Part shown: positions 1 through 47,404 of the stretch, piece by piece
Layout of the letters: each line of letters begins with the position of its first letter
Numbering within the stretch: the first letter of the stretch is position 1
DNA from: an uncultured Flavobacteriales bacterium
GTDB lineage: Bacteria; Bacteroidota; Bacteroidia; Flavobacteriales_G; Salibacteraceae
Direction of reading: 5' to 3'
Length of the DNA stretch: 47,404 bases
NCBI GenBank assembly: GCA_937899835.1
Contig: CALCCE010000087.1
Location: 1 to 47,404 of the forward strand
The notes under the pieces: generated by a model
The model's database searches: none
The model's input: only the letters and a program-made list of their open reading frames with translations
What the model was told of the DNA's origin: nothing
Position numbers and translations under genes: made by a program

Positions 1-1
1 C

Positions 2-1081
2 TTTATCCAGCACTTTTTTACCGGTTCAGGAACCTATGAAGTGTGCCTCGTAGTAGAGCAAACCTGCGGCACCACCGTTTGCTACGACACGACCTGCCAA
101 ACCATAATTGTGGATTGTGGCGGTTGTGAGATTACACCCGATGCGGTGATCGATTATGTGAAATGTGCGACCAATTCCAATGGCGATCAACTCTACGAAT
201 TCCGCATTCATGTTTGGGATCCCAACAACGAGATCAGCAATGCGGTGATTACTTCTGCCCAAGGCACTATTGTGAGTGTCGGGCCTTATTCTCAAGGGCC
301 TCCAAACGGCCAGGTGAAACGCATTGTTGGCCTCATCGACCCAGGCAGCAATACGGGTCCTTTCTGCCTCAACGTAAGCTTCCCTGGTACCCAGTTCTGC
401 AATGTGCACGTGTGCTCCACCTTCCCCAAATGCGAGTGCGCCCTCAGCAATGTGGACGTTACCTATCCATCGTGTATTCGACCCAATCAAACCTTCTGTG
501 TGATCGTTGAGTTTGACTACACCGGACCGTTGAACATTCCGGTCAACTTCTTTGTGGACAACACCAACTCAGACCCTGGCTTTGTTTTGGTGGGTACTTT
601 CCCCGCCAACCCTACCGCCATGATTGGACAGAACACCATTATTGCTTGCTTTACCTATACCGGTACTTGTGATGGCACCATGCTCTTTTTTGATGCCGTG
701 TTGCCAGGTCTTGAAAGCTGCAAGATTTGGGAGATGCACGAATTCCAATGCTGTGACGACGACCAAGGTGGTGGAAAAAAGGAACGGTTGACGACAGAAG
801 ACACGAAAGACCCTAAAGAGAACTGGGTGAACGTGTTTCCAAACCCAGCTTCTGACGTGATTTACCTGAACTTAGATCTCGATGCTCCTGCCAACGAGGT
901 AGACATCGCTCTGTACGACCTCACCGGTCGCCGGGTGTTGGTTTGGGAAGGTTCTGCACTTCCAGCCGGCCAGCAACAACTTCGCTGGAACATCGGACAA
1001 CAGTTGGAAATGGGCCACTACCTGCTCCACTTAAAGGTGGGAGACAAGCAGTACACACAAAAGGTATTGCTTAGCCAGTAA
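2..1081 (+). CDS. T9SS-sorted PKD-domain exoprotein, 5' end outside window
   Basis: The reading frame is open from base 2, so the gene starts upstream of the window; the GTG at 41 is only an internal valine codon. The visible N-terminal residues (HFFTGSGTYEVC) are the last strand of a PKD domain. A Cys-rich module of about 210 residues follows (ITPDAVIDYVKCATN ... CCDDDQGGGKKERL), then a type A T9SS sorting domain of about 80 residues (VFPNPASDVIYL ... LYDLTGRRVLVW ... KVLLSQ). The product should be exported, carried across the outer membrane by the T9SS, and anchored or released at the surface. The whole visible protein is about 80% identical by eye to the C-terminus of the next gene, so the two are tandem paralogs. 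The role of the Cys-rich module is unknown. Confidence 0.9.
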   Translation, partial: FIQHFFTGSGTYEVCLVVEQTCGTTVCYDTTCQTIIVDCGGCEITPDAVIDYVKCATNSNGDQLYEFRIHVWDPNNEISNAVITSAQGTIVSVGPYSQGPPNGQVKRIVGLIDPGSNTGPFCLNVSFPGTQFCNVHVCSTFPKCECALSNVDVTYPSCIRPNQTFCVIVEFDYTGPLNIPVNFFVDNTNSDPGFVLVGTFPANPTAMIGQNTIIACFTYTGTCDGTMLFFDAVLPGLESCKIWEMHEFQCCDDDQGGGKKERLTTEDTKDPKENWVNVFPNPASDVIYLNLDLDAPANEVDIALYDLTGRRVLVWEGSALPAGQQQLRWNIGQQLEMGHYLLHLKVGDKQYTQKVLLSQ

Positions 1082-1105
1082 ATTAAGTTTTTTCATCCGC
1101 CAAAA

Positions 1106-1140
1106 GGAAAGGCCGAGTCTGTTTGGATTCGGCCTTTCTT
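1106..1140 (+). terminator. Rho-independent terminator
   Basis: The arms AAAGGCCGA (1108-1116) and TCGGCCTTT (1129-1137) pair perfectly; the stem can extend inward by GTC/GAT with a G-U pair. The hairpin lies 27 bases after the stop of the first gene and is followed by CTTATTT. Confidence 0.75.
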
Positions 1141-1594
1141 ATTTGAAAAAGTTTCATGATGTGGACCTTCTGCCCCTGATGCGCTCTTGTGAGTATCAAA
1201 ATCCAGTCAAAAATGTCTACATGTATAGGACACCCCCAATAAAAATTGTAATCGTATTTGATTACCTTATCGAGGTTTAGTTCCTCGTGGCTTTTTAAAT
1301 GAGCCAACTCAGGGGCTTTCACCCATCATTTGTTTATCCAAACCGCCCCTTGCCTATGACCTAATGCCCCTTTATCGTTTTTCAGCTGGCCCCAGTACCC
1401 TTAATGATTGACAAATCCCCAAATCAGCCAACATGAAAAACCATTTCATTATCCTTGGCGGTTGCGCTTCCAGGCGACTAGCCAACCCCGTACCTTAACG
1501 TTGAGGCCATCTATAGATATGGCTATGCGGCTCTGATAGCCAATAGCTCCATATTTTCCCACTTCCCCTTTTATCAACTCAACGCAACAAAATC
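1141..1594. other. Intergenic region upstream of the 1376-aa exoprotein
   Basis: There is no convincing gene here. A 21-codon ORF at 1432 (MKNHFIILGGCASRRL..., stop at about 1497) begins like a signal peptide and may be a relic or chance. A 7-bp inverted repeat, TGGCTAT (1520-1526) and ATAGCCA (1536-1542), lies about 55 bases before the next start codon and could be an operator. No clear TAnnTTTG promoter box was found. Confidence 0.35.
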
Positions 1595-4500
1595 ATGAAA
1601 ACCATTTATTCCTTTGGAGTGCTTGGATGCCTGCTCATGGCGCTTTCCTGGTATCCAAACGCCTCGCAGGCACAAAACTCCAATGCTAGCTATAACATTG
1701 ATGGCGTGTATCAGGCGCCTGCCCCAGGAACTCCCGGCAATGAGGCCGAATTAGAGGACAATCACTTTTATTTTGACCGCTTTGGCAACCAATTTGGTTC
1801 GCTGGACATGCGCTACCGCTATGCCACTGAACTCAATGAAAACCAAGCAGAAGGCCAAGAGAGTGTCGTTCCGAGCAACCCCTTTGTCACCCCCGACTGT
1901 CAGAGCTCGGGTGGAATGTTCAACTTATTTTTTCCTGACATTCAAAACAGTACCAACAGCGGTTTCGACAACCCTGCCAATGCTGCTGCACTAGCGGTCA
2001 TTTGTCAAGTGTTCAATGATCTGGATGCCCTAATCGTCCAAGCAACGGACCCTTGTACGGGTGGCCTTGCACAAGGGGCAAATATCGAAGTATTGTCTTT
2101 TAGCGATGAGGCTTCGAACGTACTCGGTACAGCCTCGCCCTACTATGAGTACTACGGAGAAAATAGCGGTATCAAACACGGCGAAGTTTGGAAAGCCATT
2201 ACCGGAGGGGCCAACGATGCCAACACCCTTGATGGCAATGTGCGTATCAACCTGGCCTACAATTGGTACCTCAACTTGTCGGGCACTCCAGGTGGCAATC
2301 AGGTGGACCTGTATACCGTGATGCTACACGAAGCTATTCATGCTTTGGGCTTTGTTTCTTTAATCGGTGAAACAGGGGCCAGCAAGCTTCAATTGATTGG
2401 CGGCACTTCCGTTTTGACCAACTACACGCCTTTCGATCAATTTTTGCGCCTCAATGGCTCTACTCCGCTCATTTCCAATATTGGCGGATACAATTGGGGC
2501 TACACAGCTGGAAACCCACAAGTCAACCTCACCTCCTCTTGTCAAAATCCTAGCCCAATGGGGCCTGACATCACCTTTAATGGTGTTTTCAATTCTTCCT
2601 CCCCAGTGCACGCACCAAGCGTTTGGATAGACGGTTCCAGTTTGTCGCATTACCAAATTGGCTGCGATGGCGCATCGACCGATAACTACATCATGAACCC
2701 GAGCATTAGCCTGGGAATCGTCCGCCGGATCACTCCTGAGGAAGTGCTTACCCTGTGCGACCTAGGCTATCAGCTTTCCGGAACTTATGGTACGCCAACG
2801 GTTGCTGGCGGCGGCACTAACCCTAACCTACAGAGCTTTGCCACCTGCGGCACTTCTTTTGTCGCCAATGATGATTTAGGACCCAACTGCAGCAATATCG
2901 TCTTTAGCACCGACCGTTGCGCAGGAACGGTCTTCACTTTTACCACCGCCGACCTTATTGGCAATGATATCGGTGCAAATGGTGCTACAATCATCAATTT
3001 TGAAGAAATAGCAACCGGAACACCACTGGTTCAGGCGGGCACCAACTTCACCTATACACCAAGCTCGGTAGGCTTTAATGTATTGCGTTATCAGCTTCAA
3101 GACGGTAGTGGAAATTTGAGCAACTATGCCTACGTCTTCATCAATGTATTTCCATGTTCGGATTACAACTGCACCAATACCAGTGTGTGCAATCAAATTT
3201 GTAACCCAGGTTTTGCTGATGCAGGAAGCGATTGCGGCTGCTCACTCGGCGGCATACCTACCGGCTGTATTGAAGGGTGGCTCCGCATGTTTGGGAGCCC
3301 CGACTACATCGTTTCGCCTCCATGTCCTGCTACCCCCTCAGGCATCGGTAACTTTAATTATTTGCCCAATAACCCAGACGGACACCTCATTCTTGCAGGG
3401 TACGGCCCCTCTCAGGCAACAGGGGTATTGAACGAAGCAATGATGACGCCGGTCAGCCTCACTGCGGGAAGACGCTATCGCCTTTCCTTTTTTGTGGAAA
3501 CTTATTTTCTCAACCGTGGCAACGATATTGGCTTAGACTTAGGACTCCTTTTCGAAGACGACATTTATTGGCCTTTGAACTCTAACCCGGTTCCGCTGCC
3601 TACCAACCATCAACTCTTTGGACAGATTGGTTTCGGAGAGACCGGTCCCAATTGGCAACAGTTTGTGTTTTGTTTCACAGCACAGGACGATTATGACCGG
3701 TTGTTTTTGCAGGCTTTTGGAGATATTTCAGTCATGCAACGGCTGGCCATCGACCAAGTGGAGTTGGTAGAAGATGGTATCACGTCTATCCCTACACAAT
3801 TCAATACTTTTTGCGAAGAAACCATTGTTGTTGGAGAAGCGCTTTGTACCATTTCCAATCAGTTTTTTTCCTGGTGGGACGTTACCGACCTCAACCCGGC
3901 AAATCATGTACAATTAACGTTTGGGGGCAACCTAATTGGGCAACCTGAAGGCATTGCTGTGGCCAATGCCAATGGTTCTCAATTGCAAGTAACCGTAACC
4001 CAAAGCCGTCGGCTGGAGCTTAGAACTGAATTTGCTCCGTTACAAGGCATTCCGGTAGTCATTACTAATTGTATAGCATCTTTTCCAGTGGAGATTAACC
4101 TACTGGGTGATCTTGACATCACCAAAACGGTAACCAACGGCTCCAATTTTGCCAACGGCAGCACCGTGGAATACGAAATCGTGGTGGAAAACAACAGCGG
4201 TTTTGATGTGAACAACCTGAAGATTTCAGATGTGTTGTCCGCAGATTTTGTTGCCAATTCTACCAGCTTTGGTACCAATAGCAATGTGCAAACCTCTATT
4301 GCGGGCAATGAGTTGGGATTTGAGATCATCAGCCTGCCCAACGGAGCCGCCGAAACCTTGAGCTTTTCGGTGAACCTACACCCCAACGCCGGAGAGGTGG
4401 TGCGGAATTGTGCCGGATACGAAAGAGACGGTTGTTATTATGAAGATTGTGTAGACATCAAGGTCTTCACCGATACGACTTGTGAATTTTCGCTCAATGC

Positions 4501-5725
4501 CAGTTTTGAAGCAATGGAGGTGCAGGAAGGCACACCCTGTACTTACAACTTTTTCGCCAGTGCGGATGGCGATACCAACTGTACGATTACCAATTATTCC
4601 TGGAATTTCGGCGACCCTGCTTCCGGCAGTGCCAATACGGGAACCGGAAGCACTATTCAACACACCTTTAGCGGCTCCGGCACCTATGAAGTGTGCCTCA
4701 TCGCCGAGCAAACCTGTGATGATTATGTGTGCTACGACACCATTTGCAAAACCATCGTGGTGGATTGTGGTGGCGATTGCCAAATCACTCCCGATGCGGT
4801 GATCGACTACGTGAAATGTGCTACCAATGCCAATGGCGATCAACTCTACGAGTTCCGCATCCATGTTTGGGACCCCAACAACCTGATCAACAACGCGGTG
4901 ATCACTTCTCCGCAGGGAACCATCCTCAGTGTTGGACCTTACACCAACGGGCCGCCAAACGGGCAAGTAAAACGCATTGTGGGCCTCATCGATCCGGGAA
5001 CAAATACCGGGGCATTCTGCCTTACGGTAAGCTTTCCGGGAACCCCCTATTGCACGGTAAGGGTGTGTTCTAAGTTTCCAAAATGCGAATGCGCAGTGAG
5101 TAACGTAGAAGTAACCTATCCGGAGTGCATCCTACCCAACCAGCAGTTTTGTGTGCTGGTAGAGTTCGACTACACCGGACCAACCAACATTCCGGCCATT
5201 TTCTACCTGGATCAGGTGAACTCCGATCCTGGTTTCGTGCTGAACGGTACTTTCCCCGCCAACCCCATACTCAACATTGGTAGCAACTCCATTGTGGTGT
5301 GTTTTACCTACACCGGAAAGTGCGATGGCACCATGCTATTTTTTGATGCTGTATTCCTGGGCTTGGAAAGCTGCAAACTGTGGGAGATGCACGAACTCAC
5401 CTGCTGTGACGACGGCCAAGGTGGAGGCAAGAAAGAACGGCTCAATGCGGAGGGTATAAACGATAATTGGGTTACGCTCTTCCCGAACCCTACTTCGGAT
5501 GTGATCTTCCTCAACTTTGAGTTGGACGCTCCGTCTATGGAGGTAGACCTCGCGCTGTACGACCTTACAGGACGCAGGGTATTGGTTTGGGAAGGTGCTG
5601 AACTGCCCGCCGGAGAGCAACAATTGCGCTGGAACATCGGCCAGCAACTGGAGACCGGGAATTACCTGCTCTACTTTAAAGTAGGTAACCTCAGGTATAC
5701 GCAAAGTGTACTGCTTACCCGATAA
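1595..5725 (+). CDS. Modular T9SS exoprotein with zinc-metalloprotease-like domain
   Basis: 1376 residues with a signal peptide ending in ASQAQ (about residue 27). Residues 245-252 read HEAIHALG, the HExxHxxG zinc-binding and catalytic helix. A candidate third ligand is H352 in SLSHY, followed by a Met-turn-like MNPS at M367 and the ending ITPEEVLTLCDLGY. This order matches the HEXXH...SHxD...LM.P...D(I/L)G(W/Y) layout seen in secreted PA-domain-type metalloproteases. Next comes a Cys-rich region, a carbohydrate-binding-like sandwich (about 550-740), a DUF11 repeat (about 840-955, LDITKTV.NG), a PKD domain (about 960-1060), the 210-residue Cys-rich module shared with the gene before it, and a type A T9SS sorting domain (about 1296-1376). 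The likely role is a secreted protease or adhesin. Proteolytic activity is inferred from motifs only. Confidence 0.9.
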   Translation: MKTIYSFGVLGCLLMALSWYPNASQAQNSNASYNIDGVYQAPAPGTPGNEAELEDNHFYFDRFGNQFGSLDMRYRYATELNENQAEGQESVVPSNPFVTPDCQSSGGMFNLFFPDIQNSTNSGFDNPANAAALAVICQVFNDLDALIVQATDPCTGGLAQGANIEVLSFSDEASNVLGTASPYYEYYGENSGIKHGEVWKAITGGANDANTLDGNVRINLAYNWYLNLSGTPGGNQVDLYTVMLHEAIHALGFVSLIGETGASKLQLIGGTSVLTNYTPFDQFLRLNGSTPLISNIGGYNWGYTAGNPQVNLTSSCQNPSPMGPDITFNGVFNSSSPVHAPSVWIDGSSLSHYQIGCDGASTDNYIMNPSISLGIVRRITPEEVLTLCDLGYQLSGTYGTPTVAGGGTNPNLQSFATCGTSFVANDDLGPNCSNIVFSTDRCAGTVFTFTTADLIGNDIGANGATIINFEEIATGTPLVQAGTNFTYTPSSVGFNVLRYQLQDGSGNLSNYAYVFINVFPCSDYNCTNTSVCNQICNPGFADAGSDCGCSLGGIPTGCIEGWLRMFGSPDYIVSPPCPATPSGIGNFNYLPNNPDGHLILAGYGPSQATGVLNEAMMTPVSLTAGRRYRLSFFVETYFLNRGNDIGLDLGLLFEDDIYWPLNSNPVPLPTNHQLFGQIGFGETGPNWQQFVFCFTAQDDYDRLFLQAFGDISVMQRLAIDQVELVEDGITSIPTQFNTFCEETIVVGEALCTISNQFFSWWDVTDLNPANHVQLTFGGNLIGQPEGIAVANANGSQLQVTVTQSRRLELRTEFAPLQGIPVVITNCIASFPVEINLLGDLDITKTVTNGSNFANGSTVEYEIVVENNSGFDVNNLKISDVLSADFVANSTSFGTNSNVQTSIAGNELGFEIISLPNGAAETLSFSVNLHPNAGEVVRNCAGYERDGCYYEDCVDIKVFTDTTCEFSLNASFEAMEVQEGTPCTYNFFASADGDTNCTITNYSWNFGDPASGSANTGTGSTIQHTFSGSGTYEVCLIAEQTCDDYVCYDTICKTIVVDCGGDCQITPDAVIDYVKCATNANGDQLYEFRIHVWDPNNLINNAVITSPQGTILSVGPYTNGPPNGQVKRIVGLIDPGTNTGAFCLTVSFPGTPYCTVRVCSKFPKCECAVSNVEVTYPECILPNQQFCVLVEFDYTGPTNIPAIFYLDQVNSDPGFVLNGTFPANPILNIGSNSIVVCFTYTGKCDGTMLFFDAVFLGLESCKLWEMHELTCCDDGQGGGKKERLNAEGINDNWVTLFPNPTSDVIFLNFELDAPSMEVDLALYDLTGRRVLVWEGAELPAGEQQLRWNIGQQLETGNYLLYFKVGNLRYTQSVLLTR

Positions 5726-5750
5726 GCGAAAACGTTTTAATTAGCCAAAG

Positions 5751-5787
5751 AAAACGGGCCGCATCCTTTCGGAGCGGCCCGTTTTGC
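5751..5787. terminator. Perfect 12-bp hairpin, probably bidirectional terminator
   Basis: AAAACGGGCCGC (5751-5762) pairs perfectly with GCGGCCCGTTTT (5774-5785) across an 11-nt loop. It separates two convergent genes, ending at 5725 (+) and 5829 (-). A run of T follows the stem on + and a run of A precedes it, so it can serve both strands. Confidence 0.85.
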
Positions 5788-5828
5788 TTGCATATTTTGC
5801 CAAAAACGGCAAGTGGGATTCTCGAGAA

Positions 5829-6212
5829 TCAGTTGATCCTCAAATCTCCCAAAGTGGTGGGGAAGAAGGTGGCAGTTCCACTACAGGTACAGCTAAACGA
5901 GTAGGTAGAGGGCAGTCCAAAACAGGATTGGCCCACTTTGAACGCTCCGCAGGATGGAGAAGTGGTTACATCGTAGCCACGGTAGCCAATCACATAAAAT
6001 CCAGGAGGAAGGGGCACAGGAGTCAACACGCCCGGGCCGGCAGTGATGGTGTAGAAAGCCCCGACATAGGAACAGGTTCCGATGGGCGCAATGAATACGT
6101 CTACCGCATACGTGCAGGCAGTTCCATTTTTAATTTGCTGCGCTGCTGCATCGGTAACGTTGAGCAGTAGACCGCCGAGGGCCAGCATGGCCAAAAACAA
6201 AAACTTTTTCAT
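5829..6212 (-). CDS. Small secreted Cys-containing protein of unknown function
   Basis: 127 residues from the ATG at 6212. The frame stays open to 6290, but the MKKFLFLAMLALGGLLLNVTDAAAQ signal peptide begins at this ATG, which fixes the start. The mature part is about 100 residues with six Cys residues (CTYAVDV, GTCSYV, SPSCGAF, QSCFG, SCTCSG) and hydrophobic beta-type strands. It has no T9SS sorting domain, so it is predicted to be periplasmic or to leave by another route. I do not recognise the family. It is divergent from the S74 protein gene, sharing a 304-bp intergenic region rich in repeats. Confidence 0.7.
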   Translation of the reverse strand: MKKFLFLAMLALGGLLLNVTDAAAQQIKNGTACTYAVDVFIAPIGTCSYVGAFYTITAGPGVLTPVPLPPGFYVIGYRGYDVTTSPSCGAFKVGQSCFGLPSTYSFSCTCSGTATFFPTTLGDLRIN

Positions 6213-6516
6213 GATTAGAGGGTGACTTGGGTGAATAAAAAAAGGTTTAGACTTTGTTGTAAAGGTTGACCAATGCATCACCGATTTCAAGCGTTAAATC
6301 CCCTGATTCATAAAAATCATTTTATACGGATTTTTATACGTGGTTTATACGGTAATTGAAGCTTCATCATCCATTTGGGTGAGGCCCAAAACGTGGGTTA
6401 CTACTCTAAATAGGGGAGGCTTATTTTAAAAGATTCATCCAATTGGGTGACGGAATTGAAGGAGTGGGCTTTCAAATTTGGAGGGTAACAAATCAACCAT
6501 CTAAATCCATTCTTTT
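6213..6516. promoter_or_regulatory. Divergent intergenic region with phased direct repeats
   Basis: Three exact copies of TTTATACG lie at 6321-6328, 6333-6340 and 6344-6351, so their starts are 12 and 11 bases apart, about one helical turn. Two near-identical copies of CATCCA(T/A)TTGGGTGA lie at 6368-6382 and 6436-6450, and a partial copy, TTGGGTGA, lies at 6227-6234 close to the minus-strand start. The second copy contains the near-palindrome CAYCCAATTGGRTG. These look like binding sites for regulators of one or both flanking genes. The regulator is not known. Confidence 0.5.
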
Positions 6517-7797
6517 ATGCGCAAATTGATGCTTACAGCGGCCCTGGCCGCCGGAGTCGGGCTGATGGCTCAGGCTCAGATTACCACTTTTGGAACCAAT
6601 GCCGGCACCTTGGGCAACCTGGGAAGTTATTACGGTTATTTTGCTGGCAACTCCACCACGTCTTCCGGCATTGGCAACTCCTTTTATGGAGCCTATACAG
6701 GCCAAAACAACACTACCGGAGATTACAATTCGGGATATGGCTACCGAACCATGTACCGAATCACTACGGGCATTCGAAACACGGCCGTAGGTCCCTGGGC
6801 GATGTACAACAACGAAACCGGTAGCCGCAATGCTGCGGTTGGCGCCCTTTCACTCCACGGCAATACCTCCGGTCGTAGCAACTCTGCTTTGGGAAACAAT
6901 GCCCTGGCCGCCAACCAAACCGGTAGCGACAACGTAGCGGTAGGCGCTGAGTCAGGCCCGGGATCTGGTGCACTCTCCAACACCACCTGCCTCGGACACG
7001 ATGCCACAGCTACGGCGTCAGATCAGGTGCGCTTGGGCAATATCTCAGTGACCAGCATTGGGGGATACGCCAATTGGTCCAACATTTCTGATGGGCGGTT
7101 CAAGCAAAACGTAACTGAAAACGTGATGGGACTGGATTTCATCAATCAACTGCGGCCCGTGAGCTATACTTTGGATGCCGCGGCCCTCAATGCTTTTCTG
7201 GGCATTGAAGCGGACGCAGAAGACCGTCCGGTACCCACCTACTACCAAACCGGATTCATCGCCCAGGAAGTAGAAGCTACCGCTAAAGACCTTGGTTTTA
7301 CCACCTTCAACGGTGTAGACAAGCCAGCCAACGAAGCCAGCCATTACGGCATTCGCTATTCAGAGTTCGTAGTACCTTTGGTGAAGGCCGTGCAAGAACT
7401 GAGCGCTCAGGTAGAAGCTCAGCAGCAACTGCTGGATCGGGTGACTGAACTGGAAGCCAAAATCGCCGAGCTGGAAACCGAAAACCGATTGGGAGCCAAC
7501 AGTGGTGCCACGGGTGCCAGCTTAGAAGCAGCAGAAACCACCGCTCTATACCAAAACAGCCCCAACCCTTTCCACAGCTCAACGGAAATACGTTTGCAGC
7601 TCCCCATGACCGTTGCTCAGGCCGAGATCGTCATCTACACCTTGGACGGGAAACCGGTGAAAACCATTCCGGTGACAGAGCGCGGACAGGTAGCTCTTGT
7701 TTTGGAAGCCAGTAGCCTTTCAGCCGGCATGTACCACTATGCACTCCTGGCCGATCAAGAGTTGATCGCTACCAAACGCATGGTACTTACGCATTGA
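6517..7797 (+). CDS. YadA-head / S74 intramolecular chaperone surface protein with T9SS signal
   Basis: 426 residues. A signal peptide (MRKLMLTAALAAGVGLMAQAQ) is followed by head-type repeats typical of trimeric YadA-like stalks (NTAVGPWAM, NAAVGALSL, NSALGNNAL, NVAVGAES, about residues 85-150). An S74 'chaperone of endosialidase' domain then starts with SDGRFKQNV at S191, the S-D-x-R-x-K signature where phage members self-cleave just before the Ser. A coiled coil (about 285-325, LSAQVEAQQQLLDRVTELEAKIAELE) and a type A T9SS sorting domain (about 345-426, LYQNSPNPFHSSTEIRLQL ... KRMVLTH) follow. It is probably a trimeric surface fibre. Whether the chaperone cleaves itself here is unknown. Confidence 0.88.
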   Translation: MRKLMLTAALAAGVGLMAQAQITTFGTNAGTLGNLGSYYGYFAGNSTTSSGIGNSFYGAYTGQNNTTGDYNSGYGYRTMYRITTGIRNTAVGPWAMYNNETGSRNAAVGALSLHGNTSGRSNSALGNNALAANQTGSDNVAVGAESGPGSGALSNTTCLGHDATATASDQVRLGNISVTSIGGYANWSNISDGRFKQNVTENVMGLDFINQLRPVSYTLDAAALNAFLGIEADAEDRPVPTYYQTGFIAQEVEATAKDLGFTTFNGVDKPANEASHYGIRYSEFVVPLVKAVQELSAQVEAQQQLLDRVTELEAKIAELETENRLGANSGATGASLEAAETTALYQNSPNPFHSSTEIRLQLPMTVAQAEIVIYTLDGKPVKTIPVTERGQVALVLEASSLSAGMYHYALLADQELIATKRMVLTH

Positions 7798-7818
7798 CAA
7801 CAGTACTTCAATTCAACC

Positions 7819-7856
7819 AAAAAAGCCCGCAGGATCTATTATCTGCGGGCTTTTTT
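7819..7856. terminator. Strong Rho-independent terminator
   Basis: AAAAAAGCCCGCAG (7819-7832) pairs with CTGCGGGCTTTTTT (7843-7856). It sits between the convergent genes ending at 7797 (+) and 7878 (-) and can act in both directions. Confidence 0.9.
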
Positions 7857-7877
7857 AGCATTAAATGAATTAACGTC

Positions 7878-8462
7878 TTATCCTTCGGGAAGCTTACTAC
7901 AGCCATCGCATCCTCTGTCGGATTGTGTTTTGTTGTGCTCATCGCAGCAAGCACAAAGCGCACGGCCCAAAAAGATTTCCATTACCGCTTCGTTCGCTCC
8001 GTTGGAAACTTCATTGGCCGCAAAATTCCGAGCATCCCTTTGGCATCTTCTAAAGGAACTCAACGTGGTGTTTCCACCCGATCCACCACCAGGCAATCCA
8101 GTGCCTATCTCATCGTGGTGATTGAGGGAAGAGTGAAGGGTTTCCTGAATGTCTTCGGGAGTCATGGAGTTGAATGGCGAAAAGTTGGCCACCACAATCC
8201 CACGTGCGGTGGAAATCGTGTAGACAAAAGCCGGGTCTTGAAGCACCGATTCGTCATCGTGGATGGGCTGAATGGCCATGTAATAAGCGATCATATTGGG
8301 ATCTACCGCCAGTTGAGCCACCAAGGGATTGGGCGTGGAGGAAGCACTTACTTCGGGTTGCGCTGGTTGGCTGGAAGCTGGAGCCAAAGCAGCATCATCG
8401 CGGTTACAGGCAAAGAAGATACTTCCTGCCAGAAAGAGCGTCAAAAGCACTTTGATTTTCAT
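7878..8462 (-). CDS. Putative lipoprotein with Cys-rich C-terminus
   Basis: 194 residues from the ATG at 8462, chosen because MKIKVLLTLFLAGSIFFAC is a clear lipoprotein signal peptide with the lipobox Cys at residue 19. The frame remains open upstream to 8663, so a longer N-terminus cannot be excluded. After a low-complexity linker (about 20-50) there is a globular region (VDPNMIAYYMAIQP ... GIVVANFSPFNS) and a Cys-rich tail (RCQRDARNF ... ALCACCDEHNK ... CDGCSKLPEG). I do not recognise the family. It is probably an outer-membrane or periplasmic lipoprotein. A trio of 21-base-spaced repeats lies upstream. Confidence 0.7.
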   Translation of the reverse strand: MKIKVLLTLFLAGSIFFACNRDDAALAPASSQPAQPEVSASSTPNPLVAQLAVDPNMIAYYMAIQPIHDDESVLQDPAFVYTISTARGIVVANFSPFNSMTPEDIQETLHSSLNHHDEIGTGLPGGGSGGNTTLSSFRRCQRDARNFAANEVSNGANEAVMEIFLGRALCACCDEHNKTQSDRGCDGCSKLPEG

Positions 8463-8550
8463 GAGATTGGAATTGAGTTGTGGATTAATGATGAAAAATT
8501 CGAAAGTGAAACTACATGGTCGGCTTTTGAATCTTTCCATCCACTTGAGG

Positions 8551-8602
8551 AGCGTGTCAACTGACTTCATAAGCGTGTCAAAATCACTATCGAACGTGTT
8601 GT
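8551..8602. repeat. Three direct repeats with a 21-base period
   Basis: AGCGTGTCAA occurs at 8551-8560 and exactly again at 8572-8581, and a degenerate copy (AACGTGTTGT) starts at 8593. The spacing is 21 bases each time, two helical turns. It lies 90-140 bases before the lipoprotein start at 8462 and may be an operator. Because 21 bases is also seven codons, it could instead reflect a heptad pattern (DFDTLMKSVDTLL) if the open frame up to 8663 is translated. Confidence 0.4.
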
Positions 8603-8667
8603 TTTTCAGCAAGAGCAGGTAGTACTCAATTAAGTACTGGCAGGGGTTTTCCCAATCGTTCAAACGG

Positions 8668-9114
8668 TCACCTGATGGAGGTCACTTGCCACTGTTGCCC
8701 GTTGAATGCAATGGCATCGCCAGTGCGGCACCCTATCAGGTGCTTCCCGAGTGGAGCTGCTGGCGAGAGCACAAATACGGTGACACCGTCAAGCGTTATC
8801 TTTCCCCAACCTATGGCCAGGTAAAACAAGCCTTTGTTCGTTTCAATAAGTGCCCCGAGTTCGCCCTTTTGAGTCGCTTTAGCGGGATCGATCCGCTGAA
8901 GGTCTACCTGAAGGGCTTTGGCCTGTGCCAACTGTCCTTCCAGGCGATTCAGCTCTTGCTGCGCCATTTCGCGGCTGGTTTCGTACTTATCGCCCATGCT
9001 GCTTTTGGTGTCGCTGTCGCGGGATTCGCGGGTGGAGGCGATGGCCTGATGGGCAGTGGTGATTTTTTGCGCTACGAGCTCGAGCAAATGATGGTGCAGC
9101 AATGATTTTTGCAA
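8668..9114 (-). CDS. GreA/GreB-like protein (coiled coil plus Gre C-terminal domain)
   Basis: 148 residues. The N-terminal half is a long helix pair with coiled-coil character (REMAQQELNRLEGQLAQAKALQVDLQRID, about 50-80). The C-terminal half resembles the FKBP-like domain of transcript cleavage factors GreA/GreB (ALIETNKGLFYLAIGWGKI ... VLSPAAPLGKHLIGCRTGDAI). In GreA the coiled-coil tip reaches into the RNA polymerase secondary channel. This protein has a related layout but is only GreA-like, and the DxxE tip acidic pair is not evident. Similar Bacteroidota proteins are often mislabelled '3-oxoacyl-ACP synthase'. It is transcribed alone on the minus strand. Confidence 0.75.
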   Translation of the reverse strand: MQKSLLHHHLLELVAQKITTAHQAIASTRESRDSDTKSSMGDKYETSREMAQQELNRLEGQLAQAKALQVDLQRIDPAKATQKGELGALIETNKGLFYLAIGWGKITLDGVTVFVLSPAAPLGKHLIGCRTGDAIAFNGQQWQVTSIR

Positions 9115-9233
9115 TGGACTATGATTTTGACAGCAAGGCAGTAAAGGTCTCCATTTTTTACCGCATTCCCATTTGCCGCAACTGCTTTCCGTAAATTCGC
9201 TTCGACCTGTGTATTTTAAATTAACGGATTGCC

Positions 9234-9881
9234 ATGACTACCCGCACCGGAAAAATGATTTTGCTGGCCCTGCTGTTTGGAAGCCTTTTTTCATGCACCG
9301 ACAGCCCCAAAGAAAGGCCGGAACTGAAAACAGAAATCGCTATTCCTGACGACTCTACCAGCATTGAAACGCAGGAAAGCCTCACTATCGACCCGTCTGA
9401 GGTGGGGCCCAAACCCCTGCAAACTACCCAAGCGCTTTCGGGAAAATTATCGCTCAAATTGCCCGAAGATTTTGGTCCGCTCTCGTCGAAGCTCATGGAG
9501 GAAAAATACCCCGGGAGTCAAAAACCACAAGAGGTTCTTAGCAACCCTGAAGGCAACGTAACCCTTGCCCTTAACCATACCCAAACCCAGATCGCCCCTT
9601 TGGAATTGGGCGAGCGGCTTGGGGAAGTGGCCCAAAGCATGGAACAAGCCCAACCGGGCCTGAGTTGGGACCGCCAGGAGCTGACCGAAATCAACGGCAG
9701 GCTGTTCATTCGTCTGGAATTTGTTTCGCCCAGCCTCGACATGCCTATTTACAACCAAATTTTATTGACCTCGCTCGACAACCGCATGCTGATGATCGGC
9801 TTCAACTGCCCAAGTGAATATCAGCTCATCTGGGAAGCAGGTGCCCGCGAGATCATTCAGTCCATTCAGTTGAAAGAATAA
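9234..9881 (+). CDS. Lipoprotein with PsbP/DcrB-like (DUF1795-type) domain
   Basis: 215 residues with a lipoprotein signal peptide (lipobox LFSC, Cys at residue 21 from this ATG). A second ATG at codon 8 could also serve. A Ser/Glu-rich linker leads into a domain from about residue 65 (LSGKLSLKLPEDFGPLSSKLMEEKYPG ... NVTLALNHTQTQI ... IYNQILLTSLDNRMLMIGFNCP ... ARE-IIQSIQL) that resembles the PsbP/DcrB fold found in many bacterial lipoproteins of unknown role. The assignment rests on pattern only. The gene ends three bases from the convergent end of cobC. Confidence 0.7.
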   Translation: MTTRTGKMILLALLFGSLFSCTDSPKERPELKTEIAIPDDSTSIETQESLTIDPSEVGPKPLQTTQALSGKLSLKLPEDFGPLSSKLMEEKYPGSQKPQEVLSNPEGNVTLALNHTQTQIAPLELGERLGEVAQSMEQAQPGLSWDRQELTEINGRLFIRLEFVSPSLDMPIYNQILLTSLDNRMLMIGFNCPSEYQLIWEAGAREIIQSIQLKE

Positions 9882-9883
9882 GC

Positions 9884-10447
9884 TTATTGTTTGGAGGTAA
9901 TCCTGCGCCTGCTGGGGTCTGGATCGTGTTGAAATACCAGGGTTTCACCAAAGCCAATTTGCAAGCGAAACAAGTGATCGAGGGGAATACCCAACAGGTA
10001 GGCCCAAGTGCAGCGAAAAATGCCAGCGTGTGCTACCACCAGCACTTTCTTATAGTCTTTTTGGGTTAAATCGTCGTAGAAAGAGGCGGCCCGGTCAAAA
10101 AACTCCTGAAAGCTTTCTCCACCCGGGGGCGGTTGGTGTACAAAGTTTTTCATCCACTCCTCCAACACCACTGGATCGATCGCATTCCACGGAGTGTTTT
10201 CCCACGCTCCAAAAGACAATTCTTTGATTCGATCGTCGAAATGGGGTACTCCCCTATCGAGGCGCTCGGCCAGCTTTCGGCAACGGCTCAGCGGGCTGCA
10301 AAAAACCGCATCAAAACGGAGCGGCAGGGATTGGTGATAAGCTTGGGCCTCTTCTTCGAAAGAATCGGCCACATCAACATCGGTTTGGCCATAACACATG
10401 CCAGGGCCTACCTCTACTCGGGTGTGTCGGATCAAATGAATTTCCAC
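9884..10447 (-). CDS. cobC: Alpha-ribazole phosphatase (histidine phosphatase family)
   Basis: The GTG at 10447 is chosen because the core begins there (EIHLIRHTRVEV); the frame is open upstream to 10507 but those residues have no family match. It has the phosphoglycerate-mutase-type signature LIRHT (phospho-acceptor His), a second Arg in CSPLSRC, the acidic region KELSFGAWEN, and the second catalytic His in VVAHAGIFRC. It removes the 5' phosphate from alpha-ribazole phosphate, or from adenosylcobalamin phosphate, in the last steps of B12 lower-loop assembly. It overlaps the 3' end of cobS by 16 bases, which supports co-translation. Confidence 0.88.
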   Translation of the reverse strand: MEIHLIRHTRVEVGPGMCYGQTDVDVADSFEEEAQAYHQSLPLRFDAVFCSPLSRCRKLAERLDRGVPHFDDRIKELSFGAWENTPWNAIDPVVLEEWMKNFVHQPPPGGESFQEFFDRAASFYDDLTQKDYKKVLVVAHAGIFRCTWAYLLGIPLDHLFRLQIGFGETLVFQHDPDPSRRRITSKQ

Positions 10448-11229
10448 AGTGCTGCAAAAGTCAATAAAACCACCAGTTCGGCCAGTTGTTCGATCGCTCC
10501 CAAACAATCACCAGTGTAGCCTTGCAGCCATTTGGTGAAATACCGACGAGCCCTAAAATACAGCACTGCTAAAGGCAACACCACCAAAGCTGCCCAGGGC
10601 TGGAAGCATACCAAACCAGCCAGCGGAAGCAATCCAAATAAGTAAGCTCCTGCGACCTCTGTTGCGCTGTGGGCTTGTGCGATGGGCTTGGCTTTGCTGT
10701 TGGCGTCTTCCCGGGCATAGGGCATGGTGAATACTAAATTGATGGCCGTGAGCCGCGCCAACGCATGGTAGCTCAAAAACAACAAGCCGATGAGCGTCCA
10801 GGATTCGACGGTATCCTCTACCATCGCCACTACTACATGGCTTAAAGCCAAGAACTTGAACAAGAACAGCAAAATCAAAGCAATGACCCCGTAAGCCCCG
10901 ACCCTACTGTCTTTCATGATTTCTAAAATCTTTTCTTTGGTCCACCCTCCACCAAAACCATCGTAAACGTCTGCCAGGCCGTCTTCGTGAAAGCCACCGG
11001 TCGTCAGCACCCCGACCATAAGCGAGAGCACCACTCCAATCTCTGGTCCAAACAAGAAATGCCCCACTGCAAATCCTGCAAAAGAAAAAGCGCCTACAAT
11101 CCAACCGATCAGGGGAAAATAGCGGGTGGCTTTGTTGATGTATTCGGGGGAATGGTCTACCCACGAGGGGCAGGGAATCCGGGTGTAGAACATCAGCGCG
11201 GTGAAAAATATACGCCCCTGCTCTTTCAT
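10432..11229 (-). CDS. cobS: Adenosylcobinamide-GDP ribazoletransferase (cobalamin synthase)
   Basis: 265 residues, the usual length, with five or more membrane spans. The family signature is present as GGFHEDGLADVYDGFGGG followed by RVGAYGV. It joins adenosylcobinamide-GDP and alpha-ribazole (phosphate) in the inner membrane to make adenosylcobalamin (phosphate). The ATG at 11229 overlaps the cobT stop in ATGA, so the two genes are translationally coupled. Confidence 0.95.
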   Translation of the reverse strand: MKEQGRIFFTALMFYTRIPCPSWVDHSPEYINKATRYFPLIGWIVGAFSFAGFAVGHFLFGPEIGVVLSLMVGVLTTGGFHEDGLADVYDGFGGGWTKEKILEIMKDSRVGAYGVIALILLFLFKFLALSHVVVAMVEDTVESWTLIGLLFLSYHALARLTAINLVFTMPYAREDANSKAKPIAQAHSATEVAGAYLFGLLPLAGLVCFQPWAALVVLPLAVLYFRARRYFTKWLQGYTGDCLGAIEQLAELVVLLTFAALWKFI

Positions 11230-12233
11230 GCTTCGGTTTTAGCGCTTACTCCTGCACTTTCGAAACTGGCCATATCCCGCAAAAAGGCAACCGCACTTTC
11301 CAGCAGCGGGTAAGCCAATGCACAACCGGTGCCTTCACCCAGTCGCAGGTTGAGTTGCAGCAGCGGTTCAGCGTTCAAAACGTCAAGCATTTTACGGTGG
11401 CCTTGCTCATCAGAAAGGTGGCAGAAAATCGCATTGGGTTGCAGGCTCGGCTCCAAACGCTGTGCTACTAAAAAGGCCGCTGAAGCGATGAATCCATCCA
11501 CCAGCAGCAGCATGTTTTGCCGGCCGGCTTCCAACATGGCCCCTGCCATTTGGGCCATTTCAAAACCGCCAAAGGTTTGCAGCACTGCCAGGGGTTCGTT
11601 CACCTCACTGTGCAGCGCTAAAGCTGTTTCCAGCAGTTGTATTTTCCTGGCCAATCCGGTATCGTTGAGGCCCGTTCCGCGGCCCACACATTCCGCGATG
11701 GGAAGTTGACACATGCGGCTCATCAGCAAAGCAGCAGAAGCCGTGTTGCCAATGCCCATTTCACCAAAACCAATCACATTGCAGCCCTTTTCCTTCAAAC
11801 GTTTCACAATTCGTGCTCCGTGAGAAAAACACGCTTGTTGCTGCTCGGGCGTCATAGCAGGCTCCTGCAGATAGTTGCGGGTTCCTTTGCCCACCTTGGC
11901 CGAAACGAGTCGCGGGTGCGATTCAAAATCAGCAGCTACCCCGGCATCCACCACTTCAAGGTGGAGGCGGTGCTGTCGGCAAAAAACGTTGATGGCAGCT
12001 CCTCCATTCAAAAAGTTGAGTACCATCTGGTGCGTTACTTCAGGTGGGTAGGCACTCACTCCCGCCTTCGCGGCTCCATGATCGGCAGCAAAAACTACGA
12101 TGGAGGGGTGGGATAGGGTGGGTTCCAAACTTTGCTGAACGGTTCCGATTTGGAGCGCCAGCTTTTCGAGCTGCCCAAGGGCACCCCGTGGCTTGGTTTT
12201 GAGGTCTATCTTCTTCTGTAGTTCCACTTTCAC
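11226..12233 (-). CDS. cobT: Nicotinate-nucleotide-dimethylbenzimidazole phosphoribosyltransferase
   Basis: 335 residues from the GTG at 12233. This start is preferred because GTGA there overlaps the stop of the preceding gene by four bases; the longer frame to 12296 adds residues without family character. CobT landmarks are TKPRGALGQLEKLALQI near the N-terminus, FAADHGAAKAGVSAYPPEVTHQMV, FLNGGAAINVFCRQ, FGEMGIGNTASAALLM, VGRGTGLND and FGGFEMAQMAGAML. The enzyme makes alpha-ribazole phosphate from a lower-ligand base and nicotinate mononucleotide, supplying CobS. Confidence 0.95.
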   Translation of the reverse strand: MKVELQKKIDLKTKPRGALGQLEKLALQIGTVQQSLEPTLSHPSIVVFAADHGAAKAGVSAYPPEVTHQMVLNFLNGGAAINVFCRQHRLHLEVVDAGVAADFESHPRLVSAKVGKGTRNYLQEPAMTPEQQQACFSHGARIVKRLKEKGCNVIGFGEMGIGNTASAALLMSRMCQLPIAECVGRGTGLNDTGLARKIQLLETALALHSEVNEPLAVLQTFGGFEMAQMAGAMLEAGRQNMLLLVDGFIASAAFLVAQRLEPSLQPNAIFCHLSDEQGHRKMLDVLNAEPLLQLNLRLGEGTGCALAYPLLESAVAFLRDMASFESAGVSAKTEA

Positions 12234-13216
12234 GGTAGCACCTGAATCTTCACCAACCCCACTCGTTGCCCTTGGTGTACTTGAAGCCAATACCAACCGG
12301 CAGATACTTCGGCAGTGTTGAGGGTGCTGCCGTGCGCCAACAAGACCTGACGTCCGCTGAGATCGCGCAAGTCCAATAAGGCTTCCGGGCCAACGCCTTC
12401 CAACACCAAGAAATTTCCTTGACTTACCGGATTAGGATAAGCCTTGATGATGCTTTGTGGCAGGTTTTCCGCCACACTCACTGGCCCTTGATGCACCACA
12501 CCTACCGCGTCCAGATCAAAACCTCCCGTTGGGAATGGAGTAGGAAAAGGATCGTTGATCGCATTGCCAAACTGATCAAAACTCGCTATTGAAGGATCAA
12601 TGCTTCCCACCACATCAATGATGCGCATGTGGGATACGGCCATGATGTTTAAGCCAGGGTTTCCCGAAAGGTCATCCAGATCGAAAGGAGTGCCAAAGTT
12701 GGCTTTGTACTTGCCGGCAAGGTTGTCGATCAGAGTGGCGTCTCCCGTATTGTCAAAAGGGCCAATCTGCACCGAATCAGAGGTGTTGGAGGTAGCGGGA
12801 AAACGAAAAAAGTTCACTCCATCGCTGCTTACCTCCACAAAAGCCAATTCCAGAAACCCTTCGTCAAAAGCATTTTCGAATACTGCAAAGTCGAAGCCCG
12901 GGCCGTTCGCAATTGTTGGGTTGAAAGTTACAGTAGCCTCTCCCCCATCTCCCAGGCTGACAATTCCGTTACCGTCTGCCGGGCCAAGCACATTGTTGGC
13001 GTTTCCGGAAAGGGTGGGTCCAAGGCTTGGGTCGGTCACCTCCTGCAATCCTCGCACTACAGTGCAGGCATCAGCCCAACCAATAAATGCTGCACTGTCT
13101 TTGTGCATGGCAGTTGATCCAGCCGTTCCTGCCGGACCCGGAAATTGAGCCATCACCGGCGTGAAACTTACTCCAAAAAACAACAGCAGGAGCGCATGAG
13201 TACAGTTGGAAAGCAT
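12230..13216 (-). CDS. T9SS-sorted surface protein heading the cobTSC operon
   Basis: 328 residues with a signal peptide ending VMAQ (about residue 24). A single beta-rich domain follows (FDFAVFENAFDEGFLELAFVEVSSDGVNF ... NFGTPFDLDDLSG ... TGGFDLDAVGVVH, about 100-245). A type A T9SS sorting domain ends it (about 255-328, AYPNPVSQGNFLVL ... LRDLSGRQVLL ... LVKIQVLP). The acidic DLDD/DLDA loops could bind a metal. The stop codon overlaps the cobT start in GTGA, so it is the first gene of a coupled cobalamin operon. This suggests a surface role in corrinoid capture, by analogy with B12-binding surface proteins near BtuB in Bacteroides, but the sequence alone does not prove it. Confidence 0.85.
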   Translation of the reverse strand: MLSNCTHALLLLFFGVSFTPVMAQFPGPAGTAGSTAMHKDSAAFIGWADACTVVRGLQEVTDPSLGPTLSGNANNVLGPADGNGIVSLGDGGEATVTFNPTIANGPGFDFAVFENAFDEGFLELAFVEVSSDGVNFFRFPATSNTSDSVQIGPFDNTGDATLIDNLAGKYKANFGTPFDLDDLSGNPGLNIMAVSHMRIIDVVGSIDPSIASFDQFGNAINDPFPTPFPTGGFDLDAVGVVHQGPVSVAENLPQSIIKAYPNPVSQGNFLVLEGVGPEALLDLRDLSGRQVLLAHGSTLNTAEVSAGWYWLQVHQGQRVGLVKIQVLP

Positions 13217-13248
13217 GGGCTACAAATTAGAATGGTTCTGATGGGCTG

Positions 13249-13256
13249 CAAACATA
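13249..13256 (-). promoter_or_regulatory. Candidate -7 box for the cobalamin operon
   Basis: On the minus strand these bases read TATGTTTG, a full match to the Bacteroidota -7 consensus TAnnTTTG, 32 bases before the start codon at 13216. No good -33 TTG was found at the usual distance. No cobalamin riboswitch was recognised upstream: neither a GCCACTG box nor a full B12 box is present on the minus strand. Confidence 0.4.
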
Positions 13257-13410
13257 CAAAGGAAGACCGGTTATTACCGCCTGTCACCCGATTGCTCCGC
13301 TCAGCAAAAATCTTGCAAACAGTCGTATGAAGTCGATTAATATAGACCTGGAAAGGTTGCTATACTTCATTCGCTGCTTGATCTGGATTGTTAAATGAAA
13401 CGAGCGCGAA

Positions 13411-13520
13411 TTAGGAACACCCATTACATGGGTACAGCTAACAAGGCCTTTGGTTGTAGTCGGAACAACAACCTCTCAAAGGCCGATCAAAAGTCGCTTC
13501 TTCGGGAGCGACTTTTTGAT
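13411..13520 (+). ncRNA. Candidate small structured RNA with terminal hairpin
   Basis: Three stem-loops follow one another: ACCCAT/ATGGGT (13419-13424, 13428-13433); GGCCTTTG with inner GGTTGT pairing to ACAACC and CAAAGGCC (13445-13484); and GATCAAAAGTCGCT/AGCGACTTTTTGAT (13485-13498, 13507-13520), a terminator-like stem ending in T-rich sequence. No + strand gene lies just upstream to be terminated. It may be a small RNA or a leader element for the AlkB-like gene that starts 67 bases downstream. Confidence 0.45.
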
Positions 13521-13586
13521 TTTTGTGAACTTTCGGGCTGCTGGCGAGTTTAGCAGTTGCAACCAACTTGTGTTTTTGAGCTACCC

Positions 13587-14231
13587 ATGGGAGAATTATT
13601 CGATTTGCCTTTTGATGCCAGCCACAACCTGCTTCCCTACGACGGAGAAGTGTTTTACCACGGCAAGATCACCCAAACAGGTGCTGCGGATGCCTTTTAT
13701 CGGCAACTGATCGAAAACATCGAGTGGCGCCACGATGAGGCCATGATGTTTGGCAAACGCATTATTACCAAGCGGAAAGTGGCCTGGTATGGCGATCACC
13801 CTTACGAGTATACCTATTCAAAAATTACCAAACGGGCGTTGCCTTGGACCAATGCACTACAGGAACTGAAAATGCTTACCGAGCAGCAAAGCGGTGCCAC
13901 CTACAACTCGTGCCTGCTCAACCTCTACCACGATGGCAGCGAGGGCATGTCGTGGCACAGCGATGGCGAAACCGATCTGGAACGCCACGGCTCCATTGCC
14001 TCTTTGAGTTTTGGTGCCCAACGTAAGTTTGCCTTTAAACACCGGACTTCCAAAGAAACGGTGAACGTGGTGCTGGAGCATGGAAGCATGCTGGTGATGC
14101 GCGGCAGCACACAAGACCACTGGCTACACCGCTTGCCCCCAACCAAAAAAGTGCACCAAGCGCGAATCAACCTTACTTTTCGCACCATCATTACCGACCC
14201 AACCAACATTAGCTTTAGCGCTACTCATTAG
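13587..14231 (+). CDS. alkB: AlkB-like 2-oxoglutarate/Fe(II)-dependent dioxygenase
   Basis: 214 residues from the ATG at 13587; in-frame codons upstream begin only with TTG and add no conserved sequence. The Fe(II) ligands appear as WHSDGE (His and Asp) and HWLHRLP (His). The 2-oxoglutarate-binding Arg lies in ARINLTFR, and the nucleotide-recognition part appears as NSCLLNLYHDGSEGMSWHSD. The protein resembles the ALKBH2/3 type, which directly reverses N-alkyl lesions such as 1-methyladenine and 3-methylcytosine in DNA or RNA. It is transcribed alone. The symbol is given for family membership. Confidence 0.9.
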   Translation: MGELFDLPFDASHNLLPYDGEVFYHGKITQTGAADAFYRQLIENIEWRHDEAMMFGKRIITKRKVAWYGDHPYEYTYSKITKRALPWTNALQELKMLTEQQSGATYNSCLLNLYHDGSEGMSWHSDGETDLERHGSIASLSFGAQRKFAFKHRTSKETVNVVLEHGSMLVMRGSTQDHWLHRLPPTKKVHQARINLTFRTIITDPTNISFSATH

Positions 14232-14242
14232 CCATAAATAAG

Positions 14243-14274
14243 GAAGAGGCAGCCTTTGGAAAGACTACCTCTTC
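14243..14274. terminator. Weak hairpin between convergent genes
   Basis: GAAGAGG (14243-14249) pairs with CCTCTTC (14268-14274), with partly paired bases inside. It lies between genes ending at 14231 (+) and 14323 (-). T-runs are poor on both sides, so the function is uncertain. Confidence 0.35.
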
Positions 14275-14322
14275 AAAAAAAGGGTGTTTCGTGTGGTGTG
14301 AAACATCCCGTATGGGTGTGGA

Positions 14323-15624
14323 TCAGTGCACTTGTAGCTTCTGATGCAAAATATCGTTACCAACAGTCACCCTACAAAGGTATATCCCAGCGGGCAGATG
14401 AAGGTCGAGATCTAACTGGTGATTTCCGGCAGACAGTGTTCCTAATTCTTGTTGGTGATGCACTGCACCTTTGAGGTCGGAAACCTCTACTACTACGGCC
14501 TGTCGACTAAATAGTTCAAGGGTCATTTGAAAAGCTCCGTCCGACGGGTTGGGGAACAGACGCATAATGGCAGAAGGTGCCCCTTCTAGCGTCTCTGGCG
14601 ATGAAAGGGGCAACGCGCAAGGTACGGTGTTGCCTCCACCAGCCCAGGAAACATGGCGGTTGAGAAAATCAAGCTGCGCCATTTCTACCTCGGAAACCAC
14701 TATACCCGCATGCGCTCCAGATGCTGGCAACACTGCTTGCCAATCCGGATCATTCAGTATTTCCTCTACCCGATAGGTGCCGGCTGGAACCGATTCGAAA
14801 AAGTAAAAGCCATTTTGATCGGAAAAGGTACTGGCCACCAGGTTATTGGACGCATCGTATAATTTCACTGGTACGCCATTTTTCATGGCATCTCCTGATG
14901 ATACGCTCCCATCACCATCGCAGTCGTTGCGCACGATGCCTGCAATCGCTCCGTAGGGATGACATCCCAAATCGCTGATCAATCCACTGCTGGTAAGGGT
15001 ACCGTCCAAGGCTACCCCCATCACTACTTGCTGGTTGCGCAAATGCAGTTGCAAGTGGTAAGTGCCTGGGGTGAGGTTGTAAGTTCCCGAGTATTGATCG
15101 GCCGGATTTAAAAAGCTGGCGGTAGTATATTGAAATTGCTGACTGTAAAGCAACGTGAGGTTGCCAGCGGGATCTTCCAGGTACACTTCTGCCCAGTTGT
15201 CGGCATGCAGGCTAAAGTCAATGGCTACGGGAGAAGGGTCGCTTCCTCCACCCGGATCGCAAATGCAGAACTCTCGTTCAAAAATGTAGGGCAACGTACT
15301 CAACGACCAGTTGTTTAGCACCGACTGATTGGTGTTGAAGGCATTGATGTATTGGGAAGAACTGCCCGCAGCGTGCCACGAAGAAGATTGAGGAATGATG
15401 TAAGCCGGACCGCCAAGGTTGATATTCCAGCCAGGAGGAGGCACCGGCGACTGTACCAGGCGCCACATCGGATCAAAAGTGTTGGGTTGGCCCACGGTGC
15501 TCGTTAGAGGATTAAACCCCGTACTGATGTTGAGGGTGTTTTGAGGGTTGGGACACTGGGCTACCAAACCTCCGCACACAGCCAGCAGGCACAGGGCGAA
15601 AAACCAGGGTAAAGGTTGTTTCAT
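14323..15624 (-). CDS. T9SS exoprotein with SdrD B-like domain (short paralog)
   Basis: 433 residues; signal peptide ends GLVAQ. The N-terminal sandwich (about 25-215) carries conserved landmarks MWRLVQSP, GGPAYII, SSQYINAFNT, FEREFCICD, SLHADNWAEVYLED and GTYHLQLHLRN. A SdrD B-like domain follows (GIVRNDCDGDGSVSSGD ... DQNGFYFFESVPAGTYRVEE, about 225-315), and then a type A T9SS sorting domain (RLFPNPSDGAFQMTLEL ... VSDLKGAVHH ... HQKLQVH). It is a shorter paralog of the genes at 18716 and 21062 and lacks their two PKD domains. It is likely a surface adhesin or binding protein; the ligand is unknown. Confidence 0.85.
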   Translation of the reverse strand: MKQPLPWFFALCLLAVCGGLVAQCPNPQNTLNISTGFNPLTSTVGQPNTFDPMWRLVQSPVPPPGWNINLGGPAYIIPQSSSWHAAGSSSQYINAFNTNQSVLNNWSLSTLPYIFEREFCICDPGGGSDPSPVAIDFSLHADNWAEVYLEDPAGNLTLLYSQQFQYTTASFLNPADQYSGTYNLTPGTYHLQLHLRNQQVVMGVALDGTLTSSGLISDLGCHPYGAIAGIVRNDCDGDGSVSSGDAMKNGVPVKLYDASNNLVASTFSDQNGFYFFESVPAGTYRVEEILNDPDWQAVLPASGAHAGIVVSEVEMAQLDFLNRHVSWAGGGNTVPCALPLSSPETLEGAPSAIMRLFPNPSDGAFQMTLELFSRQAVVVEVSDLKGAVHHQQELGTLSAGNHQLDLDLHLPAGIYLCRVTVGNDILHQKLQVH

Positions 15625-15749
15625 GGTTGGATCGAGGATTAAAGGGGTGAACGAAAATCAACAAGAAAAGGTGGATGAACCACTTGCTTAACTTGCCTTA
15701 TAATGAAGTCGGAAGAAAACCCAAAAGGTTGTCTAAAGCACTGCCAATA

Positions 15750-18446
15750 CTAACGAACCAAGGTAAGATGACCTGCCACCTGGCGGTCGGCGGTCAGCCG
15801 CCCGCGGTAATCCACAATGAAGGCATAAACGCCAATAGGAGCTTCTATACCTTTAAACTTTCCGTTCCAGCCTTCGTTGAGGTCTTCTGAAAACCATACC
15901 AGCTCGCCCCATCGGTTATAGATCTCAATCCGGTACTCGAGAATTCCGTCTCCTTTGGGTTGAAACAAATCATTATCACCGTCCTCGTTGGGCGAAAAGG
16001 CATTGGGCAGCCACAAAGTCACCGGGCATTCCTCTTCAATCACAATGTTATCATTGCCTTTGCACCCCAAATCGTCGGTAGCCGTTACGGTATAGAACCC
16101 CGAATTATCGATGATCAAATCCGAACCAACATCGCCGGTACTCCAAGTGTAGGTTAAATTAGCGATGGACGGCAATTGAAGCGTGATGGGTCCTAAATCG
16201 CGGCAAAAGGAGGTATCTAAACCCAGCGAAACTTCTGGCAGTGGTCGAAAGTCAACCGTAATAGTGTCGCGCACCAAACCACAAGCGTTGGAAGCAGCCA
16301 ACACGTATTGCCCCGGAGTCCTCACCCGAATGTCTTGGGTGGTTTCGTTCGTACTCCAGGCATAAGTAATTACATGTTGTCCGGTAGAAAACAACTCAAT
16401 GGCACTGCCCAAACAGGCCTCCGTATCGCCCGAAATACTTACCTGTGGCTGCGGTCGAATATCGACTTCGGCAGTGTCTCTAAACGTGCCGCACACATTG
16501 GTGGCGTGTAGCCAGTAAGTGCCCGAAAGAAAGGCCGCCATTTGATTGGCCACCGGAGTGTGGCTCCATTGAAGCGCAGCAGTAGGAGGAAAAGTGGTAT
16601 TGGGAACGATAGTGAACGTATCCCCTTCGCAACCTAAGCGATCAAACCCTAAATCAAAGTTCAATGGCGGCTCTGTTGTGAGCTCGAAAGTATCGAGGGC
16701 CATACCGCAGAGGTTGCTCACCTGTACCCAATAAGAACCGGTTTGTTGTGCGGGAAATGTGGGACTGACGGCCCCAGTGCTCCAAAGGTAAGTTGCCCCG
16801 GGAAAAGTAGCATCGATATTGACCACTACACCATCGCAAATGGTATCATCTGGTGGCAAATTGACGACCGGCGTAAATTGGTAATCCACCAGAATCGAAT
16901 CGCTGAAAACACCACAGATATTGGTGGCGTTGACCCAATAAGTACCGGGTCCACCCACGGTAAAGTTGGGCAAGTTACTGCCGTTTTGCCAGGCATAAGT
17001 TCCCCCAAATACACTGGCCGAAAGCACCAGGGGAGCCGTGTTGCACAACACCGTATCCACACCCAAATCCACAGAAGAAGCTGGATACAAGCTAAGGTTG
17101 ATACTATCGGAACCAATACAACCGAAATTATCCACCACTACGCCATAGGTGCCCGCTTGATTCGCTACTTGTACCGGGTTGGTAGATCCGGTATTCCAAG
17201 CATAGGTCGCAGCCTGAAAACTAACGTCCAACACCAGGGAATCGCCCGGACAGATGGTGGTATCGGCCCCCAGGTTGGGAGCAGGAATATCAAACACCGA
17301 AATGGCGATCGTGTCTCCTGCAGTGCAATTATTAGTGTCCGTCACCGTAAGGTTGACGGTGGCCGTAGCCGAAACAGAAAGTGAAGGGTTGGTGCTTCCC
17401 CCCGACCATGCATAGCTTTGGTAAGAGGGATGAGGTGCCGTTAAGGTAAGGTTGTTTCCATTGCAAAATGAGGTATCGTTGCCCAAATTGGGTTTCACCG
17501 TATTGTGCACATTTACCGTAACGGTGTCGCTTACGCTGGTGCAAGCATAAGTCACCGTAGCGATGTAGTTGGTAGTACCAGTGGGCGTGGCTACCGGGTT
17601 GGCGATGGAGGCATTGCTCAAACTGCCAGCGTTGCTCCACGAATAGGTAGCCAGGTTGTTTTGTCCTACGTTGAGGGGCACTGAAGCTCCCGGGCAAATG
17701 GTGGTATCGCTAAAACTGTTGGAAAAACTAACCGGATAAGGCACCTGACAAAACGATTGCTGGTTGTTCGCCCCTCCGGTAGATCCGGCAAAGCCCCAAA
17801 ACACATTGGGATTGCCTCCAAACAAGTTGGCAACGATGTTTCCAGTGTAAGAAAGCCGTAAAGAGCAATCAAAATAGATCGATAAGGTAGTGGTTCCCGG
17901 ATCCCAGGAAATACGTACCTGATGGTTTTGCCCATCTTCAATGTTGGTCGAGGTGGGAGAGGCCTGAATTGGGCCCGCAAGGTGCGAAGGCAAGATGTGG
18001 GAAGTGCTTCCGTTGGAAATCACTGCAATGTGATCGAAAAAGGGATCGCCCAAAGGGTTATTTTGCCACGTGTCGAACTCTACGCCAAGCATGTTGGTCA
18101 ACCCGCCTACCCCGAGTGATCCTCCATTGGTCCCCGTTCCCGGATTGGTAGCCGAGCGCATCACAAAGCAAATGCCGTCAGCACCTCCGTTGTTGTTACC
18201 CAAATACACGGTAAACCGCAAATCGAAGGCTTGGTTTAGACTGATGGTCGTATTGTTGTACACCGCACCAAGTTGGTTGTTGGAAGCGGCAGTGAGCTGG
18301 TGGCAGGTTCCTCCACTATTGAAGGCATTGCCAAAGAGCGTGTATTGCCCCAGAGCAGCTTGCCCCAAGCTACACCACAACAAAACAAGCAAGAACCAAT
18401 TCTTGCTTTTCCAAAACCTCTTGGGGATGATCTGGCGTGGATGCAT
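15750..18446 (-). CDS. L-type lectin / Ig-repeat adhesin with type B T9SS sorting domain
   Basis: 898 residues; signal peptide ends AALGQ (about residue 34). Residues about 36-235 form a bacterial legume-lectin-like domain (ADGICFVMRS, LGVEFDTWQN, HQVRISWDPGTTTLSIYFD, WGFAGSTGG). Eight Ig-like repeats of about 70-75 residues follow, each with the pattern LGxDTxxCxG...L...YxWSxG. The last 90 residues are a gliding-motility type B (CHU_C) sorting domain (LPNAFSPNEDGDNDLFQP ... YNRWGELVW ... PIGVYAFIVDYRG). This is a typical giant-adhesin layout, and the lectin suggests sugar binding. It has a good upstream Bacteroidota promoter. Confidence 0.9.
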   Translation of the reverse strand: MHPRQIIPKRFWKSKNWFLLVLLWCSLGQAALGQYTLFGNAFNSGGTCHQLTAASNNQLGAVYNNTTISLNQAFDLRFTVYLGNNNGGADGICFVMRSATNPGTGTNGGSLGVGGLTNMLGVEFDTWQNNPLGDPFFDHIAVISNGSTSHILPSHLAGPIQASPTSTNIEDGQNHQVRISWDPGTTTLSIYFDCSLRLSYTGNIVANLFGGNPNVFWGFAGSTGGANNQQSFCQVPYPVSFSNSFSDTTICPGASVPLNVGQNNLATYSWSNAGSLSNASIANPVATPTGTTNYIATVTYACTSVSDTVTVNVHNTVKPNLGNDTSFCNGNNLTLTAPHPSYQSYAWSGGSTNPSLSVSATATVNLTVTDTNNCTAGDTIAISVFDIPAPNLGADTTICPGDSLVLDVSFQAATYAWNTGSTNPVQVANQAGTYGVVVDNFGCIGSDSINLSLYPASSVDLGVDTVLCNTAPLVLSASVFGGTYAWQNGSNLPNFTVGGPGTYWVNATNICGVFSDSILVDYQFTPVVNLPPDDTICDGVVVNIDATFPGATYLWSTGAVSPTFPAQQTGSYWVQVSNLCGMALDTFELTTEPPLNFDLGFDRLGCEGDTFTIVPNTTFPPTAALQWSHTPVANQMAAFLSGTYWLHATNVCGTFRDTAEVDIRPQPQVSISGDTEACLGSAIELFSTGQHVITYAWSTNETTQDIRVRTPGQYVLAASNACGLVRDTITVDFRPLPEVSLGLDTSFCRDLGPITLQLPSIANLTYTWSTGDVGSDLIIDNSGFYTVTATDDLGCKGNDNIVIEEECPVTLWLPNAFSPNEDGDNDLFQPKGDGILEYRIEIYNRWGELVWFSEDLNEGWNGKFKGIEAPIGVYAFIVDYRGRLTADRQVAGHLTLVR

Positions 18447-18503
18447 GGTAACTGTTGTGGAGCTGAACGAGCGCTATCGAAACGCAGACAGGTTCCACAT
18501 TTC

Positions 18504-18533
18504 CAAAATTATAGCTTCGGACGAAACACGCAA
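18504..18533 (-). promoter_or_regulatory. Bacteroidota-type promoter of the lectin adhesin gene
   Basis: On the minus strand TTG (18533-18531) is followed after 19 bases by TAATTTTG (18511-18504). This matches the -33 TTG / -7 TAnnTTTG consensus and spacing of the primary Bacteroidota sigma factor. Transcription would start about 50 bases before the ATG at 18446. Confidence 0.65.
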
Positions 18534-18628
18534 GTTTTGGTCAAGCCCGAACACCGTGTGACCTGCACACTCCTATCTATTAGAAACGAAAACCCGGCTG
18601 GAGGGTTGGCTACCAAGACAGAATACAA

Positions 18629-18664
18629 CAAAAGGCGAGCCTGAAGATTCAAGCCCGCCTTTTG
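18629..18664 (-). terminator. Terminator of the 615-aa exoprotein gene
   Basis: CAAAAGGCG (18629-18637) pairs with CGCCTTTTG (18656-18664), extended by two more pairs beyond a mismatch. On the minus strand it follows the stop at 18716 by about 50 bases and is followed by TTGTATT. Confidence 0.7.
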
Positions 18665-18715
18665 AAAAATGCAATGACTGTGGCTAATAAAGAAAGCCTT
18701 GCACTCCTAAAGCTA

Positions 18716-20563
18716 CTATTGGATGACCAGCCGGCGGTTCATTTGTGCATCGCCAAGGGTAACAGTAGCAATGTATACCCCGGCCGGGAGGTTGGCATCA
18801 ACCGGGAAGTTGATCGTTCCTTTAGCGACTTCTCCCAAGTCCTTCTGATAAAGCACTGCCCCCTTCAGATCGACGATCTTCAGGTCTACCGGGGCAGCTT
18901 CTATCAGTTTCAATTGCAATTGGAAATCGCCTTCGGAAGGATTTGGAAAAAACGAGATGGTGTTGGATTCCTCATGGGCCACATGCCGCCTTTCCCCCGG
19001 AGGGGGTTCATAAGCATTGCAATTCACCTTTTGTTGACTGCAAAAGGTTTGCGAACAGCAGAGGTCTCCGTTCAAGCCAAATACCGTCACACACACATCA
19101 TAAGTGCCCTGCTGTGGAAACTGGTGCCCTTGAACCGTAGATCCGGTAGCCGTGGTACCATCGCCAAAATCCCAGTACCAGAGTGTAATTGGAGTTCCGG
19201 CGTATACCACTGAAGCAGTAAAATCAAACGTACAGTTGATTTCGTCCTTCACCGAAAGAATGTCCACTTCGAAATCGCAACCGTCGTTGCAAGCTTTGCT
19301 GATGTCTACCGCCTGGCAAAAACGATACGTGCAACATTCTTCGCCATCGAAAGTCACGACCTGCAAGCAAACGTTGTAGGTGCCCGGCACATCATAATAA
19401 TGGAAAGGGTTGAGTTCGGTCGAAGCGCCCTGATCGCCAAAAGTCCAGGAAGTAGAAATCACGTTGGCTCCGGCAGGTAAGTTGCTTAAATCAGCCAGAA
19501 ACTGACCACCGCAATCCTTGATTTCGGTGGTGAACAACACCGAGCCATCACAACTGATGCCGGTGGAACCGCATTCATCCGGATTGTAGTTGAGAAAATC
19601 CAGCAGCGTCACCGTTGCCGCCATCACATTCACCGAATTGTACACCCCTCCCGCAGGAGCTACTGCCGTCCCTCCGGAAGTCAACACTTCTTGTAATCGG
19701 TAAGTCCCAATTGGCACATCGTTGAAGAAATACAAGCCATTTTGATCGGTAATGGAAGTACCCACCACAGTTCCTGAGTTATCTAACAAGTTGATGGTAA
19801 CCCCTTGAACTACTCGATCCAGTGGTGTAATTGATCCGGATTGATCGCAGTCGTTGAACTTTATCCCAATGATGCTTCCGTCCTGGCCACAATCTTCATC
19901 ACTCAATACACCAGTACTGCTAATGGTTCCGTCCAGGGACACCCCCATGCTTTGCAACTGATTGCGCAAATAGATGCGCAGCCGGTAAGTACCCGGAATC
20001 AGAGATTGGGTGACATTGGCATCGTCTGTCGGGTCTTGAAAAGCATCCGTAGTGTACAAGAAATTCTCCGAAAGCAGTGTAGCAATGGGATTTCCGACGT
20101 CATCGGTCAACTCTACTTCCGCCCAGTTGTCGGCATGCAAATGCAAATCGAACACCACATTCATCGCCACGCCCGGACCATCCGGGCTGCACAGGCAAAA
20201 CTCCCGTTCGAAAATGTAGGGGTCGCCCGAAAACCAATTGTTGAGTACCGAGGCGTTGGTGTTAAATGCATTGATGTACTGAGAGGTGGACCAGGCGGCA
20301 TCCCAGCCGTTTACCCTTTCAATAACCCAGGCAGGGCCACCGATATTGACGTTCCAAGGGGGTGGGGGGGTGGGCGATTGGACCAGTCGCCACATTGGAT
20401 CTGGTGTAGAGCCGTTCGTTGGTGGAATAATAACGGAGTTGGCAATAGGATCGAAACCCGTACTAATGACCAGAGAATTTACAGGATTGGGACATTGCGC
20501 TCCTACTCCTGCTGCCAAAGCCCCTGCAAAGAAGGTGCTCAGCAGCCATTTTTTCAATTTCAT
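18716..20563 (-). CDS. T9SS exoprotein with SdrD B-like and two PKD domains
   Basis: 615 residues from the ATG at 20563 (MKLKKWLLSTFFAGALAAGVGAQ signal peptide); an adjacent ATG at 20566 is equally possible and the frame extends to 20593. Landmarks match the paralogs: MWRLVQSP, GGPAWVI, SQYINAFNT, FEREFCLCS, LHADNWAEVELTD, RIYLRNQ. A SdrD B-like domain (GIKFNDCDQSGSITPLD ... DQNGLYFFNDVPIGTY) precedes two PKD domains (WTFGDQGAST...VPGTYNVCLQV and WYWDFGDGTTATG...QGTYDVCVTV) and a type A sorting domain (SFFPNPSEGDFQLQLKL ... NRRLVIQ). It is probably displayed on the surface; the function is unknown. Confidence 0.87.
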   Translation of the reverse strand: MKLKKWLLSTFFAGALAAGVGAQCPNPVNSLVISTGFDPIANSVIIPPTNGSTPDPMWRLVQSPTPPPPWNVNIGGPAWVIERVNGWDAAWSTSQYINAFNTNASVLNNWFSGDPYIFEREFCLCSPDGPGVAMNVVFDLHLHADNWAEVELTDDVGNPIATLLSENFLYTTDAFQDPTDDANVTQSLIPGTYRLRIYLRNQLQSMGVSLDGTISSTGVLSDEDCGQDGSIIGIKFNDCDQSGSITPLDRVVQGVTINLLDNSGTVVGTSITDQNGLYFFNDVPIGTYRLQEVLTSGGTAVAPAGGVYNSVNVMAATVTLLDFLNYNPDECGSTGISCDGSVLFTTEIKDCGGQFLADLSNLPAGANVISTSWTFGDQGASTELNPFHYYDVPGTYNVCLQVVTFDGEECCTYRFCQAVDISKACNDGCDFEVDILSVKDEINCTFDFTASVVYAGTPITLWYWDFGDGTTATGSTVQGHQFPQQGTYDVCVTVFGLNGDLCCSQTFCSQQKVNCNAYEPPPGERRHVAHEESNTISFFPNPSEGDFQLQLKLIEAAPVDLKIVDLKGAVLYQKDLGEVAKGTINFPVDANLPAGVYIATVTLGDAQMNRRLVIQ

Positions 20564-20711
20564 CATCAAGTGTTTTTGGATTGAACTATTCACTTATTTC
20601 TAAAAAGAACCTGAAAAGTTTTGAGGCCGGAACCTGGCGATGACCGTGCACTAAAACCCTTTAAAAAAATCCAGGTCAGAACCAGGATCGCCATTCCTGA
20701 TTCCTCAAATG

Positions 20712-20960
20712 ATGCGCCATGACGAAGACATCTTTGGAGTGCAAGGAGCTCAAAAAATGGGCGTAATCAAGCAAAAAAACCGCCTAATTGACGAAATAAA
20801 GGCGATTCGTGATAAAATCCGTTCATTTGAGATGAACAACATGCTGTAGTTTGCCCTCCAGGAAACCTACACGGTGAGCGCTGCAAGGAAAGCAGTAGCA
20901 TTGATGGGCAACACCGACATCGAAAAGGAACTGGGGTCCACTGCTTTCGATTCTAAATGA
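20712..20960 (+). pseudogene. 82-codon remnant interrupted by an in-frame TAG
   Basis: From the ATG at 20712 the frame reads MRHDEDIFGVQGAQKMGVIK... with a helical, charged segment (RLIDEIKAIRDKIRSFEMNNML). A TAG follows at 20847-20849, and the same frame then continues in protein-like sequence (FALQETYTVSAARKAVALMGNTDIEKELG) to TGA at 20958-20960. The composition looks coding on both sides of the TAG, so it may be a relic of a gene lost between the two exoprotein genes. I do not recognise the family. It may be a chance ORF. Confidence 0.3.
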
Positions 20961-20963
20961 ACA

Positions 20964-21003
20964 CAAAAAAAGGAGGCCAACTCAAACATGAGTCAGCCTC
21001 CTT
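20964..21003 (-). terminator. Terminator of the 618-aa exoprotein gene
   Basis: AAGGAGGC (20970-20977) pairs with GCCTCCTT (20996-21003), with an inner ACTC/GAGT stem. On the minus strand the stem is followed by seven Ts. It lies about 60 bases after the stop at 21062. Confidence 0.85.
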
Positions 21004-21061
21004 CAAACAGGTACAATATTTAAAGCTCAACGAGCTAAAGGGCGCAAAATACGCAGTCGAT

Positions 21062-22918
21062 TTACTTGATCATCAAGCGGTGATTCATTTGCTCTTCACC
21101 AGCCGTTACTTTGGCAATGTACATCCCGGAAGGAAGCTCTGCACCAATACGGAAGTTGTTGGAACCGGCATTCACCACTCCTAAATCTTCCTGGTAGAGC
21201 ACAGCACCTTTCAGGTCAATGATTTCGATGGCTACCGGAGCCTCATCGGCCAATTCGAGTTGCAAGGTGAACTCGCCATCAGAAGGGTTTGGATAGAACA
21301 TCATGCTGTTTCCTGGCTCTTCCACAGCTTCGCGCTTGGCTTTGCCTCCGCCTTCACATGGGTTGCAATCTACATCTACCTTCACACAGAAGGTTTCGAA
21401 GCAGCAATCACGGCCTTCCACGGCCACCCCAAAGAGAGTAACGCATACGTTGTAAGTACCTGGGCCTGGGAATTGATGTCCGCTAATGGTAGACCCGATG
21501 CCGGAAGTACCGTCACCGAAATCCCAGAACCAATTGGTTACCGGTACACCTGCATAGTTAACAGCTGCCACGAAATCATACGTACAATCCCGCTCGTTGT
21601 AATTCACCAAAACTTCAGCATTAAATTCACAAGCTTCTTCACAAGCTTCTTCGATGGTAATGGATACACAGTGCTCATAAGTACAGCATTGCTCGCCATC
21701 GAAAGTGAGCACTTCCAGGCAAACGGTGTAATTGCCCGGCACTTCGTAATAGTGATAAGGATTTAGCTCGTTAGAACTGGTTTGGTCTCCGAATGTCCAC
21801 AACGTAGACACCACTTGCTGGCCACCTGGGATGTTGCTCAAATCAGCAATGAATTGACCACCACACTGGCGCATTTCTCCGTTGAAAGTGACGAATCCTT
21901 CACATGGGCCGCCTTGACTACCGCACTCATCAGGGTTGTAATTGAGGAAATCAAGGGTAGTGACACCGGCAGCAACTACTGAAACGCCGGTATGAATTCC
22001 GGAAGCAGGACTCACAGCGGTCCAACCGGCGGTCAACACTTCTTCCACGGTATAGGTGCCAGGAGTAACGTTGTTGAAGAAGTAGACCCCATATTGGTCG
22101 GTGGTGGCGGTTTGAACTACCGTTCCGCTACCGTCTTTCAACTCAATATTAATTCCTTGTACAAAAGGATCACCTGCAGAAATGGTTCCTGACTGATCGC
22201 AGTCGTTGTACTTCACTCCAACAATGGTTCCTTCTGGGTTACAGCCCGCATCGCTAAGGAGTCCAGGACTACTGATCGTTCCATCCAAGGCAACTCCCAT
22301 CGCCACGGACTTGTTGCGCAAATACAAACGCAAAGTGTAGGTACCAGGAGTCAGCGACTGATTGACGTTGGCGTTGTTGGTAGGGTTGAGAAAGTTGGCC
22401 GTAGTGTAAGAAAACGGTTGGCTCAACAGGTTGGTGATGACCGTTCCGCCATTATCTACCAACTCTACCTCCGCCCAGTTGTCCGCATGCAGACGCAGGT
22501 CAAAGTTCACATTGTAGGAAGTTCCCAAACCGTTAGGATCACAAATACAGAATTCCCGCTCGAAAATGTAAGGAATGGTACCAGAGTTCCAGTTGTCCAG
22601 CACCGAGGAGCTGGTGTTGAACGCATTGATGTATTGCGAGGTAGAACCGGCAGCATCCCAGCTAGAATACTTAGCAATGACCCACGCAGGGCCTCCAATG
22701 GTGACGTTCCACGGGGGTGGTGGAGCAGGAGACTGCATCAAGCGCCACATAGGATCGGGAAGCGGGTTTCCTGCAGTTGGGTTGAGCACAGAACTGGAGC
22801 CAGGATCGTATCCTGTGCTAATGACTAAGGAGCTCACAGGACTTGGACACTGCGCTCCTACTTGGGCTACTACTGCGCCTGCGAAGAGAGCGCTCAGCAG
22901 CATTTTTTTGAAATTCAT
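21062..22918 (-). CDS. T9SS exoprotein with SdrD B-like and two PKD domains (paralog)
   Basis: 618 residues with signal peptide MNFKKMLLSALFAGAVVAQVGAQ. The layout is the same as the gene at 18716: N-terminal sandwich (MWRLMQSP, GGPAWVI, SQYINAFNT, FEREFCICD, LHADNWAEVELVD, RLYLRNK), SdrD B-like domain (GVKYNDCDQSGTISAGD ... DQYGVYFFNNVTPGTYTVEE), two PKD domains (WTFGDQTSSN... and WFWDFGDGTSGIG...), linker CEGGGKAKREA, and a type A T9SS sorting domain (MFYPNPSDGEFTLQLEL ... NHRLMIK). The two long paralogs are in tandem and have probably arisen by duplication. They are likely exported and surface-attached; the ligand is unknown. Confidence 0.88.
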   Translation of the reverse strand: MNFKKMLLSALFAGAVVAQVGAQCPSPVSSLVISTGYDPGSSSVLNPTAGNPLPDPMWRLMQSPAPPPPWNVTIGGPAWVIAKYSSWDAAGSTSQYINAFNTSSSVLDNWNSGTIPYIFEREFCICDPNGLGTSYNVNFDLRLHADNWAEVELVDNGGTVITNLLSQPFSYTTANFLNPTNNANVNQSLTPGTYTLRLYLRNKSVAMGVALDGTISSPGLLSDAGCNPEGTIVGVKYNDCDQSGTISAGDPFVQGINIELKDGSGTVVQTATTDQYGVYFFNNVTPGTYTVEEVLTAGWTAVSPASGIHTGVSVVAAGVTTLDFLNYNPDECGSQGGPCEGFVTFNGEMRQCGGQFIADLSNIPGGQQVVSTLWTFGDQTSSNELNPYHYYEVPGNYTVCLEVLTFDGEQCCTYEHCVSITIEEACEEACEFNAEVLVNYNERDCTYDFVAAVNYAGVPVTNWFWDFGDGTSGIGSTISGHQFPGPGTYNVCVTLFGVAVEGRDCCFETFCVKVDVDCNPCEGGGKAKREAVEEPGNSMMFYPNPSDGEFTLQLELADEAPVAIEIIDLKGAVLYQEDLGVVNAGSNNFRIGAELPSGMYIAKVTAGEEQMNHRLMIK

Positions 22919-23187
22919 TTCAAATGAGTGTTAATTGAGATAAATTGGGTAGTTGTCTATACCTCAGGTACCTGCGAAACACTTGGCAGCTGCCTCAACG
23001 AAAGGTACTCAGGTTGCTGTAACAATGGCCTCGGGCTGCCATCCCAAAACCAATCAGAAGACGCTACTTGCCGGCGTCATCTTCCGAAAGCAAGGTGGCT
23101 AAAAAAGAAATGGTCTTTGTTTAGGAAACTTTGTTTTTTACGAATAGAGGGCGATTATGGACGAATTTCATTCGTCATAAGCCAACA

Positions 23188-25824
23188 TTACTCTACCAAT
23201 TCGTCAGAGTAAGCTTTGTAGAATTGCAGGTAGGCTGCCTGGTAGGTAGTGCCCACTGGGATGTAGGTATCCCCGATACGCACCTCAGTGCGTTTTACAC
23301 CCGTCACCTGCTTCAGGTTAACGATGAAACTACGGTGAACACGCATAAAATTGCCCTCCTCTTCCAGCTGGTCTTCAAACGATTTGAGCGTAGCCAAAAC
23401 CAGAATTTTTCGCTCAGCGGTTACCACCGAACAATAGTTGGCTTCCGACTTGATCCAAAGAATCTGGTGGATAGGCATTTTAACCGATTCTGTGCTGGTT
23501 TTGAGCGTAAGTACAAGCGGCCCTTGCAACCGCTTGCGCCACGAGCGACCCATCTTCTTCAACTTTCCGAAGTGAAGCTCTAAAATACCCATGCGAAAAG
23601 CCAGCAGTAGCACCAAGCCCCCCAAACCTCCAACTGTCCATTGCCACCAGGTAGAAGCCGATTTCAATTCAGGAACCGTCACTTCCTGCAGTTGACTTTC
23701 CGACCAATCGGAAAAACCACTTTTCACACCAGCTTTGATCGTATAAGTGCCAGGCTCCAGGCCGAGAAGGTTGAAGGCATTCGAAGCACTTTCTACCCAA
23801 GGTCCGTCGTCAATGGAAAACCGAAAGCGCAGATTTTTGTCCGCAAACGATATAGCATCTACCACCAGGGTCACCGGCCGGTCCGCAAAAAGATTTTGCA
23901 CCACCTCCATGCCCGCCATAATCGGAGGTTGGCGGTTGGACAAAAACAAAGTAGTGTCCAAGGCAGACACACCATAATAAGAGGCCACATACACCCGATC
24001 TTTGTAAAAAGTAAGGTCGTGCACAATGTCTGATAACAATCCGTTGGCGTAATTGACACATTTCCACTCCCAATCGATCCATGGGTCCTCGGGATTCGGA
24101 ATTAGGTAGAGTCCAGAGTTAGAAGCCATCCAGATATGTCCGGATGCATCCACCCGCAACTTGTTAATGTTCGAAGGATAGAAACCTTTTTTTTGGTTCA
24201 AGTGGACGGCCAATGAATCGCCTTCAAACAAAAAGCAACCCCAACCAAGGGTCGTTACCAAAGTGCGATCGTTGTCCAACAGCAGAATGCCCGACGGTCG
24301 TTTTCCGTCGATTTCCGGGTAAAGGGCGCGGCTCTCTCCCGATCCTAAATCGATTTGAACAATTCCTTTAGCCGTTCCGCACAATAGCGAACTGTCTCGA
24401 GCATCATAGGTAATCACCTGTGCCGTAGAATTGAGACGGTACCGACGACCCGCTCTTTCCTCATCTCCCTCCAACCAATCTTCCGCTCGAAAGCGCAACG
24501 GAGCAATACCTTTGCCGGTGCTCAACCACATTTTTCCGGAAGGCTCCGTTTCCAAGTCATAGCCGCCATACGCCCGGTTGATTTCTGGATCAAGGGTATA
24601 CTTCCCAAAGGAGTTGGACAACCTCCGATCGGTACGCAACCACACTTCATCTTTAATGTTGAAAATAGCTTCGATACGACCCGGGCCTTTGTGCAACTTG
24701 TTGGGCTTTACCTTTCGGGAAACGGCCAGAGTATCTTCCACAATGGCAGACAGGTTGAAATTCGAGCTCCCCACCCACACCGTATCACGATGCTGAAAAA
24801 CACTGTGTACCGGAAAATCGGTCAACACTTCCTGGTTATAGTGCAAAATAGCCTGAGATTGGGCGTAGTACACCCCATTGTCATGTGTAGTGATCCACAG
24901 ACCATTTTCGTGGTCGCGGCAAATGAAGGTGACCGTCTTGCCCGGGAGAATATCTTCGGAAAACCGGTTGGAGCCTTGTTGCAAAAACCGGAGCCCCTTG
25001 GTGGTGCCCACCGCCAACTCGTTACTGCGAAAACCCATGCCCAGGTAGGTCACATTCTCGCCATCAGGTAGTGTATCCGCCATCACCAACTGAAAATCAC
25101 GATCAAACACATACATATCTCGGCCACTAGCAATGTAAAGCGACTCATTCAACCAAAACATGCGTGGCGGCCCAAGACCCTTGCGAAAAACTTTGAGCGG
25201 CTGAATCACCTTGCCCTTGGTCACATTGCGCACTGCCGAAAGCGAACTCCCGGCAAACACCTGATTGCGGTCGACCCACAAAGCAGTAACCGACTTTGCC
25301 TCCATGATGTTGCTACCGTCCACCACCAATTCTACACGTTGATCCCGGTCGATGCGGTAGAGGTAGCCTTCGAAATACCCGAGGTAAACCGATCCGTCAG
25401 GAGCGTTAAGGAAAGCTGATAAAAAGCCTTTAGGCGCAATTTCTTTTAAGAAAGGGGTGTTGCCCGGGTGGTGAATCTCACCTTCGAAAAAGTAGCAGGG
25501 AATGCCGTTGAAAGTTTGAAACCAGATGCGGCCCTTTTGGTCTTCGTGCACTTGTAGCACCTCGTTGTCGGTGAGACCATCGGCCACCGAATAGCGGGTA
25601 AACGACTGGCCGTTGTAGCGGCACACCCCCCGGTCGGTCGAAAACCAGAGGAAACCTTTGGAGTCTTGCCGAACGCAGTACACCCGGTTGCTGGGCAAGC
25701 CGTTTTCTACCGCGTAATGGCGATTTACGGTAGTTTGAGCGCCAACAAACGGTAAAGACGACAGCCAACAAAAAATTATAACCAAAAGGCGAGCGAAAGA
25801 AAAACCGGGGAGGAAATGGAGCAT
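23188..25824 (-). CDS. Membrane one-component regulator: sensor propeller - Y_Y_Y - LytTR
   Basis: 878 residues from the ATG at 25824 (MLHFLPGFSFARLLVIIFCWLSSLPFVGAQ targeting sequence); the frame stays open to 25893. The extracytoplasmic part is a two-component-regulator propeller (repeats such as LPSNRVYCVRQDSKGFLWFST, LTDNEVLQVHEDQKGRIWFQT, ILDNDR), followed by a Y_Y_Y-type beta-sandwich (RFRFSIDDGPWVES ... LEPGTYTIKAGV) and one membrane span (WQWTVGGLGGLVLLLAF, about 745-765). The cytoplasmic end is a LytTR DNA-binding domain (IHQILWIKSEANYCSVVTAERKILVLATLKSFEDQL ... FMRVHRSFIVNLKQVTGVKR). There is no kinase or receiver domain, so sensing would be coupled directly to DNA binding. Confidence 0.88.
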   Translation of the reverse strand: MLHFLPGFSFARLLVIIFCWLSSLPFVGAQTTVNRHYAVENGLPSNRVYCVRQDSKGFLWFSTDRGVCRYNGQSFTRYSVADGLTDNEVLQVHEDQKGRIWFQTFNGIPCYFFEGEIHHPGNTPFLKEIAPKGFLSAFLNAPDGSVYLGYFEGYLYRIDRDQRVELVVDGSNIMEAKSVTALWVDRNQVFAGSSLSAVRNVTKGKVIQPLKVFRKGLGPPRMFWLNESLYIASGRDMYVFDRDFQLVMADTLPDGENVTYLGMGFRSNELAVGTTKGLRFLQQGSNRFSEDILPGKTVTFICRDHENGLWITTHDNGVYYAQSQAILHYNQEVLTDFPVHSVFQHRDTVWVGSSNFNLSAIVEDTLAVSRKVKPNKLHKGPGRIEAIFNIKDEVWLRTDRRLSNSFGKYTLDPEINRAYGGYDLETEPSGKMWLSTGKGIAPLRFRAEDWLEGDEERAGRRYRLNSTAQVITYDARDSSLLCGTAKGIVQIDLGSGESRALYPEIDGKRPSGILLLDNDRTLVTTLGWGCFLFEGDSLAVHLNQKKGFYPSNINKLRVDASGHIWMASNSGLYLIPNPEDPWIDWEWKCVNYANGLLSDIVHDLTFYKDRVYVASYYGVSALDTTLFLSNRQPPIMAGMEVVQNLFADRPVTLVVDAISFADKNLRFRFSIDDGPWVESASNAFNLLGLEPGTYTIKAGVKSGFSDWSESQLQEVTVPELKSASTWWQWTVGGLGGLVLLLAFRMGILELHFGKLKKMGRSWRKRLQGPLVLTLKTSTESVKMPIHQILWIKSEANYCSVVTAERKILVLATLKSFEDQLEEEGNFMRVHRSFIVNLKQVTGVKRTEVRIGDTYIPVGTTYQAAYLQFYKAYSDELVE

Positions 25825-26107
25825 GAAACGGACGGACCAGTATATTCGGGTTAGCGCAAGCAGATCACCCTCCGAGAAGAGGATGGGCAACATCTGTTGG
25901 AAGAACGACGGTTCTTCGACTGGTGAAAAGAGCCGAAAAACAATACTGGGAGTTTAAAGCTAACAAAGTTTGCGCAAACCTCCAGGCCAGGTAAATCTTC
26001 CGGTAGCCGCGGGACATTGCCAAACAGACGAATCCCTAAGCCCACCGCAAGTGAATGTGGGCCTTCTCCCACCAACGCTTCCCACATTTATTTTTCGATC
26101 CAATGTG
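25825..26107. other. Intergenic region before tRNA-Asn, no gene seen
   Basis: No convincing ORF, hairpin or repeat was found. It holds the promoter region of the minus-strand regulator, for which no clear consensus box is visible. Confidence 0.4.
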
Positions 26108-26138
26108 TTGTGTAGGATCGGGGAAAGTGCTAATATTG
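26108..26138 (+). promoter_or_regulatory. Candidate promoter of tRNA-Asn
   Basis: TTG (26108-26110), 20 bases, then TAATATTG (26131-26138), one mismatch from TAnnTTTG. This would start transcription about 30 bases before the tRNA. Confidence 0.45.
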
Positions 26139-26175
26139 CCATCCGAAATTTTCGGAAATGTTCTTAATGTTACCT

Positions 26176-26249
26176 TCTCCCTTAGCTCAGTTGGTTAGAG
26201 CACCTGACTGTTAATCAGGGTGTCCTTGGTTCAAGTCCAAGAGGGAGAG
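26176..26249 (+). tRNA. tRNA-Asn (anticodon GTT)
   Basis: A complete cloverleaf of 74 nt. The acceptor stem is TCTCCCT/AGGGAGA with discriminator G. The D arm is GCTC...GAGC. The anticodon stem CCTGA/TCAGG encloses loop CTGTTAA with anticodon GTT, and the T arm CTTGG/CCAAG encloses TTCAAGT. CCA is not encoded. Its last 17 bases are nearly repeated at 30664. Confidence 0.97.
26233..26249 (+). repeat. Possible attL: tRNA 3' end repeated 4.4 kb downstream
   Basis: AAGTCCAAGAGGGAGAG here and AAGTCCAAGAGGGAAAG at 30664-30680 differ at one of 17 bases, with 14 identical in a row. Together they bracket an AT-rich segment of unrelated genes, as expected for integration into a tRNA 3' end. Confidence 0.45.
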
Positions 26250-26256
26250 CCCAATT

Positions 26257-26293
26257 AGACTTTTCACTTTCAGAAGTGGAAAGTCTTTTTTTT
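26257..26293 (+). terminator. tRNA terminator
   Basis: AGACTTTTCACTT (26257-26269) pairs with AAGTGGAAAGTCT (26274-26286), one G-U pair, followed by eight Ts. Confidence 0.85.
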
Positions 26294-26581
26294 GCCCCGT
26301 CGTTACTGGGTTTCCGAGGGTCGGGGGTGTTTCTAACTCCTGATTTTCTCCCCGATCAGAATAATTTCAAATCACTGATTTTTAAGACTTTAATTTTGTT
26401 AGGTTTCAATGACCTAATTGGACTTGAACCGCGAGGAGATTATCAGATTTCTTCAGTTTAGGTTCATCCTCAGTCTTCCAAGCTTAAAGCTGTGAATGAG
26501 ATTCCTCTCAATAAAACAAAGATTTCACAGTTCAGCCCCAACTTCGACGGACCCAACCTCCAATTCGGAGGACAGCTTTCC

Positions 26582-26757
26582 CCTTTCAATTCTTGCTTGG
26601 ATTGGTTAGATTTGAATTTCCCCCTCAGCCATTGGTGTTTAATTGACCGAATTAGCTCCAAAGTCAGGTGTTGGCTTGGTCTTTTGATTGAAGGAGCTTT
26701 TAGATAAAAACTTCAGCAAGCTATCCTAAAAACCTTGAGCAATGCTGTTTATCTAAT
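26582..26757 (+). repeat. Conserved upstream module, copy 1
   Basis: The 40-base block at 26582-26621 (ending in GGTTAGATTTGAATTTCC) matches 28600-28639 at 36 of 40 positions. The block ATGCTGTTTATCTAAT (26742-26757) matches the same place in copy 2 at 15 of 16. The module ends directly before the ATG at 26761. The other bases from 26294 show no gene. Confidence 0.6.
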
Positions 26758-26760
26758 TGT

Positions 26761-28545
26761 ATGAAACAAACTCAAAAAACTAATTTAAATATGACTCAAG
26801 AATGGTTTGAAATGAACGATTTGAGAAAGAAGAAGTTAGATAAATCCGTTTGGATACCTCTACGTTCTCAAAAATCCATTCGAAATCAAATACAATTTGG
26901 GGAAACTGGTTATCAAGAAGAGTTTTTGGGTCATGGTTCGATAATGGTCCCTTTTGATAAAAAAGAAATAGTACAAAAGTTAAGTTGGACTGATATTGGA
27001 TTAAGTAACTCCAAAGGGTTAAACTATGTTTATGGCGAATATTACCAGTCAGACATATACGAAAACAATGACTTAAAAGGGTTTCATTTGGTCATAGACC
27101 AAACCTTTGACAACAATTTTGATAATCATGAATGGCACTTACATCAGGATTTAGTTATCAATTTGGGGCTAAAAAGAGAAAGTGATATTTGGATATGCCC
27201 CAGACATGGATACGAGGTAGTCGCAAGGCTTGAAAGAAACAAAGACGACAACCCAATAGTTCTCGAGATAAGGAATCAATTTCTAAAAGATTATTTGAAA
27301 GCAAGAGAATGCGGTCTATTCATGACTTCCTTTTTCAGTAGAGATGAAATATTTGAAAATCGCTCAGTTCTTTCTTGGAATGAAGAATCGCAACAATCTG
27401 AGGATGGAAAAGATACTTGGGAGTGTAGAGTTTTAGAAATACATGAAGGAGGTTCCCATTTTTGGGGGAAAATAGCCGTTTCAAATGTTAGTAGAATTGA
27501 TGTTGATGAAAATGAAGACGTCCCGGACATGACCTCCTTTCCAACAGGTGACAATGTAAAGTCTGAATTCTACGAGAGAGGTTTTGAAGGAAAGAAGTTG
27601 TACAGAATTATTTCAGAACTTTGGAAATACGATTGGATAAACCCTGCCGATTCAAGCCCAGTAACATTAGGTCACAAAGAAAATATTGACATTTTTTATG
27701 TTGTTGACACCACAGGAAATAAGGAAAGCGGAAAGGAACTAATCAAAGGTGAAAAATGGCTTTGGTTTAGACCTGAGTTAGTTTCAGCATTATTATCTAA
27801 ACGTCGTAGTTTTTTGAATTGGTATACAAGAGATACAGGAAGTGTTTCATGTTCACCAGCCTGGGGAGTTCATTTTGGAGTAAATGCATTAGGTTTGATC
27901 ACTGTTTATGCGAAAGATATTGGCCAATTACCTTTATGGCAACAACAAATTTGGGCGAGTTTCAATGTCGCACCAGATGGGGGAATCTCTAAAGAACTTC
28001 ATGATTCACAAGTCAAGGCAAAACCAGCATCGACTTTAGCACCAGAAGCACTCATAGAGAAAGTTATCAAAGAAATAAACGTGGCTGCTAATACAAGCCT
28101 TCAAATCCAATTTTTCAGGGAGCATAGTTCTATCAGTGAAATTGTGACCTCAATTCACAGATTCAGAGCAATTGATATTAATGGGCTTTATTCGCTTTCA
28201 AAAGACTTGGCAAGAATAATTGTTGACGATATTGATACTGTTTCTATTCAGAAAATTATCGCACCACCCAAGAAAACGAAATGGGGCTCACTTAAAAGTA
28301 TTGAAAACTTGCTTGCATCAAAAATCACTGCGGAAGATGCTCATAACATAATGAGTCCATTTGTTGGGATTTATGAACTGAGGCATGGAGACGCTCATTT
28401 GCCAAGCAGTAAACTTGAAGAATCATTTAAGCTTATTCAGATAGACAGAAATCAGCCAACAGTCATACAAGGCTATCAAATGCTATTTGCATGCGTCAAC
28501 AATCTACATGTGATATTAAGCATACTTAAAGATTGGAAGATCTAA
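26761..28545 (+). CDS. Unknown 594-aa protein with C-terminal HEPN-like R-x4-H motif
   Basis: The gene is AT-rich compared with the chromosomal genes to its left. It has no signal peptide or membrane span, so it is probably cytoplasmic. The N-terminal two thirds (to about 405) are mixed alpha/beta with many Trp residues and end in a conserved-looking stretch LPLWQQQIWASFNVAPDGGISKELH. The last 180 residues are mainly helical and contain YELRHGDAH (R541, H546), which fits the R-x4-6-H signature of HEPN domains, many of which are RNases of defence and toxin systems. It stands alone after tRNA-Asn, preceded by the repeated upstream module. I do not recognise the full-length family; a defence role is a hypothesis. 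Confidence 0.75.
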   Translation: MKQTQKTNLNMTQEWFEMNDLRKKKLDKSVWIPLRSQKSIRNQIQFGETGYQEEFLGHGSIMVPFDKKEIVQKLSWTDIGLSNSKGLNYVYGEYYQSDIYENNDLKGFHLVIDQTFDNNFDNHEWHLHQDLVINLGLKRESDIWICPRHGYEVVARLERNKDDNPIVLEIRNQFLKDYLKARECGLFMTSFFSRDEIFENRSVLSWNEESQQSEDGKDTWECRVLEIHEGGSHFWGKIAVSNVSRIDVDENEDVPDMTSFPTGDNVKSEFYERGFEGKKLYRIISELWKYDWINPADSSPVTLGHKENIDIFYVVDTTGNKESGKELIKGEKWLWFRPELVSALLSKRRSFLNWYTRDTGSVSCSPAWGVHFGVNALGLITVYAKDIGQLPLWQQQIWASFNVAPDGGISKELHDSQVKAKPASTLAPEALIEKVIKEINVAANTSLQIQFFREHSSISEIVTSIHRFRAIDINGLYSLSKDLARIIVDDIDTVSIQKIIAPPKKTKWGSLKSIENLLASKITAEDAHNIMSPFVGIYELRHGDAHLPSSKLEESFKLIQIDRNQPTVIQGYQMLFACVNNLHVILSILKDWKI

Positions 28546-28599
28546 GCACTTCCTCATTGTAGTCATAATATCCTGCTCAAATCTGAGTGTAACCTTTCT

Positions 28600-28796
28600 C
28601 CTTTCAACTCTTGCTTGGATTAGTTAGATTTGAGTTCCCTCTTTCATATCATATTGTGTTTAACCTACCAAACTGGCACAGAAATCAATAGTTGTTTCTC
28701 TATCCTTGGATAGTTGGAACATTTCGATAACTACCTCATCATGGTTGGTTAACCCAAACACTTAGGGTTATGTTGTTTATCTAATAGTTGTGGTAC
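28600..28796 (+). repeat. Conserved upstream module, copy 2
   Basis: It starts with the 40-base block shared with copy 1 (28600-28639) and ends with a 46-base block (28747-28792) that matches 31720-31765 at 39 of 46 positions. Its last ten bases, GTTGTGGTAC (28787-28796), are repeated in inverted form just after the gene it precedes (29560-29569). Confidence 0.65.
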
Positions 28797-28814
28797 ATTA
28801 TTGAAAATCAGAAC

Positions 28815-29552
28815 ATGCGTTATTCAAAAGAAGAAATATTAAAAAAAATTAGAGAAATTGCTGAATTGAATAATGGGAAAATGATTGGAATTAAGAAATT
28901 CGAATCACTAACTGGTATAAAGGAAGGATTTTGGAAAGGAAGATATTGGATTAATTGGTCTGACGCTGTAAATGAAGCTGGTTTTAAATCAGCAAACTAT
29001 AAACAACCTTGGGACAAAAATACCATGCTGAAAAAATTAGCTGACTTAGTTCTAGAACTTGATCATTTTCCGCAAGTTGCCGAGTTAAAAATGAAAAGAT
29101 TTAAGGATAAGTCATTCCCAAATGCAAAATCTTATAGAGAAAGAATCGGAAATAAATTACCTATGGCTAAAAATCTTTATGATTGATGTATTGATAAACC
29201 TAAATACAAAAGAGTTTTATCAATATGTAAACCACTATATTTAGAAAATATTGAAAACAGTACGTATAAAATTGCTAAATCGAAAACTATAATCAAAACT
29301 GGATTCGTATATCTTATGAAATCAGGGAAAAACTATAAAATTGGAAAGACAAATTCGTTTAACAGAAGGCAATATGAAATCGGATTACAAATGCCTAAGA
29401 GTATTCAACCGATACATAGTATTGAAACGGACGATCCAAATGGTATAGAGCTTTATTGGCATAATAGATTTAAAGAAAAAAGGCTTAATGGAGAATGGTT
29501 TGAATTATCTAATGATGAAGTTAATATCTTTAAGAGAAGAAAATTCATGTAA
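28815..29552 (+). pseudogene. GIY-YIG (T5orf172-like) nuclease with HNH-repeat N-terminus, broken by one TGA
   Basis: One frame runs from the ATG at 28815 (MRYSKEEILKKIREIAELNNGK) to TAA at 29550-29552, 245 codons, interrupted only by TGA at 29184-29186. The N-terminal part has homing-endonuclease-associated repeats (FESLTGI...FWKGRYWINWSDAVNEAGF). After the TGA the frame continues without another stop into a complete T5orf172/GIY-YIG domain (GFVYLMKSGKNYKIGKTNSFNRRQYEIGLQ ... GIELYWHNRFKEKRLNGEWFELSNDEV ... FKRRKFM). The combined layout matches a known bacterial family of about 250-290 residues, so this is one gene split by a single nonsense codon rather than two genes. Readthrough cannot be excluded. 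Confidence 0.75.
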
Positions 29553-29559
29553 ATAAAAC

Positions 29560-29581
29560 GTACCACAACAACGTATAAAAT
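29560..29581 (+). repeat. 3' flanking motif with inverted GTACCACAAC
   Basis: GTACCACAAC (29560-29569) is the exact reverse complement of the end of upstream module copy 2, so the broken gene lies between inverted repeats. It runs into CAACAACGTATAAAAT (29566-29581), which matches 32292-32307, after the next broken gene, at 14 of 16 positions. Confidence 0.6.
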
Positions 29582-29739
29582 TTATGCTCAAATTTTAGTT
29601 AACTTTAAAAATTCAAAAAGACCATCACAAAAACATAGAAATTATTTGATTAGGCAATCGTGACAAATTTTTCATGAACACCTTTTTCTTATGTTCCTAA
29701 CCCTCTGTCAAACACCGAACTTTATCGTTTAAGAAAAGG

Positions 29740-29906
29740 CACAACTCCCTGAAAACCTGTACTATCTGGTTCACATACAGTCCAGCAGGGAGAGCGATGA
29801 AGCAGAACATAGTTCGCTTCATCGCCGTGCGGTGATCGGTACGATCTACTGCACAGCGAAATGAAATTGAAAGCCTCAGTGAAGTCATTCTTCTTGAGGC
29901 TTTTTT
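29740..29906 (+). ncRNA. Strongly structured candidate RNA ending in a terminator
   Basis: Four stems follow one another. Stem A is CTCCCTG/CAGGGAG (29745-29751, 29786-29792), enclosing CTGTA/TACAG (29757-29761, 29776-29780). Stem B is GCGATGAAGC/GCTTCATCGC (29794-29803, 29816-29825), ten perfect pairs. Stem C (29827-29854) has about twelve pairs with one bulge and a GTA loop. Stem D is AAAGCCTCA/TGAGGCTTT (29870-29878, 29895-29903), followed by a T run. ORFs overlapping it look like shadows. I do not recognise the class. Confidence 0.55.
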
Positions 29907-29961
29907 CATTTTATCCCTCCGGACCTTTCCCGGTATTGCCTATCTTCTTTCTTAAAAAATA

Positions 29962-30252
29962 CTGGGTCTCAACTACTGTTGCTACGTACTTTATTCTTTG
30001 AAAGACCACAAATTTTACATTGGCTATACTACCAACCTGGAACAGCGCATTGAAAACCACAATGCAGGTAAAACTACCTCCACCGCGCCACGAAGACCCT
30101 TGAAACTCATCTTTTGCGAATACTACCTGGTTAAAGCAGATGCGATGAGACGGGAGAAATACTTTAAAACTACTGCTGTGAAGAAGGGGTTGCGGTTGAT
30201 GTTGCGGGAAACTTTAGTAACGTTAGAGAAAAACTACTCTAAATTGGATTGA
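29962..30252 (+). CDS. Small GIY-YIG domain protein (UPF0213-like), start uncertain
   Basis: The frame contains the complete core: NYCCYVLYSLKDHKFYIGYT (the GIY and YIG strands), the conserved Arg of LEQRIENHNAG, and the C-terminal helix with REKYFKTTAVKKGLR. Members are about 80-95 residues and usually open with an ATG a few residues before YVLYS. Here there is no ATG between the upstream stop (29953-29955) and the YIG strand. CTG at 29962 is taken as the start; TTG at 29998 would delete the first strand of the catalytic fold. The gene may have a non-canonical start or have lost its start. The role of this family is unclear. Confidence 0.55.
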   Translation: MGLNYCCYVLYSLKDHKFYIGYTTNLEQRIENHNAGKTTSTAPRRPLKLIFCEYYLVKADAMRREKYFKTTAVKKGLRLMLRETLVTLEKNYSKLD

Positions 30253-30663
30253 AGCTGCGAAAATCAAGGAGGTAAAATTTAAAAATAGAGTAGGGTTTTA
30301 ACCGACAGACTCTCTGTCCATATGATTGAGAAGGTCGATTCGTGTAAATTATGATCTTAACTACACTAATAATGTGCCATTTGCATTCTTTGAGCACGCT
30401 ATTTTGTCCAAACCCTACAAGTGGTACGCACTGTTTCTAAGAGGCAGAGCACAAGACAGAAACGCGTCTCAAGAGAGGCTCACTTCTTTATAGAATAAAA
30501 ACTCCGTTGGTTAGGGTCCCGAACCGTCGAGATTCATCCGTGTTTTCCTGACTTATCTAGGGTAAAAGTTTAGTTGGAGGCTTTCTTATTTCGAACAAGC
30601 CGAAAAGGCCTGGAAGAGAAGTTTATGCTGATTGGATCAGCCAGTTGTCTGAGGAATTTCGGT

Positions 30664-30680
30664 AAGTCCAAGAGGGAAAG
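30664..30680 (+). repeat. Possible attR: copy of the tRNA-Asn 3' end
   Basis: See 26233-26249. Nothing else of a tRNA is present here. The surrounding 30253-30866 has no convincing gene; one frame ending at 30665 (REVYADWISQLSEEFR) looks like the tail of a lost gene. Confidence 0.45.
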
Positions 30681-30685
30681 CATCG

Positions 30686-30725
30686 AACCCCAAAAAGCCA
30701 GCTACATAGCTGGCTTTTTGGGGTT
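30686..30725. terminator. Perfect 18-bp hairpin next to the tRNA-end copy
   Basis: AACCCCAAAAAGCCAGCT (30686-30703) pairs perfectly with AGCTGGCTTTTTGGGGTT (30708-30725) across four bases. It starts only six bases after the tRNA-end copy and may be the original terminator of the tRNA gene before an insertion. Confidence 0.6.
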
Positions 30726-30866
30726 TTCAGACTTTTCGTTCGAGTTTATGTTGGATTGTGATTTACAATTCTTCAGTACGATAAATGGTTAAGAAAAGTT
30801 CATGGAGGCAAATCGATGAACAGATTGTTCATCGTTAAACATTAAGTTGTCTAAGCCTTGATAAAA

Positions 30867-31307
30867 TTACAATAGACCTCCGCTTGGAACCAATGGAATA
30901 AGATCTGAAAGCGGAACACTCGTCAGTTGGGATGGGTCTACCTGGTTCGTTAAATAACACGGAATGCATCCAAAAACCACCAACCCGGGATACACAAAGG
31001 GTTCGTGGTTTGTAGTGCACTGGGTACATCTGCTAAGGGGCGCTGATTTAACAGCATTACCGCCTTGCGACAACGTTCCTGTTACTTGCAAATAGACGGT
31101 GGATTGCTCGTAGGCAAGGGCCATTCCAGACACAGCACTAAACTCTGGAAAGTAATTCTCATAGGGTTGAATTTCTGCCGCTGAATAGTTCTTAATAATG
31201 GTGAGGTTGGGTGTAGGAGATGAACAAACAGGCTCACACGCAACTTCAGGTTGAGTGGTAAACGAAAAACTAAAAATTCCGCCTATCAGGGCTGTAATTA
31301 GAAGCAT
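30867..31307 (-). CDS. Small secreted Cys-containing protein of unknown function
   Basis: 146 residues from the ATG at 31307, where the signal peptide MLLITALIGGIFSFSFTTQPEVA begins; the frame is open to 31370 but the extra residues are charged and unlike a signal. Cys pairs occur early (CEPVCSSP) and late (RCTQCTTN, GCIPC). It has no T9SS domain and no recognised family. It is the only minus-strand gene between 26 and 33 kb. Confidence 0.55.
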   Translation of the reverse strand: MLLITALIGGIFSFSFTTQPEVACEPVCSSPTPNLTIIKNYSAAEIQPYENYFPEFSAVSGMALAYEQSTVYLQVTGTLSQGGNAVKSAPLSRCTQCTTNHEPFVYPGLVVFGCIPCYLTNQVDPSQLTSVPLSDLIPLVPSGGLL

Positions 31308-31719
31308 TTTTTTCTCTTTTGTTTCCTTTACTTTTACTGAACTACTCGTATTGCTTTTCGGCTGCCGCATAAGGGGTGAATCTATTCACCGGCAGATTGG
31401 AGGGGAGAGGAATGGGAGCACTTTGTAGGTGAACGTAGGCAGTTTTTCTCCGAACGCTAGCTTCTCTGTTGCCATCGAGCCATGTAATACAACTGTAAGC
31501 GAAAGAACGGATGACTGTCCTGTTTCTTAAATTTTGAAGCTGTCTTCAATAATCCTATTGCCACCAAACACAACTACTACTGAACCACATCGTAAATGTC
31601 AAACCTGAGAACTTCCCTGCCGAACCTTCACTCACTGAAATCCAATTAGGTTGAAAAGCAATCGTTGAATTTGTTCCCTTTGACAGCAGGAATGTTCCAA
31701 TTTCCAACTCATTATAGCA

Positions 31720-31765
31720 GGTTAACCTAAGCATTTCGGGCTATATTGTTTATGTAATAGTTGTG
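31720..31765 (+). repeat. Conserved upstream module, copy 3 (3' part)
   Basis: 39 of 46 positions match 28747-28792, including GGTTAACC at the start and TAATAGTTGTG at the end. It stops six bases before the ATG at 31771. The rest of the gap 31308-31719 shows no gene; a diverged copy of the 40-base block may lie near 31665. Confidence 0.6.
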
Positions 31766-31770
31766 CCTCA

Positions 31771-32280
31771 GTGATGAAAGATTTAGACTGGAAATACCTT
31801 AAGAAGACCGTATACTTTTGGGACGGAAGTTGGAGAGATATCTATGTTCAAAATATTTCTGCAACCGATTGGAGTAAATGGACTGAATTTGTAAATGAGA
31901 ATTATAGAATCGATTGGCATAATGAAATAACTGGAAAAGACGAATTAAAAATTGATTTTGATGTAATTCTTGAGTGCTGGAAAAGTGGTCATGACCAATA
32001 CTCAACAGCAAAGGTCTTCATAGATTAAATTCAGGTCAATGTCCATTTTTTTACTGATAAAGAAATTGAAAATGATATTGATCCAAGAGAAATCAAGAGA
32101 TTAAAGGATCACGAAAAATTGATGTTATATCTAATAGAAATATCCAAGTTACTTAAAAGACAAGTTATCGTATCCCCAGAAAATTGTCCTGAAATTATAC
32201 TGATAAAAGTGACTGGTGAGCAAGTCGAGATTCCAAAGCATATAGATCCTCCAAAGTGGCCCTTTGGGGCTAAGGAATAA
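31771..32280 (+). pseudogene. Unknown 169-codon gene broken by one TAA
   Basis: The frame starts at ATG 31771 (MMKDLDWKYLKKTVYFWDGSWRDIYV...), meets TAA at 32026-32028, and then continues in protein-like sequence (VNVHFFTDKEIENDIDPREIKRLKDHEK ... KHIDPPKWPFGAKE) to TAA at 32278-32280. Both halves have coding-like composition in the same frame, so a single nonsense codon seems to have split one gene. The family is not recognised. It lies between the upstream module (ending 31765) and the 3' flanking motif (32292). Confidence 0.6.
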
Positions 32281-32291
32281 AACAGAAAGCC

Positions 32292-32307
32292 CAACAAAGT
32301 ATATAAT
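32292..32307 (+). repeat. 3' flanking motif, second copy
   Basis: CAACAAAGTATATAAT differs from 29566-29581 at two of 16 positions. Both copies begin within about 15 bases of the stop codon of a broken gene. Confidence 0.5.
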
Positions 32308-32362
32308 GTCTACCCTATTGGAGACGCGCCATACACAAACCGTTATCTGTAAAATCTCCTAC

Positions 32363-32911
32363 ATGAAACGAACAATACTGAGAATTTCATCAATTTTATT
32401 TGCCTCCCTTTCAATTTGGCTGTTTTATGATTTACTACAACCGATCAAAACGACTACATATGCTTTGAATGAAGAGATAATATTGCTGCCAGATACAAAA
32501 AAGGACTTTCAAACAGATTTTGATTATAACTACGGAATTGATATAACTGTAGAGGGCGAATCTAATTTTGAGAGGATTGAAAGAATAGAAATTCAAATTG
32601 AAGGTGGAGATGAAGGTTTGATCAAAAGGTTAAGTGGAGAAGTTGATAAATCTGGCTCAGCAATTCGATTAGGGAACTTTAGTGCATCTCGTGGTAGTAA
32701 ATACAAGTTCGTGGTGAGTGATTTAAGCTCTGGATTGAAGGGAAAAAGCGCATTGTTGAAAATCGATGTAACGGGTGGTGGCCCATCAATTGGAATAGCG
32801 CTGGCAAAAGAACTTAAGCCCTATTTTTGGGGAATGGCTTTAATTTTTGGGTTTATTGCCCTGATAACGGGATACTTTGGTTTCCGAAAACAGCAGGTTA
32901 TAAATGCTTAA
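32363..32911 (+). CDS. Membrane protein of unknown function with two end spans
   Basis: 182 residues from the ATG at 32363; the longer frame to 32264 overlaps the preceding gene and adds non-membrane residues. A membrane span near the N-terminus (RISSILFASLSIWLFYDLL) and one near the C-terminus (YFWGMALIFGFIALITGYFGF) enclose an extracytoplasmic beta-rich region of about 115 residues (YNYGIDITVEGESNFERIERIEIQIEGGDEG). No catalytic motif is seen. It is AT-rich like its neighbours and is not recognised. Confidence 0.65.
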   Translation: MKRTILRISSILFASLSIWLFYDLLQPIKTTTYALNEEIILLPDTKKDFQTDFDYNYGIDITVEGESNFERIERIEIQIEGGDEGLIKRLSGEVDKSGSAIRLGNFSASRGSKYKFVVSDLSSGLKGKSALLKIDVTGGGPSIGIALAKELKPYFWGMALIFGFIALITGYFGFRKQQVINA

Positions 32912-33246
32912 ATAAATATGGGAGCTAAGCATTATAATCGCTATTCGAAAAAATAAAAATTCTTCTTTTCTGTAAGTTTGGGTAAAATTCATTTTAGTTA
33001 AGCGCTATTTGCTATGACAGCCCAGGGTAGTTTCGAGTGTCTTGGAAAATCGGCCACAAGTAATCAACCTAAAGTAATGCGTGGCTCTCTTGCAAGGCTT
33101 TCTTTTTGCTTTATCACAAGTTGCCTGCTCAATGCAATTTGTGCTTTGTCCTGCCTCGTTAAGCACACAACCAGCCTCCCACTTCAAATTCTAACCATCT
33201 GGCAAAACCAATGTGGGTTTATATCAGGTTAAATACGCTACTTTCC

Positions 33247-33254
33247 TAAATTTG
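33247..33254 (+). promoter_or_regulatory. Candidate -7 box of the thiamine operon
   Basis: TAAATTTG matches TAnnTTTG and would start transcription about 25 bases before the thiM ATG. The -33 element is not clear. No TPP riboswitch (CTGAGA ... ACCTGA) is seen upstream. The rest of 32912-33246 shows no convincing gene. Confidence 0.5.
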
Positions 33255-33285
33255 AGATCGATTCTATGCTCATAAAGGAAACGCT

Positions 33286-34047
33286 ATGCTCGAAAACGAT
33301 ATTTACAAGAGTACTCTAAAAGAAATTCGCGAGAAATCCCCCCTGGTGCACAACATTACTAATTACGTAGTAATGAATAATACCGCCAATGCACTGCTCG
33401 CTGTGGGCGCCTCTCCTGTGATGGCGCACGCGACAGAAGAGGTGGAGGACATTGCCACCATTTCCTCCGCAGTGGTGGTCAACATGGGGACGCTAAGCCC
33501 AAAATGGGTGGAAGCCATGGAGATGGCCATGAAAAAGGCAAACGAACTTAATAAACCCATTGTTTTTGATCCTGTTGGCGTAGGTGCCTCTACCTACAGA
33601 ACGGATACCGCACTCAAGCTAGTGGAGCGTTACCGCCCTTCTGTAATCAGAGGAAATGCTTCTGAAATTATGGCGTTGGCGCAAATAAGCAACGACACCA
33701 AGGGAGTGGACAGCACGGTAGGTTCAGATATTGCCCTGCATGCCGCTCAGGAGCTTTCCAAAAAACTGAACAACACAGTTGTCATCAGTGGCGCCACCGA
33801 TTATATCGTTACCAACGAAAAAGTCGAAAAAGTTACCAGCGGCAGCCCAATTATGGCCAAAGTCACTGGAATGGGGTGCACGGCAACGAGTATCATTGGA
33901 GCTTGCATTGCGGTAGATGCCGATCATCACAAAGCCTCCCTCAGCGCCATGGAAATAATGGGGCAAGCAGGGAATATCGCTGAAAAGAAATCAGAGGGTC
34001 CTGGCAGTTTTCAGATGAACTTTATTGATGCCCTGCATCAAATTTAG
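33286..34047 (+). CDS. thiM: Hydroxyethylthiazole kinase
   Basis: 253 residues, the family length. Landmarks are VHNITNYVVMNNTANALLAVGASPVMAHA near the N-terminus, NMGTL, FDPVGVGAS, IRGNASEI, and the ATP-site GxGC motif in TGMGCTATSIIGA. It phosphorylates 4-methyl-5-(2-hydroxyethyl)thiazole for thiamine salvage. AAGGA eight bases before this ATG supports the start; an earlier ATG at 33265 opens a 17-codon ORF in another frame that overlaps the thiM start. First gene of thiM-thiE-thiD. Confidence 0.95.
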   Translation: MLENDIYKSTLKEIREKSPLVHNITNYVVMNNTANALLAVGASPVMAHATEEVEDIATISSAVVVNMGTLSPKWVEAMEMAMKKANELNKPIVFDPVGVGASTYRTDTALKLVERYRPSVIRGNASEIMALAQISNDTKGVDSTVGSDIALHAAQELSKKLNNTVVISGATDYIVTNEKVEKVTSGSPIMAKVTGMGCTATSIIGACIAVDADHHKASLSAMEIMGQAGNIAEKKSEGPGSFQMNFIDALHQI

Positions 34048-34055
34048 GCAGCACC

Positions 34056-34700
34056 ATGAAAGCAACGGATTGGTCCTTGATGTTCGTTACGGATGATCGA
34101 ATAACAGAGGACCTGCCCTTCCTCGATGTATTGGAAGCCAGCCTGAAAGGTGGCGTCACGGTAGTTCAATTGAGGGAAAAAAGCTTAAGTACCCACCGGT
34201 TTTACCAAAGGGCAGTAGCGGCAAAACAACTTTGTGATACCTATCGGGTTCCACTCCTCATAAACGATCGGGTAGACATCGCTTTGGCGATAGATGCCGC
34301 TGGAATACACATCGGACAAAGTGATTTACCGGTAAGTGTTTCGCGCCAGTTGCTGGGCGAACATAAAATCATCGGCTGGTCTGTGAGCAATGCCGATCAG
34401 GCGATGGAAGCCAATAAGCTGGAGGTGGACTACATCGGCCTGTCTCCGGTTTTTGCAACCGCTACCAAAACAAAGGACTTGGATCCACCCTTAGGCATTG
34501 AAGGTTTGAAAGAACTGAAAGCAATCAGTAATCGACCCATTGTGTGCATTGGCGGCATCAATGAAGCGAATGCAGCCTCGCTCATCCAGAACGGCTCAGA
34601 CGGCCTGGCCGTTGTATCGGCAATCTCACAGGCAAAAGACCCCGAAAAAGCGGCAAAAAAATTAACCGAAATTATTCTTCACAACCGTACCAATACCTAA
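34056..34700 (+). CDS. thiE: Thiamine phosphate synthase
   Basis: 214 residues. TIM-barrel landmarks are QLREKSLSTHRF (diphosphate-binding), LLINDRVDIALAIDAAGIHIGQSDLP, GWSVSNADQA, DYIGLSPVFATATKTK and CIGGINEANAASLIQNGSDGLAVVSAIS. It joins HMP diphosphate and thiazole phosphate to make thiamine phosphate. It begins eight bases after thiM, so the two are in one operon. Confidence 0.95.
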   Translation: MKATDWSLMFVTDDRITEDLPFLDVLEASLKGGVTVVQLREKSLSTHRFYQRAVAAKQLCDTYRVPLLINDRVDIALAIDAAGIHIGQSDLPVSVSRQLLGEHKIIGWSVSNADQAMEANKLEVDYIGLSPVFATATKTKDLDPPLGIEGLKELKAISNRPIVCIGGINEANAASLIQNGSDGLAVVSAISQAKDPEKAAKKLTEIILHNRTNT

Positions 34701-34749
34701 GCCAAAACGGGATAGGTTTTTAGAAAAAACGACCTTTTAGTACCGCATT

Positions 34750-35565
34750 ATGGAAAGTGGAAAGACAGCTTATACCAGTGTATTGACCATCGCCGGGAGC
34801 GACTCCGGAGGATGTGCCGGGATACAAGCAGATATAAAAAGCATTTCAGCCTGTGGCGCCTACGCTGCCAGTGTGATTACCGCAACTACCGCGCAAAATA
34901 CCCAGGGGGTGATTGACATTCACCCCATCCCAATTGCACACATCGACAAACAGTTGGAAGCGGTATTTTCTGATATTCATTTTAGTGCGGTAAAAATTGG
35001 CATGCTCCATTCCTGTGAGGTGATAGAAACGGTGGCCAAAAAACTGGCAGAATACCAGGTCACCAACATTGTTTTAGACCCGGTCATGGTGGCCACCTCC
35101 GGCGATCGGCTCATCAATGACAATGCCCTTAATTGCCTGAAAGCATTTCTTCCACAGGCGCTGCTGATCACCCCAAACCGTATGGAAGCGGAGATTTTAA
35201 TTGGCGAACCGATCAACCATGCCAATGTAGAGGCCTCTGCAAAAGCAATTGGATTAACGTTCAAAACTGCTGTCTTTCTAAAGGGCGGACATTTGGACGA
35301 GGGATCGGAAGAAGTAACCGATGTATTGTATGACTATGCGTCCGACGGCATCGTTGTGGTCAAAAACCCAAGAATCAATACCCAAAACACCCACGGTACA
35401 GGTTGCAGCTTGTCCTCAAGCATTGCTACTTTCCTGAGCCAGGGCCACGACTTAGCATCCTCCGTAAAGCAAGCCTGTGACTACATCAATCGGGCGATTG
35501 ATCACGGCAAAGACAAAGTGCTGGGCAAAGGAAACGGCCCGATAAATCACTTTCTGCAAGCTTGA
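34750..35565 (+). CDS. thiD: Hydroxymethylpyrimidine (phosphate) kinase
   Basis: 271 residues of the ribokinase fold. Landmarks are LTIAGSDSGGCAGIQADIKSISACGAYAASVITATTAQNTQGV, VLDPVMVATSGDRL, TPNRMEAEIL, FLKGGHL and NTHGTGCSLSSSIATFL, the anion hole and catalytic Asp region. It supplies HMP diphosphate to ThiE. The gap from thiE is 49 bases. With thiM it makes a salvage set; no thiC, thiG or thiS is seen nearby. Confidence 0.95.
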   Translation: MESGKTAYTSVLTIAGSDSGGCAGIQADIKSISACGAYAASVITATTAQNTQGVIDIHPIPIAHIDKQLEAVFSDIHFSAVKIGMLHSCEVIETVAKKLAEYQVTNIVLDPVMVATSGDRLINDNALNCLKAFLPQALLITPNRMEAEILIGEPINHANVEASAKAIGLTFKTAVFLKGGHLDEGSEEVTDVLYDYASDGIVVVKNPRINTQNTHGTGCSLSSSIATFLSQGHDLASSVKQACDYINRAIDHGKDKVLGKGNGPINHFLQA

Positions 35566-35644
35566 ATTTTAGTGATGCATTCGGCCTTGTTGTTGGTTGA
35601 TTCAATTATCTTGGCCCTCTCTAAAACGACATCATTTAACCAAC

Positions 35645-36397
35645 ATGAATAAGTTAGTACTCATTTCAGGATCGAGCCGCGGTTTGGGTTCATCCATCGC
35701 ACAATCGTTTGTCAAAAACGGATACAAAGTAGCCATCAACTATTTCAAAAGTGAGGACAAAGCCAACAGCTTAGCTGTCGAACTTGGAGATTCGGCAAAG
35801 GCTTTTCATGCGGATGTGAGTAATTTGGAACAGGTGCAATCAATGCTTGCCGCTGTGGAGCAAGAGTTCGGTGCACTTCCATCCGTGTTGGTCAACAATG
35901 CCATGACCGCTTACTCCTTTAACGGAGACGATCGCAAAACGGCAGAAACCATTACCTGGCAAGAAATCTCTAACCACCTGGATGTCACTTTGAAAGGATC
36001 ACTCAACCTGATTCAATCCTTGGTACCGTCGATGAAAGCGGCTCACTACGGCAGGGTCATCAATGTGGGCACCAACCTGGTTCAAAATCCGGTCGTCCCC
36101 TATCACGATTATACCATTGCAAAAGCTGCGCTTTTAGGGTTAACCAGAACCTTTGCCAAAGATTTAGGGCCCTTGGGTATTACGGTAAATATGGTTTCCG
36201 GTGGACTGTTGAAAGTGACCGATGCCAGTGCCGCAACTCCCGATGTCGTGTTTGATGCGATTGCCGGCATGACTCCTTTGCAAAAAATCACTACCGTTGA
36301 AGATTTTGCAGATGCAACGTTATTTTTTGCTTCTGAGAATTCAAGATCAATAACCGGGCAAAATTTGACGGTGGATGGAGGCTTGACCTTCAACTAA
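35645..36397 (+). CDS. FabG-like short-chain dehydrogenase/reductase
   Basis: 250 residues from the ATG at 35645. The cofactor loop is SGSSRGLGSSIAQSF. The structural motif NNAM and the active-site Tyr and Lys in YTIAK are present, and the end is SITGQNLTVDGGLTFN, typical of 3-oxoacyl-ACP reductase-type SDRs. It probably uses NADP(H); the substrate is unknown. It follows thiD by 79 bases on the same strand and is followed by a strong terminator, so it may be the last gene of the thiamine transcript, although a separate promoter is possible. Confidence 0.9.
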   Translation: MNKLVLISGSSRGLGSSIAQSFVKNGYKVAINYFKSEDKANSLAVELGDSAKAFHADVSNLEQVQSMLAAVEQEFGALPSVLVNNAMTAYSFNGDDRKTAETITWQEISNHLDVTLKGSLNLIQSLVPSMKAAHYGRVINVGTNLVQNPVVPYHDYTIAKAALLGLTRTFAKDLGPLGITVNMVSGGLLKVTDASAATPDVVFDAIAGMTPLQKITTVEDFADATLFFASENSRSITGQNLTVDGGLTFN

Positions 36398-36423
36398 ATA
36401 CCGTCTTTGAAAAATCTTTATAT

Positions 36424-36457
36424 AAAGCGAGCCTTGCGTACGAGGCTCGCTTTTTTT
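36424..36457 (+). terminator. Strong Rho-independent terminator
   Basis: AAAGCGAGCCT (36424-36434) pairs perfectly with AGGCTCGCTTT (36443-36453), followed by Ts to 36457. It ends the thiamine/SDR transcript. Confidence 0.92.
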
Positions 36458-36949
36458 GTATCCCTCCCTCCTACTCCACGGCCTTTTCAAAGCTTTCAGG
36501 TTTAGTTCGCTTGAAAATTTCTCGCTCTACTCGACGGTTTCCTTCAGCTCGCTCCGTTACCAACGGAGCTTTGGGCCTCATCCGCTATGCTTCCGAAGGC
36601 TTTTCGCAACCGTTGGCCTCAATACAATAAGTCAAACGTGCAATACAATAAACAAGACGGGTAGTCACCTCTTGTTCTTTCTACTTTCAACAAGCCGACA
36701 ACCAAAACTTATTGCACATACCTTAATTGACTAACCTTTCGCAAAGTAAACGCTCCCTTTTTTAGGTGTGTATGGCTTACTGATCAATTGCTCTTGAATC
36801 TGCTTTGGCCGAACCCTTCTTGGCCCTCCTTTCTCTTGATCGAAGACCCTCCAACTGCGATTCTAAAACGATTGCCGAGGATTATCAAGTGGGTAAGTAC
36901 TTCATTGTAAAAACCCTTAGACCTATCATTTTAACTCAAAATAATCCCA
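36458..36949. other. Intergenic region with a 21-base-period direct repeat
   Basis: No convincing gene. CAATACAATAA occurs at 36620-36630 and again at 36641-36651, 21 bases apart, the two-turn spacing known for LytTR-type sites. The region precedes the exoprotein gene at 36950. Confidence 0.35.
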
Positions 36950-39403
36950 ATGAAAAAACTAACTTTTATCGCACTTTTCTTATTCAGTAGCTTTTTGGCT
37001 TCGTCAACGGTGTATCGCGTGAATGTGAACACCCCTTGCACCGGTACTTGCACAGAAACTGGGGCCGACTGGAACCATGCCTTTGATCGAATTCAGGATG
37101 CTTTGGCAATAGCCATAGACGGGGATGAAATATGGGTAGCCGCTGGCACCTATTATCCCAGTTATTCCAACGATCGGTCGGAGCCATTATTAATTAATGG
37201 AAGTATCTCGCTTTATGGTGGTTTTGAAGGCTCCCATGAAACCAGCTTGAGTGAACGCAACTGGGAAGCAAACCCCACGACCATCTCGGGAGATATTGGT
37301 GTTGAGGGCGATGTCACCGACAATTCGAAACGGTTGATGGTCATGAGCCCAAGTTGGCCATTTGATAAAAATGCAGTGATCGATGGGTTTATACTGGAAA
37401 AAGGGTATTCTGACTTTCCTGAAGGAACCAGTGTCGCCCAAATCTACGGTGTCAATAGCAAGCTCACGGTCAACAACTGCATCATCAGGCACAACGATGG
37501 ATCCATCTCTGGCTGTTTTTTAATTGGTAATGGAAATGTCCTCCATGTGAACAACGCATTGTTTCACGATAATAAAGGGATGTTTGGAGTAATCAGTTCG
37601 GGAAACGGCGGTCAGTTCAAAGGCACCAACATTACTTACATCGACAATGCGATGTCTGACAACTTACCCGTATTTACACCCCAACAAGCCTACAATGCAG
37701 GCGGTATGTTTGGCATGATCAACGTTCAAATTGAGAATTCCATTTTTTGGGACAATGCAGTTATTCGATTTAGTAGTCAAACAGTTACTGCACAAAACAT
37801 GGAACACAGCATCTCCCAATTTTTGACTTCGAATTCAGGAACCAATTCGGCCACCGATCCTAACTTAGACAATGCCTTCAAACCGCAATTGGGCTCTGTT
37901 GCTATTGACAACGGGAATAACTCCTACAACAGCTTCCCTTTGGATTTGGCTCATCAAGCCCGGCAGCAAAACAGCACAATTGATATTGGCGCTTATGAGT
38001 ATAACTGCTCCAACAGTTCCTTTTCCTACACCAAAGATTGCGCAACCAACGCTCACCAATTTTGGGGATCCATAGCTTCGGGTAGCCATTTCTGGGATTT
38101 TGGGGATGGCAATACCTCCACTTTAGCCAATCCTACCAATGCCTTCCAAAATCAAGGAAGCTATGTGGTGAGCTACAGCCATACAAATTGCGGAGTGACG
38201 AGTAGCCGTCAACAAACGGTCTACAACGTTGAGCCTAGCTCTGCTAAATGCGGCACTACCTTAAGTAAGATTAACGAATCGTTCAACGTGCAATTGAAGG
38301 CGGGAGCAGACAGCAAAATTGTGGAGGTATATGAAAATGGGGTGTTCATCGGTAGCCATGAATCGGGGCATCCCAGTTTTAATTTGACTTGGGTATCGGG
38401 CGATATTCATTACGATGCCACTTACGAGTTGGTGATCAAAAACAACTTTAATGGGACCATTATCCGCAACTGCGCGCCTTGTTACATCAGCACACCTTCC
38501 TACGACTGTGATGTGGAGCTAACGCAATACATGGCCAACCCCAACCTTCCCTATCAGCACACTTTTAGAATTAGAACCCAATGGGGAGTAGTGGATGCCG
38601 GATACGATGCCTATGAGCAATCCTCCGGTGCTTTTGCCGGGCGGCAAGAAAGGCATGCCAATGCCGATTTAACCCTTTGGGGCGTGAGCAATGGAGTTGG
38701 CATTGACTACAACACTACCTACCGAATAGAGCCTTATGTTGTGTTGAACGACGGTCGAACCATCGTGAACTGCAATGCTCAACCCATCTTGCTCCACACA
38801 CCTGCCTACGATTGCCATTTTGGCATTACGAACTACCAATCTGGTGATGTCGTTCCCTACCAGCATACGTTTAGAATTCAATCTCAAAACAATACCGCGG
38901 AAAGTGGATTTGATGTTTACCTAAAGTCCAATTATACCTTGATTGGTAGCGCTGAGCGCCACGCTAATGCCGACATCAGTTTGAGAAATGTGATCCCGAC
39001 GATTGGTAGTCCAGGTATTGAGGCTTCTACAGCGTATTACATTCGGCCCTACAATACCACCATTTTTGGTGATAAAATCTGGACGTGTTCCGGAGACATT
39101 GAGCTCATCACCGATGCCTCCCCCAACTATCGCATGAAAACGGATGCGATTATGGACGAAAACATGGGGGTGTTTGCCACTTATCCCAATCCTTCTAACG
39201 GTATGTTTTCTATCGAATATGAGGCTGGCATGTATGAAAGTTTGCAAGTAATAAGTAGTAACGGAAGCTCTGTACTGGAGGTAAACTTACCTGAGGGTTC
39301 TTCTCGCTTTCAACTGGATTTATCTGATCAGCCTACAGGCATTTATCTCTTGAAGCTCTGCGGCCAGGAAACGGTGGCCACTACCCGATTATCAAAAAGG
39401 TAG
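36950..39403 (+). CDS. T9SS exoprotein with parallel beta-helix, PKD and three repeated modules
   Basis: 817 residues; signal peptide MKKLTFIALFLFSSFLASS. The N-terminal half (about 20-350) resembles Bacteroidota right-handed beta-helix 'choice-of-anchor Q' proteins (ADWNHAFDRIQDALAIAIDGDEIWVAAGTYYPS, SISLYGGFEGSHETS, IENSIFWDNA, IDIGAYEYNC). A short PKD domain (SHFWDFGDGNTSTL) follows. Three related modules of about 100 residues come next; the second and third share PYQHTFRI...ERHANAD. A type A T9SS sorting domain (ATYPNPSNGMFSIEYEAG ... TTRLSKR) closes the protein. It probably binds or degrades a polymer outside the cell; the substrate is unknown. Confidence 0.87.
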   Translation: MKKLTFIALFLFSSFLASSTVYRVNVNTPCTGTCTETGADWNHAFDRIQDALAIAIDGDEIWVAAGTYYPSYSNDRSEPLLINGSISLYGGFEGSHETSLSERNWEANPTTISGDIGVEGDVTDNSKRLMVMSPSWPFDKNAVIDGFILEKGYSDFPEGTSVAQIYGVNSKLTVNNCIIRHNDGSISGCFLIGNGNVLHVNNALFHDNKGMFGVISSGNGGQFKGTNITYIDNAMSDNLPVFTPQQAYNAGGMFGMINVQIENSIFWDNAVIRFSSQTVTAQNMEHSISQFLTSNSGTNSATDPNLDNAFKPQLGSVAIDNGNNSYNSFPLDLAHQARQQNSTIDIGAYEYNCSNSSFSYTKDCATNAHQFWGSIASGSHFWDFGDGNTSTLANPTNAFQNQGSYVVSYSHTNCGVTSSRQQTVYNVEPSSAKCGTTLSKINESFNVQLKAGADSKIVEVYENGVFIGSHESGHPSFNLTWVSGDIHYDATYELVIKNNFNGTIIRNCAPCYISTPSYDCDVELTQYMANPNLPYQHTFRIRTQWGVVDAGYDAYEQSSGAFAGRQERHANADLTLWGVSNGVGIDYNTTYRIEPYVVLNDGRTIVNCNAQPILLHTPAYDCHFGITNYQSGDVVPYQHTFRIQSQNNTAESGFDVYLKSNYTLIGSAERHANADISLRNVIPTIGSPGIEASTAYYIRPYNTTIFGDKIWTCSGDIELITDASPNYRMKTDAIMDENMGVFATYPNPSNGMFSIEYEAGMYESLQVISSNGSSVLEVNLPEGSSRFQLDLSDQPTGIYLLKLCGQETVATTRLSKR

Positions 39404-39446
39404 GTCTATAAATCTCTTCTTTTTATTCACTCAATAATTGATTAAA

Positions 39447-41435
39447 ATGAAAAAAGTAACTTCTTTTTTCGCATTTTTTGTGCTTTTACTGACACAAATA
39501 GGTGCGCAGTCTCCTCTTTTGAGCACGACCATTAGTAATGCCGGTGAAACAGACTATGGCCACTATTCCATTGTTCAGGCCATAGATGCCAGCCAGGAAC
39601 CCGGACAAAATGCCTATGTTTTGGCGGGCACCAAGTATTTGGATACCTACACGCAAAACTCCGCGATTGACGTATTGGCCATGGACGCTGATGGAAATGT
39701 GATCATGAGTTTGGAGTATAGTCACTTTCAAGAAGGGTTCATCAACCCTAAATGCTATCGCATGAACCGAAAGGGGCAAAATGGAAATTACCTCCTTATT
39801 GGAAGCATTGAGTCCAATTTAAGAGAACACTTTGCCCTCATTGTAGAGTTGGATGCTTATTTCAATGTAGTTCATTACGGCATATTTCAAAGTGCAGAGA
39901 TGTCGAACATGCTCGCTTTTGATGCCCAATTTTTTTTCAACGAAGGGGAGGAATCGCTGGAGCGTGGATACGTTATCGTTGGAATGGAACACAACCATCA
40001 AGAAACCAATCTTGAGCTCTTGGAGCGCACCAATAAGCAAGCCTTCTACATGGTGGTAAGAGAGGATTTGAGGGATGTACACTATACCTACTACATCAAT
40101 GGGCTTAGTGATATTGATCGCGACAACGACTATTTAAATCGAGTAGAGTTCATTACTTCCCCCGAGGGCAATGCTCAATTTGTGATGTCGGGATCGAAAA
40201 CCGTGGGCTCTATTTGGACGGGACTCACCTTTGATCCTACCCACCATTTGCTTATCACTGTAGATGTGGCTTCAGGAGCAATAAACTGGGAATTCAACAA
40301 ATTCATTGCCCAAGCCAGCAACTTGGAAATCATTGCTGACTTTGTTTACGATCCAGATTTAGACGCGTTGCACGTTGGGTACAGCACCCATGAACCGGCC
40401 CACATTTTCGGACTGCTCTCCATCAATGAGTTTTCTACCAACAAAACAATTGGCCAGGCAAAAGCTTTTAGTCCAGGTGCTTATGGGTCAAATGCATGGA
40501 TTTCTAAAATGCAAATGGCGCCTAAAGAAAACCCCGCTGACCCTACAAGAATAGTGGCGCATCTTACCTTGTACATAGATTACGATCCGTTTTCTTGTCA
40601 ACCGGGTAGAAAAAATGCTCCTCAAAATGTACTCTCTGCTATCAGCGAGTTTGAATACGATCCAGGAATGGGGCCCGGCAATTCTACGTGGCATGATCAA
40701 AGTAAGGGATTTCGGTTCAAACCGTCTCTTGCTTCAGGGTGGCCCTACAGCTATAACCTGTACCTCAGTTCCATGCAGGCCGACAAACCACCCAGGTGTT
40801 ATTCCAATACCTTTTGCCAATCGGTGAAGTTTAGCTTCGATGAGCCGATCTACACCATGGCACACTACCGAACCGATTTGGAACGGGTAGATTTAGAGGT
40901 ATACGAAGACCATTCTCCTACCACTCCTGCTTCGTTGGTGGGCGAGGAGTGCCTCAAGGAGTGGCGGTATCATCAAACCTTATTTGAAACCGTCAACCCA
41001 AGTGTGAGCATTCAAGCTACTCCACACCACATAGCATCGGTTGCTACCAGCGAGGAGGTGAGTTTTCTGGAAACCCTAACAGAGCAAGTCTCCATGTGTG
41101 GCTCCAATCGAAGGGATGCCAGTTTAGGACCATGTTATTTTCCAATTGCTCCGCATGCGCTCCGCAAGGCGGTGAGTGGTACAAAAGAAACCACCACCAA
41201 TGAGTTATCGGTATTTCCAAATCCATCAAACGGAAGTTTTCAACTTTCGTTTACACCAGAAGTCTATGGAACCCTGCAAGTTTACAACCTCACCGGTAAA
41301 TTGATCTTTCAGGTGGACCTAACTGAAGGCATATATCAATATGATTTGGACCTGACCGATGTGGCCGATGGGGTTTACCTCATCAAGCTTGTTGGGAATC
41401 AGGTACAGACCTCTGAAAAGGTGTCTAAACTGTAA
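39447..41435 (+). CDS. T9SS exoprotein of unknown function
   Basis: 662 residues from the ATG at 39447 (signal peptide MKKVTSFFAFFVLLLTQIGAQ). The body (about 22-575) is beta-rich, with repeated features such as SAIDVLAMDADGNVIMSLEYSH and LLITVDVASGAINWEFNKF that suggest a propeller-like fold, but no family is certain. A Cys cluster precedes the type A T9SS sorting domain (SVFPNPSNGSFQLSFTPEVYGTLQVYNLTGK ... SEKVSKL). It begins 43 bases after the beta-helix gene, so the two are probably co-transcribed; their sorting domains are similar. Confidence 0.85.
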   Translation: MKKVTSFFAFFVLLLTQIGAQSPLLSTTISNAGETDYGHYSIVQAIDASQEPGQNAYVLAGTKYLDTYTQNSAIDVLAMDADGNVIMSLEYSHFQEGFINPKCYRMNRKGQNGNYLLIGSIESNLREHFALIVELDAYFNVVHYGIFQSAEMSNMLAFDAQFFFNEGEESLERGYVIVGMEHNHQETNLELLERTNKQAFYMVVREDLRDVHYTYYINGLSDIDRDNDYLNRVEFITSPEGNAQFVMSGSKTVGSIWTGLTFDPTHHLLITVDVASGAINWEFNKFIAQASNLEIIADFVYDPDLDALHVGYSTHEPAHIFGLLSINEFSTNKTIGQAKAFSPGAYGSNAWISKMQMAPKENPADPTRIVAHLTLYIDYDPFSCQPGRKNAPQNVLSAISEFEYDPGMGPGNSTWHDQSKGFRFKPSLASGWPYSYNLYLSSMQADKPPRCYSNTFCQSVKFSFDEPIYTMAHYRTDLERVDLEVYEDHSPTTPASLVGEECLKEWRYHQTLFETVNPSVSIQATPHHIASVATSEEVSFLETLTEQVSMCGSNRRDASLGPCYFPIAPHALRKAVSGTKETTTNELSVFPNPSNGSFQLSFTPEVYGTLQVYNLTGKLIFQVDLTEGIYQYDLDLTDVADGVYLIKLVGNQVQTSEKVSKL

Positions 41436-41503
41436 GAAGCAATTCAAAAAGAGCATCACCCCTCATAACCCCTTGAACTGGTCACTTCTTTAGAAGACGA
41501 TAC

Positions 41504-41536
41504 AACCAGGCTCGGATTCACCGAGTCTGGTTTTTT
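41504..41536 (+). terminator. Rho-independent terminator of the two-exoprotein operon
   Basis: AACCAGGCTCGG (41504-41515) pairs with CCGAGTCTGGTT (41521-41532), one G-U pair, followed by Ts. Confidence 0.88.
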
Positions 41537-41635
41537 GATTTACGGGTACGTTACAAAACCGTTTATGCCTGGATGTTGTGGGTGAGCCCAATGCAAGTTT
41601 TGCTTTTGGTATCCATCTGCTTTGGTTTGCTAAAA

Positions 41636-41734
41636 ATGGGGGATGGTTTTGATGACCTCAATGGTCGAAATTTCCATAAATTGATCGATTTGAAATCTGC
41701 TGGAATGGAAGTGAAAGTGATTTCAAGATTATAG
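41636..41734 (+). other. Possible 32-codon ORF before the kinase gene
   Basis: ATG at 41636 to TAG at 41732-41734 reads MGDGFDDLNGRNFHKLIDLK... and ends four bases before the kinase ATG. It looks protein-like but is short and may be chance or a relic. Nothing else is seen in 41537-41738. Confidence 0.2.
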
Positions 41735-41738
41735 TCGA

Positions 41739-44700
41739 ATGGTTAGTGTTCATCAAAATAAGCGTGCTCTATGCTCTGGGTTTCTTACAACTGGCGGTAA
41801 GAGGTGGACCGAAGGCTTGACAAAAGCCATTGCAATTGGTGTGTTCATAATTTGTGGTTTGTACGGAATGGGTCAAAAATCAAGCTTACTCACCATTCCT
41901 TCAAAGGACTTTCCAATTCAATTTCCGATTCAAGAAGCGTATGATTTTGAGGTGGACTCCCTCAACTATTTATTCATTGCTTCCCCCGGTGACGTGTATC
42001 GCTTCAACGGATACGAGACAGAAAAAATAAGTCAACCCCTTGAATACCGTAATTCGGTGGTGGAAGGCTTGTTCAAAGATGCCAACCAACGCATTTGGAT
42101 GGAAGCCAAGGGCATTGGCCTGGGTTGGATCCAGGGAGACAGTGTGATCCGATACCCCTACATGTCTATTATTGATTCTTTGATGCCCTATCGAAAAGAA
42201 GCCATCCATTATGATTTGGAAGGGCAACTACACCTGGCGGTAAGAGGTTTAGGGTACTACAAAGTTTCTAAAACCGGAGCGTTGAGCTGTGAGATGGGCA
42301 TCCAAAGTGGACTTAATGGATTTGTCGTTACGCAATTAGCCGATGGAACTCCCTTTCATTTCTCGATTTTTAATCCTGATTTTGAAGACGATCCACCCCG
42401 GTTGAAAGTCTATACCTGGGATCAAAAACAAGTCCCTCAAGAACTGTTGGAATTAGAAACGATCAAACCCTTTTTTAATTCCTCGTTAGCACAAAAACCT
42501 GACGGAAATATTGCCCTTTCGGTGGGTACAGAGGAGGTCGTAACCCTTCATTCCGACACTTTGGTAAACTACGTTCGGTTGCCCCACAAAGTGATTCAAT
42601 TGTTTGCTGATAAGGATACCAATTTGTGGGTGGGAACTTATTTGGGCGGTGTTTATCGCGTTCGGGAGCAAGATTTTGACCATGCGGAACAACTGTTTCC
42701 AGGAACGGTTTCAGCTGCTGTAACCCAAGATCAAAACGGTGGTGTTTGGTGCAAGTCCAATGCCTCTATGTTCTACTACCTGCCAGACTTGAGTAGAAGG
42801 CAGTTTGTCGGTACTTCATCTCCAATCGAGCAGTCAATGGTCTTTCACTTTACCCGTGGAAAGAAGGATTTGTATTGCGTTTCGAATAAAGACCAATTAC
42901 TGGTCGTTTCAGAGGATTCGCTTCATGCTGAAGTGATTCCACCGCGATTTAAAGGCCGGGTTTTTCCTAAAGTTACTTACGACCATTTGCGAGATTGGAT
43001 TTGGCTCAGCTTGGAAAAAGGTGTGCTCGCTAAAAATGGGAACACCTGGACTCCATTTTCCATTCCGGAACCGATTGCTCAAAAGTCAGGAAGGTTAATT
43101 GACCTACTGGTTTTTGAAGACAGTTCGCTTTTGGGCCTCACTGAGTTTGGCCTACTACAGTTTCACCCCGAACGTCCCGAAGCGTATACCCTGTTTCGGG
43201 ATACAGTAAGCCCCAAAACAAGATATCAGTGTTTTGCAAAAGGGGATTCTGGTCAAGTTTGGATCGGTGGCCTAAGAGGAATTTGGGTATGGGAAAAGGG
43301 CGCTTTGAAACAGTTGAACCTTGCCAATGAAGCCGCCGAAATTATTTCCGGGGTTCCATTCAAAATGCATTTTTCTGCCGGATGCTTATGGGTAAATACC
43401 CTCAAAAATGGCCTTTGGGTCTATCGAAACCAGCAATGGAAGCCGGTTGTGGATAAAAAAGGGAAACACCTGTATGTTTCCGACTTTGTTGTAGCAGCCG
43501 ACGGTACTTTGTGGGGCCGAACCCGCGAAGCGCATTTGAGAATGGTGAGGATCCAGCCAAACCAAGCAACGGCGAATGTGGACTACTTTGGCAATCAGCT
43601 GCTTATTGGATACGACAAAATAAGCTCACGTGATGCATTTCACGTAGTGGACGATAAAGTGTTTATTGGTGTTTCTGGCAACATTGATGTGCTTCCTTTA
43701 GCCTCCCTAAAAGGGGAGCGAATAGAGCCAAAATTGGTTCTAAAAAATGTTTTTGTTAACCACCAAGAGGTGCCTGTTCAAGAGCATTATCAAATGCCCT
43801 TCGACAGTAATTCCTTCTACTTTGTGGTTGATAAGATTTCCTACCGGCTTCTTAACTATTCGTTTCGGTACCGGTTGTTGGGTTGGGACGATAAGTATCA
43901 GCTCAGCGATCTGGATGAAATTCAGTATACCAACTTAGCCCCTGGGGAATACGAGTTTCAGTTTGAAACTCAAATCGTTGGTGGACGATGGAAATCCGGA
44001 CGCCCCATTCGCATCACTATCTTAACTCCAATTTGGCAACAATGGTGGTTCATTGGGTTGATGGTGCTCTTGTCGGTAGTTGTTATTGGAGCCGGCTTTT
44101 ATTTTTGGTACCTCCAAAAACACCGACGAACCACCCTACTTCTTGAAAAAATTCGTGCCGAGCAAACCGCGCTCAAAGCACAAATGAATCCTCATTTTGT
44201 GTTCAATGCCTTGAGTTCCATTCAAGAGTTGGTGTTTTCCGAAAACAAGATTTCCGCTGTCACCAACATTGCGATGTTCGCTCGCCTGATGCGGAAAATT
44301 TTAGATCAATCTTCCAAGGAGGTAATTTCTTTGAAAGAGGAGATCAATACACTGGAATTGTACCTTCAACTGGAGTCGTTAAGGTTCGATGGGAAGTTTG
44401 ACTATACCGTCACCACTGCTCCTGACATAGTAGCAGAAGCGCAGCATATTCCGCCACTGTTGCTGCAGCCCTATGTGGAGAATGCCATCAAGCACGGTTT
44501 GCTCAACAAAATTCCGAAAGGCGGACAGTTGACCATTACTTTTACACGGCAGTCTTCCAACTTACTTTGCACCATAGAAGACGATGGGGTTGGGCGCGAA
44601 CGGGCCGCCAACATTCGTCAAAATCGAAAGCTATCTTACCAATCTTTTGGGGCGGAGGCTACCCAAATGCGAATCAAAAATTTGAATGAGCGGCAATCGG

Positions 44701-44798
44701 AAAACATTCAACTGTCCACCTTCGACCTAAAAGATGCGGAGGGCAATGCCTGTGGAACCCGAGTGGAACTATTGCTCCCCATAACCTTTGCATCATGA
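41739..44798 (+). CDS. Sensor histidine kinase: propeller - Y_Y_Y - TM - LytS-type kinase
   Basis: 1019 residues. An N-terminal hydrophobic stretch (AIAIGVFIICGLYGMG) acts as signal or anchor. A large extracytoplasmic propeller follows (WLSLEKGVLAKNGNTWTPF, VWIGGLRGIWVWEKG), then a Y_Y_Y sandwich (RFRYRLLGWDDKYQLS ... LAPGEYEFQFE), one span (WFIGLMVLLSVVVIGAGFYFWYL, about 767-790), and a LytS/YehU-type kinase. The phospho-acceptor is H819 in MNPHFVFNALSSIQELV, and the ATPase has PPLLLQPYVENAIKHGL and EDDGVGRERA. It overlaps the response-regulator gene in ATGA, so the two form a pair. Confidence 0.93.
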   Translation: MVSVHQNKRALCSGFLTTGGKRWTEGLTKAIAIGVFIICGLYGMGQKSSLLTIPSKDFPIQFPIQEAYDFEVDSLNYLFIASPGDVYRFNGYETEKISQPLEYRNSVVEGLFKDANQRIWMEAKGIGLGWIQGDSVIRYPYMSIIDSLMPYRKEAIHYDLEGQLHLAVRGLGYYKVSKTGALSCEMGIQSGLNGFVVTQLADGTPFHFSIFNPDFEDDPPRLKVYTWDQKQVPQELLELETIKPFFNSSLAQKPDGNIALSVGTEEVVTLHSDTLVNYVRLPHKVIQLFADKDTNLWVGTYLGGVYRVREQDFDHAEQLFPGTVSAAVTQDQNGGVWCKSNASMFYYLPDLSRRQFVGTSSPIEQSMVFHFTRGKKDLYCVSNKDQLLVVSEDSLHAEVIPPRFKGRVFPKVTYDHLRDWIWLSLEKGVLAKNGNTWTPFSIPEPIAQKSGRLIDLLVFEDSSLLGLTEFGLLQFHPERPEAYTLFRDTVSPKTRYQCFAKGDSGQVWIGGLRGIWVWEKGALKQLNLANEAAEIISGVPFKMHFSAGCLWVNTLKNGLWVYRNQQWKPVVDKKGKHLYVSDFVVAADGTLWGRTREAHLRMVRIQPNQATANVDYFGNQLLIGYDKISSRDAFHVVDDKVFIGVSGNIDVLPLASLKGERIEPKLVLKNVFVNHQEVPVQEHYQMPFDSNSFYFVVDKISYRLLNYSFRYRLLGWDDKYQLSDLDEIQYTNLAPGEYEFQFETQIVGGRWKSGRPIRITILTPIWQQWWFIGLMVLLSVVVIGAGFYFWYLQKHRRTTLLLEKIRAEQTALKAQMNPHFVFNALSSIQELVFSENKISAVTNIAMFARLMRKILDQSSKEVISLKEEINTLELYLQLESLRFDGKFDYTVTTAPDIVAEAQHIPPLLLQPYVENAIKHGLLNKIPKGGQLTITFTRQSSNLLCTIEDDGVGRERAANIRQNRKLSYQSFGAEATQMRIKNLNERQSENIQLSTFDLKDAEGNACGTRVELLLPITFAS

Positions 44799-45553
44799 TT
44801 TCATTGGCAATTATTGAAGACGAGGCCAAAACGCGAAAGTTTCTGCGGTCTATTATAGAAGAAGAGTTCAAAGAATTTCGAGTGGTTGGAGAAGCCGAAT
44901 CGGTGGAAACGGGATTGAAGCTTCTACAACAGCAGCAGCCAGAAGTGCTTCTTTTGGATGTGGAGATGCCGGATGGTACCGGGTTCGACCTTTTGAACGA
45001 ATTGGAAAGCAACCTGCCACATGTAATCTTTGTTACGGCTTACGGACACTATGCCGTTGAAGCCATTCGGGCAGGCGCCATCGACTACATCGAAAAGCCG
45101 ATTGATCCACGGATCTTAGGAGAGGGCTTGCAACGCATCCGACAGCGTATTCACGCAAAAGAGGACCTTGCTGATTCAAATCTAAAAGCTGTAGTCAACA
45201 GTCTCTCTGCAAAAAAAATTGCCATTCCACTTCGAACAGGCGTTGTTTCCGTAGAAGTACAGCATGTATTATACATTAAGGCTGATGGCCCCTATTCAGA
45301 AATCTACCTGGAAGACCAGATCGATCGGCCGTTGGTGATCTCTAAAACGTTGAAGAGCATTTATCCCAACCTTCAAAGCCTCGGGTTTATAAGACCCCAT
45401 CGCTCTTATCTCGTCAACTTGTCGAAAATCATCGGATTGAGTCGGGCAGGAGGTGGCGATGTGCTTTTGAGTGGCGGTATTGAGATTCCATTCTCCGATC
45501 AATACAAAGATGAAGCGTTGAAAACAATTAAATTGGCTATCACCTTTATTTGA
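44795..45553 (+). CDS. LytTR-family response regulator
   Basis: 252 residues. A receiver domain (about 1-120) has the acidic pair in IIEDEA, the phospho-acceptor D55 in LLLDVEMPDG, the Thr/Ala switch in FVTAYGHYA, and the conserved Lys in IEKPID. A LytTR DNA-binding domain (about 145-250) follows (VLYIKADGPYSEIYL ... FIRPHRSYLVNLSKIIGL). It is translationally coupled to the kinase gene. LytTR regulators bind pairs of short direct repeats about two helical turns apart. Confidence 0.95.
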   Translation: MISLAIIEDEAKTRKFLRSIIEEEFKEFRVVGEAESVETGLKLLQQQQPEVLLLDVEMPDGTGFDLLNELESNLPHVIFVTAYGHYAVEAIRAGAIDYIEKPIDPRILGEGLQRIRQRIHAKEDLADSNLKAVVNSLSAKKIAIPLRTGVVSVEVQHVLYIKADGPYSEIYLEDQIDRPLVISKTLKSIYPNLQSLGFIRPHRSYLVNLSKIIGLSRAGGGDVLLSGGIEIPFSDQYKDEALKTIKLAITFI

Positions 45554-45676
45554 GGGTGGAAATAGGGCCGGTCGCAGAATTGGGTAGAATAGAAAGTGGA
45601 CGGATACAATTACAGCTAAAACTTTTTCTAATCTACCGTAGATATGAATTTGAATTGATTTTTCTCAAAAGTAAAA

Positions 45677-45884
45677 ATGAGACGCGATCAAATTTTATCA
45701 AAAGAAGAGGGGTATTATTTACTTACCTTAAATATTCCTGGACGGAAAACATTTGAGACGTTCAAGCTGAATTACGATTAAAACTAACCTTCCTGTCGAA
45801 TTATATGACGCCATCCCCTTGGGGTGGATAGGAGAACTGAAACTGAAATCGGAAAAAGGAGTATCTGCAGAGATTTTGGTGTAA
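45677..45884 (+). pseudogene. Small gene remnant with a frameshift
   Basis: ATG 45677 reads MRRDQILSKEEGYYLLTLNI...FKLNYD to TAA at 45779-45781. Just after, in the next frame, TNLPVELYDAIPLGWIGELK...AEILV runs to TAA at 45882-45884. The two parts look like one protein of about 68 residues split by a single-base indel near 45780. The family is not recognised. The rest of 45554-46065 is AT-rich with no clear gene. Confidence 0.4.
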
Positions 45885-46065
45885 CATCGTATGAGCTATT
45901 CGTGTTAATTGATCCTACTTTTTTTAGCAACAATTTTTTTATAAGGGTTTATCAAAAACTATACTTCAACTTTTGCTAAACTTCATAAAAGATTTGACGC
46001 GAGTCTTCGTTCATAAAAAGCGACCGATTTTCAACCATCCAAAATTCGTTTGAATAAGTTTATAA

Positions 46066-46380
46066 ATGAGCAAAAAAATTATTTTTTATCTATTTACTTT
46101 ATCTGTCACTGTTGGCTGTATCGCAACAAAAGAGCATATCAACTATTGGAAATATGAAAAAGAAAGGTACTATAACTTCCGTGGCAATTTGAAAATCAGC
46201 CAGGAAGAATATCTATTATTAATCAACACAAGCTCCGATTCAGTCGTTTACGAGTCAGGCGATACAACAATCATTTTGGACACATTTACGCCTCAAAGAA
46301 TCTTCTACAACTATCGAGGAAGAGCAAAAAGCATTCGTCAAATAAAGAAGGTTGTCAAGAAAAAAATCGCTGTAGACTAA
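46066..46380 (+). CDS. Small putative lipoprotein
   Basis: 104 residues; signal peptide with lipobox VTVGC (Cys at residue 18). The mature part (KISQEEYLLLINTSSDSVVYES ... TPQRIFYNYRGRAK) is beta-rich with a basic C-terminus (KKVVKKKIAVD). The family is not recognised. It is AT-rich like its surroundings. Confidence 0.6.
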   Translation: MSKKIIFYLFTLSVTVGCIATKEHINYWKYEKERYYNFRGNLKISQEEYLLLINTSSDSVVYESGDTTIILDTFTPQRIFYNYRGRAKSIRQIKKVVKKKIAVD

Positions 46381-46534
46381 CGGTTTAACCTCACTATAAT
46401 AACCATTGATGACAGAACGTTGACAGGAACCACGTTTAACTAACGAGTGATTTCTCTGGCTTTCAATTGGGAAAACAGTTACCAAACTGTTAAAGCTGAC
46501 TAAAGCTTGAGAAAAACGGGATAAATTCATTTCC

Positions 46535-46957
46535 GTGCTATCCGTTTATCTGAAATGTGTTCTTTTCTTGGCTACAGTTGCACTATCACCTTTGATCCTA
46601 AAGGCTAGTTTTACCTTTGATGAGCTACCACATAATGTAGTCCTGAAAGATCACCCTGGTAAAGACAACGTATTCCACTGCATCTTCAACTGGCCAAACA
46701 ATAAACATAACCAGGTAGATTATTTGCCGAATCTGCTCACGGTTTTTTTCAAGCCGCAAATAGATCCCCTTAACCACTGCTTTTCCCCAGAGATTACTGC
46801 TCAAAGTGACAAGTTAATCAATTGGTCGCTCGGCAAAACACGGGTTGAAAAGGAAAACAGCACCGTTTTAGTAGAAACTAAAAGTTGCAGAACATGGCAT
46901 TTCCAGTTCTTCGAGTGCGATAGTGAAAACTATAAAGCACTTTTTTGGAAACAGTAA
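46535..46957 (+). CDS. Small exported protein of unknown function
   Basis: 140 residues from a GTG start; the hydrophobic N-terminus (YLKCVLFLATVALSPLILKAS) is a signal peptide. The mature part has several Trp and Cys residues (FHCIFNWPNNKHNQVDYLP, HCFSPEITA, SCRTWHFQFFEC). The family is not recognised, and no ATG start with a full signal peptide is available. Confidence 0.5.
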   Translation: MLSVYLKCVLFLATVALSPLILKASFTFDELPHNVVLKDHPGKDNVFHCIFNWPNNKHNQVDYLPNLLTVFFKPQIDPLNHCFSPEITAQSDKLINWSLGKTRVEKENSTVLVETKSCRTWHFQFFECDSENYKALFWKQ

Positions 46958-47021
46958 CTGATTGGTAAGAAACAGTCCTAATCCACAATGAAATAAATCG
47001 GTTTGTTATCGTTATTTAGGG

Positions 47022-47404
47022 GTGAAAAGAGTTTCCATTACTGTGCTGCTTGCCATCTTTTGGGGGGTTTTCCAAATAACAGCTCAAGGGTTTAAAGCAC
47101 ATTTGGCTTTAGGAGTTAATATTACTGATGATTCCCGTACTGAATTCGGAAGCCGTCAGGTAGGCACTCGCATGGGACTCAATTTCGGGCCTGGAGTTAC
47201 AGGTAGGCTCAGCAAAAACCTGGACTTGAGTGTGGAAATGCTATACAGCCAAAATGGGTCCTATACTCCACTGGATGAAATTTCTTCCACCGCTGTAGAC
47301 AAAATCGCGTTACACTACCTTGAATTGCCCATCACTTTAGCCTACGGTCTGGATATTAGAAATGATTCGGAAGCAGAACTCAGCAAACTCAGCCTCGGAG
47401 GAGG
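47022..47404 (+). CDS. PorT-like outer-membrane beta-barrel protein, 3' end outside window
   Basis: The frame from GTG 47022 is open to the end of the window (127 codons). Signal peptide VKRVSITVLLAIFWGVFQITAQ is followed by alternating beta strands typical of PorT/OMP_b-brl_2 barrels (GFKAHLALGVNIT, GTRMGLNFGPGVTGRLS, LDLSVEMLYSQNGS, YLELPITLAYGL). Many Bacteroidota have several such barrels; PorT itself is needed for type IX secretion, but this gene's exact role cannot be read from a fragment. Confidence 0.8.
   Translation, partial: MKRVSITVLLAIFWGVFQITAQGFKAHLALGVNITDDSRTEFGSRQVGTRMGLNFGPGVTGRLSKNLDLSVEMLYSQNGSYTPLDEISSTAVDKIALHYLELPITLAYGLDIRNDSEAELSKLSLGG

Follow-up and report, generated by a model that had tools for sequence, protein, structure and literature searches.

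The window, by which we mean the whole 47,404-nt stretch of DNA analysed here, carries an intact tRNA-Asn gene with its own terminator, and 3.5 kb downstream of it lies a structured stretch at 29740–29906 that is followed by a small GIY-YIG gene and by a second fragment of tRNA-Asn (Table 1). Four hairpins stand in a row within this stretch, here called stem A, hairpin B, hairpin C and the terminator. Its minimum free energy (MFE) of −71.0 kcal/mol lies far below that of 200 dinucleotide shuffles (−40.1 ± 4.1; z −7.5), none of which folded as well. When the hairpins were folded singly, B (−14.8, z −5.3), C (−16.1, z −4.6) and the terminator (−18.7, z −5.1) were each far beyond chance, and stem A (−16.3, z −2.1), whose hairpin spans 29745–29791, was the weakest of the four and only mildly beyond chance. 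The reverse strand also folds strongly (z −7.3), as palindromic DNA would be expected to. A preliminary description of this DNA had noted four strong stems here, the last a terminator, with ten perfect pairs in B and about twelve pairs in C, and the computed folds bear this out.

Table 1. Features around the structured stretch, in window positions
Feature	Position	Strand	Basis or remark
Intact tRNA-Asn (gtt)	26175..26250	+	ARAGORN, Rfam; genome's only close match to itself
Terminator of intact tRNA-Asn	26257..26291	+	13-bp stem + T8, z −5.2
3.4-kb insert: two modules, related leaders	26292..29742	+	between intact tRNA-Asn and remnant
Stem A, decayed tRNA-Asn copy as judged by alignment	29743..29795	+	alignment to tRNA-Asn, MAFFT
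Hairpin B: 10 bp + bulged A + 4 bp	29794..29825	+	fold; abuts tRNA-Asn in UBA6057, G732
Hairpin C: 12 bp, one bulge	29827..29854	+	fold; UBA6057 stem identical, loop alone differs
Intrinsic terminator ending TTTTTT	29869..29906	+	fold z −5.1, T run
GIY-YIG gene, tRNA-linked type	29959..30252	+	PF01541 E 1.7e-15; 85% identity to UBA6057 gene
Second tRNA-Asn fragment, nt 57–74, starting in T-loop	30664..30681	+	17/18 identical to window tRNA-Asn
Terminator-like hairpin behind second tRNA-Asn fragment	30688..30728	+	16-bp stem, −29.4 kcal/mol, z −7.3

The same description had seen no likeness to any known RNA and had named a covariance-model search as a check. We ran the stretch against the Rfam 15 covariance models, where no family reached its gathering score; a permissive scan gave chance-level matches only, the best at 20.7 bits against a cut-off of 55. 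The absence of likeness held for the stretch in that search, and failed for stem A, whose alignment identifies it as a decayed copy of tRNA-Asn. The whole stretch has no second copy in its own genome and no match longer than 22 nt in the plasmid collection. A DNA search of 100 relatives returned one true homologue, in UBA6057 (G003; DIYJ01000014.1), a Flavobacteriales bacterium of the same family and another genus, and the complete four-hairpin unit had no further occurrence in the window's genome or in these relatives. Matches in G010 and G022 covered the terminator only, in unrelated contexts, and were dropped.

By its sequence, stem A is of tRNA origin. Aligned to the tRNA-Asn of the window it scored 21.5, a value reached by none of 5000 shuffles (−11.4 ± 5.7) and one that exceeds the score at every one of the 94,396 other window positions tested; tRNA-Asn alone scored above 0, all other isotypes giving 0 or less. 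Both acceptor arms and the T-arm are kept, and the D-arm and the 3′ anticodon/variable part are lost. The loss of the D-arm and of part of the anticodon arm leaves the cloverleaf incomplete, and no tRNA is called at stem A. Five extra bases, CATAC, sit in the T-loop at 57/58, a placement that MAFFT gave independently, and it is at this same T-loop site that the window's second tRNA-Asn fragment begins. Other tRNA matches to the intact tRNA-Asn in its own genome reach at most 82% identity. Two short stretches 3′ of the GIY-YIG gene also resemble tRNA-Asn, 30436–30450 (nt 62–76, 87%) and 30502–30527 (nt 12–37, 73%), and may be further decayed fragments or chance.

The locus in UBA6057 consists of an intact tRNA-Asn followed by B, C, a terminator and the GIY-YIG gene, and its tRNA-Asn runs into the hairpin with no gap (...GGAGGAGC|GATGAAGC...). 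The terminator after the hairpins differs from that of the window, and the 3.4-kb insert is absent between tRNA-Asn and hairpin B. Taken together, the alignment of stem A, the second fragment and the order in UBA6057 argue that what stands here is a tRNA-Asn in decay, followed by the 3′ trailer it once had. The window and UBA6057 agree throughout the stems of B and C and differ there only in loops and junctions. Beside them, the two GIY-YIG genes were compared over 90 codons, of which 43 differ synonymously and 14 by replacement; dS is saturated, so the unchanged stems point either to constraint on the hairpins or to later replacement of that piece alone. We found the exact core of B in three of 395 genomes of the class (0 for a reversed-pattern control), at the same tRNA-Asn junction in all three. 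B stands directly behind tRNA-Asn in three genera and two families, the second family being represented by G732, where the GIY-YIG gene is absent. Hairpin C is known from two sequences, whose stems show no changes.

The window's GIY-YIG gene adjoins the tRNA-Asn remnants and keeps the active-site residues, both the invariant Y5, Y16 and R26 and the near-invariant G18 and E62. The closest solved relatives of the domain are the UPF0213 proteins BH0048 (1zg2, E 4e-15) and EF2693 (1ywl, E 4e-13), followed by SLX1 (E 3e-10), a repair nuclease that has two domains and acts on branched DNA; the tRNA linkage set out below was assessed for the Bacteroidota genes. A phage collection gave distant matches only to the protein, at ≤39%. 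Where the UBA6057 gene starts with ATG the window gene has ATA, and with the ATG lost the local element may be inactive or dead; what the window shows is best taken for a fossil of the element process set out below.

Bacteroidota commonly carry small GIY-YIG genes, which are usually annotated by domain name alone. Linkage with GIY-YIG genes was a further check named in the preliminary description, and relatives of the window gene proved to be systematically tied to tRNA genes and their fragments. We searched 35 genomes of the family with PF01541 and divided the matches into a small class (<170 aa) and a long class (UvrC and proteins of about 460 aa); setting aside four repeats among the 72 small-class loci fetched left 68 distinct ones. 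An intact tRNA lay beside the small gene at 36 of the 68 loci, mostly 20–190 nt away and on the same strand in all; an adjoining tRNA was found for 0/26 long GIY-YIG genes and for 1/20 control stretches taken 30 kb away. One supported clade of the tree, with 21 small genes, is without any tRNA, and all tRNA-linked genes fall outside that clade. In 23 of 34 cases nearest neighbours have the tRNA isotype in common, where 3.8 were expected and 5000 permutations gave at most 13. A profile of the tRNA-linked type found members in 142 of 247 genomes of the phylum. Of the 29 best loci (window excluded), 25 have a tRNA within 600 nt, again on the same strand in all. The link between GIY-YIG genes and tRNAs is general and strand-specific, and it is not a chance neighbourhood.

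The distribution of the tRNA-linked genes is patchy, and they often form tandem arrays. Four GIY-YIG units accompany a tRNA-Asp, five a tRNA-Leu, five a tRNA-Met, three a tRNA-Ser and three a tRNA-Arg; one array of eight units has no intact tRNA in view. Among relatives from the phylum, arrays of three to eight genes (L214, L215, L216, L217 and L219) have a period of ~320–450 bp, and most lie beside one same-strand intact tRNA.

Partial copies of the same tRNA flank many of the GIY-YIG genes, amounting to 136 fragments in 55 loci, and two layouts are seen repeatedly. In one, a 5′ tRNA fragment with a palindrome precedes the GIY-YIG gene and an intact tRNA follows it; in the other, an intact tRNA and its terminator precede the gene, and a 3′ tRNA fragment, a palindrome and a terminator follow. 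Fragment boundaries cluster at canonical positions 21 (9 loci), 26 (6), 37 (5), 48 (10), 56 (4) and 58 (9), all in or beside tRNA loops. Uniform placement gave a maximum of ~4 and never more than 8 in 20,000 simulations, and the peaks at 21, 48 and 58 exceed any of them, although the observed loci are not all independent. Common descent, or orthology, accounts for part of the sharing of isotypes and of breakpoints.

These features recall SegB of phages T4 and T6, a free-standing GIY-YIG homing endonuclease that lies beside phage tRNA genes, cuts inside them at the motif RAWTSGAAC, and is required in active form for tandem amplification of segB together with tRNA (PMC13096335). In our own reading, the T-loop consensus is matched by GTTCSAWTY, the reverse complement of this motif. 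Like segB, the genes here are free-standing and adjoin tRNAs, with breakpoints in the T-loop and tandem arrays; unlike it, they are chromosomal and phylum-wide, are smaller and single-domain, form lineages that follow the isotype, are accompanied by palindrome-bearing pseudo-tRNAs, and are known here from sequence alone. Given the SegB precedent, we propose that the genes in Bacteroidota encode endonucleases for tRNA genes and would spread by cutting and repair.

For the stretch itself, we favour, with a probability of about 0.6, the reading that a SegB-like GIY-YIG element colonised a tRNA-Asn locus whose 3′ part, since displaced, is this stretch, and that B, C and the terminator are the old trailer. 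The ancestral order would have been tRNA-Asn, B, C, terminator and GIY-YIG gene, as UBA6057 keeps it; in the window, the original tRNA-Asn would have decayed into stem A, and a further tRNA-Asn, intact and with a terminator of its own, would have come to lie upstream. We infer that the enzyme would cut within the loops of tRNA genes, most of all in the T-loop, and that repair of the break would copy the element beside the tRNA and restore one intact tRNA, with partial tRNAs, hairpin inserts and tandem units as leftovers. If still transcribed, B and C would trail the tRNA transcript as hairpins; at the DNA level they could form cruciforms, which the enzyme may meet or avoid. An alternative to sequence recognition, suggested by the closeness of the domain to UPF0213 and then to the branched-DNA nuclease SLX1, is that the enzyme recognises cruciforms extruded by the tRNA or by the palindrome. 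The presence of B without a GIY-YIG gene in G732 means that B can occur apart from the enzyme and weighs against such an element, as do the lost ATG of the window gene, the share of common descent in isotypes and breakpoints, and the build of the enzyme, whose one small domain lacks the DNA-binding part found in classical homing endonucleases. The suggestion that the stretch is the RNA partner of a mobile element survives in so far as it adjoins a GIY-YIG gene whose relatives are tied to tRNA genes and fragments; what falls away is a single dedicated RNA, since a tRNA-Asn remnant and a trailer appear to make up the stretch.

For the phylum as a whole, we see an even chance that Bacteroidota harbour a large and apparently undescribed family of GIY-YIG selfish elements specific to tRNA isotypes, which would cut tRNA loops, have one tRNA rebuilt, leave hairpin-tagged pseudo-tRNAs and arrays behind, and use hairpins like B and C as protection or recognition signals. 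If this is true, a selfish family that spans the phylum and acts on essential genes has escaped notice, recurrent partial tRNAs and tRNA duplications in Bacteroidota are explained, the SegB principle of phages extends to chromosomes, and natural isotype-matched pairs of enzyme and target are at hand for direct cleavage tests. Our search of the open-access literature returned phage, mitochondrial and general GIY-YIG papers only, and none on a chromosomal tRNA link of bacterial GIY-YIG genes; the newness of this link is provisional because the search covers the open-access subset only.

Several other explanations have to be set beside the SegB-like element. B and C may be a functional cis element of the tRNA-Asn transcript, serving 3′ processing, stability or termination control, with the GIY-YIG gene a mere neighbour and the window copy a relic after tRNA duplication. 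The conserved stems of B and C and the placement of B behind tRNA-Asn in three genera, once without GIY-YIG, are consistent with this, but a terminator only follows the tRNA at the other tRNA-Asn loci examined in the family, and a mere neighbour does not fit the general and strand-specific link; we consider a cis element unlikely, though it is compatible with the SegB-like reading and both can be true. B could also be a REP-like dispersed palindrome that landed behind tRNA-Asn, with C and the rest incidental. Like REP and other palindromic repeats, B is a bulged palindrome. MAG G100 (JANYBY01; L040, L059–L061) carries, dispersed in five places, a variant with the core of B, the bulged palindrome GAAGCAGARC-NNN-GYTCGCTTC, and G649 has a diverged copy. 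The joint alignment of B, in which homology of the G100 copies is assumed, holds 11 cells changed on both sides of a pair against 3.8 ± 1.3 when shuffled (0/500). The outer stem of the G100 palindromes is variable and mostly compensated, as in a REP-like family. Unlike a REP, B is present as a single copy in both the window genome and UBA6057, which rules out an amplified REP in the former; within the class it always stands at the same tRNA-Asn junction, and C is conserved together with it, all of which makes a landed palindrome quite improbable. Even harder to sustain is the regulatory RNA of the preliminary description, that is, a structured small RNA that is independent, has a promoter of its own and acts in trans. 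Its strong fold and terminator would suit such an RNA, but there is no Rfam match, stem A looks like tRNA debris, B and C are a tRNA trailer in UBA6057, and the four-hairpin unit was found nowhere else in the genomes searched; we found no support for a trans-acting RNA in what appears to be a tRNA-Asn remnant and its former 3′ trailer.

The 3.4-kb insert raises a further alternative, a tRNA-targeting integrase island in which stem A would be the displaced att half and the insert the island. As at the integration sites of tRNA-gene islands, an intact tRNA bounds the insert on one side and a tRNA fragment on the other. Unlike at such sites, a Pfam scan of the three insert ORFs (26761–29552) found no tyrosine or serine integrase, the breaks fall in several tRNA loops, the remnant has internal deletions between its two preserved acceptor arms and is not a clean 3′ identity block, and relatives show the same pattern with the GIY-YIG gene alone between tRNA copies, in units of ~320–450 bp; an island of this kind is barely credible. 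The SegB-like element in turn leaves the origin of the insert unexplained, which weighs against it. A 594-aa protein encoded in the insert (26761–28545) belongs to no Pfam, NCBIfam or PADLOC family, and a defence-gene library search gave sub-threshold matches only. The gene at 28788–29552, which combines HNH_repeat with MUG113/T5orf172 (GIY-YIG), is split by an in-frame TGA at 29184–29186. Each of the two modules is preceded by a leader (26560–26765 and 28594–28788), and the two leaders are 69% identical and look like a gene-cassette leader. Elsewhere in the genome, another contig carries a third copy of the leader, which is partial (84% over 63 nt).
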